Shown: positions 1 to 64,000, counted from the stretch's first letter. The stretch is 64,000 nucleotides of DNA from Cytophagaceae bacterium (GCA_027488815.1 JAIYAX010000026.1:203812-267811); one strand, 5' to 3'. A program made the numbers and translations. Notes: generated by a model from the sequence alone, not told the origin.

Positions 1-69
1 TGACTCTCTTTCATGCCTACAGGATAACATCCAATATACCAAAGAGTAAACTCACTTTTCACTTAACTA

Positions 70-180
70 GTCTCCATTATCCATTCTCAATTCTCAATTC
101 TCAATTCTCAATTCTCCATTATCCATTCCCCATTATCATTCTCAATTATCCATTATCCATTATTCATTATTCATTCTCAA
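70..180. repeat. degenerate heptanucleotide tandem array
   Basis: About sixteen head-to-tail 7-base units directly abut the stop codon of the PhoH-like gene. Read on the minus strand the units follow the pattern T-(T/G)-(G/A)-(A/G)-(T/G)-A-A, for example TTGAGAA, TGGATAA and TGAATAA; one unit is 6 bases long. Four consecutive TTGAGAA units are identical, so the array is partly homogenised. No open reading frame or spacer structure is present. Its role is unknown. It may act as a 3' end or be a slippage-prone repeat. Confidence 0.85.
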
Positions 181-1506
181 TCAAAGCAACTCATTCGCCA
201 GATTAGCCAGCTCGCTTCTTTCCCCTTTCTCCAACGTGATATGAGCGTAAAGCGGATTGTCCTTCAGCCGGTCGATCAGATAGGAGAGACCGTTGCTTTG
301 GCTGTCGAGGTAGGGAGTATCGATCTGGTGCACATCGCCGGTGAACACAATCTTTGTGTTTTCCCCTGCACGGGTGATGATGGTCTTCACCTCATGGGGC
401 GTAAGGTTTTGGGCCTCATCCACGATGAAGAAGATATTGGATAAGCTCCGGCCACGGATATACGCCAGGGGTGTGATGAGCAGCTTTTCGCTGTTGACCA
501 TGTCGGTGATACGATGGTATTCTTTGTCGTTTTCAGGAAACTGGTTCTGGATAAACTTCAAGTTGTCCCAAAGTGGCTCCATATAAGGGTTGAGCTTGGA
601 TTTGATATCACCCGGCAGATAGCCAATGTCTTTGTTTGAAAGCGGCACAATAGGTCTTGCCAAATAGATTTGTTTGTATTCCCGCTTTTGCTCCAGGGCG
701 CCGGCGAGGGCGATAAGGGTTTTTCCTGTTCCTGCAACACCTTGAATTGTGAGCAGTCTTACATCCTGATTGAGCACAGCATGTATGGCAAAGGTCTGCT
801 CGGCATTCCTTGGTTTAACTCCGTAAACAGAGCGCTTTTCTACCTTCTCAATCCTTTTTTCCCGTGAGTTATGGTAGGCCAAAACGGAATTTTTGTCGCT
901 TTTGAGGATGAAGTAGTGGTTATGGTAAGGAGTCTTTTTCATGACATCCTTCACCTCGCAGCCATTGTCTTCGTACATCTGGTTGATCACCGTAGAGGGT
1001 ACCTCTTCGATAACTGACTTGCCGGTATAGAGACTTCCCAGGTCTTTGATTTTGCCCGTCTCATAGTCTTCTGCCTTAAGGTTAAGCGATTTCGCTTTTA
1101 GCCTCAAGTTGATGTCCTTGGTCACGAGGATCACCGGGCGCTCCTTATTTTGCTCCTTAAGTAAAAGAGCCGCATTGATGATACGGTGGTCGGCCTTGTT
1201 GTCTCTGAAGATCTTTTCTGCATCCAGACTGCTGCCACTTTCCATCAATACCTTCAACTTTCCCTTTCCTTTTCCATTGAGGGGGATCCAGTCGTTCAGC
1301 AAGTGCTCACCAGCCAGCTCGTCAAGGAAGCGAATGAACTCACGAGCTTCGAAATTTTTAGTGTCGTTACCTTTTTTAAAGTTGTCAAGCTCTTCCAGAA
1401 CGGTGATAGGAATAGCAACATCATGCTCCTGAAAGTTCTTGATGCTGTTGTGATCGTAGATGATGACAGACGTGTCAAGTACAAAAATCTTTTTTTCTTT
1501 TTTCAT
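181..1506 (-). CDS. PIN domain - PhoH-like ATPase (PhoH2/YlaK family)
   Basis: A 441-residue two-domain protein. Residues 1-150 form a PIN nuclease domain, with Asp11 in FVLDTSVI, acidic residues near 38-41 and TKD at 129-131. Residues 230-441 form a PhoH P-loop ATPase domain, with Walker A GVAGTGKT at 256-263 and Walker B FIVDEAQ around 360-366. PhoH2 proteins couple RNA unwinding to PIN ribonuclease cleavage, so a cytoplasmic RNA-degrading role is inferred. The longer frame reaches 1551, but the ATG at 1506 (MKKEKKIF) places the PIN core at the usual distance from the N-terminus. The 3' end runs straight into a heptamer array. Divergent from the TauE-like gene. Confidence 0.9.
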   Translation of the reverse strand: MKKEKKIFVLDTSVIIYDHNSIKNFQEHDVAIPITVLEELDNFKKGNDTKNFEAREFIRFLDELAGEHLLNDWIPLNGKGKGKLKVLMESGSSLDAEKIFRDNKADHRIINAALLLKEQNKERPVILVTKDINLRLKAKSLNLKAEDYETGKIKDLGSLYTGKSVIEEVPSTVINQMYEDNGCEVKDVMKKTPYHNHYFILKSDKNSVLAYHNSREKRIEKVEKRSVYGVKPRNAEQTFAIHAVLNQDVRLLTIQGVAGTGKTLIALAGALEQKREYKQIYLARPIVPLSNKDIGYLPGDIKSKLNPYMEPLWDNLKFIQNQFPENDKEYHRITDMVNSEKLLITPLAYIRGRSLSNIFFIVDEAQNLTPHEVKTIITRAGENTKIVFTGDVHQIDTPYLDSQSNGLSYLIDRLKDNPLYAHITLEKGERSELANLANELL

Positions 1507-1715
1507 GCCGGGGGTCAAGGTCTCTCTGCAATCAAAAGTGCAAAACAGCATGGGCCTTTACAAACGACCCGGCCTGAATCGAGGGGGCTGTGCAGGGTAT
1601 TTTTTTCCACATGTAACTACATGAAGGCTGGCACTCATTTGCCCGGCAAGAGTAAACTTGGTAATAAAAGTTACATAAAACCTGCCTACCGCAAGTTTAT
1701 TTTGCCTCCTTTACT

Positions 1716-2507
1716 GTGATTATGATTGGATACTTGCTTGCATTACTTATCGGTGTGGTTCTTGGCCTATTGGGTGGGGGAGGTGCCATCCTGATGGTTC
1801 CGGTCATGGTATATGTTATGGGCATAGAGCCTGTCATAGCCTCGGCAAATTCCTTATTTGTAGTAGGGCTCAGCAGCCTTGCCGGTGCTATTCCGTATTA
1901 CCGCAGCCGGCAGGTGGAATGGAGTGTTCTCTGGCTCTATGGACTGTGTTCACTTTTAGTAGTATTTCTTACCCGCTGGCTTTTAGTACCTGCTTTACCT
2001 GACCCATTGCTGAATGTTGGAGGCTGGCACTTACCTAAGTCAAGCGGATTGATGCTGCTCTTTGCTCTGGTGATGCTGCTATCTGCGAGATCTATGCTGA
2101 AATCGGTAAACTCTAATCCCAATACAGCCAATGCTACCTACCCAGGTCCCTGGTTGATTGCTCTGGTCGCAACAGGCGAAGGCCTGCTCTCAGGATTGGT
2201 GGGAGCAGGAGGAGGTTTTATCATTATCCCGGCGCTGGTGCTGCTCGCAAGGGTAGAAATGAAAAAAGCCGTAGGGACTTCACTTGTCATCATCGGGATC
2301 AAATCGCTGATCGGGTTTTTGGGTGACGCACTACAGGTCGAATTGGACTGGAGAATGCTTGCTTTGCTTAGTTTATTCACCGTCACCGGTACCTTGATCG
2401 GATACCTGTTCAGCAGTAAAGTAAATGCCTCCTCCCTGAAAAAAGCCTTTGGTTGGCTGGTGCTGGCGATGGGTGTTTTTGTGTTGCTGAAAGAATTAAT
2501 GCGCTGA
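1716..2507 (+). CDS. TauE/SafE-family membrane permease
   Basis: A 263-residue integral membrane protein with the glycine-rich N-terminal helix (GVVLGLLGGGGA) and a matching second half (SGLVGAGGGFIIIPAL) that mark the TauE/SafE family: two related halves of about four helices each. Family members export sulfite, sulfoacetate or other sulfur anions, but the substrate cannot be read from sequence. The first possible start is GTG at 1716; an ATG lies two codons on at 1722. The following genes are an HMA-domain protein, a rhodanese and an exported MsrA, so a sulfur or metal stress role is a fair inference. Confidence 0.88.
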   Translation: MIMIGYLLALLIGVVLGLLGGGGAILMVPVMVYVMGIEPVIASANSLFVVGLSSLAGAIPYYRSRQVEWSVLWLYGLCSLLVVFLTRWLLVPALPDPLLNVGGWHLPKSSGLMLLFALVMLLSARSMLKSVNSNPNTANATYPGPWLIALVATGEGLLSGLVGAGGGFIIIPALVLLARVEMKKAVGTSLVIIGIKSLIGFLGDALQVELDWRMLALLSLFTVTGTLIGYLFSSKVNASSLKKAFGWLVLAMGVFVLLKELMR

Positions 2508-2569
2508 GTGACAAAAATCACATCCGTGATGGAAGGCCTTTGCGAAATTTGACTCATCAATAGCAGATC

Positions 2570-2848
2570 ATGGAGACCTATACATTTCAAGTCGAAAACC
2601 TTAAATGCAGTGGCTGTGCCAACACCATTTCCAAACAAATTGGTCAACTTACCAGTGTAAACAAGGTAGTGGTGGATAAGGATGCCGCTTTAATAGAAGT
2701 TTCAGCAAAAAGTGGGATGCGTGAGCAAATCAAATCAAGGCTGGCTGATCTTGGCTATCCGGAGGTCGGAAGTGGAAATTTGCTTCATGCCGGCATCTCC
2801 TATGTGAGCTGTGCTATTGGTAAATTTTCATCATCCAACCCGAAATAA
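2570..2848 (+). CDS. small heavy-metal-associated (HMA) domain protein
   Basis: A 92-residue protein. Residues 1-70 match the HMA fold of copper chaperones and P-type ATPase N-domains. The metal-binding CxxC is Cys13-Ser-Gly-Cys16, preceded by Leu-Lys rather than the common Met-x. A short C-terminal tail (about 20 residues) carries one more cysteine, near residue 84. It probably binds Cu(I) or a similar soft metal in the cytoplasm; there is no signal peptide. The gene sits 62 bases after the TauE-like permease and 11 bases before the rhodanese gene, consistent with one transcript. Confidence 0.85.
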   Translation: METYTFQVENLKCSGCANTISKQIGQLTSVNKVVVDKDAALIEVSAKSGMREQIKSRLADLGYPEVGSGNLLHAGISYVSCAIGKFSSSNPK

Positions 2849-2859
2849 AACGAATACCT

Positions 2860-3189
2860 ATGTTTAATTTTCTCTCTTCGCTGACCAAAAGCAATTACGA
2901 AAACCTGGGAGGCAGTGATTTCAAATCCCGCTTTCAGACAGAAAAAGGATCAGTACTGCTTGATGTACGTACTCCTGCTGAGTATTCAGGTGGCAGCATC
3001 CCGGGATCAAAAAATCTGGATTTTAACAGCAGTCAGTTCCGATCCGGACTTGAAAAGCTGGATAAATCTAAAACCTATTTTGTCTTCTGTAGGAGCGGTG
3101 GACGTAGTGCCGGCGCCTGTTCCCTGATGGTAGAGCAAGGCTTTAAAGTCTATAATCTGGCCGGAGGGATAGGCGCCTGGCCTAGATAA
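2860..3189 (+). CDS. single-domain rhodanese-like sulfurtransferase
   Basis: A 109-residue single rhodanese domain. The substrate-site motif DVRTPAEYSGGSIPGS is at about 35-50 and the active-site loop CRSGGR starts at Cys77, which would carry the persulfide. Such proteins move sulfane sulfur from thiosulfate or glutathione/bacillithiol persulfides to thiol acceptors. No export signal is clear, because the N-terminal MFNFLSSL is too short. It lies 11 bases after the HMA gene and is followed by a probable terminator, so it likely closes the permease-HMA-rhodanese transcript. Confidence 0.9.
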   Translation: MFNFLSSLTKSNYENLGGSDFKSRFQTEKGSVLLDVRTPAEYSGGSIPGSKNLDFNSSQFRSGLEKLDKSKTYFVFCRSGGRSAGACSLMVEQGFKVYNLAGGIGAWPR

Positions 3190-3215
3190 ATCGATTTTCA
3201 TGTTTTTTTAAATTC

Positions 3216-3243
3216 AAAAGGCGGGTCAGTGGTCCGCTTTTTC
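3216..3243 (+). terminator. probable intrinsic terminator after the rhodanese gene
   Basis: A GCGG/CCGC stem (3221-3224 with 3234-3237), extended outward by a G-U and several A-T pairs, is followed by TTTTTC. The core stem is short, so this is moderate evidence. It also argues that the MsrA gene starts at 3307, not at the GTG-like position inside this hairpin. Confidence 0.5.
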
Positions 3244-3306
3244 TTTATTGCAGCTTGGCTGAGCAAAGGGAAAAAACCAATTCGACCTTCAAGGGGTTAT
3301 GATTCT

Positions 3307-3960
3307 ATGAAAACAATTTCAGCCTTATTCATTTTCCTGATGGTTTATGCCTGCGAGGCCCAGAGCGGTAAGAAGGATACACCTAAGGAAGGAATAGCAA
3401 AATCAATGACAACTCAAGGAAACATGAAGATAGCAACATTTGGAAACGGATGCTTCTGGTGTACAGAAGCCGTTTTTCAGCAACTTCAAGGGGTCAGCAA
3501 AGTCACTTCAGGTTATTCTGGTGGCCAAATTGAAAACCCTACCTACAAAGCCGTATGCGGCGGAGAGACAGGTCATGCCGAGGTGCTTCAGATTGAGTAC
3601 GATGAGGCTCAGATCAGTTTTGAAGAGCTTCTTGAGGTTTTTTGGAGCACCCATGACCCTACTACTCTTAACCGTCAGGGAAATGATGTAGGCACACAAT
3701 ACCGTTCGGCTATTTTCTACCATGACAATGCACAAAAAGAGAAAGCAGAGGCTTATAAGAAGCAGTTGGATCAATCGGGAGCATGGAAAGACCCCATTGT
3801 TACCGAGATAACGACCTTTACACGTTTTTACCCGGCAGAGGATTACCACCAGAATTACTTCAACGAGAATGGAAGCAACCCTTATTGCCAGTATGTGGTA
3901 AGGCCTAAAGTGGATAAGTTTAAAAAGCAGTTTGCCAATAAGCTTAAAACCGACAAATAG
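3307..3960 (+). CDS. msrA: exported peptide-methionine (S)-S-oxide reductase MsrA
   Basis: A 217-residue protein. After a signal peptide (1-19, MKTISALFIFLMVYACEAQ) and a short linker, the MsrA domain begins near residue 42, with the catalytic motif GNGCFWCTEAVF; Cys49 is the expected nucleophile. MsrA reduces the S-epimer of methionine sulfoxide in proteins. The signal could be cleaved after Ala18, or Cys16 could be lipidated (VYAC is a weak lipobox); either way the enzyme leaves the cytoplasm. A partner MsrB with a very similar signal lies 51 kb away at 54.1 kb. The upstream frame extension was rejected because it runs through a terminator. Confidence 0.93.
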   Translation: MKTISALFIFLMVYACEAQSGKKDTPKEGIAKSMTTQGNMKIATFGNGCFWCTEAVFQQLQGVSKVTSGYSGGQIENPTYKAVCGGETGHAEVLQIEYDEAQISFEELLEVFWSTHDPTTLNRQGNDVGTQYRSAIFYHDNAQKEKAEAYKKQLDQSGAWKDPIVTEITTFTRFYPAEDYHQNYFNENGSNPYCQYVVRPKVDKFKKQFANKLKTDK

Positions 3961-3966
3961 CCTTTA

Positions 3967-3999
3967 TTTGCAAGGCATGGTCAGGCTTTTGTAAGTTTG
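3967..3999 (+). promoter_or_regulatory. Bacteroidota-type promoter for the YajQ gene
   Basis: TTTG at 3967-3970, 21 bases, then TAAGTTTG at 3992-3999 match the -33/-7 consensus of the Bacteroidota housekeeping sigma factor (TTTG and TAnnTTTG). The predicted transcript starts near 4006, 15 bases before the ATG at 4021. Confidence 0.7.
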
Positions 4000-4020
4000 G
4001 CCTTACATTCTTATGCGCCT

Positions 4021-4512
4021 ATGCCTTCATTTGATATTGCAAGCAAGGTTGATCAGCAAACCCTTGATAATGCCGTCAATACTGCCAAGAAAGAAATCTT
4101 AAACCGCTTTGATTTCAGAGGCTCCAAGACAGAAATCGAGTTGGATAAGAAAAACCTCCAACTGGAGGTAATCACTGAGGATGATATGAAACTCAGGGCC
4201 ATTGAGGATATTCTGATCAGTCGTGCTGTTAAACAGGGTATTGATGGCCGCTCATTCGATTTTACCAAAGAAATTGAAAAGTCGGGGATGCTGATCAAAA
4301 AAGTGATCCCACTAAAAAGCGGGCTCGACAAAGAGGTCAGTAAAAAGATCGTGAAGTTGATCAAAGACTCTGGGATAAAAGTTCAGGCAGCTATCATGGA
4401 TGATCAGATCAGGGTTACAGGTAAGAAGATTGATGACCTTCGGGCAACGATCGCCAGGCTACGCACACAGGATTTCGGTCAGCCGCTACAATTTGTCAAC
4501 ATGAAATCATGA
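4021..4512 (+). CDS. YajQ-family nucleotide-binding protein
   Basis: A 163-residue protein that begins MPSFDIASKVD, the family signature, and keeps FDFRGSK and the repeated ferredoxin-like halves. YajQ proteins bind nucleotides or cyclic di-GMP and act in the cytoplasm; some are transcription co-regulators. The ATG at 4021 is chosen over an upstream TTG because it matches the family start and lies just after a good promoter. The stop codon overlaps the next start in the sequence ATGA, implying translational coupling to the membrane protein downstream. Confidence 0.92.
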   Translation: MPSFDIASKVDQQTLDNAVNTAKKEILNRFDFRGSKTEIELDKKNLQLEVITEDDMKLRAIEDILISRAVKQGIDGRSFDFTKEIEKSGMLIKKVIPLKSGLDKEVSKKIVKLIKDSGIKVQAAIMDDQIRVTGKKIDDLRATIARLRTQDFGQPLQFVNMKS

Positions 4513-4874
4513 ACTGGCTGCTTCGATTGTTGATTTCCACCATAGCAGTGCTGGTGGCTTCCTACCTTCTCCCCGGAGTTAGTGTCAACGGACCTGTCAC
4601 TGCATTGGTGGTGGCGGTTGTGCTTTCATTGCTCAATCTGTTACTCAGGCCCATTTTGATTATTTTAAGTCTCCCGGTCACCATATTGACTTTGGGATTG
4701 TTTCTGTTGGTCATCAATGCGCTAATGGTTTACCTCACTGATGAATTGATCGACGGCTTCACCTTGCGGAATTTTTGGTGGGCTTTGTGGTTCTCGATTG
4801 TCATTAGCCTGATTCAGTCGATACTGGAGTCAATGGCCGGAAGCTCTGAAAAAAAGAGGTCGGCAAAAAAGTGA
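4509..4874 (+). CDS. holin superfamily IV-like small membrane protein (PF04020 type)
   Basis: A 121-residue protein with four hydrophobic segments (about 4-20, 30-52, 56-76 and 88-108) and a Lys/Arg-rich C-terminal tail. The pattern LNLLLRPILIILSLPVTILTLG is shortened here to its core: a conserved N-L-L-RP--LP-T--TLG loop typical of the 'phage holin family 4' group. The name is historical; chromosomal members are common in Bacteroidota and are not evidence of prophage. The gene overlaps the YajQ stop by four bases. Function unknown, inner membrane. Confidence 0.85.
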   Translation: MNWLLRLLISTIAVLVASYLLPGVSVNGPVTALVVAVVLSLLNLLLRPILIILSLPVTILTLGLFLLVINALMVYLTDELIDGFTLRNFWWALWFSIVISLIQSILESMAGSSEKKRSAKK

Positions 4875-4929
4875 CGCTCATCTTCCTTTAGCGACACTCA
4901 AAAAGTCTTTCTACCACTGATGTAAAAGG

Positions 4930-4967
4930 TTCAACGCAGCCTCTGAGGCCTGCGTCTTATGGTTGAA
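4930..4967 (+). other. structured untranslated region
   Basis: ACGCAG (4934-4939) pairs with CTGCGT (4950-4955), and the flanking TTCAAC (4930-4935) could pair with GTTGAA (4962-4967) across a small bulge. There is no T run, so it is not a standard terminator. It could be the 3' end of the upstream transcript or a leader of the exported protein gene at 5014. Confidence 0.35.
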
Positions 4968-5013
4968 TTCGGAACATAACGAAGCAAACCAAAACATCAT
5001 AAACCTCAACATC

Positions 5014-5379
5014 ATGAAAAAGATCGCCATTTTAACCGCACTCATGCTGACATCTTCGATCAGCATGTACGCTCAAACTCAGGCAGTAAAAAGTACAGTG
5101 GTTTCTCCGCTGTATGCGCCTCAAACCAGCGACCCCAGAACCGCCATCAGCGAAACCGGCTTAAACCAGTGGCTGATACAGGTAGCTCAACCGGAAAACC
5201 AAAACAAAGTTGAAGTGAACGTTTACGACAAAAGTGAAAACCTGATTTTCTCTAAAGTGTACGAACATTTCGATGATTTCAGTACCAAGTTAAGCCTCAA
5301 TAGCCTGAACACTGGAGACTATATGTTGGAAGTTTCCAACGGGCTGTTTCGCACCGCCAGACAAGTATTTGTGCGCTAA
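5014..5379 (+). CDS. small exported protein of unknown function
   Basis: A 121-residue protein with a clear signal peptide (MKKIAILTALMLTSSISMYA, cleavage before Gln21). The mature part has a beta-rich C-terminal half (about 60-121: VYDKSENLIFSKVY ... LNTGDYMLEV) that resembles the small beta-sandwich of DUF3244 and type IX sorting domains, but the end ...FRTARQVFVR is not a clear sorting signal. Probably periplasmic or surface-associated. The ATG at 5014 is chosen because the signal peptide starts there. A strong terminator follows, so it is likely monocistronic. Confidence 0.7.
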   Translation: MKKIAILTALMLTSSISMYAQTQAVKSTVVSPLYAPQTSDPRTAISETGLNQWLIQVAQPENQNKVEVNVYDKSENLIFSKVYEHFDDFSTKLSLNSLNTGDYMLEVSNGLFRTARQVFVR

Positions 5380-5428
5380 GGCAATAAAGAACTCAACAAG
5401 CAGTAGTTAAGTTAAACCATAGAAAAGG

Positions 5429-5453
5429 CCACCCTCTTGGGTGGTTTTTTTTT
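5429..5453 (+). terminator. intrinsic terminator
   Basis: CCACCC (5429-5434), loop TCTT, GGGTGG (5439-5444), then nine T residues. Ends the transcript of the small exported protein. Confidence 0.88.
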
Positions 5454-5464
5454 GACCAGAATTT

Positions 5465-5510
5465 TATTTGCTAAATAATTTGGTATTTGCCAAAAATATT
5501 AGATATTTGC
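5465..5510 (+). promoter_or_regulatory. three TATTTGC repeats, candidate operator of the LexA-like regulator operon
   Basis: TATTTGC occurs at 5465-5471, 5484-5490 and 5504-5510, spaced 19 and 20 bases, close to two helical turns. The middle copy lies in the inverted repeat TTTGG-N6-CCAAA (5479-5494). The array lies 18 bases before the first ATG of the two-gene regulator operon. It is a good candidate for autoregulation by the XRE/S24 protein encoded downstream; that link is inferred from position only. Confidence 0.5.
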
Positions 5511-5527
5511 CTCTCAAGAACGACGAA

Positions 5528-5743
5528 ATGATGAGTGAATCGATACAAAAAGCTGGTGCACGTTGGAGTATGGGCATGCTGATCCGTAAAAATGCAGGAG
5601 CAGGCGGGCAAGGTAAGGTGGTTTACCATTGTCAGGTGACTGAAGACATGAGAGTGATCGGCCTTATCAATCATGATTGCGGGGAGACCCATTTACTCAG
5701 TCAGACTATTTCCACCTTGATCCCTTATCTCCGGAAGCAATGA
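5528..5743 (+). CDS. 71-residue protein of unknown function, coupled to a LexA-like regulator
   Basis: A 71-residue protein starting at ATG 5528 (a second ATG follows at once). It contains a Gly-rich stretch (NAGAGGQGKV), two Cys residues (YHCQV and NHDCGET) and no transmembrane segment. I do not recognise the family. The stop overlaps the start of the XRE/S24 regulator (ATGA at 5740-5743), so the two are probably made together. The longer frame up to 5468 runs through the TATTTGC repeats and is unlikely to be translated. It might modulate the regulator, but nothing in the sequence proves this. Confidence 0.6.
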   Translation: MMSESIQKAGARWSMGMLIRKNAGAGGQGKVVYHCQVTEDMRVIGLINHDCGETHLLSQTISTLIPYLRKQ

Positions 5744-6402
5744 ACAGATTTCAGCAAAACCTAAAGCAATTACGCAAGCTAAAAGGCTATACACAGGAGC
5801 AATTGGCTTTGAAAATGGGCATTAAGCGTTCTCTGTTGGGTGCTTATGAAGAAGGCAGGGCAGAGCCACCCATCGAGCGTCTACAAGATTTTGCCCGCAT
5901 GCTCGGCGTAAGTGTTGATAGTCTCATCGCTGCACCGGATATCCCTTCCGCCACGAGGCTTCAACAAGTGGATTTTAGCCTTCATCAGGATAAAAAGATA
6001 CTTCTCGTTCCCCATAAAGCAGCAGCGGGCTATATGTCAGGATATACGGATCAGGAATATGTGGAAGAGCTTCCCGGTCTGCTGTTACCGAATGTTTCCG
6101 GAGAGAACCATCGGGCATTTGAGCTTTTGGGAGATTCCATGCTTCCCTTACCATCCGGAACAGTGGTGATCGCCAGGAAAGTCGAGCGGATTAATGAACT
6201 CAAATTCGGAAAGACCTATGTATTGGTCACTTCAACCGAAGGAATTGTTTACAAGCGAATTGGACTTGGGAGTAGTCTGGCTGAGTTGGAATTGATTTCG
6301 GATAACAAGGAATATGCTCCCTACCTGATTGAAAAGTCCGTCATTTTGGAAGCCTGGGAAGCAAAAATGTACCTCAGCAATCAAATGCCGGAGCCATGTT
6401 GA
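5740..6402 (+). CDS. XRE-family regulator with S24 (LexA/CI-like) C-terminal domain
   Basis: A 220-residue protein. Residues 5-62 are a helix-turn-helix of the XRE type (LRKLKGYTQEQLALKMGI). Residues 90-205 form an S24 domain: a possible Ala-Gly cleavage site in KAAAGY (about 94-98), catalytic Ser133 in GDSM and Lys172 in VYKRI. This is the layout of CI-like repressors that self-cleave in response to DNA damage, though many S24 regulators do not cleave. The ATG at 5740 overlaps the stop of the small upstream gene. No phage genes are nearby, so it is probably a chromosomal regulator. The TATTTGC repeats at 5465-5510 are a candidate operator. Confidence 0.88.
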   Translation: MNRFQQNLKQLRKLKGYTQEQLALKMGIKRSLLGAYEEGRAEPPIERLQDFARMLGVSVDSLIAAPDIPSATRLQQVDFSLHQDKKILLVPHKAAAGYMSGYTDQEYVEELPGLLLPNVSGENHRAFELLGDSMLPLPSGTVVIARKVERINELKFGKTYVLVTSTEGIVYKRIGLGSSLAELELISDNKEYAPYLIEKSVILEAWEAKMYLSNQMPEPC

Positions 6403-6404
6403 GG

Positions 6405-7466
6405 CTATTTCGGAGATTTCTTTAAACCGAAATAACTTTTCACGAATCGGCTTAGCTTTTCTGGAGTTGTAAAACGCATTCCAAAATAAAACCGTACCGT
6501 GGTGAAGTTATTGGAGAGGTATATTCTGTTTTTGGGATCGCTTGAATAACCTTGTCTGTGTATATGCATCCCGGCAAAAGTTCGCTCATTGTCATATCCG
6601 ATAATCAGTCTCAATTCTGAACCAATTAAACCAGTAAAGCGATAAGGGATTTCTTCATTATTGGCTAGAATAGTGGTTCCGGTAAACAAATTCAGGCTGG
6701 GCAAGAGCATTATGGTGAAGAAAAAGTTGGCTGGCAATACCAAAGTGTACCCATAGCCAATCTGTGGACTAAAAACTAAGAAGCCGGATTCCTTGATTTG
6801 AGCATCCTTTTCAAATCCAAGTACACTATCACCTGCAGCCATCGAAGAGTCTGCTGAAATGCCAATAGCCGATAAACCCATACCCATTAGCAAGGATCCA
6901 GCACTTTTAACTTGTTTTTCTCTTTGCTCAATTGCTCCCAGGTAGCTGAATTTGCGGTAGTTTTTGCTCCATACCAACTGTGTCGAAAGTGTATTTGATA
7001 AGATATCGCTTCTTAAAGGATAACTTGCCTGAAGTGTGCTCCAATTGGGTTGAATACTCTGAGGGTTGCTTACATGAAAACCTCTAAAAAAGGAATACTG
7101 AGCATTAAACCAGAGCTCACGCCCATTTACTGCACCACCTAGCCCAAAGTACCTGCTGTTTCCCTTTGAAGGGTTGCCTTCTGTGCTTGACCTTAATTTG
7201 ACTGCAGCCTCCAGAGATAACCAGTGGTGGTCAAGTCCCATACCAAACTGAACCGGCATATTAGGCACATAAATAATTGATTTAGAGGGATCTGGATTAT
7301 ACACTCTTATTTCATTCGATCGATTGCCTAAGAATACCTGTACTTGAAGCTTTTCCCTGAAGACATGAATATAGGTGCTATCGAAATCCTGACTTTTAAA
7401 CTGAGCCTTTGCAGTCATACTCCAATGGAGTACCAAGCATATTCCGATTAAGCAAGGAGGTTTCAA
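6405..7466 (-). CDS. DUF4421-family outer-membrane beta-barrel protein
   Basis: A 353-residue protein with an N-terminal signal peptide (cleavage near AKAQF, about residue 21) and many amphipathic beta strands, ending in a barrel-like segment (TTVRFYFGMRF). It matches DUF4421, a Bacteroidota-restricted exported family of unknown function. It overlaps the preceding lipoprotein gene by four bases, so both are likely translated from one transcript. Its stop lies two bases beyond the convergent stop of the XRE regulator. Localisation to the outer membrane is inferred from the strand pattern. Confidence 0.75.
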   Translation of the reverse strand: MKPPCLIGICLVLHWSMTAKAQFKSQDFDSTYIHVFREKLQVQVFLGNRSNEIRVYNPDPSKSIIYVPNMPVQFGMGLDHHWLSLEAAVKLRSSTEGNPSKGNSRYFGLGGAVNGRELWFNAQYSFFRGFHVSNPQSIQPNWSTLQASYPLRSDILSNTLSTQLVWSKNYRKFSYLGAIEQREKQVKSAGSLLMGMGLSAIGISADSSMAAGDSVLGFEKDAQIKESGFLVFSPQIGYGYTLVLPANFFFTIMLLPSLNLFTGTTILANNEEIPYRFTGLIGSELRLIIGYDNERTFAGMHIHRQGYSSDPKNRIYLSNNFTTVRFYFGMRFTTPEKLSRFVKSYFGLKKSPK

Positions 7467-7831
7467 TCTTGGGTATAGTTGACTTCCGTGACTTGAAATG
7501 TGGCGCTAAAGCGAAGGTAAAATTCTGAAACTTCTATGGTAGAATCAGCACACAGCGTATTTCCTTTTAAACTATAAAAGTAAAATTTCTGGTTACGTTG
7601 ATAGAGTTGCACCCGGTTGGGCTTGCCCATAAGGCCCAATATTTCATTTTCTGTTTTTCCGATCAGTTGAGCTTTATAGGGAAAAAAATCTGCAAAGACC
7701 TTTGACCTCATTCCTTTGCAACCATTAGGATCAGAGGACCATGCACTAAGATCAAAGCGCTCAGGAATCCTAGGTTTTTCGTTGCATTGGATCAATAGCA
7801 GCAGAAATGACAGACAAAGAATAGCTCTCAT
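7463..7831 (-). CDS. small lipoprotein with BamE-like fold
   Basis: A 122-residue protein beginning MRAILCLSFLLLLIQCNEKP, a lipoprotein signal with Cys16 as the likely lipid anchor (Gln at -1 is unusual). The segment LIGKTENEILGLMGKPNRV resembles the helix-turn motif of BamE/SmpA-like and YjgA-like small lipoproteins, where GxPxxV starts the beta sheet. The ATG at 7831 is preferred over one six codons upstream because the hydrophobic core then sits correctly. Four-base overlap with the DUF4421 gene. Possibly a helper of outer-membrane assembly; that is an inference. Confidence 0.65.
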   Translation of the reverse strand: MRAILCLSFLLLLIQCNEKPRIPERFDLSAWSSDPNGCKGMRSKVFADFFPYKAQLIGKTENEILGLMGKPNRVQLYQRNQKFYFYSLKGNTLCADSTIEVSEFYLRFSATFQVTEVNYTQD

Positions 7832-7942
7832 GGGAAATAGAAAAGGCAAAAATGGATTAATTGTGAATAACTAAGTGAATGACTACGCAAGTCCCCGAAA
7901 GGTTTTTACCTACTTTGTGATTGGCATTATCTGTTTTTTTAA

Positions 7943-10615
7943 GTGGAGCACACATCAGATCAACAAAACGAACAACAAGAGGAGGGACTTAAAGAGATTA
8001 TTCCTGTCGCCGGGATGTACAAGAACTGGTTTTTGGACTATGCTTCCTATGTTATCCTGGAGAGGGCTGTTCCCACCCTTCTCGATGGCTTGAAGCCTGT
8101 TCAGCGTCGAATTCTGCATGCCATGTATGAAATGGAAGATGGACGTTACAACAAAGTAGCCAACATCATCGGGCAAACCATGCAGTACCATCCGCACGGT
8201 GATGCATCCATCGGAGAGGCCATCATTAACCTGGGTCAGAAGGATCTTTTAATCGATTGTCAGGGAAACTGGGGCGACATCCGAACCGGAGATGCTGCCG
8301 CTGCCCCCCGGTACATCGAGGCCAGGCTCAGCAAGTTTGCTGAAGAAGTATTATTTAATCCCAACACCACTGAATGGCAGTTGAGTTATGATGGCCGCAA
8401 AAGGGAACCGGTCATTCTGCCGGTCAAATTCCCTTTGTTACTTGCCCAGGGGGTAGAGGGTATCGCTGTCGGTTTGGCCACCAAGGTACTTCCGCACAAC
8501 TTCTGTGAACTGATTGAAGCCTCCATTCAGTTGCTCAAAGGCAAAAGCCCTAACCTGTATCCCGATTTTCCAACCGGAGGGATGGCCGATGTTTCCGCTT
8601 ACAATGAAGGCCAAAAAGGAGGCAGGGTAAGGGTAAGAGCCAAGATCGTTGAGCAAGACAAGAAAACGCTCCTGATCAAAGATATACCCTTTGGAACAAC
8701 GACCGGCTCGATCATCGAATCCATTGTCAAAGCAAGTGAGAATGGAAAGATTAAAATTAAAAAGGTAGTCGATAACACCGCCAGAGAGGTCGAAATCCAA
8801 ATTCAACTCATCCCGGGTACCTCACCTGATATTACTATCGATGCCTTGTACGCATTTACGGAGTGTGAAGTAAGCCTTTCGCCGAATGCCTGTGTGATAC
8901 TTGATGATAAACCGCAGTTTTTAGGGGTAAATGAAATCCTAAGGATCAGCACAGAGAATACGAAAGAGTTACTGAGGCAAGAGCTTGAAATTAGGAAATC
9001 AGAGCTTCAGGAAAAACTGCTCTTTTCTTCGCTTGAAAAGTTGTTCATTTTGAATGAGATGTACATTCCATTCAAGGAATACAGCGACAAACCAGGCTTG
9101 TTTGCCTACCTCGACAGGAGTTTTGAGCCTTACAAACAGCAGTTTTATAGAGAGATAGGGGATGAGGACTTTGAGAAGCTCACCCAGATCCCCATGATCA
9201 GGATCACACGATTTGATTCTTTCAAGGCGGAGGAAAAAATGAGAGGGCTCGAAGAAGAATTAAGGCAAACTGAGCATCATCTGGCGCACCTTACAGACTT
9301 TGCGATTGATTACTTTAAAAAACTGCTGGTTAACTATGGTAAAGGCAGGGAGCGCAAAACGGAGCTAAAAACTTTCGATACCATAGCCGCCCATATCGTA
9401 GCAGCGGCCAATCAAAAGCTATATGTGAACCGACAGGATGGGTTTATTGGTTCCGGCCTCAAGAAAGATGAATATGTAGCCGACTGCTCTGATTTGGATG
9501 ATGTGATCGCATTTCTTCGAAATGGTAAATTCAAAGTAGTCAAAATTTCAGATAAGGTTTTTGTGGGCAAAGACATTCTGCATGTCTCCGTGTTCAAGAA
9601 AAACGACGATCGAAGGGTATATAACCTGGCGTATGTGGATGGCGCATCAGGCATCACCTATGTAAAGAGGTTTCAGGTATTGGGAATCACACGTGACAAA
9701 GAGTACGACCTCACATTGGGCACCAAGGCCTCTCGTTTGTTGTATTTTACTGACAATCCTAATGGAGAAGCAGAGGCCATCACCGTGAATCTGAGCCCCG
9801 GAGCCAAGGCCAAGATCAAGGCATTTGACTTTGATTTCAGCACATTGGCCATCAAGGGCAGGGCTTCACAGGGGAACAGACTCACCAAATACCCCGTTCG
9901 AAAGATCGTTTTCAAATCCGGAGGCGTTTCAACATTAGGAGGCCTTGATCTTTGGTATGATCCGGTTTTAGGCCGCCTGAATACCGATGGCAGAGGCCGT
10001 ACCATCGGAAATTTTGCTCCTGATGATAAAGTTTTGGTCGTCTATAAAAACGGCGAGTATGAACTCACAAGCTTTGAACTCACCAACAGGTACGAACCAA
10101 ATGAAGTGTTCTTCATAGGTCGTTTCAATCAAGAAGATGTTTTGACTGCCATTTACCTTGATGGCCCTACAAAGACGCATTTCATCAAGAGATTCCAGAT
10201 TGAGACGAGTTCCCTTGGCAAACGCTTTCTTTTTCTACCAGACAGCCCGGGAACAAAACTTGATCTATGTACCACAGAAAGCAACCGGCAGGCTGAAATC
10301 ACTGTTCAGAAATCAAAACAGGACAAAGAAGTGCAAACTATTGACCTGGATATGCTGATTGATGTGAAGGGCTGGAAGGCGCAAGGCAATAAACTTTCAA
10401 CCTACAAGGTCTTGAAAATAGAGTTGTTGGAAAGTCCGGATCAGGAAGATGAAATAGAAACTGCACCAGAGCCTGATAGAGAGACTGAAGACTCAATCTC
10501 ACCACCTGCCAAAGAGGATCAGACAGAAACGTTCAGTCCCGGTGAAAAGCTAAGTTTTAAACCAAAACCAGCTAAAACTGATCCTGATAGCGCAGAACAG
10601 CTAGGGCTTTTTTAA
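7943..10615 (+). CDS. parC: DNA topoisomerase IV / gyrase subunit A-like protein (ParC type)
   Basis: An 890-residue type IIA topoisomerase A subunit. The winged-helix and tower region shows VPTLLDGLKPVQRRILHAM, HPHGDAS around 83-89 and the catalytic tyrosine Tyr124 in AAPRYIEARL. The C-terminal half has degenerate blades of the DNA-wrapping propeller, and residues 830-880 are acidic and Pro/Glu-rich. The protein cuts and passes duplex DNA to unlink chromosomes, acting with ParE. No parE lies in the window. The start is GTG at 7943, the first start in the frame; the next Met is at residue 25, too close to the conserved core. Confidence 0.9.
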   Translation: MEHTSDQQNEQQEEGLKEIIPVAGMYKNWFLDYASYVILERAVPTLLDGLKPVQRRILHAMYEMEDGRYNKVANIIGQTMQYHPHGDASIGEAIINLGQKDLLIDCQGNWGDIRTGDAAAAPRYIEARLSKFAEEVLFNPNTTEWQLSYDGRKREPVILPVKFPLLLAQGVEGIAVGLATKVLPHNFCELIEASIQLLKGKSPNLYPDFPTGGMADVSAYNEGQKGGRVRVRAKIVEQDKKTLLIKDIPFGTTTGSIIESIVKASENGKIKIKKVVDNTAREVEIQIQLIPGTSPDITIDALYAFTECEVSLSPNACVILDDKPQFLGVNEILRISTENTKELLRQELEIRKSELQEKLLFSSLEKLFILNEMYIPFKEYSDKPGLFAYLDRSFEPYKQQFYREIGDEDFEKLTQIPMIRITRFDSFKAEEKMRGLEEELRQTEHHLAHLTDFAIDYFKKLLVNYGKGRERKTELKTFDTIAAHIVAAANQKLYVNRQDGFIGSGLKKDEYVADCSDLDDVIAFLRNGKFKVVKISDKVFVGKDILHVSVFKKNDDRRVYNLAYVDGASGITYVKRFQVLGITRDKEYDLTLGTKASRLLYFTDNPNGEAEAITVNLSPGAKAKIKAFDFDFSTLAIKGRASQGNRLTKYPVRKIVFKSGGVSTLGGLDLWYDPVLGRLNTDGRGRTIGNFAPDDKVLVVYKNGEYELTSFELTNRYEPNEVFFIGRFNQEDVLTAIYLDGPTKTHFIKRFQIETSSLGKRFLFLPDSPGTKLDLCTTESNRQAEITVQKSKQDKEVQTIDLDMLIDVKGWKAQGNKLSTYKVLKIELLESPDQEDEIETAPEPDRETEDSISPPAKEDQTETFSPGEKLSFKPKPAKTDPDSAEQLGLF

Positions 10616-10657
10616 TTTGAATACCTTGTTTTCCTTAATTTGTAGTAAAATTCTCCA

Positions 10658-13156
10658 TTGCCCAGATTGTTGATTTTTTTGTTGGTGTTAAGTGCCGGTA
10701 CCCTATGGGCACAGGTGACACCTACGCTCATCAAAGGCAAAGTGATTGATGCCTCAACCGGTGAAGGTCTGCCATTTGTCAATGTTTTCTTCAAGGGAAC
10801 ACAATCCGGAACGACCACCGATTTCGAAGGATTTTATACCTTAAAAAGCCAGAATCCCAAAGACAGTCTGGTGGCCTCCTACATCGGCTACTTGCCCTCT
10901 TACCGTAAAGTCGTTTTAGGCAAAGAGCAAACCATTAATTTTCAGTTGCAGCCTGACTCCCGTAGCCTTGATGAAGTGGTGATCATCGCAGGCGAAAACC
11001 CTGCGCTTCGGATCATTCGAGGAGCTATTGAGAACAACCGATTGAACAACAAGAATGGGTTAAAAGCCTACCAGTTTGAAGCGTACACCAAAGTTGAAGT
11101 GGACATTGACAACATCAGTCCCAAGTTCAAAGACCGTAAGATATTCAAAAACATTTCCGGTCTTTTCGACAGCCTCCGGATGATTCAGGGGGAAGACGGT
11201 AAGCCCATCTTGCCCATTTTTATGTCCGAATCCTTATCAGAATACTACTTTAGAGCCAACCCAAAAGCCGCCAAGGAAGTCATCATTAAGACCAATGTAT
11301 CAGGGGTAGGCTTTGGTGACGGTGACATTGTCTCACAGTTGATTGGAAGCACCTTTCAGGAGTATAATTTCTATGACAACTACGTTTCATTGTTCAATAA
11401 GAATTTTGCTACGCCGCTGAACAGCAGCATCAATTATTACTATGAATATATTTTACAAGACAGCGGCTACATCGGCAATAACTACTGCTATAAGATTGAT
11501 GTAAGGCCACGGCGGCCACAAGATTTGGCATTCAACGGCAGCATCTGGATTACTTCCAATGAATTTGCGCTAAAGCAACTTGACTTGTCGATTGGTAAAC
11601 AGGCCAATTTGAATTTTATCGAAAAGATCAAAATCCAGCAGACATTGGTGAGAACCGACTCCAGTCAATGGATACCCGACAAAACAAGGATCCTGGTCGA
11701 TGTGGAAGACCTTTCGGATAGTTGGGCAGGCATGATTGCCAAATTTTACACTTCTAATAAGAATGTGGCGATCAATCGGCCAATGGATAACCGCTTTTAT
11801 GAGCAGGAGATCGTGGTAGGGGAAGCAGCAACTCTAAAAGAAACGGGATATTGGGAAGAGCATCGGCATGACAGCCTGACCAATACTGAAAAGAGTGTGT
11901 ACAACATGATTGACTCCATCAAAGAGATACCCACCATTAAATCCTATGTGGAGGTGGTCAACATCATTTACAATGGGTTCAAAAAAGTGGGTCCTGTGGA
12001 TATTGGCACCTATCTGTGGGTGTATTCCAACAACAACATAGAGGGTAATCGCTTGAGACTGGGCATCAAAACCAACGGAGATTTTTCCAAAAAGTGGATT
12101 TTGGGTGGCTATCTGGCCTATGGATGGGGGGATAACCGATACAAATACAACGCCTCTGTTAACCGTATCCTCGATCGTAAGAAATGGACTGTAGCAGGAG
12201 CAGAGCTCAGATACGATATTGATCAGGTAGGATTGATTTCAGAAGACCTCAGTACTTCACCATTGTTTTTGGCTTTTACCCGATGGGGAACCCTGAACCG
12301 CCCTTTTTACAGCTCCGATTACAGTCTCCATTTTTCCAGAGAAGTGAAGAAAGGCCTGACCACTAAAATCAAGTTCAGAAGAAGGGGTTTTGAGGCTTTG
12401 TATCCCTTTGCTTTTCGCACCCGTGCAGATGAGCCTACCTCAATAAATGGTTCGGGAAATTTTACCGCTTCAGAGGTCATTTTTGAAACCCGTTATGGCA
12501 GAGATGAACTTTTTTTACAAACAGATCGAAATGAAAGAGTAAGCTTAGGAGCAAGAAAATGGCCTATTTTTACCTTTAGATACATTCTGGGTATCGAAGG
12601 CCTGGCAGGAGGGCAGTTTAACTATCACAAATTCATGGTAGGAATGAGCCATACGGTAAACACCGGGCTTACCGGAAGAGGCATTTATGAAATCAAGGCA
12701 GGCTATATTCCATCTACATTGCCTTATCCTTTGCTACAGGTACACCTCGGTAACCAATCACCATTCTACAACTCTTTGGCTTTCAACCTGATGAACCTGT
12801 TTGAATTTGTAAGCGACAAATATGTTTCGTTCAGGTATACCCAAAAGTTTGATGGTTTTCTTCTAAACAGCATCCCCGTAATCAAGCGGCTCAAATGGCG
12901 GCTCTTTGCCACAGGCACAGGTGTTTATGGTGGAATTTCTTCAGCCAATAGAAACCTGACAGCCTCAGTTGATAACGAGGGGAATACTGTGTTGCCTTTC
13001 AGTACCTTCTCAGGGCTGCCCTATGCGGAAGTAAGTTATGGGGTTGAGAACGTACTTCGTCTTTTTCGAATTGAGTTTATTCACAGACTTAGTTATCTTG
13101 ACAATCCTAACGCAAATCGATTTGGAGTTAAAGTAGCTGTCGAATTTCAATTGTAA
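10658..13156 (+). CDS. DUF5686 protein with carboxypeptidase-regulatory-like domain
   Basis: An 832-residue protein. A signal peptide (1-18, ending LWAQ) is followed by a carboxypeptidase-regulatory-like beta-sandwich (about 25-110: KGKVIDASTGEGLPFVNV ... LDEVVI) and a long DUF5686 region that ends in beta-barrel-like strands. This is a Bacteroidota outer-membrane family related in layout to TonB-dependent proteins but without a plug domain; function unknown. The only sensible start is TTG at 10658, because no ATG precedes the signal peptide. The gene lies 42 bases after the topoisomerase gene. Confidence 0.82.
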   Translation: MPRLLIFLLVLSAGTLWAQVTPTLIKGKVIDASTGEGLPFVNVFFKGTQSGTTTDFEGFYTLKSQNPKDSLVASYIGYLPSYRKVVLGKEQTINFQLQPDSRSLDEVVIIAGENPALRIIRGAIENNRLNNKNGLKAYQFEAYTKVEVDIDNISPKFKDRKIFKNISGLFDSLRMIQGEDGKPILPIFMSESLSEYYFRANPKAAKEVIIKTNVSGVGFGDGDIVSQLIGSTFQEYNFYDNYVSLFNKNFATPLNSSINYYYEYILQDSGYIGNNYCYKIDVRPRRPQDLAFNGSIWITSNEFALKQLDLSIGKQANLNFIEKIKIQQTLVRTDSSQWIPDKTRILVDVEDLSDSWAGMIAKFYTSNKNVAINRPMDNRFYEQEIVVGEAATLKETGYWEEHRHDSLTNTEKSVYNMIDSIKEIPTIKSYVEVVNIIYNGFKKVGPVDIGTYLWVYSNNNIEGNRLRLGIKTNGDFSKKWILGGYLAYGWGDNRYKYNASVNRILDRKKWTVAGAELRYDIDQVGLISEDLSTSPLFLAFTRWGTLNRPFYSSDYSLHFSREVKKGLTTKIKFRRRGFEALYPFAFRTRADEPTSINGSGNFTASEVIFETRYGRDELFLQTDRNERVSLGARKWPIFTFRYILGIEGLAGGQFNYHKFMVGMSHTVNTGLTGRGIYEIKAGYIPSTLPYPLLQVHLGNQSPFYNSLAFNLMNLFEFVSDKYVSFRYTQKFDGFLLNSIPVIKRLKWRLFATGTGVYGGISSANRNLTASVDNEGNTVLPFSTFSGLPYAEVSYGVENVLRLFRIEFIHRLSYLDNPNANRFGVKVAVEFQL

Positions 13157-13183
13157 CAGGGCTTAGATGCCCGTTTCTTTCTT

Positions 13184-13191
13184 TATTTTTG
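13184..13191 (+). promoter_or_regulatory. -7 box of the TPR lipoprotein gene
   Basis: TATTTTTG matches TAnnTTTG exactly and lies 16 bases before the ATG at 13208. No TTG at the proper distance upstream is seen, so only the -7 half is supported. Confidence 0.4.
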
Positions 13192-13207
13192 CCCAATTGT
13201 GACCATC

Positions 13208-14254
13208 ATGAACTCATTGAACAAGTATTTTTTTCTGTTGCCATTGGTGCTTTTTCTCGCCTGCGAGCAGGAAAAACCAAAGGAAGAGGCAGAGCAAAAG
13301 TCAGTAAGCAAAGGCCTGATGAGCATTGATGATAGGCTTACAGCAATTGACAAAGCCATCCAGGCCAATCCTACTCAAAGTGAGCTCTATCGCAGGAGAG
13401 CAGAGTTGCTATTGGAGAAAAAGCAACCTGAACAAGCGGTTGACGTTATTAAAAAGGCGATCAACCTGGACTCCATTGACCCTCAAAATCACTTTGTTAA
13501 AGCCCGTATTTTCAAAGAAATCAACCAGTTTGTGCCAGCCATTTATGCATGTGACGATGCCATCAGACATGGCTTTCAGGGGCCAGGGGTTAACTTGCTA
13601 CAAGCTGAACTGTTTTTGGGCCTCAGGCAATACGCCAAAGCCAAATTCCAGATCAATGAGACCTTGAAGAAGGACCGGTTTAGTTCTAAAGGTTATGTTC
13701 TGCTGGGCATTCTTTCGTATGAAACAGGCGATACTGCCAAGGCCATAGGGAGCATGGAAACAGCTATCGAGCTTGATCCGCTCCACGCTGATGCCTACAA
13801 TACCCTTGCTAAAATCTACCTGGATCAAAACAATACCCTTCTTGCCAAAGAATACCTTAATTCAGGGCTCCGACTTATTCCTGAAGAGAGCTACATGCTT
13901 TACAATATGGGTGTAGCCTTGTTGGACGAGAGGAACGTGGACAGCGCATTGTATATCTTTCAACGGGCTTTTCGCTCAGACAGCAGTAATTACCTGAGTG
14001 CTTACAATGCCGGTATACTCCTCAGTGAAAAAGATAAGCCAGAGGAAGCAAATGCCTATTTCAAAAAAGTACAAATGATCAGGCAAGACTTTGAAAAGAT
14101 CAATTTTTGGATGGCTGAGAATTTTAGAAAACTTGGTGACCTTAAAAATGAATCACTCTATTTGAAAAAGACTCTGTATCAAGACCCTGAAAACAAAAAG
14201 CTCAAAGAAAGGCTGGCGAAAGTAGAGCGAGAATTGGAGCGAATACCAAACTGA
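13208..14254 (+). CDS. TPR-repeat lipoprotein
   Basis: A 348-residue protein. The signal MNSLNKYFFLLPLVLFLAC carries a good lipobox with Cys19. The rest is tetratricopeptide repeats from about residue 45 to 345, with the regular A--Y--LA-IY pattern (for example ALDP/DPLHADAYNTLAKIYLD). TPR lipoproteins act as periplasmic or outer-membrane scaffolds. ATG 13208 is preferred over GTG 13199. Only one base separates its stop from the thrS start, so the two are probably cotranscribed, although no functional link is obvious. Confidence 0.85.
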   Translation: MNSLNKYFFLLPLVLFLACEQEKPKEEAEQKSVSKGLMSIDDRLTAIDKAIQANPTQSELYRRRAELLLEKKQPEQAVDVIKKAINLDSIDPQNHFVKARIFKEINQFVPAIYACDDAIRHGFQGPGVNLLQAELFLGLRQYAKAKFQINETLKKDRFSSKGYVLLGILSYETGDTAKAIGSMETAIELDPLHADAYNTLAKIYLDQNNTLLAKEYLNSGLRLIPEESYMLYNMGVALLDERNVDSALYIFQRAFRSDSSNYLSAYNAGILLSEKDKPEEANAYFKKVQMIRQDFEKINFWMAENFRKLGDLKNESLYLKKTLYQDPENKKLKERLAKVERELERIPN

Positions 14255-14255
14255 T

Positions 14256-16181
14256 ATGAACATCAACATCACATTACCTGACGGAACGGTCAAAACGTAC
14301 GATAAAGGAACCACGGGCTATGACATTGCCAAAAGCATCAGCGAGGGCCTAGCACGCAATGCCCTTGCGATTATGGCGAATGGTACGATCACAGAGCTAA
14401 GCAAACCGCTCAAAGAGGATGCTTCTCTACGCATTTTGACCTGGTCAGATCAGGAAGGCAAGGCAGCTTTCTGGCATTCATCGGCACATTTGCTGGCTGA
14501 AGCGTTGGAGGCATTGTACCCGGGGATTAAACTGGGAATAGGCCCCTCCATAGAGCAAGGGTTTTACTATGATATTGATTTTGGTGAATACAGTTTTTCT
14601 CAGGAGGACTTTTCTAGAGTAGAAGCCAAGATGTTGGAATTGGCAAAAGCCAACTCCGTTTACGAAATGCGATCCATCAGCAAGCAGGAGGCTATACACT
14701 ATTTCACAGAAAAGGGAGATCCCTACAAGCTAGAGCTGATTGATGGCTTGAGCGATGGAAGCATTACGTTTTGTACCCAGGGAAATTTCACTGATCTCTG
14801 CAAAGGCGGACATATCCCGAATACGGGATTAATCAAAGCCGTTAAACTATTGAATGTCGCCGGAGCCTATTGGAGAGGGGATGTGAGCAGAAAGCAACTT
14901 ACCCGAATCTATGCGATCAGTTTTCCTAAGCAAAAAGAATTAGAAGAGTACCTCCATCTGCTTGAAGAGGCCAAAAGACGTGACCATAGGGTTTTGGGCA
15001 AAGAGCTTGAGATTTATCTAATCACACCGGCGATAGGGGGCGGCTTGCCGGTTTGGTTACCTAAGGGAACCATCATCCGTAGAAAACTGGAAGAATTTAT
15101 CAAAGCCGAACTGCTTAAGCGAGGCTACACTGAGGTCATTACCCCTCATGTAGGCAACCTCAACTTATACAGAACATCCGGTCATTATCCATACTACGCT
15201 GACTCCCAGTTTGCACCCATCACGGTGGAAGACGAAGAGTACCTCCTCAAGCCGATGAATTGCCCCCATCACCACCAGATTTACCTTTCAAAGCCAAGAA
15301 GTTACAAAGACCTGCCATTGCGATTTGCAGAATTTGGAACCGTATACCGCTATGAGCAGTCAGGTGAGTTGTCGGGCCTCAGCAGGGTAAGGGGCTTCAC
15401 GCAGGACGATGCACATATCTACTGCCGCCACGATCAGTTAAAGGCAGAGCTGATTAATGCCATAGAGCTTACTCAGCTTGTTTTCAAAACCTTTGACATG
15501 CCAGTGCGGACAAGGCTGTCGTTCAGAGACCCTGCCACACCCGAGAAGTATGCAGGATCGGTGGACATGTGGGATCAGGCGGAGCGGGAAATTCTTGAAG
15601 TGGCTCAATCTATGGGCCTGGATTACTTTATCGGCCTTGGTGAAGCGGCATTTTATGGCCCTAAATTCGACTTCATTGTCAATGATGCATTGGGACGCAA
15701 ATGGCAACTAGGCACTGTGCAGGTCGACTATGTGATGACGGAGCGCTTTAACCTGGAATATATGGGTTCTGATAACCAAAAGCACCGTCCGGTCATCATA
15801 CATCGGGCACCCTTCGGCTCTATGGAGCGGTTTATTAGTATTTTAATTGAGCATTATGCCGGTCATTTCCCGGTATGGCTGGCTCCGGAGCAAGTGACGG
15901 TATTGCCGATCTCTACAAAGTATGACGATTACACACGATCGGTTTATCAAAGCCTGCAGTCAGCCGGCTTGAGGGCCACCATGGACCTGCGAGAAGAGAA
16001 AATCGGAAGGAAAATACGGGATGCAGAAGTGGCCAAGACCCCTTATATGCTGGTTATCGGAGAGAAAGAAATGTCAGAAGGTAGCGTCTCAGTTCGCCGT
16101 CAAGCCAAGGGAGATGAAGGCACCATGCCACTGGATCAGTTCAAAGAAAAGATTCTCAAAGAAATAAATGCATTGAAATGA
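14256..16181 (+). CDS. thrS: threonine--tRNA ligase
   Basis: A 641-residue class II synthetase with all usual parts: an N-terminal TGS domain (1-60, LPDGTVKTYDKGTTG), an editing domain with HSSAHLLAEAL near 73 and the late Cys/His site (CKGGHIPNTG), a catalytic core with MNCPHHH and RVRGFTQDDAH, and a C-terminal anticodon-binding domain (about 540-641). It charges tRNA-Thr in the cytoplasm and clears mis-charged Ser-tRNA. The tRNA-Thr(TGT) gene lies 12 kb downstream. It is followed by infC, rpmI and rplT, a common synthetase/IF3/L35/L20 neighbourhood. Confidence 0.97.
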   Translation: MNINITLPDGTVKTYDKGTTGYDIAKSISEGLARNALAIMANGTITELSKPLKEDASLRILTWSDQEGKAAFWHSSAHLLAEALEALYPGIKLGIGPSIEQGFYYDIDFGEYSFSQEDFSRVEAKMLELAKANSVYEMRSISKQEAIHYFTEKGDPYKLELIDGLSDGSITFCTQGNFTDLCKGGHIPNTGLIKAVKLLNVAGAYWRGDVSRKQLTRIYAISFPKQKELEEYLHLLEEAKRRDHRVLGKELEIYLITPAIGGGLPVWLPKGTIIRRKLEEFIKAELLKRGYTEVITPHVGNLNLYRTSGHYPYYADSQFAPITVEDEEYLLKPMNCPHHHQIYLSKPRSYKDLPLRFAEFGTVYRYEQSGELSGLSRVRGFTQDDAHIYCRHDQLKAELINAIELTQLVFKTFDMPVRTRLSFRDPATPEKYAGSVDMWDQAEREILEVAQSMGLDYFIGLGEAAFYGPKFDFIVNDALGRKWQLGTVQVDYVMTERFNLEYMGSDNQKHRPVIIHRAPFGSMERFISILIEHYAGHFPVWLAPEQVTVLPISTKYDDYTRSVYQSLQSAGLRATMDLREEKIGRKIRDAEVAKTPYMLVIGEKEMSEGSVSVRRQAKGDEGTMPLDQFKEKILKEINALK

Positions 16182-16191
16182 GGCTCTATTT

Positions 16192-16223
16192 TTTGAATAA
16201 GTCAATGTTTATCCTCATTTTTG
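16192..16223 (+). promoter_or_regulatory. near-consensus promoter for infC
   Basis: TTTG at 16192-16195, 20 bases, then CATTTTTG at 16216-16223 (one mismatch to TAnnTTTG). A start near 16230 would leave a 15-base leader before GTG 16246. It suggests infC-rpmI-rplT can be transcribed separately from thrS. Confidence 0.5.
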
Positions 16224-16245
16224 CGGGCAATTTTTAAAAATCGTA

Positions 16246-16827
16246 GTGAGTATCGATAACAGTTCAGGTTCATTTCAAAATCCAAGAAGGCCACCGATGC
16301 GCCAGGCGCAGGCTGATGAGCATCGGATAAACGAGTACATCAGAGTACCCCGAGTAAGGCTAACGGGAGAAAATGTGACACAAGGAATCTACAGTACACA
16401 AGATGCCCTTAAAATAGCACAGGAACAAGGGCTTGATCTGGTTGAGATCGCTGCAAATGCCGACCCACCGGTATGCAGGATCATCGACTATTCGAAATTT
16501 AAGTACGATCAGAAGAAAAAGCAAAAAGAGCTCAAAGCCAAGGCCCACAAGGTTGTCGTGAAAGAAATTCGGTTCGGTCCGAATACTGACGACCATGATT
16601 TTGACTTTAAGCTCAAGCATGCGATCAATTTTCTCAAAGAAGGGGCTAAGGTTAAAGCCTATGTTCACTTTGCAGGAAGAACGATCGTGTTTAAGGAGCG
16701 TGGAGAAATCCTGCTGCTAAAGTTTGCCCAGGGTCTTGAAGAGGTGGCCAAAGTGGAAGAAATGCCCAAGCTGGAAGGCAAGAGGATGTTTCTGATGCTG
16801 TCACCCAAAGCAGTGCCCAAGAAATAG
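16246..16827 (+). CDS. infC: translation initiation factor IF-3
   Basis: A 193-residue protein. The IF3 N-domain (about 25-95) contains [12 protein letters not shown] and [15 protein letters not shown]-type residues, followed by a Lys-rich linker and the C-domain with [19 protein letters not shown]-3 binds the 30S subunit and proofreads initiator tRNA pairing. It has a short N-terminal extension of about 20 residues before the conserved core. The start is GTG at 16246; rare start codons are usual for infC because IF-3 discriminates against them and so controls itself. Clustered with L35 and L20. Confidence 0.96.
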
Positions 16828-16854
16828 CATTTATACCCACTTAATACTAGCATC

Positions 16855-17049
16855 ATGCCCAAAGTAAAAACCAAGTCAAGCGCCAAAAAGCGCTTCAAAT
16901 TGACAGGATCAGGTCTGATCAAGCGTAAACACGCCTTCAAAAGACATATCCTTACGAAGAAAACCACCAAGCAAAAGCGTGCCCTCACGCATGATGCATT
17001 GGTATCACCTTCTGATGAAGGTCGTGTTAGAGCCATGCTCAACATCTGA
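16855..17049 (+). CDS. rpmI: 50S ribosomal protein L35
   Basis: A 64-residue, strongly basic protein with the L35 pattern [20 protein letters not shown] and a Lys-rich middle ([19 protein letters not shown]). A component of the large ribosomal subunit. It lies 28 bases after infC and 81 bases before rplT in the conserved infC-rpmI-rplT order. Confidence 0.97.
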
Positions 17050-17129
17050 TAATTGTTTGATTGTTTCACCAGGTTGCAGGCATCCAAGTAGTCAAATGCT
17101 CGCCTTCAGCCAAAAAACTTTAAGTTAAA

Positions 17130-17474
17130 ATGCCAAGATCAGTAAATTCCGTTGCCTCAAAGGCAAGAAGAAAAAAGACCCTCAAGCTAGCGAAAGGGTA
17201 CTTTGGCCGTCGTAAAAACGTATGGACGGTAGCTAAAAACGCAGTCGAGAAAGGCCTTGTTTATGCCTATCGTGACAGAAAGCAAAAGAAGAGAGACTTC
17301 AGATCTCTGTGGATACAGCGTATCAACGCTGCTGCACGTGAGCATGGGATGTCTTATTCGCAGTTTATGGACAAAATTCATAAATCAGGTATCGAGCTTA
17401 ACCGTAAAGTGCTCGCTGATTTGGCGATGAACAATCCCGATGCATTCAAAGCCATCGTTGGAAGTCTGAAATAA
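17130..17474 (+). CDS. rplT: 50S ribosomal protein L20
   Basis: A 114-residue protein starting [16 protein letters not shown], with the L20 motifs [21 protein letters not shown] and [21 protein letters not shown] (shown in part). It binds 23S rRNA early in assembly and in other bacteria represses its own operon through leader RNA; I see no obvious copy of such a leader here. Followed by a strong terminator and, on the other strand, tRNA-Met. Confidence 0.97.
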
Positions 17475-17498
17475 ATCAATTGGGGTATAAATGAGAAA

Positions 17499-17522
17499 GG
17501 GGCTTGGAAAGCCCCTTTTTTT
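17499..17522 (+). terminator. intrinsic terminator of the infC-rpmI-rplT operon
   Basis: GGGGCTT (17499-17505), a three-base loop, AAGCCCC (17509-17515), then seven T residues. The preceding A-rich stretch is short, so it is weaker in the minus direction, where it could help end the tRNA-Met transcript. Confidence 0.9.
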
Positions 17523-17523
17523 G

Positions 17524-17597
17524 TAGCGGGGAGCAGGATCGAACTGCCGACCTTAGGGTTATGAATCCTACGCTCTAACCATCTGAGCTACCCCGCC
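17524..17597 (-). tRNA. tRNA-Met (anticodon CAT), elongator type
   Basis: A 74-nt cloverleaf. The acceptor stem GGCGGGG pairs with CCCCGCT (first pair G-U). The D stem is GCTC/GAGC, the anticodon loop TTCATAA has CAT, and the T arm has TTCGATC. CCA is not encoded. The first pair is G-U and the anticodon stem lacks three consecutive G-C pairs, so it is not the initiator; a CAT tRNA modified to read Ile (tRNA-Ile2) is not excluded but is less likely. Upstream on the minus strand, TAGTTTTG at 17610-17617 is a perfect -7 box. Confidence 0.93.
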
Positions 17598-17702
17598 AAA
17601 AATGAGGTGCAAAACTAATAAAGCACCATCACAAATCTTTAATCTTGACCGAAAGATTTTTTCCTGTTACTTTCAGCCCTGTGATTATGAATAGAGGCGT
17701 AT

Positions 17703-18107
17703 ATGACAAAGCATAAATTCATCAAAGAGGTAGAGATTAGGTCTTCAGCACGCATGATCTATCCGCTGCTTTCTACTCCTTCAGGCCTTTCTCAATGGTT
17801 TTGTGAGCAGGTCAATTACACCCCGGACAAAAACCTTTCTTTCCTATGGGATGGTCAGCAGCATCTGGCCAACATCGTGGTGCAACGGGTCAACAAAATG
17901 ATCAAGTATGAATTTAAAAAGGATGAAAATATCCTGCATTCAGATGCAGACCCAAGTTATATTGAGTTTCAAATTGATAGCAACGATCTCACACAAACAA
18001 CTTTTCTCAAGGTAGTTGATTACTCTGAAAATGCCGACGAAGAGGACCTTGAAGAGCTTTGGGAAGATTTGATATACAAACTCAAAGAGTCTTTGGGAGT
18101 ATCCTGA
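17703..18107 (+). CDS. START/SRPBCC-like domain protein
   Basis: A 134-residue protein with the helix-grip pattern of the SRPBCC superfamily: an N-terminal strand (FIKEVEIRSSARMIYPLLSTP), a helix with LSQWFCEQV, a central sheet and a long C-terminal helix (EELWEDLIYKLKESLG). It resembles the Bacteroidota 'START-like domain' and AHSA1 families, which bind hydrophobic ligands or Hsp90-type partners. No signal peptide, so cytoplasmic. It precedes an LptF/G-type permease by 25 bases, hinting at a lipid-related role, which is only an inference from proximity. Confidence 0.75.
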   Translation: MTKHKFIKEVEIRSSARMIYPLLSTPSGLSQWFCEQVNYTPDKNLSFLWDGQQHLANIVVQRVNKMIKYEFKKDENILHSDADPSYIEFQIDSNDLTQTTFLKVVDYSENADEEDLEELWEDLIYKLKESLGVS

Positions 18108-18132
18108 CCTTCTTTTTCCACGGAGTAGTCCC

Positions 18133-19683
18133 ATGTTGAGAAAGATCGACAAGTTTATTCTGTCCAATTTTCTTGGGCCTTTTATCCTAACTTTTTTTGT
18201 AGTGGTTTTTATCTTTCTGGTGCAGCTCATGGTGGGCTATATGCAGGAATTTATCGGTAAAGACCTCAGCTTTGACATCTTCTTAAGGTTGATTTTCTTT
18301 TTCAGCCTGAACATAGTGCCAATGGCCTTGCCACTTTCCATTCTATTGGCCTCCCTCATCGCCTACGGAAATCTGGGGGAGCATTTTGAACTAACTGCGA
18401 TCAAAAGCAGCGGAATCTCCTTAGTCAGAACGATCAGGCCGATATTTATCTTAGTTTGTATACTGGTGCTGGGGTCATTTCTTTTCAACAACTATGTAGT
18501 GCCCAAAGCCAACCTGAAAGGCTATTCTTTGCTCTATGACATTAAGCAGACAAAGCCAGCTCTTGAGTTTAAGGAAGGTCTTTTTTACAACGGTCTCCCG
18601 GGTTTTTCCATCAAAGTAGGCAAAAAGTATCCGGATGGAATCACTCTTTGCGATATCATCATTTATGACCACACCCAGGGCATGGGAAATACCAAAGTCA
18701 TCATGGCCGACTCGGGCAAAATGTATGCAGTTTATAATGACCGATACCTTAAGTTAGAGCTTTTTAAAGGCCATTTCTACAATGAATCAGGTGAAACCCA
18801 GAGCCGATACGATGGTCGGGAACTCACCCGTACTGCTTTTTTTGAGTCAGAAATTCTGTTCAGTCTAGCTTCCTTTGACATGAATAAGACCGCCGAGGAG
18901 CTGTTTACTCACAACAGGGTGATGAAAAATGTACGTCAGTTAGGCGACGATGTTGACTCGATGCGTTCCATTTCTGTAGAGATTATTCACACGGCGGAGA
19001 GGCAATTGGCTCCATTTTATTTCTATATGTTTAAGCCTCTTCAATATAAACACAGGGTACTCGAAACAGACTTTTGGCTATATGGCCGACAGCCGGAAGT
19101 GCCACATGTGTATACCGTCAATCCTCGTCCGCCTTATGTGGATAAGCCTTTTAGTTCAAGAGAAGCCGCCAGGCTCGCCGGGAACCATCTGAAGGCAAAG
19201 TCCGATAGCGCTACGTCCATCGAAATACTCACCCGATCAACTAATGCCGCCCGAAATATCCGTGGATACCTTCAAAGCTATCAGGACAGGTTTGAGCACC
19301 TTCAACGTGAAGCCAATACTTTTGAGATCGAGCAAAAAAGAAAGTTCACGCAGGCAATCGCCATTTTTGTGATGTTTTTAATTGGGGCACCTTTGGGAGC
19401 CATCATTAAAAAGGGAGGACTCGGTTTCCCGGTTCTTATCTCGATCATCTTTTTCATCATTTTCTATGTCGTTACCCTTTTAACAGAAAAATATGCCAAA
19501 GAAGGCCTCATATCGGTGAGCTGGGGAATTTGGATAGCCAACATCATGTTATTTCCAGTAGGATTGTTTTTCTTGAAACAAGCCCGAAGCGACTCGCCCT
19601 TGTTTGATGCGGATTTTTATCTCATCAGTTGGCAACGACTTTTAAGTCGACTGAAGAGCAATAAAAAAAGTGAAGTACTTTGA
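18133..19683 (+). CDS. LptF/LptG-family permease (YjgP/YjgQ)
   Basis: A 516-residue membrane protein: three N-terminal helices (about 12-35, 48-75 and 95-120), a long periplasmic region (about 120-400) and three C-terminal helices (about 412-432, 440-460 and 470-490). MALPLSILLASLIAYGNL and IGAPLGAIIKKGGLGFPV are family hallmarks. With LptB this permease extracts lipopolysaccharide from the inner membrane. It is about 150 residues longer than the usual 360; the extra length lies in the periplasmic part after residue 250. Whether it acts as LptF or LptG is not decidable here. Confidence 0.88.
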   Translation: MLRKIDKFILSNFLGPFILTFFVVVFIFLVQLMVGYMQEFIGKDLSFDIFLRLIFFFSLNIVPMALPLSILLASLIAYGNLGEHFELTAIKSSGISLVRTIRPIFILVCILVLGSFLFNNYVVPKANLKGYSLLYDIKQTKPALEFKEGLFYNGLPGFSIKVGKKYPDGITLCDIIIYDHTQGMGNTKVIMADSGKMYAVYNDRYLKLELFKGHFYNESGETQSRYDGRELTRTAFFESEILFSLASFDMNKTAEELFTHNRVMKNVRQLGDDVDSMRSISVEIIHTAERQLAPFYFYMFKPLQYKHRVLETDFWLYGRQPEVPHVYTVNPRPPYVDKPFSSREAARLAGNHLKAKSDSATSIEILTRSTNAARNIRGYLQSYQDRFEHLQREANTFEIEQKRKFTQAIAIFVMFLIGAPLGAIIKKGGLGFPVLISIIFFIIFYVVTLLTEKYAKEGLISVSWGIWIANIMLFPVGLFFLKQARSDSPLFDADFYLISWQRLLSRLKSNKKSEVL

Positions 19684-19712
19684 ACAACAGGCGATAATAA
19701 TTCCTACTTTTG
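19680..19712 (+). promoter_or_regulatory. promoter of rpsO
   Basis: TTG at 19680-19682, 22 bases, TACTTTTG at 19705-19712 (perfect TAnnTTTG). The predicted start is near 19719, leaving a leader of about 21 bases before ATG 19740. Confidence 0.65.
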
Positions 19713-19739
19713 TGGTTCGAAAAAAATAAGCCGTCATAA

Positions 19740-20015
19740 ATGAATCTGACAAACGCAGCAAAAGAAACCATTTTTGCAAAAAACAGTCTGGTATCCAAAG
19801 CGACCGATACCGGTTCAGCGGAAAGCCAAATCGCCCTTTTTACGGAAAGAATAAATCACCTGACCTCTCATCTGCAGTCTCAGAAAAAGGACTACAGCTC
19901 CAGAATGGGATTGCTCAAGCTCGTAGGTAAAAGACGCAGACTTCTGGATCATTTGTACAAGACCGATATTGAGCGCTACAGGGCAATTATCGCCAAGCTC
20001 GAAATCAGAAAGTAA
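19740..20015 (+). CDS. rpsO: 30S ribosomal protein S15
   Basis: A 91-residue protein with the S15 core: [39 protein letters not shown] (both shown shortened to recognisable parts) and a final helix [13 protein letters not shown]. It binds the 16S rRNA central domain. It has its own promoter and is followed by a terminator-like hairpin before pnp, the conserved rpsO-pnp order seen across bacteria. Confidence 0.97.
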
Positions 20016-20022
20016 TCATACT

Positions 20023-20056
20023 AAAGGAACTCCTGAGGTTCCTTTTCTCTTTTTTA
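20023..20056 (+). terminator. intrinsic terminator between rpsO and pnp
   Basis: AAAGGAAC (20023-20030), loop TCCTGAG, GTTCCTTT (20038-20045), then TCTCTTTTTT. Good stem and a slightly interrupted T tract. It may act as an attenuator, since pnp has no strong promoter of its own. Confidence 0.75.
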
Positions 20057-20092
20057 GTAAAGGCATTTGCCTCCACCTTATATTTTCTTTTT

Positions 20093-22222
20093 GTGAATAT
20101 CATCAATCAAATTATTGAACTTGGAGATGGCCGTACCATCTCAATAGAATCAGGCAAACTGGCTAAACAGGCGGATGGTTCTGCAGTAGTTCGAATGGGC
20201 AACACCATGTTGCTAGCTACGGTCGTTGCCAATAAAACGGCAAAGGATGGTGTGGACTTTCTTCCGCTTTCAGTTGACTATCAGGAGAAGTTCGCCTCCT
20301 CAGGAAAAATTCCGGGTGGCTTTTTCAAAAGAGAAGGCAAGCTATCTGACTATGAAATACTGGTGAGCCGGTTGGTTGACAGGGCCTTAAGACCAATGTT
20401 CCCGGATGATTTCCATGCAGATGTACAGGTAAGCATTACCTTAATTAGCTCTGACTCTCAGGTTTATCCTGACTCTTTGGCCGCATTAGCCGCTGCCTCC
20501 GCATTGGCTGTTTCAGACATCCCTTTCAACGGACCCATTTCTGAAGTCAGAGTAGCCAAGATAGAAGGCCAGTTCAAAGTGAACCCTTCGCCTGCTGAAC
20601 TAGAGAAAGCAAGCATTGACATGATGGTAGCTGCCAGCATGGACTCCATCAATATGGTGGAAGGCGAAATGAGCGAAGTAAGTGAGGAAGAGATGATTGA
20701 AGCTCTTTCCTTCGCACATGAAGCCATTAAGAAACAATGCAAAGCCTTGCAAGAGCTTACCCTTAAAGCAGGAAAAACGGAGAAAAGAGCGTACTCACAT
20801 GAAACCCATGATGAGGAATACCGTAAAAGACTTTTTAACGAGCTGTATCCTGCTGTTTATGCAGTAGCTACTGAAGGACTAGCCGACAAGCAGTTGCGTA
20901 AGGAGAAATTTTCAGCCGTAAAGGAAAGCTACCTTTCAAAACTCCAAGAAGGACACACAGAAAGCCTTTCGTTGTTTGAGCGGTACTTCCATGATATTGA
21001 GAAAAAAGCGGCCCGCAAAGCCATTCTGGACGAAGGAAAACGACTTGATGGACGCAAACTGAACGAAGTTAGACCTATTTGGTGCGAAGTTGACTATCTG
21101 CCTGGAGCACACGGATCAGCTGTGTTCACACGTGGTGAAACCCAATCTCTGACAAGCGTTACATTGGGTACCAAATTGGATGAACTTCAAATTGATGGAG
21201 CATTCATTTCAGGTTACCAGAAATTTATCCTGCATTACAATTTCCCCGGTTTTTCTACTGGTGAAGTAAAGCCAAACCGTGGACCGGGCAGGAGAGAAGT
21301 TGGTCATGGCAATCTTGCTTTAAGGGCTCTTAAACGAATGATTCCTGCTCACTCAGAGTTTCCTTATACCATCAGGGTTGTTTCAGATATTTTAGAATCA
21401 AACGGCTCAAGTTCAATGGCTACCGTTTGTGCGGGTACACTTTCCTTAATGGATGCCGGCGTCAAAATCAAATCTCCGGTTTCGGGAATAGCGATGGGTC
21501 TGATCTCTGATGAAGAAACAGGGAAGTATGCCATATTGTCTGACATCCTTGGAGACGAAGATCATTTAGGTGATATGGACTTTAAGGTAACAGGTACTGA
21601 AAAAGGAATTACCGCCTGCCAGATGGATATCAAAGTGAAAGGATTGAACAATGAAATCCTTTCAAAAGCGCTTCATCAGGCCAAAGAAAGCCGATTACAC
21701 ATTTTGAGAGAAATGCTCAAGACGCTTTCAACGCCTAAAGATGAACTCAAGCCACACGCACCAAGAGCTCATACCTTGACCATCGATAAAGAATATATCG
21801 GCGCAGTGATTGGCCCGGGCGGAAAAGTAATCCAGGAAATTCAGCGTGTCACCGGTGCTACCATCGTGATCGAGGAAGTGAATAACATGGGTGTCATCAA
21901 TGTATTTTCTGCCAATGGAGACTCTATGAAGGCCGCCCTGAATTGGATCAAAGGTATTGTTGCTGTTCCTGAAGTAGGCGAAGTTTACACCGGAAAAGTG
22001 AAGTCAATTATGCCATTTGGCGCATTCGTAGAGTTTATGCCAGGCAAAGACGGTCTTCTCCACATCTCTGAAATCAAGTGGGAAAGGCTTGAAAACATGG
22101 AAGGTGTGATGGAAGTAGGAGAGGAAGTGCAAGTAAAACTCATTGAAGTTGATAAGAAAACAGGCAAGTACAGGTTGTCACGAAAAGTGCTTCTTCCCAA
22201 GCCTGCTGAAAAAGTAGTATGA
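20093..22222 (+). CDS. pnp: polyribonucleotide nucleotidyltransferase (PNPase)
   Basis: A 709-residue protein with two RNase PH-like domains (about 1-230 and 300-560) separated by a helical domain, then a KH domain ([17 protein letters not shown], about 563-620) and an S1 domain ([15 protein letters not shown], about 632-700). It degrades RNA 3' to 5' by phosphorolysis. The second RNase PH domain keeps the catalytic acidic residues in [15 protein letters not shown]. The start is GTG at 20093, giving [14 protein letters not shown], which matches the family N-terminus. Confidence 0.96.
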
Positions 22223-22283
22223 AACTTGCAGGGTAACTATTTCGTATAACTCAGGTTCTTAAAAAAATAATCAATCACATCGG

Positions 22284-23147
22284 ATGAGACAGCTCAAGAT
22301 AAGTAAGCAGATTACCAACCGTGAAAGCCAATCACTTGACAAGTATTTGCAGGAAATTGGCAAAGTAGATTTGCTTACCCCCGATGAAGAGGTGGAACTG
22401 GCCAAGCGTATCCGTGAAGGCGATCAATATGCCCTTGAAAAGCTTACGAAAGCCAATTTGCGCTTCGTTGTTTCTGTGGCCAAGCAATATCAAAATCAGG
22501 GTCTTTCTTTAGGTGACTTGATCAATGAGGGCAACCTCGGTTTGATTAAGGCTGCACAGCGTTTTGATGAAACCCGTGGTTTTAAATTCATCTCCTACGC
22601 CGTTTGGTGGATTCGTCAATCCATCCTGCAAGCCTTAGCCGAGCAGTCTAGAATTGTTCGTCTACCATTGAACAGGGTAGGTTCATTGAATAAAATTTCA
22701 AAGACTTTCTCAGAACTGGAGCAAAAGTTCGAGCGTGAACCCTCACCGGAAGAGTTAGCAGAAGTGCTGGAAGTTTCAACCTCTGAAGTTGTCGACACAC
22801 TCAAGATTTCTGGAAGGCACGTATCTATGGATGCTCCCTTTGTACAAGGAGAAGAAAACAGCCTGTTGGATGTACTGGAGAACGATGGTGAAGATACTCC
22901 AGACTCAGGTTTAATGACCGACTCGCTTCGTCGAGAAGTTCAAAGAGCACTTTCGACCCTTACTCAACGAGAGGCCGATGTGATCACCCTTTATTTCGGG
23001 CTGAACGGTGAGCACGCCATGACCCTGGAAGAAATCGGTGAGAAATTCAATCTGACACGAGAGCGAGTTAGGCAAATCAAAGAAAAAGCCATCAGGAGGT
23101 TAAGACATACTTCCCGTAGCAAAGCGCTCAAGCCCTATCTCGGTTAA
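22284..23147 (+). CDS. rpoD: primary RNA polymerase sigma factor, short Bacteroidota form
   Basis: A 287-residue sigma-70 protein. Region 1.2 begins at [13 protein letters not shown]; region 2 contains [22 protein letters not shown] and the -10-recognition helix [13 protein letters not shown]; region 3 follows; region 4 ends with [28 protein letters not shown] (parts shown). The acidic region 1.1 and the nonconserved insert of the proteobacterial RpoD are absent, as in other Bacteroidota. It is the housekeeping factor that should read the TAnnTTTG boxes found in this window. Confidence 0.95.
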
Positions 23148-23160
23148 TTTTAATCTTTTC

Positions 23161-23205
23161 AATTCAGGTCAGCAGGTCTTTACCCGCTGACCTGAATTTA
23201 TTTTA
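23161..23205 (+). terminator. intrinsic terminator of rpoD
   Basis: A perfect 13-base inverted repeat: AATTCAGGTCAGC (23161-23173) pairs with GCTGACCTGAATT (23186-23198), and after one mismatch GGT/ACC extends the stem inward. It is followed by a T-rich run (TATTTTATA). A very stable hairpin just after the rpoD stop. Confidence 0.8.
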
Positions 23206-23208
23206 TAC

Positions 23209-24270
23209 TTGAACGACAACAACTTGAATCTAAGGCTTTTAGTCTTAATTTTTCTTTTTATTTCCCTGGGTCTGAGTGCTCAGCAAAATCCGGCCAAGAA
23301 AAAGGGGGATTTTACGGAAATCAAAGTACCAGGCAGATTAAGCGTCTCAGATAGTCTGAGCCAAAAAGGAAAGAAAGTCAATAGTTCAACTGAAGAGTCT
23401 GACGAATACGAAGAGTTACTGGACTCCGAAGGTGAGCAGGAGGAGGAGTTTGAGTTGGATAAAGAACTTTCCATTGTAAGCGAAGATACCTTGAATCCAA
23501 GACTCGGCGAAGGAGGAATTGTGGAGGTTTCAGAAGAAATACTAGTAGACAGCAATTGGATAGAGGTTGCCTCCTATTATTCGATCTGGGATTCACGTAA
23601 AGTCAATCCCTACAAAATAGACCCCACCAAACGCAAGGACACCCTTTCCATCAAGTTATTTCAGCCAAATGTAAAGTATATGGGTTGGACCATGCCGGGC
23701 GAGAGCTTGTTTCCAACCTCAAGGTTTGGTCCAAGGCGAGGGCGCTACCACTATGGGATTGATTTGAGGGTAAGGGTTGGGGATACCATCCGTGCGGCCT
23801 TTGCCGGGATAGTTCGTATGGTTCAGGTAGACCGGAGGGGGTACGGCAAGTATGTGCTGGTCAGGCACTTTAATGGGTTGGAAACCTTGTATGGGCATCT
23901 GAGCAGGCAACTGGTTGCAGTCGGGCAGTACATCGATGCAGGTCACCCATTAGGCCTTGGAGGCTCTACCGGAAGAAGCACAGGACCTCATCTTCATTTC
24001 GAAGTTCGCTACGAAGGCAATCCAATTGATCCGGAGCTGATGTATGATTTCAGTCAGCAGTCTATCGTAACTGACGAATTTGAATTATTGCCGGAGCATT
24101 ATGAATATATACGAGAAATGCGCCGAGCCATCTACCACAGAGTTCGGTCCGGGGAAACACTGGGTCATATTGCCAGAAGGTATGGGGTACGAGTATCCAC
24201 CATTACCAGACTCAACCGAATAAACACCCGAACACTGCTCAGAGTGGGAAGAAAATTAAGGATCAGATAG
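23209..24270 (+). CDS. exported M23 peptidase with LysM domain
   Basis: A 353-residue protein. Signal peptide about 1-24 (LGLSAQQ), then an acidic low-complexity linker (about 60-110), then an M23 peptidase domain (about 155-285) with zinc ligands in HYGIDLR, GHLS and HLHFEV, and a C-terminal LysM motif (about 308-353). M23 enzymes cut peptidoglycan cross-links; the LysM part would hold it on the wall. The first start in the frame is TTG at 23209, which gives a plausible though slightly long signal. All catalytic residues are present, so it is probably active. Confidence 0.88.
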   Translation: MNDNNLNLRLLVLIFLFISLGLSAQQNPAKKKGDFTEIKVPGRLSVSDSLSQKGKKVNSSTEESDEYEELLDSEGEQEEEFELDKELSIVSEDTLNPRLGEGGIVEVSEEILVDSNWIEVASYYSIWDSRKVNPYKIDPTKRKDTLSIKLFQPNVKYMGWTMPGESLFPTSRFGPRRGRYHYGIDLRVRVGDTIRAAFAGIVRMVQVDRRGYGKYVLVRHFNGLETLYGHLSRQLVAVGQYIDAGHPLGLGGSTGRSTGPHLHFEVRYEGNPIDPELMYDFSQQSIVTDEFELLPEHYEYIREMRRAIYHRVRSGETLGHIARRYGVRVSTITRLNRINTRTLLRVGRKLRIR

Positions 24271-24311
24271 TTCCTTATTGCGATACTCAAGTCTATTCTC
24301 CATTTATTTGC

Positions 24312-25028
24312 ATGATGCTCTCCCCGCAGAAAGTTGATGTATTGGTTTTCGCTGCTCATCCTGATGATGCAGAGCTTTCCTGTGCGGGCACCATCATCAA
24401 ACATGTGAAGTTGGGCTACCGGGTAGCGATTGTTGATCTAACCCGTGGCGAAATGGGCACCAGAGGCACTCCAGAGTTGCGTTTGCAAGAGTCGGAAGCT
24501 GCTTCTAAGATTTTAGGTATCCACCACCGTGAAAATTTGGGACTTAGGGATGTTTTTTTCAATGTGGATGAGCATAATGCCATTGAAGTTGTCAAGTCCA
24601 TTAGAAAGTACCAACCCGATGTTATCCTGGCAAATGCAATTGACGATCGCCATCCGGATCATGGAAAAGCGGCGGAACTTGTTGAGAAAGCCTGGTTTTG
24701 GGCAGGATTGAGAAAAATTGAAACCGGACAGGCCCCATGGAGGTCAAGGAGGGTACTTCATTACATCCAGGACAGGTATTTACAACCCGATCTCATCATC
24801 GATATCACCGAAGACTGGCCAAAAGTAATGCTTGCCATTAAGGCCTTCAAAAGTCAGTTTTTTGACCCGAACAGCTCTGAGCCAAGCACTTACATTTCTT
24901 CGCCTGACTTCTTGAATTTTATTGAAAGCAGGGCCAGAGAGTTTGGTCGAATGATTGGAACCGGTTACGGGGACGGCTTTACCTTAAACTCCACACCGGG
25001 TATTCAGGAGTTAAATCAGCTTCTTTAA
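24312..25028 (+). CDS. bshB1: bacillithiol biosynthesis deacetylase BshB1
   Basis: A 238-residue LmbE/PIG-L-type zinc deacetylase with AAHPDDAELSCAG (about 14-26), TRGEMGTRGTP and HPDHGKA, the specific pattern of BshB1. It removes acetyl from GlcNAc-malate, the second step of bacillithiol synthesis. The other steps (bshA, bshC) are not in the window. Its stop TAA is directly followed by the stop of the convergent pdxH gene (TAATTA at 25026-25031). A second start codon follows at 24315. Its presence implies a bacillithiol-based thiol pool, relevant to the rhodanese and Msr genes. Confidence 0.92.
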   Translation: MMLSPQKVDVLVFAAHPDDAELSCAGTIIKHVKLGYRVAIVDLTRGEMGTRGTPELRLQESEAASKILGIHHRENLGLRDVFFNVDEHNAIEVVKSIRKYQPDVILANAIDDRHPDHGKAAELVEKAWFWAGLRKIETGQAPWRSRRVLHYIQDRYLQPDLIIDITEDWPKVMLAIKAFKSQFFDPNSSEPSTYISSPDFLNFIESRAREFGRMIGTGYGDGFTLNSTPGIQELNQLL

Positions 25029-25667
25029 TTAAGGGGCCAGGCGGCTGAGTTGCCAATGCCCATCCAGCATTTCATACAGAATACGGTCATGCAATCTGCT
25101 GGGGCGACCCTGCCAAAATTCAAAGGCTTCAGAAACAACCTCATAGCCACCCCAAAACTCCGGCCGTGGGATAGGCTCGTTTTTAAAATTGGCCTGAGTG
25201 TCTGAAATCAGCTTTTCAAGTTCAGCCCGGTCTTTTAATTTTTGACTCTGCGGAGAAGCCCAGGCACCGATCTGACTGTCAGGCGGCCTTGATTGAAAGT
25301 ACATATCTGAGTTTTCGACACTGGACTTATACACCTTTCCTTCGATCCTTACTTGTCTTTCCAGCTCAGCCCAGAAGAAATTCAGCGCTACATTGGCTCC
25401 GTCACCGAGCTCAGAGGCTTTTCTAGACCTATAGTTGGTAAAGAAACCCATCTTGCCTTCGTGAAGCACCCTAAGCAGCACAATCCTGGAAGAAGGCCTT
25501 CCTTCGGCGCTTACCGTGCTCAGGCACATAGCATGAGGCTCAAGCACCTCCGCCTTGATGGCCTCTTTTATCCACTTTTCCAATTGTGCAAAAGGGCTGG
25601 CATCCACATCGCATATATCAAGAGTGCTGGCTGAATACTCCTTACGCAGATTTCGGATTTCGTTCAT
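25029..25667 (-). CDS. pdxH: pyridoxamine 5'-phosphate oxidase
   Basis: A 212-residue FMN enzyme with the PdxH signatures: RIVLLRVLHEGKMGFFTNY, SRKASEL, FFWAELERQVRIEG, and the C-terminal EFWQGRPSRLHDRILY. It oxidises pyridoxine/pyridoxamine phosphate to pyridoxal phosphate. Length and both ends match the family. It is divergent from the YqgE gene and converges on bshB1 with no space between stops. Confidence 0.96.
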   Translation of the reverse strand: MNEIRNLRKEYSASTLDICDVDASPFAQLEKWIKEAIKAEVLEPHAMCLSTVSAEGRPSSRIVLLRVLHEGKMGFFTNYRSRKASELGDGANVALNFFWAELERQVRIEGKVYKSSVENSDMYFQSRPPDSQIGAWASPQSQKLKDRAELEKLISDTQANFKNEPIPRPEFWGGYEVVSEAFEFWQGRPSRLHDRILYEMLDGHWQLSRLAP

Positions 25668-25761
25668 GATGAGCGTACTAAAGGTTTTTAATAAAAAGCA
25701 CTAGGAGGTGAATAGGATTTGCTCACTATATTGCCATACAAAAGTACAACGCATCAGCCAC

Positions 25762-26325
25762 ATGAAAATGGATATTTCCATGGTGAAAAATGGAAGTCTT
25801 TTGGTCTCAGAGCCATTGATGCAGGACTCTAACTTCTCTCGTACCGTTATCCTCATGTGCGATCATCAGGAAGCCGGATCTTTTGGTTTTATTCTCAATC
25901 AGCCTTCCGAGATCTCATTATCAGATCTATCAGATGAATTCAGTGAAATCAACCTCAAACTGTTTATCGGTGGTCCTGTGGAGCAAAACACGTTACATTT
26001 CATTCATCGCTCAAATGAGCAGCTTAGTGAGTCCGTCCATCTGGGGGAGGGCTTGTATTGGGGAGGAGATATTGAACAGGTAAAAGAACGATTAGCTCTT
26101 GGTCTTGATAAGCCGGAGCAGTACCGTTTCTTTGTGGGATATTCGGGCTGGGGGCCTGATCAATTGAAAGAAGAAATCGAAAATGATTCATGGCTGGTAT
26201 TTAATGACAATCTTTCACTGGTCTTTAAAACAGAGCCATCGATGCTTTGGAAACAAGTATTATTAAATCAACACAAAGAATTCCATCCACTTGTCCATTA
26301 TCCTAAAGATCCAAGACTCAATTAA
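25762..26325 (+). CDS. YqgE/AlgH family protein (UPF0301)
   Basis: A 187-residue protein with the family motifs GSLLVSEPLMQDSNFSRTVIL, GSFGFILNQP, IGGPVEQNTLHFIH and GYSGWGPDQLKEEI. Despite wide distribution, the biochemical role is not established. The ATG at 25762 is chosen because family members begin a few residues before the GxLLVSxP motif; the longer frame adds an unlikely Cys/His-rich leader. Cytoplasmic. Confidence 0.92.
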   Translation: MKMDISMVKNGSLLVSEPLMQDSNFSRTVILMCDHQEAGSFGFILNQPSEISLSDLSDEFSEINLKLFIGGPVEQNTLHFIHRSNEQLSESVHLGEGLYWGGDIEQVKERLALGLDKPEQYRFFVGYSGWGPDQLKEEIENDSWLVFNDNLSLVFKTEPSMLWKQVLLNQHKEFHPLVHYPKDPRLN

Positions 26326-26333
26326 TACCTTTG
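26326..26333 (+). promoter_or_regulatory. -7 box upstream of the DUF349 gene
   Basis: TACCTTTG matches TAnnTTTG exactly, 16 bases before ATG 26350. It overlaps the end of the YqgE stop codon region. No correctly spaced TTG is seen, so this is half-site evidence only. Confidence 0.4.
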
Positions 26334-26349
26334 TACATATCCATTCAGC

Positions 26350-28257
26350 ATGATTAACGGGCCGGAAAACCAACAGGAAGAAGAAAACAAGCCAGTTGCC
26401 ATCCAACAGGAGCAACAGGAAGAAGCCGCTATGGCTACTGAAGTGCCTCAAACTGAGCAAAAAAGCGAAGATGAAAGCAATGTGGCAGCAGAAACCCTCG
26501 CATTAATTGTAGAACAACAAGGACAGGAAGAGGCTGAAGAGGAGCATCATGAGGATATCGACTCTCTTGACAAGAGTGAAACCATTGCCCGATTAAAAGA
26601 GATTCTTCGAAACCAGGATGTGAGCAAAGCCCGGCTCATGGGCAAGCTTAAAGCACATTTTGATCAGATTATTCATGCTGAAGAGCATGAGGCCAGGCAA
26701 AAATTTATTCAGCAGGGTAATCCTGCATCAGATTTTGAATACAGACATGGGCAAGATGTTGCTAATCTTAACAATCTGGTTACTGTTTATTTCAAATCGG
26801 TAAGACAATCCTATGAAAAAGATCAGAAAAGCCGTAAGGCCAATCTGATCATGAAGAACGCTCTTCTGGAAAACCTGAGAGAACTGTGCGAAGAAGCAGA
26901 ATCCAAGGACAGCTTCAATAAACTCAAACAACTTCAAAGTGACTGGAAGTCAGTCGGCCAGGTTCCACAGAAAGAAATGGCGGAGATCAACAGGAATTAT
27001 TCCGCCCTGCTGGAGATATTTTACAACAACCGTAAGCTGTATATCGAGTTAATTGAGCTTGACAGAAAGCGAAATCTCGAGCAGAAAGAACACCTTATTC
27101 TTAAAGTTGAAAAGTTAATTGAGGCTCCTTTCAACATTAAACAACTCACAGAACTCAACCACCTTCATGAGGAGTTTAAGCAGGTTGGACCAGTACCTAA
27201 AGAGAAGAAAGAAGAGCTTTGGGAGAAGTTCAAGGCTGCTTCAGATAAACTTTATGAGCGCAAAAAAGAGCATCTGCAACAGTTGAATGAGGAATGGGAA
27301 AAGAACTTTCAGAGCAAGATGCAGCTTCTGGACAGCCTTAAACTCATGGCTCAGCAAGTGCCTGAAAGCCCCAAGCAATGGTTTGAGCTAAGTGATAACA
27401 TTCAGAAAATCATTGAGCAGTGGAAAGCTATCGGCAAAGTACCTCAAGAGAAAGTAGGGGAGGTCAACAAGCCTTTTTGGTCTGAATACAAGCTTTTCCT
27501 TCAAAGGAAAACAGGCTTTTTTAAGCAACTTGATAAGCAAAAGGCTGAAAACTACAAACAACTGGTTGCGCTCTGTGAAAAGGCCGAGTCGCTTTTTGAT
27601 GAAAACTGGCAGCAGCATATTGAAGAAATCAAGGAAATACAGCAGCAATGGAAGGCCGTTGGTCCTGTAGCGAAAGAGAAGAAGGACAAGATTTTTGACC
27701 GATTTAAAAAAGCATGCGATCAGTTCTTCCAGAAAAGGAGGGAAGAGGGTAAGAAAAGAGAAGAAGAGGAGCTTCAGAATCTTCAGGCTAAAGAGCAAAT
27801 CTGTGAGCAACTGGAAAAAACAGATCCCAATACGAATGATTTGTCAACTTTCTTAAATGAAATAAAGTCAAGCTGGCAAAACATTGGATTTGTGCCGATA
27901 AAGGACAAGGAACGCATCAATAAAAGGTATAAAAAAGCTATTGACCAGTTGATTGGTAGCTCCAACTCCATGCCTTCTGATGAGCGAGACCTTAAAAAAC
28001 TGGAAATGGAACTGGCCAGTTCAAGCAACCAGGCGGCATCCGCCAAGATCATAGCAGGCAGAGAACAGGCTTTGCGCAAGCGAATCAATCAATTGGAGCT
28101 GGAATGTCAGAACATAGAAAACAACATGTTGATGTTCAGCCGTAGCTCCAAAGGATCAGGTTTATTGGCTCAGTATGAACAGCAGGTAGTCAGCTACAAA
28201 AAGCAAATTGAGCAGGCCAAAGAGCAGTTGAAGAAGATGAGAAGCATGGGTAGCTGA
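26350..28257 (+). CDS. DUF349-repeat coiled-coil protein
   Basis: A 635-residue, highly charged helical protein. Residues 1-90 are acidic and Gln/Glu-rich. About 130-540 contain repeated DUF349 modules of roughly 75 residues, each with a W-K-(V/I)-G-(P/Q)-V-P-(K/Q)-(E/K)-K signature (SDWKSVGQVP, EFKQVGPVP, QWKAIGKVP, QWKAVGPVA, SWQNIGFVP). The last 90 residues form a coiled coil. No signal peptide or membrane segment. DUF349 proteins are common in Bacteroidota and Actinobacteria and their role is unsettled; a ribosome- or RNA-associated scaffold is only a guess. Confidence 0.85.
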   Translation: MINGPENQQEEENKPVAIQQEQQEEAAMATEVPQTEQKSEDESNVAAETLALIVEQQGQEEAEEEHHEDIDSLDKSETIARLKEILRNQDVSKARLMGKLKAHFDQIIHAEEHEARQKFIQQGNPASDFEYRHGQDVANLNNLVTVYFKSVRQSYEKDQKSRKANLIMKNALLENLRELCEEAESKDSFNKLKQLQSDWKSVGQVPQKEMAEINRNYSALLEIFYNNRKLYIELIELDRKRNLEQKEHLILKVEKLIEAPFNIKQLTELNHLHEEFKQVGPVPKEKKEELWEKFKAASDKLYERKKEHLQQLNEEWEKNFQSKMQLLDSLKLMAQQVPESPKQWFELSDNIQKIIEQWKAIGKVPQEKVGEVNKPFWSEYKLFLQRKTGFFKQLDKQKAENYKQLVALCEKAESLFDENWQQHIEEIKEIQQQWKAVGPVAKEKKDKIFDRFKKACDQFFQKRREEGKKREEEELQNLQAKEQICEQLEKTDPNTNDLSTFLNEIKSSWQNIGFVPIKDKERINKRYKKAIDQLIGSSNSMPSDERDLKKLEMELASSSNQAASAKIIAGREQALRKRINQLELECQNIENNMLMFSRSSKGSGLLAQYEQQVVSYKKQIEQAKEQLKKMRSMGS

Positions 28258-28265
28258 TAAAAAAA

Positions 28266-28296
28266 TTTGCAGGACGAGTCCCGACTGCTATTTTTG
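28266..28296 (+). promoter_or_regulatory. promoter of tRNA-Thr
   Basis: TTTG at 28266-28269, 19 bases, TATTTTTG at 28289-28296: a full match to the Bacteroidota consensus with good spacing, 20 bases before the first tRNA base. Confidence 0.8.
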
Positions 28297-28315
28297 CACT
28301 CCATTTAACAGAAGT

Positions 28316-28388
<73 letters not shown>

Positions 28389-28393
28389 CAAAA

Positions 28394-28418
28394 GGCAGTA
28401 GAAATACTGCCTTTTTTT
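28394..28418 (+). terminator. intrinsic terminator of tRNA-Thr
   Basis: GGCAGTA (28394-28400), GAAA tetraloop, TACTGCC (28405-28411), then seven T residues. A textbook structure. Confidence 0.93.
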
Positions 28419-28583
28419 ATTTCATACAGAGCGGATTAAGGTTCTTTCATTGTGGCCGGACAAAGCATACCACTTTAAAAATTAACCATTTGAATGATAA
28501 AACATCCATTTAGACAATTTCTACAACTTGATATTGCATTTTGAAACACCTTCACAGACTGATTAACACCTAAAGAGAAAAAT

Positions 28584-29354
28584 ATGAACCCTTTGAAACA
28601 CTCCATTTGTTTTTGCGTCATGCTAACTATTGCCTCGCTGGGTTTTGCCCCGGTTTCACAGGCACAAACGGTAGATGAAATCATTAAAAAGTACTTCGAA
28701 AACACTGGCGGTGAAGCCAAATGGAAAGCACTAAAATCCATTAAAGTTTCCGGCAAAATAAAGCAAGGAGCGATGGATATCCCTTTCACACAGATCCAAA
28801 CTGCATCTGGAAAGCAGAAAATGGTATACACCTTTCAGGGAAAAGAACTGGTATCTCCTTCATTTGATGGAAAAGAAGGATGGACGACCAATTTCATGAC
28901 CATGAAAGCTGAGAAAATGGAAGCTGAAGACAGCGAAAACATGAGAAGAGAAATGGGGGACTTCCCGGATCCTTTCATTGACTATGCTAAGAAAGGCTAT
29001 AAAGTTACTCTTCTTGGGGAAGAAACTGTAGAAGGAGCTGCCTGCTTTAAAATTCAACTCACCAGAAAACCAGAGCTGGTAGATGGTAAAGAGGTTGAGA
29101 ACTCAGACACTTACTTCTTTGACAAGGAAAATTATGTTCCCATTGTACAACGCTCCGTAGTGAACAAAGGGCAAGGCAAAGGAATGGTCATTGAAACTGT
29201 ATTTAGTGATTACCAGGAAGTAAATGGTTTGATGCTTCCTTTCTCCATTACTCAAAAGGCCAATGGCGAGACCGGTGGAGGCCTCGTTTTTGAAAAGTAT
29301 GAGTTTGATGTTGCCGTTAACGACGCTGATTTTTCATTCCCGGAAACCAAATAA
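28584..29354 (+). CDS. exported LolA-like lipoprotein-carrier-fold protein
   Basis: A 256-residue protein with a signal peptide (cleavage after SQA, about residue 27). The mature part begins TVDEIIKKYFENTGG and continues with alternating strands such as GKIKQGAMDIPFTQI and FDGKEGWTTN, the pattern of the LolA/LolB-like half-barrel ('outer membrane lipoprotein-sorting protein' annotation). Such proteins bind acyl chains or interact with partner proteins in the periplasm. It lies four bases before the start of the BNR-repeat protein gene, so the two are likely cotranscribed and may function together. Confidence 0.72.
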   Translation: MNPLKHSICFCVMLTIASLGFAPVSQAQTVDEIIKKYFENTGGEAKWKALKSIKVSGKIKQGAMDIPFTQIQTASGKQKMVYTFQGKELVSPSFDGKEGWTTNFMTMKAEKMEAEDSENMRREMGDFPDPFIDYAKKGYKVTLLGEETVEGAACFKIQLTRKPELVDGKEVENSDTYFFDKENYVPIVQRSVVNKGQGKGMVIETVFSDYQEVNGLMLPFSITQKANGETGGGLVFEKYEFDVAVNDADFSFPETK

Positions 29355-29358
29355 GCAC

Positions 29359-32300
29359 ATGAGAACCTATACAAAAATTGGGCTGGGTGCCTTGATCACC
29401 TGGCTCAGCATACCTATGGCCTTTGCTCAGGCCCCTATAGCCTTGAAAGGAGAAGAACTGTTTGGCTCATTAAGGGCCAGACAAATCGGCCCAGCCATCA
29501 TGAGTGGACGTATCAGCGACATTGAGGCACATCCTACTGATCCCAAAGTGATTTACCTGGGTACTGCAGGTGGTGGCATCTGGAAGTCAAATGATGGAGG
29601 CGTTGTTTTCAAATCGGTTTTTGATAAACATATCCAGTCTATTGGAGCTGTGGCCATCGACCCCAAAAACCCAGACAAAGTGGTTTGGGCAGGTACCGGC
29701 GAAGTTTGGACCCGAAATAGCGTTTCCGTAGGAGATGGCATCTACAGATCGGAAGATGGTGGTGGCAACTGGGTCAATATGGGCCTTGAAAAAACAGAGC
29801 GCATCAGCGCTATACGCATCGATCCGGGAAACAGCTCAATCATTTATGTTGGGGCATTAGGCTCACTTTGGGGACCTTCAGCTGACAGAGGGGTTTACAA
29901 AACCACAGATGGTGGAAAAACCTGGGAGAAAATCTTTTTTGTGGATGAGAACACCGGCTGTTCCGAATTGGTCATGGATCCTCAAAATTCATCTATTCTG
30001 TATGCTGCCTTTTGGGAATTTAGGCGTACTGCTTTTTCCTTCAACAGTGGGGGCTTAAAGAGTGCTTTGTACAAATCTACTGATGCTGGAAAGACATGGA
30101 CAAAAATCCATAATGGTATCCCTGCAGGTAAACTAGGAAGAGTAGCTGTCGCTGTGGCACCTTCAAATTCAAGTATCCTTTATGCAGTGATAGAAGCTGA
30201 AAAAGCAGAGCAGAGAGGCCTTTACCGTTCAGATGATGCCGGTAGTTCCTGGAAATTCTTGAATGGCGATTTTGAACTGTCTGTAAGGCCTTTTTACTTT
30301 TCACGGATTGTCATTGACCCCAGAAACCCTGATGTGGTTTTGAAAGCAGGGTTGAATGGCTCAATGAGCAAGGACGGGGGTAAAACATTTCGCTCACTCG
30401 GAGGCTTTCATTCTGACGTTCACGACTATCATTTTCATATCAAGCAAACGGATATGTTTTTTGTCGCAACTGATGGAGGGCTTTACAGAACCTGGGACGG
30501 TGGCTATGTATTTGAAATGGTTAAGAACTTACCTCTATCGCAATACTACCATGTTAGCGTGGATAATTCAGAGCCTTACAGAGTCTATGGGGGTCTGCAA
30601 GACAATGGCTCCTGGTATGGTCCATCAGAAAGCCCCGGAGGCATTGAAAATCGTGACTGGAATGCAGTAGGATGGGGAGATGGATTTAGGGTTTACCGCC
30701 ATCCGGCAAAGAGCAACATTACCTATTCTGAGTCACAGGGTGCTGAAAACATCTGGAGATATGATACTGAAAAGAAGCAGTCCAAAATCATCAAGCCATA
30801 TCCGGTTGAAGGAGACCCAAAATTGAGATTTAACTGGAACACTCCGATACAAATCAGCTATCACCAGCCCGATCGCCTCTTTGTAGGTAGCCAATATGTT
30901 CATAAGTCAGAAGATATGGGTGAGACATGGGTCAAAATATCCCCTGACCTGACTACCAATGATAAAACCAAGCAGCAACAGGAGAATTCCGGAGGTATAT
31001 CTATGGATAATTCAGGAGCAGAAAACCATTGTACTGTTTTCAGTATTGCTGAGTCACCCAAAGATCCTCAGGTGATTTGGGCAGGAACGGATGACGGCAA
31101 CCTTCAGGTAACAGCAGATGGGGGCAAAACATGGACAAACACCATTTTAAACGTTCCCGGAGTTCCAAAGAATACCTGGGTGTATCAGGTATTGCCTAGT
31201 CGATTTGACATAAATACCTGTTATGTGGTATTTGATGGCCATACCCAAAATGATCAGAAACCCTACGTTTACAAAACCACTGATCTGGGCAAAACCTGGA
31301 AATCCATTGTAACAGCGGACATTAAAAAGTTTTGTCGCTCCATTGAAGAAGATATAGAGAACCCCAATCTCTTATTCTTAGGTTCAGAAGATGGCTTGTA
31401 CATCACCGTTGATGGCGGTCAGAACTGGTCTAAGTTCGTGAATAACATGCCTGCTGTTGCGGTACATTCTATTGTGATGCATCCAAAGACAAGTGACCTT
31501 GTCATGGGTACTCATGGTCGTGGAATCATTATCATCGACAATGTGAGTCCTTTGCGTGAGATTACATCCGAGAATACAGACAAACCGGTCTATTTCTTCA
31601 AGAGTAAGCCAACCCTATTGCGAGATGCATCGCCCTTCAGTGAAGGAGGTGACATGGCTGAATTTACAGGTCCTAACCCTGATCGCTCTGTCCGCATCGC
31701 CTACTACCTCAAAAGCAGGCATACTTTCGGAAAAATGAGCCTTGAAGTTTTTGATAAAGACCAGCAGTTGGTAGGTGATCTTTCTCCTTTAAAATCAAAA
31801 GGAATCAACATCGTGAGCTGGGATTACAACCTGAAGGCTCCAAAAGTTGCTCAGGGAAAAACCATCAGTGGGGGAGGCTTCGCTACGCCCAGACTTCCTG
31901 CTGGCGAATACAAAGTGCGTATGACCAAAGGCAAAGAGGTTTTTGAGACTACGGTTCAATTGAAGGCTGACCCCAACAGTATCCACTCCGACGCTGATAG
32001 AACGTTGCAGTTTGAAACTACCATGAAGCTTTACCGTCTATGCGAGCGACTAGCTTACATTGTCGATCAGTTGGATGGATTGAAAAAAGGTGCAGGTGAT
32101 GCAGTTAAAGCCTTGCCTTCAGTTAAGAAGCAAGCTGATCAGATGATAGCCTCAATAGACAAGCAGAAAGAAACCCTGGTTGTGTTGAAAGGAGATAATT
32201 ACGTTGGCTCTGCCGAACCACAGCTCCGGGAAAAACTAAGCAGCCTCTATTCTGAAGTAGCCGGATACTATGGTCGACCGAGTAATGCGCAGCTTAAAAA

Positions 32301-32457
32301 CCTTACACTGATGGAAGATAAGGTAAATGCAGCACAAAAAGAGCTTGATCTGCTTTTACAAAAGCCATTGATTGACGTCAATAAAAAACTGACTGCAGCC
32401 AAATTGCCAGCAATAGCACTCAGAAGTTTTGATGAATTCAAGAAGGCTGACAAATAA
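29359..32457 (+). CDS. large exported BNR/sortilin-like repeat protein
   Basis: A 1032-residue protein with a signal peptide (cleavage after AFAQ, about residue 22) followed by beta-propeller repeats carrying Asp-box motifs of the S-x-D-x-G-x-T-W type (for example KTTDGGKTWEKI, STDAGKTWTKI, TADGGKTWTN). This is the VPS10/sortilin-like or 'glycosyl hydrolase, BNR repeat' family. The last 250 residues hold a beta-sandwich and a helical bundle (about 890-1030). No C-terminal type IX sorting signal is seen. A catalytic glycosidase function cannot be claimed: BNR repeats alone do not show it. ATG 29359 is chosen by the signal peptide. Confidence 0.82.
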   Translation: MRTYTKIGLGALITWLSIPMAFAQAPIALKGEELFGSLRARQIGPAIMSGRISDIEAHPTDPKVIYLGTAGGGIWKSNDGGVVFKSVFDKHIQSIGAVAIDPKNPDKVVWAGTGEVWTRNSVSVGDGIYRSEDGGGNWVNMGLEKTERISAIRIDPGNSSIIYVGALGSLWGPSADRGVYKTTDGGKTWEKIFFVDENTGCSELVMDPQNSSILYAAFWEFRRTAFSFNSGGLKSALYKSTDAGKTWTKIHNGIPAGKLGRVAVAVAPSNSSILYAVIEAEKAEQRGLYRSDDAGSSWKFLNGDFELSVRPFYFSRIVIDPRNPDVVLKAGLNGSMSKDGGKTFRSLGGFHSDVHDYHFHIKQTDMFFVATDGGLYRTWDGGYVFEMVKNLPLSQYYHVSVDNSEPYRVYGGLQDNGSWYGPSESPGGIENRDWNAVGWGDGFRVYRHPAKSNITYSESQGAENIWRYDTEKKQSKIIKPYPVEGDPKLRFNWNTPIQISYHQPDRLFVGSQYVHKSEDMGETWVKISPDLTTNDKTKQQQENSGGISMDNSGAENHCTVFSIAESPKDPQVIWAGTDDGNLQVTADGGKTWTNTILNVPGVPKNTWVYQVLPSRFDINTCYVVFDGHTQNDQKPYVYKTTDLGKTWKSIVTADIKKFCRSIEEDIENPNLLFLGSEDGLYITVDGGQNWSKFVNNMPAVAVHSIVMHPKTSDLVMGTHGRGIIIIDNVSPLREITSENTDKPVYFFKSKPTLLRDASPFSEGGDMAEFTGPNPDRSVRIAYYLKSRHTFGKMSLEVFDKDQQLVGDLSPLKSKGINIVSWDYNLKAPKVAQGKTISGGGFATPRLPAGEYKVRMTKGKEVFETTVQLKADPNSIHSDADRTLQFETTMKLYRLCERLAYIVDQLDGLKKGAGDAVKALPSVKKQADQMIASIDKQKETLVVLKGDNYVGSAEPQLREKLSSLYSEVAGYYGRPSNAQLKNLTLMEDKVNAAQKELDLLLQKPLIDVNKKLTAAKLPAIALRSFDEFKKADK

Positions 32458-32480
32458 TTTTCTCCATAATTGAAAAATGA

Positions 32481-32508
32481 AGAGCAGTTAATTACTGCTC
32501 TTTTTTTT
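32481..32508 (+). terminator. intrinsic terminator after the BNR-repeat gene
   Basis: AGAGCAGT (32481-32488) pairs with ACTGCTCT (32494-32501) around a five-base loop, followed by a run of T residues. Confidence 0.9.
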
Positions 32509-32567
32509 ACTATTGCCTTAATGGCGTTAGATCAACTAACTGGTGTCCACTTGAATAACTCTGCTAT

Positions 32568-33692
32568 ATGCAACTGAAACAGTTTATTCTTGGCAGTATC
32601 TTGGTGTTCTTCATCAGCCAACATTCTATCGGCCAGGTAGTCAATACCGGACTCATGGACACAGCTTCAGGAGAAAAAGTGGGAAATTTATCGGTAGGGG
32701 CCTATGTGGATGTTTACTATGGCTATTCGACTTCAGCCACAAAACAGTCTGAGGTACCCTACATGATTTCGATGAACAGGCATAATGAAGCCACGATCAA
32801 TCTGGCCTATATTGATTTGAGGTATCAAAGTGAGAATTTCAGAACCAGACTTGTGCCGGGTTTCGGAACCTACATGAATTCAAATTATCAACAAGAGGAA
32901 GGTTCCTCGAGGAATATAGTGGAAGCCTCAATAGGTTACCAACTGGATGCTAAACGAAAAATTTGGGTAGATGCAGGAGTGCTGGGCTCACCCTACACCA
33001 ACGAGAGCGTGGTGAGTAAGGATCATTTGCTGTACACCCGAAGTTTTGCTCCTGAATATGTCCCTTATTATCTGTCCGGGATTAAATTGTCAATGCCAGT
33101 CAAGGAAAAATGGATGCTTTACCTGTACTTATTAAATGGCTGGCAACAAATTCAGGATAGGAACAACAGCAAATCTTTGGGAACTCAGATTGAATATAGA
33201 CCCAACAACAATTCACTTTTTAACATCAATACTTACATTGGGAATGAGCAATCAGAGAGGTTTCCTGAGTACCGAATAAGGTACTTTTGTGATTTTTACT
33301 GGATTTATCAGGCAACTCAATCATGGGAAATCATTAGCTGTGCCTACGCAGGTTATCAGCAATTGAAAGATCGTTACACTTTTAGTGATCAGAACCTATG
33401 GTGGCAATTAAACTTTTCCTCCAAACACAGGCTTTCAAACCGATGGAGTTTGTCCTATAGAATGGAGTACTTCTCCGATCCCAATAAACTTATCGTTCCT
33501 GTTCAAAACAGAGCCCTAGCTTTTGAATGCTTTAGCTCAAGTCTTGGCTTAAATCAGAAATTGTCGAAAAACATCCTTTACCGACTGGAAGGCAGGGGAT
33601 TTTATTCAGAGCAGGATTTATTTACCAAAGGTGACAAAGGCAGCTCAAACACCCATTTCTGGCTTATCACTAGTCTTACTTCCTGGTTTTAA
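32568..33692 (+). CDS. BBP2/OmpL-like outer-membrane beta-barrel porin (copy 1)
   Basis: A 374-residue protein with a signal peptide (cleavage after SIGQ, about residue 23) and alternating amphipathic strands up to a terminal aromatic residue (SLTSWF), as in outer-membrane barrels. The layout and the segments GAYVDVYYGYS, NLAYIDLRYQ and LLNGWQQIQDRNN match the putative beta-barrel porin-2 group. It shares the LNGWQQI motif with the convergent neighbour at 33722-34930, so the two are paralogues placed tail to tail. Substrate unknown. Confidence 0.75.
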   Translation: MQLKQFILGSILVFFISQHSIGQVVNTGLMDTASGEKVGNLSVGAYVDVYYGYSTSATKQSEVPYMISMNRHNEATINLAYIDLRYQSENFRTRLVPGFGTYMNSNYQQEEGSSRNIVEASIGYQLDAKRKIWVDAGVLGSPYTNESVVSKDHLLYTRSFAPEYVPYYLSGIKLSMPVKEKWMLYLYLLNGWQQIQDRNNSKSLGTQIEYRPNNNSLFNINTYIGNEQSERFPEYRIRYFCDFYWIYQATQSWEIISCAYAGYQQLKDRYTFSDQNLWWQLNFSSKHRLSNRWSLSYRMEYFSDPNKLIVPVQNRALAFECFSSSLGLNQKLSKNILYRLEGRGFYSEQDLFTKGDKGSSNTHFWLITSLTSWF

Positions 33693-33721
33693 TCATCAAA
33701 TAAGCATTCCGATCCATACTA

Positions 33722-34930
33722 TTATTGAATGTGGATGGCCATACTCACGATGAAATAGTAGTCTAGTTTCGTTAAGTCATCATCCTTGTCACGGAATACT
33801 TTCCCATCGTTCATCGTGTAGCGAAACTCTGATCTGAACGTGACTTGAGGGCTTGGCAAATATTCCAATGTAAATGTTCCAGAATTGCTTCTCCAGCCGA
33901 TAGGGAGCCCGGTAAATAGTTCAGGAATGACATCACCCGGATTCCAGATCCTATCGTATCTGGCGGCAACACCAAATTTTTCATGCACTGCATATCTCAC
34001 AGATAAGGCAGGTGCAGTGACCCAATCAAATCGTGTACCTGAAGAGCCAGGTTTTTCCTGAATCATAAAGTCAAATACCGGTAAAATGAGCAACTTTTTA
34101 CTGGCACCTATCCAGATACGGGCATAACTGTTTGAATAATAACGGAATATCCTGTTTGGCGAATTATATGCAAATCTTTCGTCGCCAAAATACATGTGCC
34201 AATCACCTACCACTTTTTTAGGATTATTGTAGCTCCAGCCAAGCGCAAGGGCCTTTCTACCATTACCTTCTCTTATTTGCTGCCAGCCATTCAACATCAT
34301 TGCTCTGAAGGTGCTTTTCTCAGTAGCATACCAGTGAAGTCTGGCACCTGCTTCGTAATCGGGTGTAAAGTCAGCAATGTAACCTCTGGTGGCGTGCAGG
34401 TTTTCCTTATTTAACACGATTTCTGCCCCAAAGTAGGAGGGGAAGATACCGGCCTCCAGAGCAAGTTTCGGAGTAATGTAGTAGAGTGCAGCCAATTCTC
34501 TTATCTTCCTTACCGAAGGCATCTCTTCAAAATACAGCGCTTCTACAATGGACCCAGCATGAACTGCAAACCTAAATCTTAGTTTATTTTCAAAGTCATA
34601 CTGAAGTTGCAGATAGCTGTAGGCAAGAGAGAACTGGTTGGTGTATAATGGAAAGCTGGTATAATCTCTTCTTCCAAAATCTTCAAGCGTGTCTCTGGTG
34701 ATATAATCATAATACCTACGCTGCTTTTGTGGACCAACTGCATAAGCAAAGTCGCTGTAGAGTTGAGCACTTATTCTATGATTCATCAAAGAAATTCCAA
34801 GACCTGGGCCAGACGTAGCCTTTTTCTCCGGCTCTTTGTTTTCTTCTGTTTGGCTGAAAAGATTTTGAGAGAAAAATAGGGTGAATAAAACTCCAATAAT
34901 AACTGGAGATTTTAGCTGGATCAATGGCAT
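33722..34930 (-). CDS. BBP2/OmpL-like outer-membrane beta-barrel porin (copy 2)
   Basis: A 402-residue protein with a signal peptide (ending LFSQ, about residue 26), a short charged linker, and a barrel-like strand pattern ending in SMAIHIQ. It shares the MLNGWQQIREGN segment and overall design with the porin-like protein on the other strand; divergence elsewhere suggests different substrates. Upstream lies an 11-base inverted repeat overlapping a perfect -7 box (TAGTTTTG at 34956-34963), so it may be regulated at that site. Confidence 0.75.
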   Translation of the reverse strand: MPLIQLKSPVIIGVLFTLFFSQNLFSQTEENKEPEKKATSGPGLGISLMNHRISAQLYSDFAYAVGPQKQRRYYDYITRDTLEDFGRRDYTSFPLYTNQFSLAYSYLQLQYDFENKLRFRFAVHAGSIVEALYFEEMPSVRKIRELAALYYITPKLALEAGIFPSYFGAEIVLNKENLHATRGYIADFTPDYEAGARLHWYATEKSTFRAMMLNGWQQIREGNGRKALALGWSYNNPKKVVGDWHMYFGDERFAYNSPNRIFRYYSNSYARIWIGASKKLLILPVFDFMIQEKPGSSGTRFDWVTAPALSVRYAVHEKFGVAARYDRIWNPGDVIPELFTGLPIGWRSNSGTFTLEYLPSPQVTFRSEFRYTMNDGKVFRDKDDDLTKLDYYFIVSMAIHIQ

Positions 34931-34955
34931 CAGATAAGTTGGTTTTTTTGGAAGG

Positions 34956-34988
34956 CAAAACTAGTGAAGCATACCTACTTCACTAGTT
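34956..34988 (-). promoter_or_regulatory. -7 box overlapped by an 11-base inverted repeat
   Basis: AACTAGTGAAG (34959-34969) and CTTCACTAGTT (34978-34988) are perfect inverted copies separated by eight bases. On the minus strand the right arm runs into TAGTTTTG (34956-34963), a perfect -7 box for the porin gene. It could be an operator, or a hairpin terminator of the upstream peptidase gene with a short T run. Confidence 0.5.
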
Positions 34989-35066
34989 CTATTACCTTCA
35001 ATTAATTACATATCAGAATTTTGAAGACAATGGCTTCAGGAGTTGGAATAGAGGCTGAATGTAAGA

Positions 35067-37241
35067 TTACTTGGTAATTCCCAGAAGGTCAAACATGAAA
35101 ACGTACTCCAAAGCTACATCCTTTAACCGTTCAAATCTTCCGGTTTTACCGCTATGGCCTGTGGACATATCCGTTTTGAGGTAGAGTGGGTTCTGGTCTG
35201 TCTTCGTAGCCCTAAGTTTGGCTACCCATTTAGCCGGCTCCCAATACTGCACCTGACTGTCATGAAACCCGGTAGTGACCAACATAGCGGGATAATTTTT
35301 GGCCTCCACATTATCATAAGGGCTGTAAGACTTCATGTAAAAGTAGGAAGCACTGTCAGCAGGATTACCCCATTCATCGTATTCAAATGTGGTCAATGGG
35401 ATGGTTTCGTCCATCATGGTGGAAACTACGTCCACAAAGGGAACAGCTGCCACGATCCCTTTCCAAAGCTCAGGTTTCATATTCGCAATAGCACCCATTA
35501 GCAGGCCACCGGCACTACCACCTTCCGCAAACAGTTTGGAGGAGTTGGTAAATTTCTCCTGCACCAAATACTCCCCACAAGTGATAAAGTCAGTAAACGT
35601 GTTTTTCTTTTTCAACAGTTTGCCATCCTCATACCATTGTCTGCCCATTTCCTGCCCCCCTCTGATGTGGGCAATGGCAAATACAAACCCACGGTCAAGC
35701 AGGCTAAGTCGTACGGATGAAAAATAGGCATCCATGCTTGCACCGTAAGATCCATATCCATAAAGCAGGCAGGGATTATTTCCATCCTTTTTGAGGCCTT
35801 TGCGATACACCAGCGAGATCGGAACTTTGACCCCATCAGTTGCTGTGGCATAGTGACGTTCTGAAACATAGTCCTCTACTTTAAATCCACCCAAAACCTC
35901 CGTTTGCTTCAGAAGCTTGTTTTCCTTGGTTTTCATGTTCCACTCATAAGTTGAGTTGGGGGTGGTCAAAGAGGTGTAGCTGTAGCGAAGCCATTCGGAG
36001 TCGTACTCAGGGTTCGTGCTTACCCCGGAGCTCCATGAAGGATCCCTGAACGGAATGTAGTCATCGACGGTATTGTCCCAGCTTTTCACACGGATATTGA
36101 CCAATCCTTCCTTACGCTCTTCGATCACCAGGTAATTTTTAAAGATTTCAATACCAAGCAGCATCACATCCTCACGGTGGGCAATCACTTCTTGCCAGTT
36201 GTCTTTTGAAGGCTTGTTGATAGCCGTCTTCATGAGTCTGAAGTTTTTTGCGTTCAGGTTGGTTACAATGTAAAACTGATCGCCATAATCTTCAAGATTG
36301 TACTCAAGGTCTCTGGTACGTGGCTGAATCACTGAGAATTTTCCAGAAGGATTATTGGCATCCAGATACTGCCATTCATCTGCCAAAGTCGTAGAGGTTG
36401 ACAGGTAAATGAACTTCTTGGATTTGCTCTTCCCTACACCGACTGCATAGGTTTCATCTGTCTCATGAAAAGCAAGGGCATCGGTGCTTTGTGCTGCACC
36501 CATTGTATGCCTCATTACCTTGAATGACCGCAGTGTCTGTGGGTCATTGATAGCATAAAAAACAGTCTTGTTATCGTTCGCCCAGGCTGCTGAACCATTG
36601 CATGGAAAAATGTTGTCTCCATAAATTTCTCCGGTAGCCAGGTTCTTAAACTGCATGGTATACTGTCTTCTTCCGACAGTGTCCACAAAAAACATGGCTG
36701 TCACGTTATCAGGCGCAACTCTTACCCCTGAAAGCTGATAGTAATCAAAGCCTTTAGCCATCTCATTGACGTTGAACATGACTTCTTCGCTTGCGTTCAT
36801 GTCACCCTTTTTTCTGCAGTAAATGGGGTACTCCTGACCTTCTTCAAATCGGGTATAGTACCAGTAGCCGTCCAATAGGTAGGGGACCGATTCGTCCTTT
36901 TCCTTTATTCTTGCTTTGATCTCTTGGAACAGTTGTTCTTTAAAAGCCTTGGTATGGCTCAGCATGGTGTCCAGATAAGCGTTTTCTGCTTCCAGATAAT
37001 CAATAACTGCTTGGGCTTGAGCATCCTTTTGTTCGGCATTTTTTTGCTCATCGCTCAGCCTCATCCAGAAATATGGATCAATACGCTTGTCCTGATGCAT
37101 GACCAGCTCTTTAGCTTCAGTTTTTGCAATGGGTGCTTTGATGTTCATTTTGTTTTCTTTTTTATCTTGTTGACAGCCAATCAGTGCAGTCAGAAGAGCT
37201 GCGGTGATCAAGGCAAGCCGAATGGGCATGTTTGTTCTCAT
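35067..37241 (-). CDS. S9A oligopeptidase B-like lipoprotein
   Basis: A 724-residue protein. Signal peptide with lipobox LIGC (Cys about residue 22), then a beta-propeller domain (about 100-430) and a C-terminal alpha/beta hydrolase. The Ser nucleophile is in GGSAGGLLMG and the His is in STGHSGKTGR; the EYDEWGNP segment matches oligopeptidase B (ptrB) rather than prolyl oligopeptidase. It should cut short peptides, probably after basic residues, in the periplasm. ATG 37241 (MRTNMPIR) is chosen; MPIR at 37229 is an alternative. The much longer upstream extension is not supported. Confidence 0.88.
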   Translation of the reverse strand: MRTNMPIRLALITAALLTALIGCQQDKKENKMNIKAPIAKTEAKELVMHQDKRIDPYFWMRLSDEQKNAEQKDAQAQAVIDYLEAENAYLDTMLSHTKAFKEQLFQEIKARIKEKDESVPYLLDGYWYYTRFEEGQEYPIYCRKKGDMNASEEVMFNVNEMAKGFDYYQLSGVRVAPDNVTAMFFVDTVGRRQYTMQFKNLATGEIYGDNIFPCNGSAAWANDNKTVFYAINDPQTLRSFKVMRHTMGAAQSTDALAFHETDETYAVGVGKSKSKKFIYLSTSTTLADEWQYLDANNPSGKFSVIQPRTRDLEYNLEDYGDQFYIVTNLNAKNFRLMKTAINKPSKDNWQEVIAHREDVMLLGIEIFKNYLVIEERKEGLVNIRVKSWDNTVDDYIPFRDPSWSSGVSTNPEYDSEWLRYSYTSLTTPNSTYEWNMKTKENKLLKQTEVLGGFKVEDYVSERHYATATDGVKVPISLVYRKGLKKDGNNPCLLYGYGSYGASMDAYFSSVRLSLLDRGFVFAIAHIRGGQEMGRQWYEDGKLLKKKNTFTDFITCGEYLVQEKFTNSSKLFAEGGSAGGLLMGAIANMKPELWKGIVAAVPFVDVVSTMMDETIPLTTFEYDEWGNPADSASYFYMKSYSPYDNVEAKNYPAMLVTTGFHDSQVQYWEPAKWVAKLRATKTDQNPLYLKTDMSTGHSGKTGRFERLKDVALEYVFMFDLLGITK

Positions 37242-37267
37242 CGTTGAGGGATTATGAAAATTCGTGG

Positions 37268-37297
37268 CAAACATACCGCAATCATCTAAATACACAA
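37268..37297 (-). promoter_or_regulatory. promoter of the S9 peptidase gene
   Basis: On the minus strand: TTG (37295-37297), 19 bases, TATGTTTG (37268-37275), a full match to the consensus. The transcript would start near 37261, about 20 bases before ATG 37241, which supports that start choice. Confidence 0.7.
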
Positions 37298-37374
37298 GCC
37301 GGCTTGTTCCAGACCTGAAATTCAAGTTTAATCGGTTGTATAGCCTGATAAAAAAACTGAAGCGGTAAATTGGA

Positions 37375-37411
37375 TTTGAAATTTCAGGTACCGGAAGTAT
37401 CTGTATTTTTG
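37375..37411 (+). promoter_or_regulatory. promoter of the deoxyhypusine-synthase-like gene
   Basis: TTTG at 37375-37378 and TATTTTTG at 37404-37411 (perfect -7 box) with a 25-base gap, at the long end of what is accepted. The ATG at 37435 lies 23 bases after the -7 box. Confidence 0.55.
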
Positions 37412-37434
37412 CAGCCTGATTTTCAAAATTTACT

Positions 37435-38409
37435 ATGCAGAAGGGTCCTGTTTCTCAGTTTATTGCTCATCACTATCGACATTTTAATGCAGCTGCTCTC
37501 GTTGATGCGGCCAAAGGTTATGAAACCCATCTTGTAGAAGGCGGGAAAATGATGGTTACCCTGGCAGGTGCCATGAGCACTGCCGAGCTAGGTATTTCGC
37601 TTGCAGAAATGATCCGACAGGGTAAAGTGGACATTATCTCCTGCACAGGAGCCAATCTGGAAGAAGATATTATGAATTTGGTGGCTCACTCACATTATAA
37701 GAGAGTGCCCAATTACAGAGACCTGGGGCCGAAGGAAGAGTGGGAGCTATTGGAGAACGGATTTAACCGAGTGACGGATACCTGCATTCCTGAGGAAGAG
37801 GCCTTCAGAAGAATTCAGAAACATATTTTTAAACAATGGAAGAAAGCCCAGGATAGCGGAGAACGTTTCTTTCCTCATGAGTACATGTATAAAATGCTGC
37901 TCAGTGGTGAGATGGAGCAGTATTATGAAATCGACCCCAAAAACAGTTGGATGATCGCTGCCGCTGAACGCAACTTACCTATGGTGGTGCCAGGTTGGGA
38001 AGATAGTACTATGGGCAATATTTTCGCTTCCTATTGCATAAAATCGGAGTTGCAGCCTTCTGTGATGAAATCAGGTATCGAATATATGGTATGGCTGAGC
38101 GACTGGTACCGTAAAAATTCCTCAGGAAAAGGCGTTGGCTTCTTTCAAATAGGAGGAGGTATTGCAGGAGACTTCCCCATTTGTGTAGTACCTATGATGT
38201 ACCAGGATTTAGAATGGCATGATGTTCCATTCTGGAGTTATTTCTGTCAGATTTCTGACAGCACGACCAGCTATGGCTCTTACAGCGGTGCTGTTCCCAA
38301 TGAAAAAATCACATGGGGCAAATTGGACATTACCACGCCTAAATTTGTGATTGAGAGTGATGCAACCATCGTGGCACCTTTGATTTTTGCCTGGCTGCTC
38401 GGCTGGTAA
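37435..38409 (+). CDS. deoxyhypusine synthase-like protein
   Basis: A 324-residue NAD-binding protein of the deoxyhypusine/homospermidine synthase family: VTLAGAMSTAELG (41-53), SCTGANLEEDI (69-79) and the GGG turn at 240-242. The lysine that forms the enzyme-imine intermediate (Lys329 in the human enzyme) appears conserved as Lys296 in TWGKLD. The K-H-H after the GGG turn in the human enzyme is replaced by A-G-D-F. Bacteria lack eIF5A, so a polyamine transfer such as homospermidine formation is more likely; the true substrate is unknown. It converges without gap on the TrpF-like gene. Confidence 0.85.
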   Translation: MQKGPVSQFIAHHYRHFNAAALVDAAKGYETHLVEGGKMMVTLAGAMSTAELGISLAEMIRQGKVDIISCTGANLEEDIMNLVAHSHYKRVPNYRDLGPKEEWELLENGFNRVTDTCIPEEEAFRRIQKHIFKQWKKAQDSGERFFPHEYMYKMLLSGEMEQYYEIDPKNSWMIAAAERNLPMVVPGWEDSTMGNIFASYCIKSELQPSVMKSGIEYMVWLSDWYRKNSSGKGVGFFQIGGGIAGDFPICVVPMMYQDLEWHDVPFWSYFCQISDSTTSYGSYSGAVPNEKITWGKLDITTPKFVIESDATIVAPLIFAWLLGW

Positions 38410-39018
38410 TTATTCAAACTCGAGGTTTTCCAGTATATCAGCCAGATCTTCGAAATCACGATAGCCGGGCCTTACCTCATCGCCCCCAAACAAACCAAAG
38501 CCGGAGAGATCATATTTCTTCATCAGGTCATTGACATTTTCGGGGGTGACACCATAACTCAGCAATACATTGAATTCTCTGCATAAAGTCCTGATCTGGT
38601 TGTCCTCCATTTCGGTGATTTCTTCACCGGGTTTTTCAAGAAGTAAAAAATCAGGATGATTTCTGGCCAACTTGAGGAATTCAAGCTTTTCATATTCAAA
38701 AACGAAAGCCTTGAATATACATGGGAACTTCATGTCTTTCAAGAGCTTAAGGGTATCAATAGACGTGGTTTGAACCACATCAGGTTTGAATTCTTCCAGT
38801 ACCTGTTCCAACTGTCTTTTATCAAAAGCATTAATTTCTCCAACAATCTGAACCCCTGAAATCCATGACCTTATCTCAAAGTACTTTTCTTTGCCAACAA
38901 ATTGGGGATCATCTTTGTCTATGTTAAAGCCGATCATATCAACACCCATTCCGGCCACGTATCTGGCATCGGTGAGGTTGTTTACTTCATTGATCTTTAC
39001 GATGGTTTTGAGCGACAT
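38410..39018 (-). CDS. TrpF-like TIM-barrel protein lacking catalytic residues
   Basis: A 202-residue protein with the fold pattern of phosphoribosylanthranilate isomerase: strand 1 VKINEVNNLTDARYVAGMG, and strand 7-8 phosphate loop YGVTPENVNDLM followed by GFGLFGGDEVRPGYRDF. The catalytic Cys of TrpF (K-I-C-G) is replaced by Asn10, and the catalytic Asp strand (V-D-V-S-S-G) reads G-L-F-G-G. No other trp gene is present. It is probably a binding or regulatory relative rather than a working TrpF. Consensus promoter upstream at 39041-39070. Confidence 0.75.
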   Translation of the reverse strand: MSLKTIVKINEVNNLTDARYVAGMGVDMIGFNIDKDDPQFVGKEKYFEIRSWISGVQIVGEINAFDKRQLEQVLEEFKPDVVQTTSIDTLKLLKDMKFPCIFKAFVFEYEKLEFLKLARNHPDFLLLEKPGEEITEMEDNQIRTLCREFNVLLSYGVTPENVNDLMKKYDLSGFGLFGGDEVRPGYRDFEDLADILENLEFE

Positions 39019-39040
39019 GGGGAATAAGGCTGAGGCAGGA

Positions 39041-39070
39041 CAAAAATAAAGGGAATTAAACGTTTAACAA
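39041..39070 (-). promoter_or_regulatory. promoter of the TrpF-like gene
   Basis: On the minus strand: TTG (39068-39070), 19 bases, TATTTTTG (39041-39048): full consensus match, 22 bases before the start codon at 39018. Confidence 0.7.
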
Positions 39071-39082
39071 CTCAAAAAAGAA

Positions 39083-39403
39083 ATGGCAGTAATTGTTTCA
39101 ACAGATCAGGATTTTCAGAACAACCTGAAAAAGCATACAGGTGTGGTGGTTAAATACTTTGCAGACTGGTGCGGAAGCTGCAAGCTATTTGCACCAAAAT
39201 TTAAAAGATTATCGAATGATGAGCGCTTTGAAGGTCTTACCTTTGTGGAAGTAAATGCCGAACAAAACCCCGAAGCTCGCAAATTAGCAGGGGTGACCAA
39301 TCTGCCTTTTTTTGCTGTTTTTAAAAATGGAGAGTTGGTTTCAGGCGTTAGTAGTGCTAAAGAAGAAGTGGTAGTTGAGCTGATTGAAAAGCTAAAAAGT
39401 TAA
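39083..39403 (+). CDS. thioredoxin-family protein
   Basis: A 106-residue thioredoxin fold with active-site WCGSCK (about 29-34) and the cis-Pro loop (VTNLPFFAVF). The CGSC active site differs from the CGPC of classical thioredoxin, which usually shifts the redox potential and specificity. No signal peptide, so cytoplasmic. It starts 64 bases from the divergent TrpF-like gene and is followed after four bases by the DUF6952-like gene and mnmA, so it may supply reducing power in that operon, an inference from position. Confidence 0.9.
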   Translation: MAVIVSTDQDFQNNLKKHTGVVVKYFADWCGSCKLFAPKFKRLSNDERFEGLTFVEVNAEQNPEARKLAGVTNLPFFAVFKNGELVSGVSSAKEEVVVELIEKLKS

Positions 39404-39407
39404 GTCC

Positions 39408-39650
39408 ATGAAATTACCTGTCATCAAAAACATCATCGATCGATACTCCATCGAAGAACTAAAGTCTGCCGAACATCAGCTGATGGAGGGAGAAGCACTT
39501 CAATTGGAAATAGCCGGAGATGACGAAGGTGAGCAACTTACCCATGTGCTAGCGGCGATATGGATAAAAGAAGAAATACAAAGAACCGGATGCGATGCAT
39601 CTGTAGCACTTAGGGCATATACGAGTAGGGTGCGTCAGTCCATAAATTAG
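39408..39650 (+). CDS. small DUF6952-like protein
   Basis: An 80-residue protein starting MKLPVIKNIIDRYS, acidic in the middle (GEALQLEIAGDDEGEQL) and helical at the end (ALRAYTSRVRQSI). The start and length match a small Bacteroidota family (DUF6952) that commonly follows a thioredoxin gene. It lies four bases after the thioredoxin gene and six before mnmA. No cysteines except one near residue 64, so a redox role of its own is unlikely. Function unknown. Confidence 0.7.
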   Translation: MKLPVIKNIIDRYSIEELKSAEHQLMEGEALQLEIAGDDEGEQLTHVLAAIWIKEEIQRTGCDASVALRAYTSRVRQSIN

Positions 39651-39656
39651 TCAGTT

Positions 39657-40796
39657 TTGAGCAAGAGAGGACGCATATTGGTGGCAATGAGTGGGGGCAT
39701 TGACAGCAGCCTGGCTGCCGTTATGCTTCATGAGCAAGGCTATGAGGTGGTGGGTATGACCATGAAAACATGGGATTATGCTTCCTCCGGAACTAGCAAA
39801 AAGGAAACAGGGTGTTGCAGCCTGGAGTCAATCAATGATGCCCGGCAGGTAGCAGTTTCTTTGGGCTTCCCGCATTACATCCTCGACATCAGAGAAGAAT
39901 TCGGAGACTATGTGATCAATCATTTTACCGGAGAATACCTTGAAGGTCGTACCCCTAACCCATGCGTTCTTTGCAATACCCATATCAAATGGGATGCTTT
40001 ACTGCGCCGTGCTGACCGCCTGGATTGTGAATCCATTGCTACCGGCCACTATGCTAACATCCGAGAAGAAAACGGACGATTTGTGATCTCCAGAGGGCTT
40101 GATATGGCTAAAGATCAGTCCTATGCACTTTGGGGCATCAGTCAGGAGAGCCTTAGCCGAACCAAATATCCACTGGGACAACTGACCAAATCCCAAATCA
40201 GGGAGATGGCTAAAGAGCGTGGTTTTTTTGATCTGGTCAACAAACCGGAGTCGTATGAAATCTGCTTTGTTCCGGACAATGACTACCGTGGCTTTTTAAA
40301 AAGGCGTATCCCAGGCCTTGAAGAACAAGTCAAAGGAGGGGAATTTGTATTGGAAGATGGAACTGTAGTAGGCCATCATGAGGGTTATCCTTTTTATACC
40401 GTAGGCCAACGCAAAGGCTTGGGCATCGCATTGGGTTATCCTGTTTTTGTTACCGAAATCCAAAAGGAAACCAATAGAGTGGTGCTGGGTACTTTTGATG
40501 AGCAGTACCGCAACGGCATGATGGTTGGCAAACTGAATATGGTGAAATACGCTGATATTCAGGGTAAAACGTTGGAAACAATCACCAAAGTACGATACAA
40601 AGACAAAGGCACTCCTGCGGAAATCATGCAGGAAGGTGATAAAATCAAGGTTCATTTTTTCAAGGGGGTTAATGCCATTGCCCCCGGGCAGGCAGCCGTC
40701 TTTTATGAAGGAGATGATGTGATCGGTGGAGGTTGGATTCTTTCCAGTTTCAGGCATAATGTTTTCTCAGATGAAGCAGAGAAACAAATGGTATAG
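39657..40796 (+). CDS. mnmA: tRNA 2-thiouridylase MnmA
   Basis: A 379-residue PP-loop ATPase with SGGIDSS (12-18), the catalytic Cys106 in NPCVLCN and Cys203 in SYEICFVP, and a C-terminal beta-barrel. MnmA transfers sulfur to U34 of tRNA for Lys, Glu and Gln, receiving it as a persulfide. It begins with TTG at 39657 (MSKRGRILVAMSGG), six bases after the DUF6952-like gene. The last 26 bases overlap the start of the next lipoprotein gene. The nearby thioredoxin and distant rhodanese could support sulfur relay, which is inference. Confidence 0.93.
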   Translation: MSKRGRILVAMSGGIDSSLAAVMLHEQGYEVVGMTMKTWDYASSGTSKKETGCCSLESINDARQVAVSLGFPHYILDIREEFGDYVINHFTGEYLEGRTPNPCVLCNTHIKWDALLRRADRLDCESIATGHYANIREENGRFVISRGLDMAKDQSYALWGISQESLSRTKYPLGQLTKSQIREMAKERGFFDLVNKPESYEICFVPDNDYRGFLKRRIPGLEEQVKGGEFVLEDGTVVGHHEGYPFYTVGQRKGLGIALGYPVFVTEIQKETNRVVLGTFDEQYRNGMMVGKLNMVKYADIQGKTLETITKVRYKDKGTPAEIMQEGDKIKVHFFKGVNAIAPGQAAVFYEGDDVIGGGWILSSFRHNVFSDEAEKQMV

Positions 40797-41484
40797 ACTG
40801 CTTTTGTTTTCAGGTTTGCTTATCCTTTGGGGCTGTGGCCCGGAAAAAACTGAACCTGCAGAGCCTTCACTTTTGCTTTCTTCCTTTTACCGACAAGACA
40901 CCGGATTTTATCAGGACTTCAAAGTGCTCAGGGTGACCTATCAGGCATTGGATACCGGCAAGGGCGACACATCACTCTTTTATTACCGATACCAACATAT
41001 TGGCACCGTTCCGTTGGAAGGCCGAAGAGCCATTCTGATCGAACGATGGCAAAGGCCTGACACTACATTGCCCTGGACACTTGATAGTTTACTGCTTCAA
41101 TGGTCCAGCCCATTGGGTTTGTTCAGACAATCGAATAATACCACATTTCACATGCTTCCTGCTGAACTTAAGCAAGACATCACCTGGAACAGGAATGCTT
41201 TTAATTCACGACCAGCACGTATCTGCCGATGGCAAGATTTTGAAGTGAAGCGGGTGCTTGGATCAGGCCTAAATCAAAAAGGTCTGGAGGTTCTGGTTTA
41301 CCGAATTCCTCAGAATTTTGTCAGTGTTGCAGAGGTGACCGAAGAATACCGGAGCGGGATCGGTCTTTATCGTAGTTTTAAGAAAGAAATTTCTTTTGCG
41401 CAGGGCAACCTCTTTGGGCTTTTCGTGCCTGAAACTGGAGAAATATATGAGGAACAGTTTATTGGTGAAGGAGAAATTCAGTAA
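40771..41484 (+). CDS. lipoprotein of unknown function
   Basis: A 237-residue protein with a lipoprotein signal (MKQRNKWYRLLLFSGLLILW then Gly-Cys, lipid Cys at about 22) and a beta-rich mature part with no motif I recognise. It overlaps the end of mnmA by 26 bases; ATG 40771 fits the signal peptide, with ATG 40759 as an alternative. It precedes the T9SS subtilase by 25 bases. Likely an outer- or inner-membrane-anchored periplasmic protein of a Bacteroidota-restricted family. Confidence 0.7.
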   Translation: MKQRNKWYRLLLFSGLLILWGCGPEKTEPAEPSLLLSSFYRQDTGFYQDFKVLRVTYQALDTGKGDTSLFYYRYQHIGTVPLEGRRAILIERWQRPDTTLPWTLDSLLLQWSSPLGLFRQSNNTTFHMLPAELKQDITWNRNAFNSRPARICRWQDFEVKRVLGSGLNQKGLEVLVYRIPQNFVSVAEVTEEYRSGIGLYRSFKKEISFAQGNLFGLFVPETGEIYEEQFIGEGEIQ

Positions 41485-41509
41485 TTTGTGTAATGAACTC
41501 GTCTATACA

Positions 41510-43159
41510 ATGAAGAAGCTAATCAAATTCATGCTTATGCTTGGAGGCATATCTCTCAGCTTTTTAAGCTATGCCCAACGCACAGATATCATATATTTTG
41601 CCGATAAGGTCGGATCCAGTTTCAGCATCAGCAACCCTCAGGCCTTTTTAAGTCAGCGATCCATCGACCGAAGAGTAAAACAGAATATACCTATCCGTTT
41701 AAGTGATTTACCTGTAAATGCCAGGTATGTCGACAGCTTAAAAAACCGTGGAGCCATCGTTTGGTACACTTCCAAATGGTTTAATGCTGCGATCATCCGC
41801 AATGCTACCGATTCGATGATCCTCAGCTATCAATCCCTGCCATTTGTGATTTCTACCGAACGGGTAAGGAGGCCAGTACGCAAGGTGAACCTTCCTGTTG
41901 AAATGCCCATCAGCGCATCTCCCTCCCAGCAGAGGACAGGCCAAACTTTAAACTATGGAGCTTCCTTCAATCAAAATGCCATGTTGGGAACTGACATCAT
42001 GCATTCAATGGGCTTCAGAGGACAAAATATGCTTATTGGTGTTTTTGATTCAGGCTTTCCCGGAGTAGATAATGCACTGCCATTTGACAGCATCAATTTG
42101 AGAAATGGAATACAAGCCACGTACGATTTTGTGAACAATGTCCCATCGGTTTACAGTGGCAATAACCATGGCACGCTTGTGCTAAGTACAATCGGAGGCT
42201 TGGTTTCAGGGTCTCTGATAGGCACAGCCCCTTCTGCCAGATTTGTTCTTTGCCGCACTGAAGATGTGGCAAGTGAATATCGGGTAGAAGAGGCCAATTG
42301 GCTGGTAGCTGCTGAATTCGCTGACAGTATTGGGGTTGACCTGATCAATACTTCTCTGGGGTACTATACTTTTGACAATCCTGCGCAGGATTACACCTAT
42401 GCAGACATGAACGGCAACACCACCATCATCAGCCGTGCCGCAGATATGGCTGCCTCAGTAGGTATTTTGCCTGTTGCCAGTGCCGGGAACGAAGGGGCAA
42501 GTACCTGGAGGTACATCACGGCTCCTGCAGATGGTGATTCTGTATTGGCAGTTGGGGCCTTGCAGCCAGATAGTATCCTTGCAGGCTTTAGTTCCAGAGG
42601 ACCAAGCTCGGACAACCAGATTAAACCCAATTTAGTGGCACAAGGAGCTCCGGCAGTAGTAGCCTTTCAAAACGGTTTTGTAGGTCAGGCTTTTGGCACT
42701 TCTTTCAGCGGCCCGATCCTTTGCGGTCTGGCAGCAGGCTTCTGGCAGGCAAACCCCACATTTACCAATATGCAAGTACTTCAGATGTTGCAAATGTCAG
42801 GCACCCGTGCCACCAGTCCGGACACCCTTATCGGTTACGGTATTCCCAACTTCAGCAGAGCAATGATTATCGCAGGAAACCCTTTGATGAAAAGAAGCAA
42901 TGATTTTACGGTAGAGCTGTTGGGCAATCCTGTGAGTTCAGATCGCATCAGGTTTCAGTTGGAAGGGATGCAGGACGGTGAGGCTTATATCGCCTGCATT
43001 TTTGATGCCTTGGGGAGAGTGGTGGTCAAGCAATCCTTTTCAGCTACTCCTGTGGTAGTTGATTGGTCTTTGGCGCAGCAAAACCTACCAAAAGGGGCCT
43101 ATGTGCTCATGATTGAAAACAACAGGGTAAGAGCAACCCGAAAATTTATTCTTGAATAA
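41510..43159 (+). CDS. secreted subtilisin-like S8 protease with type IX sorting domain
   Basis: A 549-residue protein. Signal peptide 1-22 (LSYAQ), a propeptide-like region (24-150), then a subtilase domain with catalytic Asp180 (VFDSG), His220 (NNHGT) and Ser398 (GTSFSGP), and Asn/oxyanion residues in ASAGNEG (about 324-329). The last 80 residues form a type IX secretion sorting domain (LGNPVSSDRI ... LPKGAYVLMIENN ... RKFILE). It should be exported across the outer membrane and either released or anchored. All catalytic residues are intact. The ATG at 41510 fits the signal peptide. Confidence 0.92.
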   Translation: MKKLIKFMLMLGGISLSFLSYAQRTDIIYFADKVGSSFSISNPQAFLSQRSIDRRVKQNIPIRLSDLPVNARYVDSLKNRGAIVWYTSKWFNAAIIRNATDSMILSYQSLPFVISTERVRRPVRKVNLPVEMPISASPSQQRTGQTLNYGASFNQNAMLGTDIMHSMGFRGQNMLIGVFDSGFPGVDNALPFDSINLRNGIQATYDFVNNVPSVYSGNNHGTLVLSTIGGLVSGSLIGTAPSARFVLCRTEDVASEYRVEEANWLVAAEFADSIGVDLINTSLGYYTFDNPAQDYTYADMNGNTTIISRAADMAASVGILPVASAGNEGASTWRYITAPADGDSVLAVGALQPDSILAGFSSRGPSSDNQIKPNLVAQGAPAVVAFQNGFVGQAFGTSFSGPILCGLAAGFWQANPTFTNMQVLQMLQMSGTRATSPDTLIGYGIPNFSRAMIIAGNPLMKRSNDFTVELLGNPVSSDRIRFQLEGMQDGEAYIACIFDALGRVVVKQSFSATPVVVDWSLAQQNLPKGAYVLMIENNRVRATRKFILE

Positions 43160-43164
43160 ACAGG

Positions 43165-43827
43165 ATGGCTATAATTGCACCTTCCTTACTTGCTGCGGAC
43201 TTCGGTCACCTGACAAGAGAGGTTGAAATGATTAACCGCAGCCAAGCCGGTTGGCTCCACATCGATGTAATGGATGGAGTGTTCGTGCCCAATATTTCAT
43301 TTGGTTTCCCGGTACTTAAGAGCGTACAGCCACTGGTACAAAAGCCGCTTGATGTGCACCTGATGATCATCAACCCACAGAACTATGTACAGGCGTTTGC
43401 TGATGCAGGTGCTGAATACCTTAGTGTTCATATCGAGGCCACAGCACATTTGCACCGATTGGTTCATCAGATCAAAGAATGTGGCATGAAAGCCGGCGTA
43501 GCCATTAACCCACATACCCCTGTGGCTTCGCTTGAAGATATTGCTCATGACATTGATCTCGTTTGCATGATGTCCGTTAATCCCGGCTTTGGAGGTCAGA
43601 AATTTATACCTCACACCTATACGAAGCTGGAGCAATTAAAAGCTTTGCGAAACCGATCCGGAGCCTCTTTTTTGATTGAGATCGATGGTGGTGTCAATGC
43701 CGAGAACGCCCCCAAACTTATTGCTTTGGGAGCAGATGTACTTGTCGCCGGACAATTTGTGTTCAGCTCGGCTGATCCTGTTAAAACCATTTCAGACTTA
43801 CATGAATTGTCCGCTGCTGTCAATTAA
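43165..43827 (+). CDS. rpe: ribulose-phosphate 3-epimerase
   Basis: A 220-residue TIM barrel with the RPE motifs IAPSLLAADFGHL, HIDVMDGVFVPNISFG, LDVHLMI, MSVNPGFGGQKFI and EIDGGVN. It interconverts ribulose 5-phosphate and xylulose 5-phosphate in the pentose phosphate pathway, using a metal bound by the His/Asp pairs, all of which are present. Five bases follow the subtilase stop, and the next gene's signal peptide overlaps its 3' end by 26 bases. Confidence 0.97.
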   Translation: MAIIAPSLLAADFGHLTREVEMINRSQAGWLHIDVMDGVFVPNISFGFPVLKSVQPLVQKPLDVHLMIINPQNYVQAFADAGAEYLSVHIEATAHLHRLVHQIKECGMKAGVAINPHTPVASLEDIAHDIDLVCMMSVNPGFGGQKFIPHTYTKLEQLKALRNRSGASFLIEIDGGVNAENAPKLIALGADVLVAGQFVFSSADPVKTISDLHELSAAVN

Positions 43828-46219
43828 ATACACAGCAGTTTTATCATTCCTTTTACTGTTTGCCTGCAACCTTTTACTTGCTCAAACAAGCATCAAAGGT
43901 CGGCTAACGGATGAAGAAGGGAATGCTATTGAACTTGTTGCCGTCGCAGACATGGCCACCGGCAAAGGCGGAGTCTCTGATGCCAAGGGATTTTTTAACC
44001 TAAAAACCGAAGCAAAAGACAGTCTCACCATTCGCCTTAGAATTCTTGGATTTGAGCCTTTGGACCTTCCCATCCGTCTGAATGGAACCCCACTAATGGA
44101 CATTGGAACCATTACCATGAAGAAATCTGCTCAAATGCTCAGAGAGGTCAACATCAATTCAGGGGAAATCAACCAGCGAAATCAGGTTTCAACCTACAGC
44201 ATTCAGTCACAGTCTGTGAAGCTTTTACCCAGCACATTTGGAGATTTCACCAAAATACTGGCCACGCTGCCCGGGGTGAGCGCAAGCAATGAGTTGAGCA
44301 ACCAATACGCTGTCAGGGGTGGTAATTTTGATGAAAACCTGGTTTATGTGAACGATATGTTGGTATACCGGCCTCAGTTGGTGAGGGCAGGTCAGCAGGA
44401 GGGGCTTAGCTTCATCAACCCTGATCTTGTGGAGGGTATTTCCTTTTCAGCGGGAGGATGGCAGGCAAGGTATGGAGATAAGCTTTCCAGCGTACTCGAT
44501 ATCAGGTACAAACGACCTACCAGTTTCAAGGCAAGTCTTACGGTCGGTTTGCTTGGTGGTGCTAGCCACGTGGAGGGCAAAGAAGGCAGGTTTACTTATC
44601 TCATGGGTTTCAGACACAAGCGCTCTCAATATCTGCTCAATACCTTGGAAACCGAAGGGGAGTACCTACCCCAGTTTTCTGATTTTCAGGCACTTTTGGC
44701 TTACGATTTCAGTTCGCAGAAGGCCAGGAAGGAAGGAAAAGAAACCCGACTGGAATTCCTGAGCTCCTATGCCCGTAACCGTTATCTGGTTTTACCTCAA
44801 AGCAGGGAAAGTACTTTTGGCACGGTCAATCAGACGTTCAGGCTTTTTATAGGCTATTTAGGCAGGGAGGAGATGAACTACGACACTTACCAGAACGGTT
44901 TGAAACTAAGCCATCGCTTTTCTAAAAAGCTTAAAACCGACTGGATGGCGTCATATATGAGAGCGACTGAGCGAGAGTATTTTGATGTGGAAGGAGGGTA
45001 CCGTTTATGCGATGTAAACTCCAATTTTGGCACACCCGGGTTTAATGAGTGCATATCGACGATTGGAGTTGGATCCATTTACAACCATGCCCGCAACAAG
45101 TTTGATGCGGAAATTGTAGGCCTGGCAAACCGCACCTATTGGGATATCAGCCCTAAACACCAGATTGAAGCAGGCTATTATGTGCAGCAGGAAGTGGTCA
45201 ATGACCGCTTCAAAGAGTATTCATTTCTCGATTCCTCAGATTTTGTACGCTTTATCGATCGGGTAAGGGAAGACAATGACTTACAAAGCCAGCGCTACGA
45301 TACGTATGTGCAACATCATGTGGTGTTAACCGACCGTCTTGATCTGAACTATGGATTGCGAATTGGATACTGGAGTTTAAACAGGCAGTGGCTTTGGAGT
45401 CCTCGGCTTCAACTGGCCTATAAACCGGAATGGAGAAAAGACTTCCTGTTTAAGTTTTCCGCAGGGGTTTATCGTCAGCCTCCCTTTTTCCGGGAGATGC
45501 GTGACCGTTCCGGGCAAATCAACAAAAACCTAAAGGCTCAGTCATCTGCTCATTTTATTCTGGCCTCTGATTACAATTTCAAATTATGGGGACGATCCTT
45601 CAAATTCCTGGCAGAGGGATACTTCAAATACCTGTGGGATGTGGTACCCTTTGATCAGGAAAATATCCGCTTGAGGTATTTTGCAGCCAATATGGCTAGA
45701 GCCTATGCGGTGGGCAGTGATTTCAGAGTGAGCGGTGATTTTATCAAAGGAGCTGAATCATGGTTCAGTATGGGTATCCTCAGTACCAAGGAAGACATTG
45801 AAGGTGACAGCATTGGCTTCGTCAGACGACCCACAGATCAGCGCTTAAACCTGGGCATCTTTTTCCAGGATTACATTCCGGGGCAGCCTACCCTGCGGGT
45901 ATACCTGAATTTAGTCTACTCCACCGGATTACCTTTTGGCCCACCCAACGCCACCCGTTTCAGGAATTTCTTTACGGCACCCGCCTATCGGAGGGTTGAT
46001 ATTGGCTTTTCCAAACTGCTCTCATTTGGGGAAGGTTCCTGGCTGGGCAGGCAATTTGAAACGGTATGGATTGGGATTGAAGTCCTTAACCTGATCGGAG
46101 CTGAAAATGTGATCTCTTACCTTTGGATACGAGACTTCGAAAACCGGCAATTTGCTGTCCCCAACACGCTTTCCCAGCGATTTTTCAACCTTCGAATCAT
46201 CGCCAGAGTAGGTAAGTAA
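43802..46219 (+). CDS. TonB-dependent receptor with carboxypeptidase-regulatory-like domain
   Basis: An 805-residue outer-membrane receptor. Signal peptide 1-28 (FACNLLLAQ), a carboxypeptidase-regulatory-like domain (about 30-110: SIKGRLTDEEGNAIELVAV), a plug domain (about 150-250: LPGVSASNELSNQYAVRGG) and a beta barrel to the end (FFNLRIIARVGK). There is no SusD-like partner beside it, so the ligand is more likely a metal complex, vitamin or peptide than a polysaccharide; that is inference. The start at ATG 43802 lies inside the rpe reading frame. Confidence 0.87.
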   Translation: MNCPLLSIKYTAVLSFLLLFACNLLLAQTSIKGRLTDEEGNAIELVAVADMATGKGGVSDAKGFFNLKTEAKDSLTIRLRILGFEPLDLPIRLNGTPLMDIGTITMKKSAQMLREVNINSGEINQRNQVSTYSIQSQSVKLLPSTFGDFTKILATLPGVSASNELSNQYAVRGGNFDENLVYVNDMLVYRPQLVRAGQQEGLSFINPDLVEGISFSAGGWQARYGDKLSSVLDIRYKRPTSFKASLTVGLLGGASHVEGKEGRFTYLMGFRHKRSQYLLNTLETEGEYLPQFSDFQALLAYDFSSQKARKEGKETRLEFLSSYARNRYLVLPQSRESTFGTVNQTFRLFIGYLGREEMNYDTYQNGLKLSHRFSKKLKTDWMASYMRATEREYFDVEGGYRLCDVNSNFGTPGFNECISTIGVGSIYNHARNKFDAEIVGLANRTYWDISPKHQIEAGYYVQQEVVNDRFKEYSFLDSSDFVRFIDRVREDNDLQSQRYDTYVQHHVVLTDRLDLNYGLRIGYWSLNRQWLWSPRLQLAYKPEWRKDFLFKFSAGVYRQPPFFREMRDRSGQINKNLKAQSSAHFILASDYNFKLWGRSFKFLAEGYFKYLWDVVPFDQENIRLRYFAANMARAYAVGSDFRVSGDFIKGAESWFSMGILSTKEDIEGDSIGFVRRPTDQRLNLGIFFQDYIPGQPTLRVYLNLVYSTGLPFGPPNATRFRNFFTAPAYRRVDIGFSKLLSFGEGSWLGRQFETVWIGIEVLNLIGAENVISYLWIRDFENRQFAVPNTLSQRFFNLRIIARVGK

Positions 46220-46223
46220 ACGA

Positions 46224-47132
46224 TTGGAAACCCCGATTAAAGTTCATTTCTGGCTGCTTTCGGTAGCGGTTATTTATGCTGCCAATTACATCATAGCAAA
46301 GTCGCTCATGCCCACCCACTTTAGTCCGGAAGGACTTATCGCTGTCAGGGTGGCTATGTCAACCCTTTTGTTCTGGCTGGTAAGTCTGTTTTATGGAAGA
46401 ACGGAGCCCTTGCCCACCCTTCGGCAGCATATCCTGTTGATGCGTTGTGCTGTCACGGGGGTGATGATCAACCAACTCTTCTTTTTCAAGGGACTTGCGC
46501 TTACCTCAACCTCGCATGCTTCATTGATCATGACGGCTACTCCTATTCTGGTATTGATCTTATCCGCTTTTCTCCTTCGCCAAAGGCCAGGCTCACAGCA
46601 GTGGGTAGGAATTATCCTTGGATTTATAGGAGCAGCATGGCTGGTTTTTCAGGGCAGTTCCGGCAAAACCGCAGGCCAATCCAGTGTCTTGGGTGATGTT
46701 TACATCCTGATCAATGCTATCAGCTATGGATTGTACCTGGTTTGGGTCAAACCACTGATGTTAGAGCTAGCACCTATGAACATCACCAAATGGATCTTTT
46801 TATATGCATCTCCCTTTTTGATTTTTTGGGGCTGGAACGATGTCAATGATGTCAACTGGGGAGGAATAGGCCTGCTTGACTGGATGGCATTGGCCTATGT
46901 CATACTGTTTACCACGGGCCTTGCTTATGGATTAAATGCCTTGGCCATCCAAAAGGCAAGTCCTGAACTGGTGGGGAGCTATATTTATCTTCAACCCTTG
47001 CTGGCAATTGTGATTTGCATTTCTTTGGGTCTAGACCAACTCAGCATTTCTTCATTTACTGCAGGTCTCTTCATACTTCTTGGGGTTTGGTTGGTGAGCA
47101 CCAGAAAGAAGCTTTTTAGGTTAACTCATTGA
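46224..47132 (+). CDS. EamA/DMT-superfamily transporter
   Basis: A 302-residue protein with ten hydrophobic segments in two EamA repeats (about 10-135 and 150-295); the first repeat ends with LGFIGAAWLVF, the usual EamA pattern, and the second ends LFILLGVWLVSTRKK. Members export amino acids, nucleosides or metabolites. The start is TTG at 46224, four bases after the TonB receptor stop. Substrate unknown. Confidence 0.9.
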   Translation: METPIKVHFWLLSVAVIYAANYIIAKSLMPTHFSPEGLIAVRVAMSTLLFWLVSLFYGRTEPLPTLRQHILLMRCAVTGVMINQLFFFKGLALTSTSHASLIMTATPILVLILSAFLLRQRPGSQQWVGIILGFIGAAWLVFQGSSGKTAGQSSVLGDVYILINAISYGLYLVWVKPLMLELAPMNITKWIFLYASPFLIFWGWNDVNDVNWGGIGLLDWMALAYVILFTTGLAYGLNALAIQKASPELVGSYIYLQPLLAIVICISLGLDQLSISSFTAGLFILLGVWLVSTRKKLFRLTH

Positions 47133-47211
47133 ATATGATCATTTTGAAGCCATTTCAGAGATCCTTTTCTTTCCATTTCCATTTCATAAATCATCTTTAT
47201 TTTTACGAGAT

Positions 47212-47223
47212 TGCCGATCGGCA
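47212..47223. promoter_or_regulatory. 12-base palindrome upstream of the LpoB-like gene
   Basis: TGCCGATCGGCA is a perfect palindrome 36 bases before ATG 47259. It is directly followed by TAACTTTTG, one base longer than a -7 box. Its GC-rich content stands out in an AT-rich intergenic region. Candidate operator. Confidence 0.4.
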
Positions 47224-47258
47224 TAACTTTTGAAATCAACTAGTCAAAATCAAAACAC

Positions 47259-47846
47259 ATGAGACCAACAATTCAGTTGACCCTTTTAAGCCTTGCATTG
47301 GTTTTATTGAATGCTTGCGCTAACCGAACAGTTACCAGAATAAGTCCTGATCAGCAAACCGACCTCAGCGGTAGGTGGAATGATACTGACTCCAGACTGG
47401 TAGCCAATGAAATGATCAAGCAGTGCCTTTCACATACCTGGCTAAGTGAATTTAACCAAAAGAATGGCCGTAAACCCGTGGTGATTGTTGGGTTGGTAAC
47501 CAATAAAACAGCAGAACAGATCGAGCCGGAAGTTTTTATCAAAGATTTGGAGCGTGAATACATCAACTCTGCAACGGTAAGGGTAGTCACCAATAGTGTT
47601 TTCAGAGAGAAATTGAGGCAAGAGCGGGCAGATCAGCAAGAATTTGCTTCTCCTGAAACAGCCAAGAAGTGGGGAAGAGAACTGGGAGCAGATTTCATGA
47701 TGTTTGGCACCATGAATTCCATCAACGATGAATTCAAAGCCAAAAAAACCATCTTCTATCAAATCAACCTGGAACTGACCAATCTGGAGACCAATGAACT
47801 GGTGTGGATAGGAGAGAAGGAGATTAAGAAGTTCATTCAAAACTAA
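47259..47846 (+). CDS. lpoB: LpoB-like penicillin-binding protein activator lipoprotein
   Basis: A 195-residue lipoprotein: signal MRPTIQLTLLSLALVLLNAC (lipid Cys20), then the LpoB fold with LSGRWNDTDSRLVANEM, VVIVGLVTNKTAEQI, INSATVRVV and GADFMMFGTM. In proteobacteria LpoB activates PBP1B from the outer membrane; in Bacteroidota the partner is not established. The next gene encodes a COG3014 lipoprotein, the same pairing seen elsewhere, which supports the assignment. The interaction partner here is an inference. Confidence 0.88.
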   Translation: MRPTIQLTLLSLALVLLNACANRTVTRISPDQQTDLSGRWNDTDSRLVANEMIKQCLSHTWLSEFNQKNGRKPVVIVGLVTNKTAEQIEPEVFIKDLEREYINSATVRVVTNSVFREKLRQERADQQEFASPETAKKWGRELGADFMMFGTMNSINDEFKAKKTIFYQINLELTNLETNELVWIGEKEIKKFIQN

Positions 47847-47879
47847 ACGATACTTTCCTTGCCTAAATCGAGGCATAGA

Positions 47880-49340
47880 ATGCGTCTCAAGATCACTTTA
47901 TTTCTTGCAGGCACTCTTTCATTGGGTGCCTGCATGACGTATTACCAGCGTAATGCTGCATTTCAAATGGCTTTCCAGCAAGGTGATCTCCCCAGAGCTG
48001 AAAAGGAACTGCTCTCTGATAAAAAAGGGGAAAAACGTAAGACCAGGCTGCTCTATTATCTTGACAGAGGCGTTGTTCATTCCCTAATGGGCAATTATGA
48101 GTTGAGCAACACCTTTTTCGAAAAGGCATGGCTGCTTACAGAAGACTATCAGAAAAACATTGGTGAAGAGGCTCTGGCACTTTTCAGTAATCCAAATGCA
48201 ACCGAATACCAGGCAGAAGATCATGAAGCTTTGCTGATTAATTTCTACAAGGCTTTAAACTATTTGAAACTAAATGATCTCGAAAAAGCTCTAGTGGAAG
48301 TAAGGCGCATGAACATACGACTCAACCGACTGGAAGATAAATACAAAGGAAAGGCCAAGTACCGTGATGAACCTTTTATAGAAAACATGATGGGATTGGT
48401 TTACGATGCTTCAGGTGAGACCAACAACGCATTTATCGCCTACCGAAATGCCTACGAAGGCTACAAGAAAACCTCCAAAGTAGGTGTGCCGATGCAGCTT
48501 AAGAAAGATCTGCTACGTACAGCTTCATCCATGGGCTTTGTACAGGAACAGCAAAGACTAGAGCAGGAGATGAATATGAAAGCTGAAAAAAGAGCTAATT
48601 CTGGCTCCCGACAGTTGGTTATGCTATGGATGAATGGCCTGAGCCCTGTTAAGTCTGAATGGTCGCTTAATTTTACTGTCCAAAAAGGGCAATCCGGAAG
48701 TCTGACTTTTGTCAACGATCAGTTTGGCTACTCATTTCCTGCGGTCATGAATAACTACAACCCTGACCAAAGAGCAAAACTAACTGATCTTGAGGTCGTG
48801 AGGGTGGCTTTCCCCAAATACGTGGAAAGAGTTCCCTTTTTCAGTTCAGCTACAGTAGATGTAAATGGCAAGAGCTATTCCCTTGAACAAGCTATGAATG
48901 TGAATGCCGTAGCCTTTCAATGCCTTGAGCAACGTATGGTTCTTGAGGTTGGAAAGGCCATTACCCGCCTTGCATTAAAACAAGCCTTGCAGTATGCGGT
49001 GAAAGAAGGAACTACTGCGGCAGCCAAAGGAGACAGCAAGAACCCTCAAAATCAACAAAAAGCGGAAAACATCGGTGACCTAGCAGGCTTCGCCATAGGA
49101 GTGATGAATGCGGTTACCGAAAAAGCTGATACACGAGCATGGATGACATTACCTCACAGCATCTCCTACACCAGAGTTCCATTGGAGAGGGGAGAGCAAA
49201 CCCTGATGTTGAAAGCCTTTCCTCAAAATGGAGGCAACCCCTCACAAATTGAGCTTCGATTTACCGGAAAAGATGGCGTAACATTGTTTCACAGTTATCA
49301 TCACCTTCAATCCAGCAATTCATACCCGATGTATCGCTGA
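47880..49340 (+). CDS. COG3014-type lipoprotein with TPR-like repeats
   Basis: A 486-residue protein with lipobox LGAC (Cys about 16) in MRLKITLFLAGTLSLGACM. Residues 30-230 form helical TPR-like repeats (YYLDRGVVHSLMGNYELSN, LLINFYKALNYLKLND); the rest is a beta-rich domain ending near MYR. The family (COG3014) is found next to LpoB-like genes in several phyla. It starts 33 bases after lpoB. ATG 47880 is chosen over 47859 by the signal peptide. Probably works with the LpoB-like protein at the envelope. Confidence 0.8.
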   Translation: MRLKITLFLAGTLSLGACMTYYQRNAAFQMAFQQGDLPRAEKELLSDKKGEKRKTRLLYYLDRGVVHSLMGNYELSNTFFEKAWLLTEDYQKNIGEEALALFSNPNATEYQAEDHEALLINFYKALNYLKLNDLEKALVEVRRMNIRLNRLEDKYKGKAKYRDEPFIENMMGLVYDASGETNNAFIAYRNAYEGYKKTSKVGVPMQLKKDLLRTASSMGFVQEQQRLEQEMNMKAEKRANSGSRQLVMLWMNGLSPVKSEWSLNFTVQKGQSGSLTFVNDQFGYSFPAVMNNYNPDQRAKLTDLEVVRVAFPKYVERVPFFSSATVDVNGKSYSLEQAMNVNAVAFQCLEQRMVLEVGKAITRLALKQALQYAVKEGTTAAAKGDSKNPQNQQKAENIGDLAGFAIGVMNAVTEKADTRAWMTLPHSISYTRVPLERGEQTLMLKAFPQNGGNPSQIELRFTGKDGVTLFHSYHHLQSSNSYPMYR

Positions 49341-49377
49341 TCAGGAATTAATCCGTTTTGCCCTGCCAACCTATCTC

Positions 49378-51894
49378 ATGCACTTCAGAATTAAAAAACT
49401 CACCAGCGCCTTAGTCGGGCTATTGTTTTCTTGTTTCTACCTCCCATCATCGGCTCAGCCTGAAGTAGAAGACCAGATAAGCTATGGTACAAGTGCGATC
49501 TATCATCAATTGGAAAAGCTGAAAGTCTGCGGCACCGTGCTGTATGTTGCAGCGCATCCAGATGATGAAAACACAAGATTGATCACCTATCTGGCTAATG
49601 AACGAAAGTTCAATACCGTGTATTTATCACTTACACGAGGAGATGGAGGGCAAAACCTGATTGGAAAGGAACAGGGAGAGGCCATTGGCATCATACGTAC
49701 CCATGAATTGCTGCAAGCCCGGAGGATCGATGGGGGACGTCAGCACTTCACCAGAGCCTATGATTTTGGCTATTCCAAGTCCGCTGAGGAGACCTTTGCC
49801 ATTTGGAATAAAGAGGAGGTATTGGCCGATGTGGTTTGGGCAATTCGATTGCATCAACCCGATGTCATTATCACCAGATTCCCGGAGGATGGAAGCGGAG
49901 GGCATGGTCATCATACGGCCTCTGCTTTGCTGGCCAGGGAGGCCTTTAAACTGGCTGGAGATAGCACTGCATTCAGGAGCCAATTAAAATGGTTAAAACC
50001 CTGGAAGCCTACCCGTTTGTTTTGGAATGGCTGGGTAGCACCCGGTGCCAGCCCGGGCGCTCAGATGGAGAGCATGCTGAAAGTGGATGTTGGATTGTTT
50101 AACCCCGTGCTGGGCAAGTCTTACACCGAAATTGCCGGTGAAAGCCGCAGCATGCACAAAAGCCAGGGGTTTGGAGCAGCACAAACGGTAGGAAGCAGGA
50201 TTGAATACCTGCAATTGCTGGAAGGACCTTCGGTTCAGTCTGATTTTATGGAAAGGATCCTGACGGATTGGTCAAGAATTACAACGGATAAGAAGACGAT
50301 CTTAAAAGTAGATCAAATAGTCAAAACAGCCCGCTCTACATCGCCCGAATCTCTTGTTTTGGAGTTAACTGAATTGTACCGTAATCTCCTTCGCCAGCCG
50401 GAAAGTAATTACCGAAACCTGAAAATGAAGGATCTGAAAAATCTCATCCTCTCAGCCTGTGGGATCAAAGCAGAGTTACTTTTTTCGAATCCATTGCTTA
50501 CACCCTTAAAAAAAGCAGACTATACCTTATGGGTGACCAATCGCTCGCTGAGTAAAGTAGAGGCCATTCATTGGTCAATTCAGAGTTTTTCATGGGATAC
50601 TTTGATCAATAAACCTTTGCTAAACAACCAGCCTCTGGAGCTCAAGCGTACCACCACAATTCCTGACCATCTTGAAGCCTCCCAGCCGGGCTGGCTTAAA
50701 TCACCTAAAACTGAAGGTATGTTCAGTTATGAAAAGCAAGAGGAAATTGGTCTGCCGATTCATTCCGGCCCGATACAAAGCAGTTTAAGACTGAAAATTG
50801 AAAACCTTGAGCTTGAGGTTCCTCTTTCAGTGGTCTACAAATACACCGATCCGGTGAAAGGCGAAGTAACAGAGACCATCAAACTCTTGCCCTCCATTAC
50901 GATTAAACCAGCCAGGAACGTTTATTTCACTACAGAAAAAGGCCTCTTCTTCCCTTCTTTAACCCTGAGCAACCATAGCAGCACCGTTCTGAACGGAACT
51001 CTTTTGTGGATGAATGAGAAAAAAGAAATCCTTGGATCTAGCCCAATCCAACTAGCTGCTTCAGAGGTATTGAGTTTTCAGGATACCCTCTCAGTTGCTA
51101 AAAATCCAAAAGGGGTGGAGACCATTTTCCCACTTATCGTCACCCAAAAAGACACTTTTGAGACGGACCTGGAGAACATCAACTATTCCCATATAGGCAA
51201 ACAGGTCTGGTTCCCAAGGGCAGAAATCCGTATTATAAGTGAACAGGTGTTCAGCAAAGCTAAAAAAGTCGGCTACATTTCAGGGCCTGGCGATGAAGTG
51301 GCAGAAGGTCTGAAAGCCATGGGAATACAAGTAATGGATTTGGATCCCGAGTTAGTTCCATCTTCTGAGTGGCTCAAGGGTTTGGATGCTATAGTCATTG
51401 GTGTAAGGGCCTACAACACGTCAGCAGCTTTAAAATCGTGGACTAATCCTTTGATCCAATTTGCCGAGCAAGGCGGGGTAGTACTGGTTCAATACCAGGT
51501 CAGCAGAGGTTTACTTTCTCCTTTGCCTTTTCCATACACGCTGGAACTGGGTAGGGGCAGGGTAACCGAAGAGAGAGCCTTGGTGAAATTAACAGGTGCT
51601 GGAAAGCAGTTTTTTGAAACACCCAACAAAATGGACGAAGCCGATTGGTCAGGATGGGTTCAGGAGCGAGGACTATACTTCGCACAATCCTGGGATGATC
51701 GTTTCATCCAACCGATGGTCATGAGCGATACAAAAGATAAAGACGAAAAAGGCTCCTTGCTCATACTTCCATATGGCAAAGGAATGATGATATATACCGG
51801 CCTTTCTTTTTTCAGACAGATACCTGCCGGTGTCCCCGGAGCATATAAATTGTTGGGCAACCTCATTTCGACACCCGTTCCTGCCAAGCCATGA
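49378..51894 (+). CDS. large exported PIG-L-type deacetylase
   Basis: An 838-residue protein. Signal peptide about 1-27 (PSSAQP), then a PIG-L/LmbE zinc deacetylase domain (about 50-300) with AAHPDDEN (His60, Asp62, Asp63) and the late metal ligands in GGHGHHTAS (about 174-182), then a long beta-rich region. The final part (about 620-838) has a glutamine-amidotransferase-like alpha/beta fold pattern (KVGYISGPGDEVAEGL ... GVRAYNTSAAL). Its substrate is likely an N-acetylated sugar. It overlaps the 40-residue peptide gene by ATGA, which overlaps the symporter gene, suggesting a substrate-cleavage-and-uptake unit. Confidence 0.83.
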   Translation: MHFRIKKLTSALVGLLFSCFYLPSSAQPEVEDQISYGTSAIYHQLEKLKVCGTVLYVAAHPDDENTRLITYLANERKFNTVYLSLTRGDGGQNLIGKEQGEAIGIIRTHELLQARRIDGGRQHFTRAYDFGYSKSAEETFAIWNKEEVLADVVWAIRLHQPDVIITRFPEDGSGGHGHHTASALLAREAFKLAGDSTAFRSQLKWLKPWKPTRLFWNGWVAPGASPGAQMESMLKVDVGLFNPVLGKSYTEIAGESRSMHKSQGFGAAQTVGSRIEYLQLLEGPSVQSDFMERILTDWSRITTDKKTILKVDQIVKTARSTSPESLVLELTELYRNLLRQPESNYRNLKMKDLKNLILSACGIKAELLFSNPLLTPLKKADYTLWVTNRSLSKVEAIHWSIQSFSWDTLINKPLLNNQPLELKRTTTIPDHLEASQPGWLKSPKTEGMFSYEKQEEIGLPIHSGPIQSSLRLKIENLELEVPLSVVYKYTDPVKGEVTETIKLLPSITIKPARNVYFTTEKGLFFPSLTLSNHSSTVLNGTLLWMNEKKEILGSSPIQLAASEVLSFQDTLSVAKNPKGVETIFPLIVTQKDTFETDLENINYSHIGKQVWFPRAEIRIISEQVFSKAKKVGYISGPGDEVAEGLKAMGIQVMDLDPELVPSSEWLKGLDAIVIGVRAYNTSAALKSWTNPLIQFAEQGGVVLVQYQVSRGLLSPLPFPYTLELGRGRVTEERALVKLTGAGKQFFETPNKMDEADWSGWVQERGLYFAQSWDDRFIQPMVMSDTKDKDEKGSLLILPYGKGMMIYTGLSFFRQIPAGVPGAYKLLGNLISTPVPAKP

Positions 51895-52013
51895 AAGAAG
51901 AAGAAGAAGAGATTCCAGTCTTCAAATCCTGGAGGTCTTGGTACCTGCTGTTGATCTCTGCTTTTTTATTGATGATTCTGGGTCTATACCTTTTTAATCG
52001 CTTTTTTACATGA
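51891..52013 (+). CDS. 40-residue single-pass membrane peptide
   Basis: A 40-residue product starting at ATG 51891: an acidic N-terminus (M-K-E-E-E-E-E-I), then VFKSWRSWYLLLISAFLL, one hydrophobic helix and the end LYLFNRFFT. The start overlaps the deacetylase stop (ATGA, 51891-51894), and its stop overlaps the symporter start (ATGA, 52010-52013). The double overlap, lack of frame shift and clean membrane segment argue it is real. It may be a small subunit or stabiliser of the Na+/solute symporter; this is inference. Confidence 0.75.
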   Translation: MKEEEEEIPVFKSWRSWYLLLISAFLLMILGLYLFNRFFT

Positions 52014-53704
52014 ACCTGCTGGATTGGTTGGTTCTCCTGCTTTCACTGTTTGTGATTGCAGGCCTTGGGGTTTACAAAAACCGAAAGCAAAAAGATCTTA
52101 AAAGCTACCTTCTCGCCGATCAGTCATTACCCTGGCATACAGTCGGCATTTCCATTATGGCCACCCAGGCAAGTGCCATCACTTTTCTGTCAGCTCCTGG
52201 ACAAGCCTATACCCAGGGAATGGGATTTGTGCAGTTTTATCTGGGTCTGCCGCTGGCGATGATTGTCTTGTCCATCTGGGTGATCCCGGTTTACCATAAG
52301 CTCAATATTTACACGGCTTACCAGTTTCTGGAGAGCCGACTCGACTACAAGACCCGTGCATTAGCGGCCTTTTTGTTTTTGATACAGCGTGGCCTTGCTG
52401 CTGGTTTAACCATTTACGCACCGGCCATCATCTTGTCTGCTTTGCTGCATTGGAACATCTACCTGACTAATCTCCTGATCGGTGGACTTGTGGTTATCTA
52501 CACTACGGTTGGAGGCTCAGCGGCTGTCGGTCAAACTCACAAGCAGCAAATGACCATTATCCTGCTAGGTATGCTGCTGGCAGGTGTTTTTATGGTCATG
52601 ACCTTGCCGGAGAATGTTAGCTTTTCAAGTGCGCTCAGATTGTCTGGGGCCATGGGAAAGCTGGAGACCCTTGACTTTAATTTTGACCTTAGCAACAAAT
52701 ACAACTTCTGGTCAGGACTTATTGGCGGCTTCTTTCTGATGCTTTCTTATTTCGGCACGGATCAGTCGCAGGTACAGCGTTATCTGTCTGCCGGATCGAT
52801 GACCCAAAGTCGTTTAGGCCTCTTGTTCAACGGCCTGCTGAAGATCCCTATGCAGTTTTCCATTTTACTGCTTGGGGCATTATTGGTGGTTTGGTACCTC
52901 TTTATCAATCCGCCTTTGTATTTCAATCAGGAAGCGCTGGACCAGATGAAAGGGACTGAAGCCGCAGCCCGCATGGAGCAACTGAAGGACAAGCACCAGG
53001 AGCTTGTTGAGCAACGAAAATCAGTAGCACTCAGGGCAGCCGATGCACTTGACAAAGGCAATGATTTGGAGTTTGAACAAGTTAAAAGCGAGCTACAAGC
53101 CGCACAGAAGGATTTTGAAGGCAATCAAGCCCAGGTTCGGCAGCTAATGGATGAGCAAACCGGCCGAAAGGGCAACAGCGATACCAATTACATTTTCCTA
53201 CGATTTGTCCTGGACTATTTTCCACCCGGGCTGATCGGCTTACTCATAGCGGTCATCTTTGCGGCATCCATGTCATCAACATCCAGTGAATTGAATGCGC
53301 TCGCTACAACGACCATGATCGACCTGTACCAACGTGGCTTCAAACCCAAGCCTGACGACAGGCGAGACTTATTTCTTTCCAAGCTGTTTACTGCCGGATG
53401 GGGGATGTTTGCCATTGGACTTGCGATGTTTGCCGGGCAGCTTGGGAGTCTCATTGAAGCTGTAAATGTATTGGGTTCACTGTTTTATGGAACCATCCTG
53501 GGTATATTTATGGTCGCCTTCTTTTTCAAGTACTGCCGGGGAACGAGTGTCTTTTTTGCGGCTATTCTTGCCGAAGTCGTGGTCTTACTGTTTTACTTCT
53601 TTAGCAATATTACCTTTTTGTGGTTCAATCTGATCGGCTGTGTTTTAGTACTGATCTTCTCCCTGTTGCTTCAGGCCTTGTTCCGCCTTGCAAAAACCAG
53701 ATAA
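52010..53704 (+). CDS. sodium:solute symporter (SSS family)
   Basis: A 564-residue membrane protein with the SSS pattern: LADQSLPWHTVGISIMATQASAIT (core LADxSLPW...ATQ-SA-TF), GGLVVIYTTVGGSAAVGQTHKQQ and FGTDQSQVQRYL. Residues 305-393 are a hydrophilic, coiled-coil-like insert (Glu/Gln/Lys-rich) between membrane segments, facing one side of the membrane. SSS proteins take up sugars, sialic acid or amino acids with Na+. The coupling to a PIG-L deacetylase suggests it takes up a deacetylation product or its precursor. ATG 52010 overlaps the peptide stop. Confidence 0.9.
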   Translation: MNLLDWLVLLLSLFVIAGLGVYKNRKQKDLKSYLLADQSLPWHTVGISIMATQASAITFLSAPGQAYTQGMGFVQFYLGLPLAMIVLSIWVIPVYHKLNIYTAYQFLESRLDYKTRALAAFLFLIQRGLAAGLTIYAPAIILSALLHWNIYLTNLLIGGLVVIYTTVGGSAAVGQTHKQQMTIILLGMLLAGVFMVMTLPENVSFSSALRLSGAMGKLETLDFNFDLSNKYNFWSGLIGGFFLMLSYFGTDQSQVQRYLSAGSMTQSRLGLLFNGLLKIPMQFSILLLGALLVVWYLFINPPLYFNQEALDQMKGTEAAARMEQLKDKHQELVEQRKSVALRAADALDKGNDLEFEQVKSELQAAQKDFEGNQAQVRQLMDEQTGRKGNSDTNYIFLRFVLDYFPPGLIGLLIAVIFAASMSSTSSELNALATTTMIDLYQRGFKPKPDDRRDLFLSKLFTAGWGMFAIGLAMFAGQLGSLIEAVNVLGSLFYGTILGIFMVAFFFKYCRGTSVFFAAILAEVVVLLFYFFSNITFLWFNLIGCVLVLIFSLLLQALFRLAKTR

Positions 53705-54069
53705 TTACCTCTAAATCCTACATGGTAATGAATTGACCTAAGAGCGTTCGTTCAGCAGGGACTTGACTTATACCTTTGTATCAACAAGATAAGTCTGTTA
53801 TGAGGGAGAGGAATAGAAGTACCGGCAAATGGATCAAAAGACAAGAGGTAGGGCTTTGGGAACACTGTATCGTCCTGATCAATCCTCTTAAAAGAGCCTT
53901 CGCTTTTCAAATGATACATGACTTGTCAGTGTTGATAAGAAGTTCAAAAAAGATTAAACATACTTGAACCTAAAGCAGTTAAGATTTGGAAAGTAAAGTA
54001 TGATTTTCGTATAGTTTAAGTTGTTCGTTATAGTTGTTCAGAAAGGCCCGGGTACTCACCCGGGCTTTT
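53705..54069. other. intergenic region without a supported gene
   Basis: This 365-base gap lies between the symporter and the convergent msrB gene. A perfect -7 box (TACCTTTG, 53771-53778) precedes a possible 55-codon frame starting ATG 53800 and ending 53967, but the peptide is basic, has no recognisable feature, and no -33 element is placed correctly. A promoter for a small RNA ending at the terminator near 54046-54071 is possible. Otherwise I see nothing. Confidence 0.4.
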
Positions 54070-54071
54070 TT
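54046..54071. terminator. bidirectional intrinsic terminator
   Basis: GCCCGGGT (54046-54053), loop ACTC, ACCCGGGC (54058-54065), then six T residues. It ends the plus-strand transcript from 53.7 kb, and on the minus strand, with an A-rich lead-in, it can end the msrB transcript; it touches the msrB stop. Confidence 0.88.
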
Positions 54072-54570
54072 ATTTTAATGGTTTGGCTTTGGGAGCCGGC
54101 TTTTTTTCTTCAAAAACCAGGGACTCGGAATTGATGCAATACCTCAGGCCGGTAGGATCAGGTCCATCATCAAACACATGTCCCAGATGAGCTCCGCAAT
54201 TGGAACACATCACTTCCGTCCTTACCATGCCATAGCTAAGGTCTTTTTCTTCATGAATTTTTTCCTTGGCTGCTGGTGAATGAAAGCTGGGCCATCCGCT
54301 AGGGCATTGAAACTTGGTATCGGAACTAAAGAGAACCTCTTTGCAAGCCACACAGCGGTACACCCCCTTGCCCTCGAAGTCAAAATACTTGTTTTTGAAG
54401 GGCCTCTCGGTGCCTTTCTCACGGGTGATATGGTACTGCTCCGGACTCAGCAGCTTTTTCCATTCTTCATTAGTTTTTACCACTTTTGGTTTGAACTCGC
54501 TTTTTCCATTTTGCGCACAGGCATATTGCAGGCCACCTGCAAGCAGGCAAAAGATGATGATCTGTTTCAT
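54070..54570 (-). CDS. msrB: exported peptide-methionine (R)-S-oxide reductase MsrB
   Basis: A 166-residue protein. Signal peptide 1-19 (GGLQYACAQ), then the MsrB domain with zinc ligands Cys73, Cys76, Cys122 and Cys125, Cys89 in FQCPSGWPSF and the catalytic Cys145 in RYCINSESL. It reduces the R-epimer of methionine sulfoxide, complementing the exported MsrA. The tail (EEKKPAPKAKPLK) is Lys/Pro-rich. The start at ATG 54570 fits the signal; the upstream extension is unsupported. It diverges from the rhomboid gene, with 29 bases between starts. Confidence 0.93.
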   Translation of the reverse strand: MKQIIIFCLLAGGLQYACAQNGKSEFKPKVVKTNEEWKKLLSPEQYHITREKGTERPFKNKYFDFEGKGVYRCVACKEVLFSSDTKFQCPSGWPSFHSPAAKEKIHEEKDLSYGMVRTEVMCSNCGAHLGHVFDDGPDPTGLRYCINSESLVFEEKKPAPKAKPLK

Positions 54571-54599
54571 TGTAGTTAAATAGTCGATCGTTTCAGTGC

Positions 54600-55337
54600 A
54601 TGAATCATGCCCCAAATCATCAGATAAACAAGTACCGCTTGCTGTCGGGTTCCTTCTTGCCCGGATTGCTCTTTTCCCTGATGTTGGTATCGATCATGGC
54701 CTTGCTGCTGCTGTGGACAGGCTATTACCGGCATACACTTTATGATTATGGTGTGTTTCCAAGGACTTGGTCAGGGCTTAAAGGAATTGTTTTTTCACCC
54801 TTTATCCATCAGGATTGGGGTCATCTGGGGGCCAATGCCTGGTCGTTTGTTGGCTTAACCACCCTATTGAGTGTCTATTTTCCGGGTAAATGGTGGCAAC
54901 TATGGTTCAGGATTTATTTACTCACCGGACTTTATACCTGGTGCCTTGGCAGAGAAGCCAGTCATATTGGTGCCAGCGGACTCAACTACGGCCTGGTAAG
55001 TCTTTTTTTCTTCTTCGGAGTATTTCGTTGGCATCGTAGGTATCTGTCCATCAGTTTGCTGATGGTTTTTTTGTATGGCAGTATGATTTGGGGATTGTTG
55101 CCCATTGACCCTATGATGAGCTGGGAAGCCCATCTGGCAGGAAGCCTTTCCGGACTGCTATTGGCATTTATCTACCGCAATACCTCCAGGGAGCAGGAGC
55201 CGAAAGAGTTTGAATGGGAAGATGAAAAGCCTGATGAAGAAGTTCCTCCGGGAGAAAACACCGAAGAAATTCAGGCCCCCAAAGTGGTGTATCATTACAA
55301 ACCAAAGGAGCCACCCGGTGAGGAAGATCGGCTTTAG
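54600..55337 (+). CDS. rhomboid-family intramembrane serine protease
   Basis: A 245-residue membrane protein with six hydrophobic segments. The catalytic dyad is intact: Ser126 in HIGASGLNYG and His178 in SWEAHLAGSLSG; HQDWGHLGANAW (70-81) is the usual HxxxxHxxxN-type loop region. A hydrophilic, acidic tail (about 195-245) follows. It should cut transmembrane or near-membrane substrates. The tail's last codons overlap the sirtuin stop on the other strand. The second rhomboid in this window, at 56132-57679, has lost its His. Confidence 0.9.
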   Translation: MNHAPNHQINKYRLLSGSFLPGLLFSLMLVSIMALLLLWTGYYRHTLYDYGVFPRTWSGLKGIVFSPFIHQDWGHLGANAWSFVGLTTLLSVYFPGKWWQLWFRIYLLTGLYTWCLGREASHIGASGLNYGLVSLFFFFGVFRWHRRYLSISLLMVFLYGSMIWGLLPIDPMMSWEAHLAGSLSGLLLAFIYRNTSREQEPKEFEWEDEKPDEEVPPGENTEEIQAPKVVYHYKPKEPPGEEDRL

Positions 55338-56020
55338 ACTGACAGCAGCAATTCCCTCACTTTTTTCATGCCGGCGACCGCTTTTTCCGCAATGGGCAAT
55401 ACTCGAAAGTGACCGTTGATGGCAGGAGGGTTCGGGTCAATCACATAGACAGGTGTACCTACTGGGGCATAATGCACCAGTCCTGCAGCAGGATAGACCA
55501 CCATTGAAGTGCCTACGATGATCAGAATGTCAGCCTGGGAAACCTTTTCTGCTGCCAGTGGGATCAGAGGCACTTCTTCCCCAAACCAAACGATATGCGG
55601 CCGCAATTGGCTGCCCAGTTCACAAAGGTCACCCAGGTTAAGCTCAGCACCTTCGATGGGGTACACAAGGGAAGGGTTGCGAGTGCTTCTGGCCTTAAAC
55701 AACTCCCCATGCAGGTGCATCACCCTGTTGCTTCCGGCACGTTCGTGAAGGTTGTCTACATTTTGGGTGATCACCTCCACATGAAAATGATGCTCAAGAT
55801 CGGCAATGCTTTTGTGTGCATCGTTTGGCTCAGCCCCCAGCGCCTGTTTTCTGCGCTCATTGTAGAAGCGTAAGACAAGCTCCTTGTCCTTATGCCAGGC
55901 CTCCGGGGTGGCCACATCCTCAACACGATAGCCTTCCCATAGCCCACCGGCATCTCTGAAGGTTCTAAGCCCACTCTCAGCACTCAGGCCTGCGCCAGAC
56001 AATATGACCAGATGTTTCAT
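55334..56020 (-). CDS. cobB: class III sirtuin (NAD-dependent deacylase), zinc site lost
   Basis: A 228-residue sirtuin with GAGLSAESG (9-17), QNVDNLHERAG (86-96), catalytic His104 in HLHGEL and the class III pair Tyr53/Arg56 in FYNERR, which favours removal of succinyl or malonyl groups. The zinc-binding cysteines of the CobB type are missing: the first is Ser112 (KARST) and only one Cys remains in the LCELGSQLRPH segment. It is full length otherwise. Upstream on the minus strand, TAGTTTTG at 56057-56064 is a perfect -7 box. Its stop codon overlaps the rhomboid stop. Confidence 0.9.
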   Translation of the reverse strand: MKHLVILSGAGLSAESGLRTFRDAGGLWEGYRVEDVATPEAWHKDKELVLRFYNERRKQALGAEPNDAHKSIADLEHHFHVEVITQNVDNLHERAGSNRVMHLHGELFKARSTRNPSLVYPIEGAELNLGDLCELGSQLRPHIVWFGEEVPLIPLAAEKVSQADILIIVGTSMVVYPAAGLVHYAPVGTPVYVIDPNPPAINGHFRVLPIAEKAVAGMKKVRELLLSV

Positions 56021-56131
56021 TTATGATTAAAATCGTTTTTAAGCCATCGTTCTACGCAAAACTAGGGAAAAGGAGGGGGTATTAAATGGGTGGAAGTGAG
56101 AATGAAATGAGAGTCAATAGAATAAGTGACT

Positions 56132-57679
56132 TCAACAATTTGTTTTTCTTCTCTTGTCGAGTCGGTAAAGGATAATTCCAATTAAGGAACCACTTGTAAA
56201 GCCTCCAAATTGTGATGCGCTATCATTTTGTCCTGTCAAACCAAAAATGAGGTATAAAACTAGAATGACACTAATGTAAATCAAGTATTCAGTGTTTTTT
56301 AACTTTTCTTCTTTCAATAATAGTAATCCTAAAAGCACACCAAAAAGACCAAATAGTCCACTTTCGCCACCAAAACTAAGTTTTTCAGGAAACCACCAAA
56401 TACTTACTAAACCTCCGCAAAGCCCTGAAGTCAGATATATTATCAAATAATTCAGCCGACTAAAAAAGGGTTCAGCTAGTATTGAAAGAAGATAAAGCGC
56501 AAAAATGTTTGGTATCATATGCATTAAACTATTATGAAGGAACATACAACTTATGATGCGCCACCATTCTCCAGCTAAAGTTAAGTTACGTGTATTTGCT
56601 CCCCAATAAAGAAGCTCATCCTCAGTAAGATATTCATTATACACACCAGAAAAGGTTATCAAAAGAAAGTAAATGATATTCAAGTTAACAAGTATTGATG
56701 TTATAAAGTGGCCATTTTCAGGGACAAGGAACTTTAATTCATTTACTACACTATCATTTATTGGTTTTTCCCCTGAAGTATATCTTTTCAATTCAGGCTC
56801 ATTAAATTTTGTTCCTATTAGACAAAGCAAAATAATCCCTAAGCCTATTAAAAATGACCCAGTTGCTAAGGCTAGTTCATTTGTAAATGTATCTTTATGC
56901 CTTGATGGCATAAGAACTAGAATATTGGCCTCATTTCCTATTTTCTCATGTGTATTTCTAGATTGTATTGCTTTAAGAAAGTTATTTTTTTCTTGCGACT
57001 TAGGTAAATTTTCAAAGTATCCAAAATTAGTTATTTCTCCATTGCCTATTTTTTCTAAAATTTGATTATGGAAAAAGTCATGTAATTTATCTTTTTCTTC
57101 TTTGTTTAAATACTCTATATTCTCCTTTATGCTGACTCCATAAAAGTGTCTATCGACTTCACTTGATTTTTTGAGTGTATCTATTTCAATAGGGCAAGTA
57201 AAATAAAACTTCATTTGATAACTATATTTTCCTTCTCTTCTTAATTCTGAGTAAGAGCTGCACTTAGTTGTATCTAAAGTAAGATATTTTAAGCTATAAT
57301 ACCTTGTTCTGTTAAATTTATCAATGTCCTCAATAGAAGTAAGTTCTGTAAGTTTTTCTGTTATACTTTTGAGATAAGCTTGAAAAAAGATAAGGGAAAT
57401 GGAAATTGTAAAGCCTGCTAAGAAAAGAAAGCTGTAACTAGATTTATAATACGACCGATTGTCAAAAATCACTCTTAGTCTTGGACGAAGCCAAATTATT
57501 AGAGGAATATAAGGAAAAATGAAAGGCAATATTTGTCTCCATAACTCTTCATCTATGTCTAGGATATCATATTCAATTATAAGCAACCATTGAAGAATTA
57601 AGAATCCACTAATTGTTAGGAATGAAATTAGCAGGAATGTAGGTATTATGAATTTGACAATAGAAAAGTAATTTTTCAT
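56132..57679 (-). CDS. rhomboid-like protein with large N-domain and missing catalytic His
   Basis: A 515-residue, AT-rich gene product. The N-terminal 280 residues carry helices near 12-32, 48-65 and 80-105, a soluble part (about 105-265) of unknown fold, and another helix near 265-290. The C-terminal 200 residues are a rhomboid domain: WWRIISCMFLHNSLMHMIPN, and Ser440 in GGESGLF at the nucleophile position. The catalytic His position, normally H-x-x-G, is Gln490 in ASQFGGFTSG. It is therefore likely inactive or reliant on another residue. It opens the AT-rich accessory region. Confidence 0.8.
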   Translation of the reverse strand: MKNYFSIVKFIIPTFLLISFLTISGFLILQWLLIIEYDILDIDEELWRQILPFIFPYIPLIIWLRPRLRVIFDNRSYYKSSYSFLFLAGFTISISLIFFQAYLKSITEKLTELTSIEDIDKFNRTRYYSLKYLTLDTTKCSSYSELRREGKYSYQMKFYFTCPIEIDTLKKSSEVDRHFYGVSIKENIEYLNKEEKDKLHDFFHNQILEKIGNGEITNFGYFENLPKSQEKNNFLKAIQSRNTHEKIGNEANILVLMPSRHKDTFTNELALATGSFLIGLGIILLCLIGTKFNEPELKRYTSGEKPINDSVVNELKFLVPENGHFITSILVNLNIIYFLLITFSGVYNEYLTEDELLYWGANTRNLTLAGEWWRIISCMFLHNSLMHMIPNIFALYLLSILAEPFFSRLNYLIIYLTSGLCGGLVSIWWFPEKLSFGGESGLFGLFGVLLGLLLLKEEKLKNTEYLIYISVILVLYLIFGLTGQNDSASQFGGFTSGSLIGIILYRLDKRRKTNC

Positions 57680-57736
57680 AATAGCATCTTTTCATTCATG
57701 AATTTCTTGATTTAGAAAAAAATACCGCATACCAAG

Positions 57737-58120
57737 CTAGAATTCAGTTTTACAATCCCTACAGAAATAGGTGTTTTTTATGTTTGTCATTGGCATGAAA
57801 AACACAAGTGACAAAATGACAAAAAGTATTTTGGGATACTTATTCGGCCCTAAGCCAAACGAAATGTTTTCAGAAGCACAATTCGGGCAGTTTTGAACGA
57901 TTTTATCTGTATGGCTTGAAATCGACTTAGAGGCTCGTTCATGGTCTTGCTCTTCGATCATGACTTGAATTCCTGATCCCATCATCCCATCGTAGTGAGG
58001 CATGAGAGAAGAGAAATTCTCATTGGTTAGAAAACAGGGTATACCTTCATTATCCAACTTGTTCTTAAGGATATGTGCCTCAAATGTAGACTTGCAAGTG
58101 ATCAACCGAATGATTTTCAT
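57737..58120 (-). CDS. DUF2007-domain membrane protein with zinc-ribbon-like cysteines
   Basis: A 127-residue protein. Residues 1-65 match DUF2007 (IIRLITCKSTFEAHILKNKLDNEGI, shown in part: FEAHILKNKL), a ferredoxin-like fold of unknown role. Residues 76-127 contain Cys-x-x-Cys (NCPNC), one membrane segment and a second Cys-x-x-Cys (FCRDCKTEF), a split zinc-ribbon look. The ATG at 58120 is preferred; a frame extension of 19 residues upstream also carries CxxC-like cysteines (MLCSNCYF) and could be real, which would make a third metal site. Confidence 0.72.
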   Translation of the reverse strand: MKIIRLITCKSTFEAHILKNKLDNEGIPCFLTNENFSSLMPHYDGMMGSGIQVMIEEQDHERASKSISSHTDKIVQNCPNCASENISFGLGPNKYPKILFVILSLVFFMPMTNIKNTYFCRDCKTEF

Positions 58121-58245
58121 CGGGGAAGTATCGCAAGTAATTTGATCATTTATAAAGTAACAATTGCTGCAAAGCATTCATTTTAATCGAGTTAGTCTTT
58201 ATCTACCACTTTTTTGGAACTGATGGTTGTTAACTTCTTAGGACC

Positions 58246-58863
58246 TTAGCGTCTAATTACTTTAAATGCGATATCCCTGCCATGTCCTTGCATGATGGCA
58301 AGGTTGATCCAGCTCAAGGCCAGTTTTTCGAGCAACTCCACCTTATCATCTCCGCCAAAGTCTAGGCAGGTGGCAAAGCCGATGTCTTTGGCTAATTGTT
58401 CTGCCACCTGTTTTGAGGCTTTATCATCTCCGGCGCAAAACATATCAATGCCTTCGCCCTGATAGACCGGATGAAGCATGTTTTCAAAGCCTGTCGTATT
58501 GAAGCATTTGACCACAGCGTTTGATTTAGTCACTGACTTGATGGCATGGTAAGCCGTAGGGTAGGGCTCAGGCCTGGAACGTATGGAATTAGTTGCATCG
58601 ATGATGGTCTTGCCCTCGATACTGCCCAGTTGAGGTAGAATCTGCAGAACAGCATCGGGAGGGGTGGTGATCACAATGACATCGGACTGCTCCGCTGCTT
58701 GACCGATCGGAGCAAATCGCTCTTGGCCAATCTTAGTGGCCAGCTGCAAGGACTTTTCACTCAAAGGAAATTTTGCGCCCAAGACGACCCGATGCCCTGC
58801 TTTGACAAACTGCTGCGCCAATGCGCCTCCTACGTTTCCTGTTCCTATAATGGCAATGTTCAT
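58246..58863 (-). CDS. NADPH-dependent F420-reductase-like oxidoreductase
   Basis: A 205-residue Rossmann protein: IAIIGTGNVGGALAQQF (3-19) binds the dinucleotide, and VKCFNTTGFENM and the C-terminal LALSWINLAIMQGHG fit the F420:NADP oxidoreductase-like/'NADPH-dependent F420 reductase' family. Bacteroidota lack F420, so the real substrate is unknown. Cytoplasmic. Its promoter region contains four phased TGATAC repeats next to a perfect -7 box, suggesting tight regulation by a dedicated factor. Confidence 0.82.
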   Translation of the reverse strand: MNIAIIGTGNVGGALAQQFVKAGHRVVLGAKFPLSEKSLQLATKIGQERFAPIGQAAEQSDVIVITTPPDAVLQILPQLGSIEGKTIIDATNSIRSRPEPYPTAYHAIKSVTKSNAVVKCFNTTGFENMLHPVYQGEGIDMFCAGDDKASKQVAEQLAKDIGFATCLDFGGDDKVELLEKLALSWINLAIMQGHGRDIAFKVIRR

Positions 58864-58989
58864 ATCATGTTATTTAAAAGATGATAAAGATAGGCAGAAG
58901 ATGACCGTGATGGCAAGATAAGTCCTTTAGTTTAGTTCCGCTTTGTCAGGAAAAAGGCCCCTGCCAAGCCATAGCGAAAGGCGCAAATA

Positions 58990-59037
58990 CAAAACTAAAA
59001 TGATACTCAATGATACGCTTTGATACGAAAATGATAC
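58990..59037 (-). promoter_or_regulatory. -7 box with four phased TGATAC repeats
   Basis: On the minus strand TAGTTTTG (58990-58997) is a perfect -7 box. Immediately upstream, TGATAC (as read on the plus strand) occurs at 59001, 59011, 59021 and 59032, spaced 10, 10 and 11 bases, so all four face one side of the helix. They occupy the place of the -33 element, the arrangement expected for an activator or a covering repressor. The controlled gene would be the oxidoreductase starting at 58863, with an untranslated leader of about 120 bases. Confidence 0.6.
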
Positions 59038-59091
59038 GAAAGGCTGACCTGAAAGGGTGATGTTCGCAGCCATTATCCTTGATAAGGAGCA

Positions 59092-59173
59092 GGGATTGAA
59101 AAGCTTATCAGGTGAGGACACCTGGCATAAAGGATAAAAAAAGGCACAAGTCGCAGACTTGCGCCAGCAAGGG
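59092..59173. repeat. dispersed hairpin repeat, copy A
   Basis: Shares with copies B and C (63.1-63.3 kb) a GAAAAnCTT...AGG...AGGACACCT block and the 23-base hairpin at 59143-59165 (GGCACAAGTC-GCA-GACTTGCGCC). Also has a CAGGTG/CACCTG stem (59109-59124). On the minus strand the A-C mismatch of the hairpin becomes a G-U pair. Position: downstream of the Fic gene. Confidence 0.8.
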
Positions 59174-59187
59174 AAATAGGTTCCATG

Positions 59188-59970
59188 TTACTTTTCAAAA
59201 AGTAAGGATTGCGGAAGCATAAGCAAGAATGGGACTCCTCTTTCATACTTTAATTCTTCATAAAACAATCCTACCCGAGCTAGATTGTGATAATACGATT
59301 TCAGGTTATTGTAGTAATGCAATTCGCTTGGTATATACCAGGCCTTTTCTCCTAGTTTTGAAGACAGAAACCATTTTTCAAGCAATCTTGCAGTTCTGCC
59401 ATTGCCATCGTTGAATGGATGAATTTTAACAAATACCAAGTGTATCAACGATGCATAATAAAAGGTTTCATCAATTTTTAGATTAAGCACTATTAGATTA
59501 TTCAATTCATTCCAAAACCGTTCATATTCTATTTGCACCAATTGAGCGGATGCTGCTTCATATTCTACACGCTGTGATTGTTGATCCATGATCAACATAT
59601 TACCTTTCCTTATTTGACCTCTTTGTTGTTCGTGCAGTAAATGCAGAGTAGCAATAGCATGGCACTTGTTAAAATGTTCTTTTGATAATGTATGGTCTTT
59701 TGCGAATTCGTACGCAGCATATAAGTCATTTGGCTTTTCAGTCAAGTTAGGCAGGTATTCCACATCTAGCATTTTATGCTTTACATAGCTATCCACTTCC
59801 AGAGTTTCACCTTCAATTTTTGAAGAGGACATAACGGAAACAGCCGTTGCAAATTTGAAATTCTCAGCAGTCCACTCTCTTGCTTTTATTTTTTCAAATT
59901 CTTTGTCCAGCTTCACATCTAGTAAGGAAAGCCATGTGTTGTAATACGTATCCGAAAGTAATTTTTCCAT
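59188..59970 (-). CDS. Fic/DOC-family AMP-transferase with N-terminal inhibitory motif
   Basis: A 260-residue class II Fic protein. The catalytic motif HPFNDGNGRTAR starts at His184, with the full set of Pro-Phe, Asp, Gly-Asn-Gly-Arg and second Arg. An N-terminal inhibitory motif S-x-x-x-E-G lies at Ser49-Gly54 (SSKIEG), which would keep the enzyme off by placing Glu53 against the active-site Arg. Fic enzymes transfer AMP from ATP to target proteins. No separate antitoxin gene lies beside it, consistent with self-inhibition. Followed by repeat copy A. Confidence 0.9.
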   Translation of the reverse strand: MEKLLSDTYYNTWLSLLDVKLDKEFEKIKAREWTAENFKFATAVSVMSSSKIEGETLEVDSYVKHKMLDVEYLPNLTEKPNDLYAAYEFAKDHTLSKEHFNKCHAIATLHLLHEQQRGQIRKGNMLIMDQQSQRVEYEAASAQLVQIEYERFWNELNNLIVLNLKIDETFYYASLIHLVFVKIHPFNDGNGRTARLLEKWFLSSKLGEKAWYIPSELHYYNNLKSYYHNLARVGLFYEELKYERGVPFLLMLPQSLLFEK

Positions 59971-60172
59971 ACCTAAACATCTTGTTATATCCGGTAGTAA
60001 TTGGCGGTTTCAGCCTGCTAGTACAAGACAGGATTGTAAAAGTAATGGATTGAGCTTGTCTTTTGGCGTTTCCCAATCCTGTGTTTTTCTTGTTTTTGCA
60101 TTGAGAGCATCTGCCAAGGTGGAGGAAGCTTGACATATAAGGAGACCAGCCTAGGTGTAGCAAAACTTGTTT
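59971..60172. other. structured intergenic region upstream of the Fic gene
   Basis: ACAGGATTG (60028-60036) and CAATCCTGT (60074-60082) are inverted copies, and TTGGCG followed by GTTTC (60001) and by TTTC (60064) forms a near direct repeat. The base pairing and lack of coding sense suggest a leader RNA or a REP-like element. No promoter match is seen. Confidence 0.35.
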
Positions 60173-60625
60173 CTAGATGTTTGCAATCAAAACGACCGCA
60201 CTGCTAACACCGATTAAGACTACCCGATACAAAATACCCAAGAAGAAAGCCTCTTTTGATTTAAAATACATCAACAGGCTAATAGCCAAAATGATAAATA
60301 AAGAGCTCAATCCCACCATCAGCATAGGTCCGGCTCCAGGCCAGGCCATAAGCTTGAACATGATGCCCACACCGATTGAAGAAAAGGCTATTCCTGCAAC
60401 AAAACTTACAATAAGTTTGAGTGGACTTAGCCCCTTGTAGGACGACTTATTAAAGATATGCCTAAGGCGTATGTTATTGAGCAGCGCAAAACCAAGCGGA
60501 TAATGTAAAAGCGAAAGGATAGACAATGAAGTCACAATTAGAGGACCACTCATTGGCACATCGAACAGTTTAAAGACAATGCCAATAAGGGTAATGAAGG
60601 GAAGGATTTTCTCCAGTTTTGACAT
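60173..60625 (-). CDS. GldL-like small membrane protein with internal duplication
   Basis: A 150-residue protein with four to five hydrophobic segments. Two copies of a short motif occur: IGIVFKLFDVPMSGPLIVT (14-32) and VGIMFKLMAWPGAGPMLMV (86-104). The F-K-x-(M/W)-x-x-P-G-A pattern resembles the first helices of the gliding-motility protein GldL and many Bacteroidota membrane proteins that carry the same segment. It is far shorter than GldL and lacks its cytoplasmic coil, so no gliding role is claimed. The ATG at 60625 is chosen to begin just before the first membrane helix. Confidence 0.72.
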   Translation of the reverse strand: MSKLEKILPFITLIGIVFKLFDVPMSGPLIVTSLSILSLLHYPLGFALLNNIRLRHIFNKSSYKGLSPLKLIVSFVAGIAFSSIGVGIMFKLMAWPGAGPMLMVGLSSLFIILAISLLMYFKSKEAFFLGILYRVVLIGVSSAVVLIANI

Positions 60626-60742
60626 ATAGGATGCTCTTTTCGGTATTGAAAGTTCGATTGAGTAGGTAAATCTAAGTATTGTGGGGCATTCTTTCAATTA
60701 AGCTCCAAGGATGCAATGGGATTTTGTTTGGGAGGCCCTGAG

Positions 60743-60804
60743 TTGCAAACCTTGGATAGCTGGTGAAAGGCTGAGTAAGTATTGAAAAACTTGTCAGGTA
60801 AAGA
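60743..60804. repeat. dispersed repeat, partial copy D
   Basis: TTGCAAACnTTGGATAGC, a variable stretch, and AAAACTTGTnAGGT match 63067-63127 at roughly 70% identity with one gap. The 3' hairpin is absent. The copy lies between the GldL-like gene and the restriction enzyme gene. Confidence 0.65.
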
Positions 60805-60859
60805 GCTGCTAATGTGGAGATGCAAGTTCAGAATGGCAGTCAGACTCAAAAAGCTTTTG

Positions 60860-61840
60860 CTAATATGCCCCCAAAAATTTATGCCCGTTGAAGTGAACTA
60901 AATGGTCTGGATTGTCAGCAATCCAAACTTCTGTCTCCCAGGCAACATCCAACATCCACTTCCTAAAGTCATGTCGAGTAAGAAATCCTGTTACAAAGAT
61001 TAGTTCAGCTTTACAATCTTTGAGCATGGCCTTTAACTCTAAAACTCTTGTTTCACTCATTGGACCAGAACTATGAACTGCTTCAATTAAGTAAAGCCAG
61101 TTATTTTTTTCACTATAAGCGATTATATCCGGAAGTTCATCATGAGAAATCTCAAAGAAATTTAGCTTTTTAAGTTCCTCTAATTCTATATGCAGTGTTT
61201 TGTTTGAAGTGTCGCCAATGTATAGTACTGCACAACCGCTACCAAAACGTGGAAGAAATTCCACTATTATTGCTTTTTGTAAAACATTGTGCTCTCCAAG
61301 TGAAAGCTCAATTGGTTTCCCATCAGGAAGTTTTACCGGAATTTTTTCAAGTTCCCTTTTTCGTGAAAGAATATCGGAAAGCGAAGGTTTATCTTTATTG
61401 AATGCATTTAGATTCTTCTTCCAGTCAGGGGTTTTGTATGAAACAATAAGTTGCTTGAAATCCGGATGCAAGGCGTAACCTCTTGTTGGATCATTTGTAG
61501 CAGACCCTTTGTTTATACCGCTATTGACGATGATATTCGCTAGGACAAGTAGTTTTAAATCTTTTCTTCGGATGTCATCATAAGAACCTGATGATATTTT
61601 TTCTTCAAAGTTTTTATTTACTATAGTGATAATATTACGAGATTTGAGATTTGTGTTTTCTTTAGCCTTGCTCCAATCTTTTGTCACACCGGCGACAGCA
61701 AGGAAACTAACGGCCATTCTTTCCAAACCTCTTTCGGTTTTATTCATGGGTATGCCGACGCTTTCTAAAATATCAAGTGCTTCATTTATAATTTTTTGAA
61801 CAGCTTTAGATTTAGTGCTTTTGGATATGTACTTCTTCAT
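60860..61840 (-). CDS. BsuBI/PstI-type restriction endonuclease
   Basis: A 326-residue type II restriction enzyme. The C-terminal half matches the BsuBI/PstI family: YIGDTSNKTLHI, LPDIIAYS (Pro237-Asp238) then LIEAVHSSGPM (Glu253) as the PD-(D/E)xK core, AWETEVWIADNP and HFNGHKFLG. The N-terminal 170 residues are mostly helical and likely bind DNA. BsuBI and PstI cut CTGCAG; the site of this enzyme is unknown. Its start follows the methyltransferase stop after one base, so the methylase is made first. Flanked by repeat copies. Confidence 0.9.
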   Translation of the reverse strand: MKKYISKSTKSKAVQKIINEALDILESVGIPMNKTERGLERMAVSFLAVAGVTKDWSKAKENTNLKSRNIITIVNKNFEEKISSGSYDDIRRKDLKLLVLANIIVNSGINKGSATNDPTRGYALHPDFKQLIVSYKTPDWKKNLNAFNKDKPSLSDILSRKRELEKIPVKLPDGKPIELSLGEHNVLQKAIIVEFLPRFGSGCAVLYIGDTSNKTLHIELEELKKLNFFEISHDELPDIIAYSEKNNWLYLIEAVHSSGPMSETRVLELKAMLKDCKAELIFVTGFLTRHDFRKWMLDVAWETEVWIADNPDHLVHFNGHKFLGAY

Positions 61841-61841
61841 C

Positions 61842-62861
61842 TTAAAAAAGTGTCAACACTTGATTTTGATGTAAGTTGTTTTCAATAATTTCTTCTGCTG
61901 AGTAAAGATCTTCCATTTGGAAACATTCTTTCAATGCTAAAGCCAATTGATAAGCCAAAAGGGGAGGTACTGCATTTCCAATTTGATTAAACCTTTGGGT
62001 TTCATTTCCTGTAAACTCATACCAATCAGGGAAACTTTGAAGTCTTGCCGCTTCAGTATGCAATAGCCTTCTTCTCCGTCCGTCTTTGAGCCTCACACGG
62101 TGCATATCACCTGTTGCTCCCGCAAGATTTCGACACGTCAATGTTCTTGCTGGCTTGTCAGCATATAGGTCTCTTGGGTTAATGCATGAAGATGCTTTTT
62201 CATATTTAGCCACATAAGAGTCCATAGATGCTGTTAAGAATTTACTTTCAGGCGGAGTTGTATACATCAAATCGCCTATCGCTTCTCCAACCGTCACTTT
62301 ATGATGACTCGGTTTGGGGAACGTAAACTTTGCCCTATGTCCGAAAACAAAAAGTCTTTCTCTGTTCTGCGGTACACCAAAGTGTACTGCGTTGATCAAC
62401 TTGAAGTTTATCATATAGCCAAGTTTGCGAAGTTCAGTCAACACCAATTCGAAATACCATTTATTGGTGTACAATAGTCCCCGAACATTCTCGAACATGA
62501 AAACCTTTGGTTGCAACTTCTTAACAGCATCTATAAAAACGGGAAATCCGTCTCTTGCATCTTCCATTCCTTTTTGGTGACCTCCAACACTAAAAGGTTG
62601 ACAAGGTGGGCCACCAATGACAATATCTGCTTGTGGATATTTAAAATCAAGCTCAAGTTTTATAGGAAAACAGTCGCCAATAAGATTTTTGTTATATGTA
62701 TCTGAAGCAGCTTTGTCCATTTCATAGCCAATAGTCTTATAACCCGCTGCTTCAAAACCCAATGACAAACCCCCACAACCAGCAAACAAGTCAATTACAA
62801 CCTCTTTTTCGGTTATTCTCGGCTTAAGTGTTTCGTTTATGTAGTCTATATAATTTATCAT
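61842..62861 (-). CDS. DNA (cytosine-5-)-methyltransferase
   Basis: A 339-residue m5C methyltransferase with motif I (VIDLFAGCGGLSLGFE, 22-37), motif IV (GGPPCQPFS, catalytic Cys87), motif VI (ENVRG, 124-128), motif VIII (NRERLF, 166-171) and motif X (GNAVPP, near 310). The target-recognition region lies between motifs VIII and IX. It protects DNA from the restriction enzyme encoded next to it. That enzyme is PstI-like, whose known partners are N6-adenine methylases, so this pairing is unusual. Start ATG 62861 is chosen because motif I then lies at the usual position. Confidence 0.95.
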   Translation of the reverse strand: MINYIDYINETLKPRITEKEVVIDLFAGCGGLSLGFEAAGYKTIGYEMDKAASDTYNKNLIGDCFPIKLELDFKYPQADIVIGGPPCQPFSVGGHQKGMEDARDGFPVFIDAVKKLQPKVFMFENVRGLLYTNKWYFELVLTELRKLGYMINFKLINAVHFGVPQNRERLFVFGHRAKFTFPKPSHHKVTVGEAIGDLMYTTPPESKFLTASMDSYVAKYEKASSCINPRDLYADKPARTLTCRNLAGATGDMHRVRLKDGRRRRLLHTEAARLQSFPDWYEFTGNETQRFNQIGNAVPPLLAYQLALALKECFQMEDLYSAEEIIENNLHQNQVLTLF

Positions 62862-62876
62862 TGGGTAGGACTTCTC

Positions 62877-62884
62877 CAAAAATA
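62877..62884 (-). promoter_or_regulatory. -7 box of the methyltransferase gene
   Basis: On the minus strand TATTTTTG (62877-62884) is a perfect -7 box. With the start codon at 62861, the leader would be about nine bases. No well-spaced TTG is seen upstream, so control by an added factor or by the methylase itself is possible. Confidence 0.4.
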
Positions 62885-63066
62885 GCAAAAACGACCTTGT
62901 TCTGAATTTGACTTTTCAACAGTTAAGGGTCTTTTCGGCCTTCTTTAACTATTGCTGGTTTCATTAGTGTTTTCACAGTGAGGAGTCAGTACCTCGCTGC
63001 AAGTGATTTTCTCTTAGACCTTGTTTGCCAATGGGGTGATTGACTAACTGATTAGGTCATCAAAAA
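62885..63066. other. intergenic stretch before the repeat pair
   Basis: No gene is seen. One weak hairpin (AGTGAGG ... CCTCGCT, near 62986-63008) is present, with no T run. Confidence 0.3.
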
Positions 63067-63182
63067 TTGCAAACATTGGATAGCGGACGAGGGTCTAAGT
63101 TAGTGTTTAAAACTTGTTAGGTTAGGAGACCTACCAGGGGAAAAACTGAAAAAAGGCACAAATCACAGACTTGCGCCAGCAA
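63067..63182. repeat. dispersed hairpin repeat, copy B (with 5' extension)
   Basis: Bases 63067-63090 match copy D (TTGCAAACATTGGATAGC). Bases 63091-63182 are the first of two 92-base tandem units. The hairpin is at 63155-63177 (GGCACAAATC-ACA-GACTTGCGCC). Its mismatches on the plus strand become two G-U pairs in minus-strand RNA. Confidence 0.85.
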
Positions 63183-63183
63183 G

Positions 63184-63275
63184 GGGGCTAAGTTAGTGTT
63201 GAAAACTTGTTAGGTTAGGACACCTGCTAGGGGAAAAACTGAAAAAAGGCACAAGTCATAGACTTGCGCCAGCAA
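63184..63275. repeat. dispersed hairpin repeat, copy C
   Basis: The second 92-base unit, one base after copy B and differing at about seven positions. The hairpin is at 63248-63270 (GGCACAAGTC-ATA-GACTTGCGCC). It lies just after the 3' end of the broken minus-strand gene at 63318. Confidence 0.9.
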
Positions 63276-63317
63276 AGACAGTTGGCTTCTTGTTCTATGG
63301 ATTGTCTTTATTCCGTT

Positions 63318-63929
63318 TTAGCTTTTAAATTCGGCTTTTAATTTTTGAATTGTGAAGAATGTTGCATTTGAGTTTTTGACTAGTAATTCACCAAGTTCTC
63401 TAAAAGCTTTCTTCAGCGGTTCACGTAGTTTGAATTCAATATATTCCTCTAACTCTTTAATTTGATTTTCATTTTTCATTGTGTCGAGTTTTTCATTGCA
63501 TAGATGGATATTCTCTCCAAGAACTTTCACATTTGAATAAGCCTCAAACAACTTTTTTTGGTCTTCCAAGCTCCACAATTCTTCGTCTTCCAAGGTAAAA
63601 TAGAGAGATACGGGTGATGTTAGTAAATTTTCTTCGCTATCAGCAATGTGTTTGAAGTAGTTCTCTCAAATTTTATCGAAGAGTTCTTCGTCCATATCTC
63701 TTTCTAGAAGATTTTCAATAGCTGTGGCAATAATAAGTGTTGATTGATATGTTTTGAACAATCCTTTAATTGCATGTTCAGCGGCTTCGAGCTTCTTTAG
63801 GTGAATTGTTTTTTGAAGTTCCTGTTTAAAGTCAACTCGCTTTTGAATAAAGTCAATGATACCTTTAAGAGCAATTGTGGCCAATGTTCCTGTTAAAAAA
63901 CCAATTAGGGATTCATTAGAAAGTTCCAT
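63318..63929 (-). pseudogene. gene of unknown function interrupted by an in-frame TGA
   Basis: Two open frames, 63929-63666 and 63593-63318, are in the same phase (336 bases apart) and join through an open stretch that reads sensibly (ENYFKHIADSEENLL) once the TGA at 63666-63668 is read through. The joined product would be 203 residues: a membrane-proximal N-terminus with a hydrophobic stretch (LIGFLTGTLATIALKGIIDF, about 8-27), then charged helices. The second frame alone would have to start at TTG 63593, which is weak. Most likely a recent nonsense mutation; a sequencing error or readthrough is possible. I do not recognise the family. Confidence 0.7.
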
Positions 63930-64000
63930 GATGAATGCTAACGTTTGATTTTATTTAAATCGTGGGAGATTATACTGGTCATACAGCACTGCCGAGCGAC

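What the first reader, a model, noticed from the sequence alone, without database searches (positions are those of the whole stretch)
59092..63275. A dispersed hairpin repeat family brackets the restriction-modification pair and lies beside the Fic gene
Four copies, all in one orientation: A (59092-59173), D (60743-60804, partial), B and C (63067-63275). The nuclease-methylase pair lies between D and B/C. B and C are 92-base tandem units with seven differences. The 23-base hairpin differs between copies, yet every plus-strand mismatch (A-C) becomes a G-U pair when read on the minus strand, which is the direction of all genes here. That points to selection on a minus-strand RNA structure, or to a REP-like element copied by a transposase acting elsewhere. 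The TTGCAAACnTTGGATAGC segment looks like REP elements I associate with this phylum, but that memory is not proof.
Basis: partly seen in the sequence, partly recalled or inferred. Interest (0 to 1): 0.72.

Follow-up and report, generated by a model that had tools for sequence, protein, structure and literature searches.

The report
Orphaned mobile hairpin repeat in Bacteroidota
The hairpins around this restriction-modification pair are ordinary copies of a small selfish DNA repeat scattered through the genome by a transposase that is now broken, and they share a strand-marking signature (a GCT tag and one fixed G-T mispair) with the repeats of related transposases across the Bacteroidota.

Summary
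Window copies A, B, C and the remnant D belong to a dispersed family: 12 hits within 1 mismatch on 7 contigs of the host genome, and about 20 with a model built from other genomes. The hairpin is a REP (repetitive extragenic palindrome). Its cognate transposase (RAYT) lies on contig C6 between inverted copies of the same hairpin. That gene is dead: a TAG stop, catalytic Tyr to Asn, and an invariant Trp to Gly. A relative from another family keeps an intact RAYT (79% identical) between perfect copies of the hairpin. The A-C mismatches that read as G-U on the minus strand are not evidence of an RNA. Across 108 Bacteroidota RAYT loci, one non-canonical pair dominates the flanking hairpins: G-T at stem pair 4, behind a 5' GCT tag and before a loop-initial T. 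I infer that it marks the strand the enzyme should read. Orientation to genes is random in other genomes, so the RNA explanation fails as the cause. The window copies do carry T-tracts and may secondarily act as terminators. The restriction-modification bracketing is probably coincidence. The REP/RAYT kind is known; the GCT/G-T signature was not in the literature I could read.

The parts
59143..59165 (-). Copy A, outer hairpin H2: GGCGCAAGTCTGCGACTTGTGCC, 10-bp stem with the fixed G-T pair at stem position 4
   Evidence: best match of held-out model R1 in the whole genome, E=1.5e-8
59166..59168 (-). GCT tag of copy A, directly 5' of the hairpin foot
   Evidence: tag logo over 108 RAYT loci
59136..59142 (-). 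T7 tract after hairpin A, whose stem begins 23 bases beyond the Fic stop codon: terminator-like
59104..59123 (-). Copy A, inner hairpin H1 (AGGTGTCCTCACCTGATAAG)
   Evidence: one of 19 genome copies with at most 3 mismatches, 0 for the reversed control
60743..60804 (-). Remnant D: decayed H1 plus the segment that follows H1 in unit B; no H2 hairpin
63091..63182 (-). Repeat unit B (H2, spacer, H1), head-to-tail with unit C
63155..63177 (-). Copy B, hairpin H2 (second G-T pair at stem position 8), followed by T6
   Evidence: R1 E=2.0e-6
63178..63180 (-). GCT tag of copy B
63113..63132 (-). Copy B, decayed inner hairpin H1
   Evidence: 3 mismatches
63184..63275 (-). Repeat unit C (H2, spacer, H1)
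63248..63270 (-). Copy C, hairpin H2, followed by T6
   Evidence: R1 E=1.1e-7
63271..63273 (-). GCT tag of copy C
63206..63225 (-). Copy C, inner hairpin H1 (2 mismatches)

Best explanation
The window elements are copies of a Bacteroidota REP family that was disseminated by a REP-associated tyrosine transposase (RAYT, a Y1 HuH enzyme). Shown: the family is dispersed, and a cognate RAYT gene lies between inverted copies of the same hairpin in this genome (dead) and in a relative (intact). Shown: the hairpins flanking this branch of RAYTs share one architecture, 5'-GCT-NN-CGC-N5-T..loop..-N5'-GTG-NN-3', with a fixed G-T pair at stem position 4, often followed by a second hairpin. Inferred: the RAYT binds the single-stranded hairpin on the tagged strand only, using the GCT tag, the G-T irregularity and the loop T to tell that strand from its complement, and cuts and joins it at new sites, as E. 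coli TnpA-REP does in vitro. Inferred: because the cognate RAYT here is dead, this family is now a fossil unless another RAYT acts on it. Inferred and weaker: the window copies, whose hairpins run into T6-T7, may now serve as terminators of the minus-strand genes.
For: Dispersal: 12 near-exact copies, 0 control hits; held-out model R1 ranks the window copy A first in the genome, E=1.5e-8, and finds 20 matches at E<0.03, which include a second subfamily GGTGCGAGC. Transposase: 5 PF01797 genes; the C6 RAYT sits between 31-nt arms that are 90% complementary and contain the hairpin; the intact orthologue G064:C60 sits between exact inverted copies. The G064 protein matches NCBIfam REP_Tyr_transpos above cut-off, and its best solved relative by profile and by fold is 4ER8, RAYT bound to a REP hairpin. 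The C6 copy is dead: TAG, Y145N, W124G, the last two at sites invariant in 34 relatives. Signature: in a scan for hairpins with exactly one non-canonical pair, CGC/GTG occurs 96 times in flanks of 108 RAYTs, the next core 9 times, and 6 times in twice as much control DNA. In the RAYT clade of C6, pair 4 is G-T in 73 of 79 hairpins and never G-C. Tags face outward: upstream 58 to 14, downstream 61 to 11. The outer two pairs, which were not used for selection, covary. Close RAYTs carry similar stems, Mantel r=0.42, p=1e-4. RAYT and hairpin co-occur across 97 genomes, Fisher p=3.8e-7.
Against: Copy number here (about 12-20) is low for REPs. No clean empty site was found: at the one orthologous site examined in another genus, two species carry the unit and two carry other sequence. 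The co-occurrence test does not correct for relatedness, and 38 of 108 RAYT loci lack the exact signature. The composite with H1 is not present at every H2 copy, and no RAYT flanked by H1 was found. Biochemistry of this RAYT group is unknown.
Confidence: 0.88

Rival explanations
1. The hairpins are conserved because they act as minus-strand RNA structures (terminators or 3' mRNA stabilisers); the G-U pairs keep the RNA stem while the DNA drifts.
For: All three window hairpins run into T6-T7 on the minus strand and look like intrinsic terminators. RNA folds better on the minus strand, -16.1 against -12.9 kcal/mol. In the own genome, 16 of 18 intergenic copies lie 3' of a co-directional gene (two-sided binomial p about 0.001 by my arithmetic).
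Against: In genome G036 the same comparison is 12 to 16, and in three other genomes 16 to 9. T-tracts are not general in the own genome (6 of 19). The G-T pair is at one fixed position and present in both inverted flanks of RAYT genes. No Rfam family matches. Gene calls were crude ORFs. A secondary terminator role of the window copies is not excluded (I give it about 0.35).
Confidence: 0.07
2. The repeats bracket the restriction-modification pair because they are its boundaries, for example direct repeats left by insertion of the cassette or used to lose it.
For: D and B share 46 nt at 76% on either side of the pair. The genes from 59.2 kb to the window end are AT-rich (32-40% GC against 43.7% for the window). 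Another H2 copy lies beside a C5-methylase on contig C17.
Against: The same family occurs at many other sites beside unrelated genes such as glycosyltransferase, KAP NTPase, Na/H exchanger, ParE toxin and Ig-like secreted proteins. D and B are short and diverged, a poor substrate for recombination. No close relative without the pair was available.
Confidence: 0.05
3. The hairpin is a MITE of another transposon class, and its place beside the C6 RAYT is accidental.
For: MITEs are also short and palindromic; the H1 family has no identified transposase.
Against: Exact inverted hairpins flank an orthologous RAYT in a different family, and the same architecture recurs at 70 of 108 RAYT loci.
Confidence: 0.02

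Closest known systems
RAYT/TnpA-REP subclass 2.6 (Bertels group 5) and its 'atypical' REP-like structures, Quentin et al. 2018, PMC6006769
   Same: Bacteroidetes; about 180 aa; NHVH motif, conserved W, SS tail; gene flanked by hairpins without GT[AG]G, with copies elsewhere in the genome.
   Different: That paper's main text gives no consensus and calls the structures weaker and found by manual inspection. Here they resolve into one signature: GCT tag, fixed G-T at pair 4, 10-bp stem, loop-initial T. Its supplementary Table S1 could not be read.
GTAG-tagged REPs, E. coli REP y/z and TnpA-REP (PMC8266576, PDB 4ER8)
   Same: Tag directly 5' of an imperfect hairpin; a conserved stem irregularity; RAYT gene between inverted copies; extragenic; strand asymmetric.
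   Different: Tag is GCT, not GTAG. The irregularity is one G-T pair near the foot, not the AA/GC bulge in mid-stem.
CGTC-tagged REPs (PMC3733652)
   Same: Short tagged palindromes, also reported from Bacteroidetes.
   Different: Tag differs, and CGTC repeats have no flanking transposase; these do.
REPIN
   Same: In G036 one unit near a RAYT is a pair of inverted H2 hairpins around H1.
   Different: The window units are head-to-tail direct repeats of H2+H1, not inverted pairs.

Membership tests
REP (repetitive extragenic palindrome) | 20-40 nt palindrome able to fold as a hairpin | tested here: met
   10-bp stem, z about -4 to -6 as DNA or RNA on the tagged strand
REP (repetitive extragenic palindrome) | repeated at many dispersed sites of one genome | tested here: met
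   12 near-exact copies on 7 contigs, about 20 by model; fewer than the 'usually >100' of PMC2817692
REP (repetitive extragenic palindrome) | extragenic location | tested here: met
   18 of 19 copies outside ORFs of 80 aa or more
REP (repetitive extragenic palindrome) | cognate RAYT gene flanked by the same hairpin | tested here: met
   C6 in the own genome and G064:C60
GTAG-tagged REP | GT[AG]G directly 5' of the hairpin | tested here: not met
   tag is GCT in nearly all copies
CGTC-tagged REP | CGTC tag, no dedicated transposase | tested here: not met
   GCT tag, RAYT present
RAYT subclass 2.6 (transposase of this REP) | HuH motif NH[LIV]H, W, about 179 aa, SS motif, Y motif YIH[QN]NP | tested here: met
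   G064 orthologue: NHVH, W124, Y145 in YLHYNP (a variant of the motif), 184 aa, S165 S166
RAYT subclass 2.6 (transposase of this REP) | functional catalytic residues in the own-genome copy | tested here: not met
   C6 has TAG, Y145N, W124G
RAYT subclass 2.6 (transposase of this REP) | placement with reference members in a tree | not tested
   reference sequences of the 2018 classification were not available
RAYT subclass 2.6 (transposase of this REP) | binds and cuts its REP as single-stranded DNA | not testable with these tools
   needs purified protein
REPIN | two REPs in inverted orientation forming one unit | tested here: not met
   window B and C are direct repeats; inverted pairs were seen only at the RAYT and in other genomes
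Intrinsic terminator | GC-rich hairpin followed by a T-tract downstream of a gene | tested here: inconclusive
   sequence criterion met by A, B and C; no transcript data

The most novel reading that the evidence does not exclude
Bacteroidota RAYTs (subclass 2.6 and neighbours) read a single phylum-wide recognition code: a GCT tag, a G-T wobble fixed at stem pair 4 and a loop-initial T. This would be a third tagged REP superfamily beside GTAG and CGTC, in which one non-Watson-Crick pair marks the strand to be processed while the rest of the stem is free to co-evolve with each transposase.
Probability: 0.6. Interest if true: 0.65.

Novelty: new variant of a known kind. Interest (0 to 1): 0.5.

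Why it matters
REP elements are among the commonest bacterial repeats, but how they are recognised is worked out only for GTAG types of Proteobacteria. The Bacteroidota types were set aside in the 2018 survey as atypical, with no consensus. A compact signature lets them be found automatically, links each REP family to its RAYT, and makes strand discrimination directly testable by changing one pair (G-T to G-C). It also shows how a hairpin with apparent RNA covariation can be a DNA mobile element, a trap for covariance-based RNA discovery.

Tried and rejected
The RNA explanation was tested by orientation relative to genes and by Rfam and set aside as the primary cause. TTGCAAACnTTGGATAGC as a REP was rejected. 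The other RAYTs in the genome are not the cognate: C10 and C17 have different palindromes, without the GCT-tagged H2 signature, and C4 has yet another. The two other Y1 genes (C18, C10:70040) are a different IS200-like type without these hairpins nearby. Bertels 2017 is not held. Single-sequence folding of the RAYT gave a poor model (pLDDT 41); the alignment-based model (pLDDT 80) was used. A search for an orthologous empty site with one flank found no orthologue; a second found the site, but with other sequences in place of the unit rather than a clean empty site. Association tests are not corrected for phylogeny.

Full report
WHAT IS THERE. Each complete unit, read on the minus strand, is: GCT tag, hairpin H2 (GGCGCAAGTCTGnGACTTGTGCC, 10 pairs, 3-base loop), T-rich spacer, and a second hairpin H1 (consensus CTTGGCAGGTGTCCTCACCTGACAAG). 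B and C are abutting head-to-tail units with 7 differences in 92 bases. D keeps only the decayed H1 and what follows it.

THE FAMILY IS GENOME-WIDE. H2 within 3 mismatches is found on many contigs, 12 copies at 0-1 mismatch; the reversed control pattern gives none. A covariance model R1 built only from hairpins flanking RAYT genes in other, named Bacteroidota genomes ranks the window copy A first in the host genome (E=1.5e-8) and finds 20 matches below E=0.03, including a sister subfamily GCTGGTGCGAGCTTGCAGCTCGTACC. H1 has 19 copies within 3 mismatches, control 0, with and without H2.

THE TRANSPOSASE. The genome holds several Y1 genes. The one on C6 lies between inverted H2 copies, with 31-nt arms that are 90% complementary. 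It carries a TAG, and the catalytic Tyr145 and Trp124, invariant in 34 relatives, are Asn and Gly. It is a fossil. G064, a member of another family of the order, has an intact orthologue (79%) between exact inverted copies of the same hairpin. This protein passes the NCBIfam cut-off for REP-associated tyrosine transposase. By profile and by fold its best solved relative is PDB 4ER8, RAYT bound to a REP hairpin. The other RAYT genes of the genome (C10, C17, C4) are each flanked by a different palindrome, in line with the published one RAYT, one REP family rule (PMC6006769).

THE SIGNATURE. Flanks of 108 related RAYT genes were scanned for hairpins with exactly one non-Watson-Crick pair, without naming a motif. 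CGC/GTG, that is a G-T pair between two C-G pairs, came up 96 times, the next core 9 times, and control DNA of twice the length gave 6. The geometry is strict: GCT tag (T 97%, C 84%, G 64%), two variable pairs, CGC, five variable pairs, a loop that begins with T (96%), and the mirrored arm with GTG. In the branch of the RAYT tree that contains C6, 40 of 42 loci have it. When the central pair is left free, it is G-T in 73 of 79 hairpins and never G-C. The variable pairs covary, including the two outer pairs that were not used in selection. Tags point outward on both sides of the gene. RAYT and stem sequences co-diverge (Mantel r=0.42, p=1e-4), and genomes with such RAYTs carry the hairpins (Fisher p=3.8e-7, Spearman 0.57; relatedness not corrected). 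A second hairpin within 55 nt 3' of H2 is common: 31 of 70, against 4 expected from shuffles and 16 on the 5' side. In genome G036 the dispersed unit is about 90 nt of H2 plus H1 with an abrupt left edge at the tag, the same build as the 92-base unit of the window.

WHAT THE MISMATCH MEANS. Three of the four are the same fixed site, and that site is a hallmark of the hairpins on both sides of RAYT genes. In E. coli the RAYT acts on single-stranded REP but not on its complement, and a conserved stem irregularity and a 5' tag are needed (PMC8266576). I infer the same role here for the G-T pair and GCT; this has not been shown biochemically. Orientation relative to genes argues the same way: random in G036 (12 to 16) and in three other genomes (16 to 9). 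Only the host genome shows a bias, 16 of 18 copies 3' of a co-directional gene. That bias, with the T6-T7 tracts of A, B and C, leaves room for secondary use or tolerance as terminators.

MOBILITY. At one orthologous intergenic site in another genus, two species carry the unit with exact edges and two carry different sequences in its place. This shows turnover of the unit as a block, but not a clean empty site.

THE RESTRICTION-MODIFICATION PAIR AND FIC. The pair is a BsuBI/PstI-type endonuclease and a C5-methylase, in an AT-rich block. Other copies sit beside unrelated genes. I see no evidence that the bracketing is functional.

KNOWN AND NEW. The kind is known: REPs with a RAYT of the Bacteroidetes subclass 2.6, described in 2018 as flanked by atypical structures without GT[AG]G (PMC6006769). 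New in what I could read is the common signature and the fixed G-T pair. It fails the tag test for GTAG and CGTC REPs, so I do not file it under either. The supplementary table of the 2018 paper was not readable here and may list such sequences.

Noticed in passing
window 60860-62888: A BsuBI/PstI-type endonuclease (PF06616) is paired with a C5-cytosine methylase; from memory, the namesake systems use adenine methylases.
   Followed up: no
L022:5760-7780 (G000:C17): A second C5-methylase followed by a gene that may be its endonuclease lies about 350 bases from an H2 copy and close to another RAYT.
   Followed up: partly
L022:8214-8543 (G000:C17): The C17 RAYT carries a 165-nt tandem duplication that contains its own palindromes and the start of its reading frame.
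   Followed up: no
L268 (G000:C4:42500-45500): A further RAYT-like gene, just below the NCBIfam cut-off, is flanked by CATGGTTCGTG-type palindromes that also appear near other repeat copies (L173, L244, L251).
   Followed up: partly
G000, 19 sites (L241-L259): H1 (CTTGGCAGGTGTCCTCACCTGACAAG), an imperfect hairpin with an internal G-A mismatch, is dispersed on its own as well as beside H2; no RAYT flanked by it was found.
   Followed up: partly
G036 (L181-L210): In this complete genome 27 of 30 H2 copies have at least 5 T in the 8 bases after the stem, so the unit itself may spread a terminator-like structure.
   Followed up: partly
L278/L284/L285/L286: At one orthologous intergenic site two species carry the 90-nt unit, one carries a different hairpin cluster and one carries other sequence: a site of repeat turnover.
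   Followed up: partly
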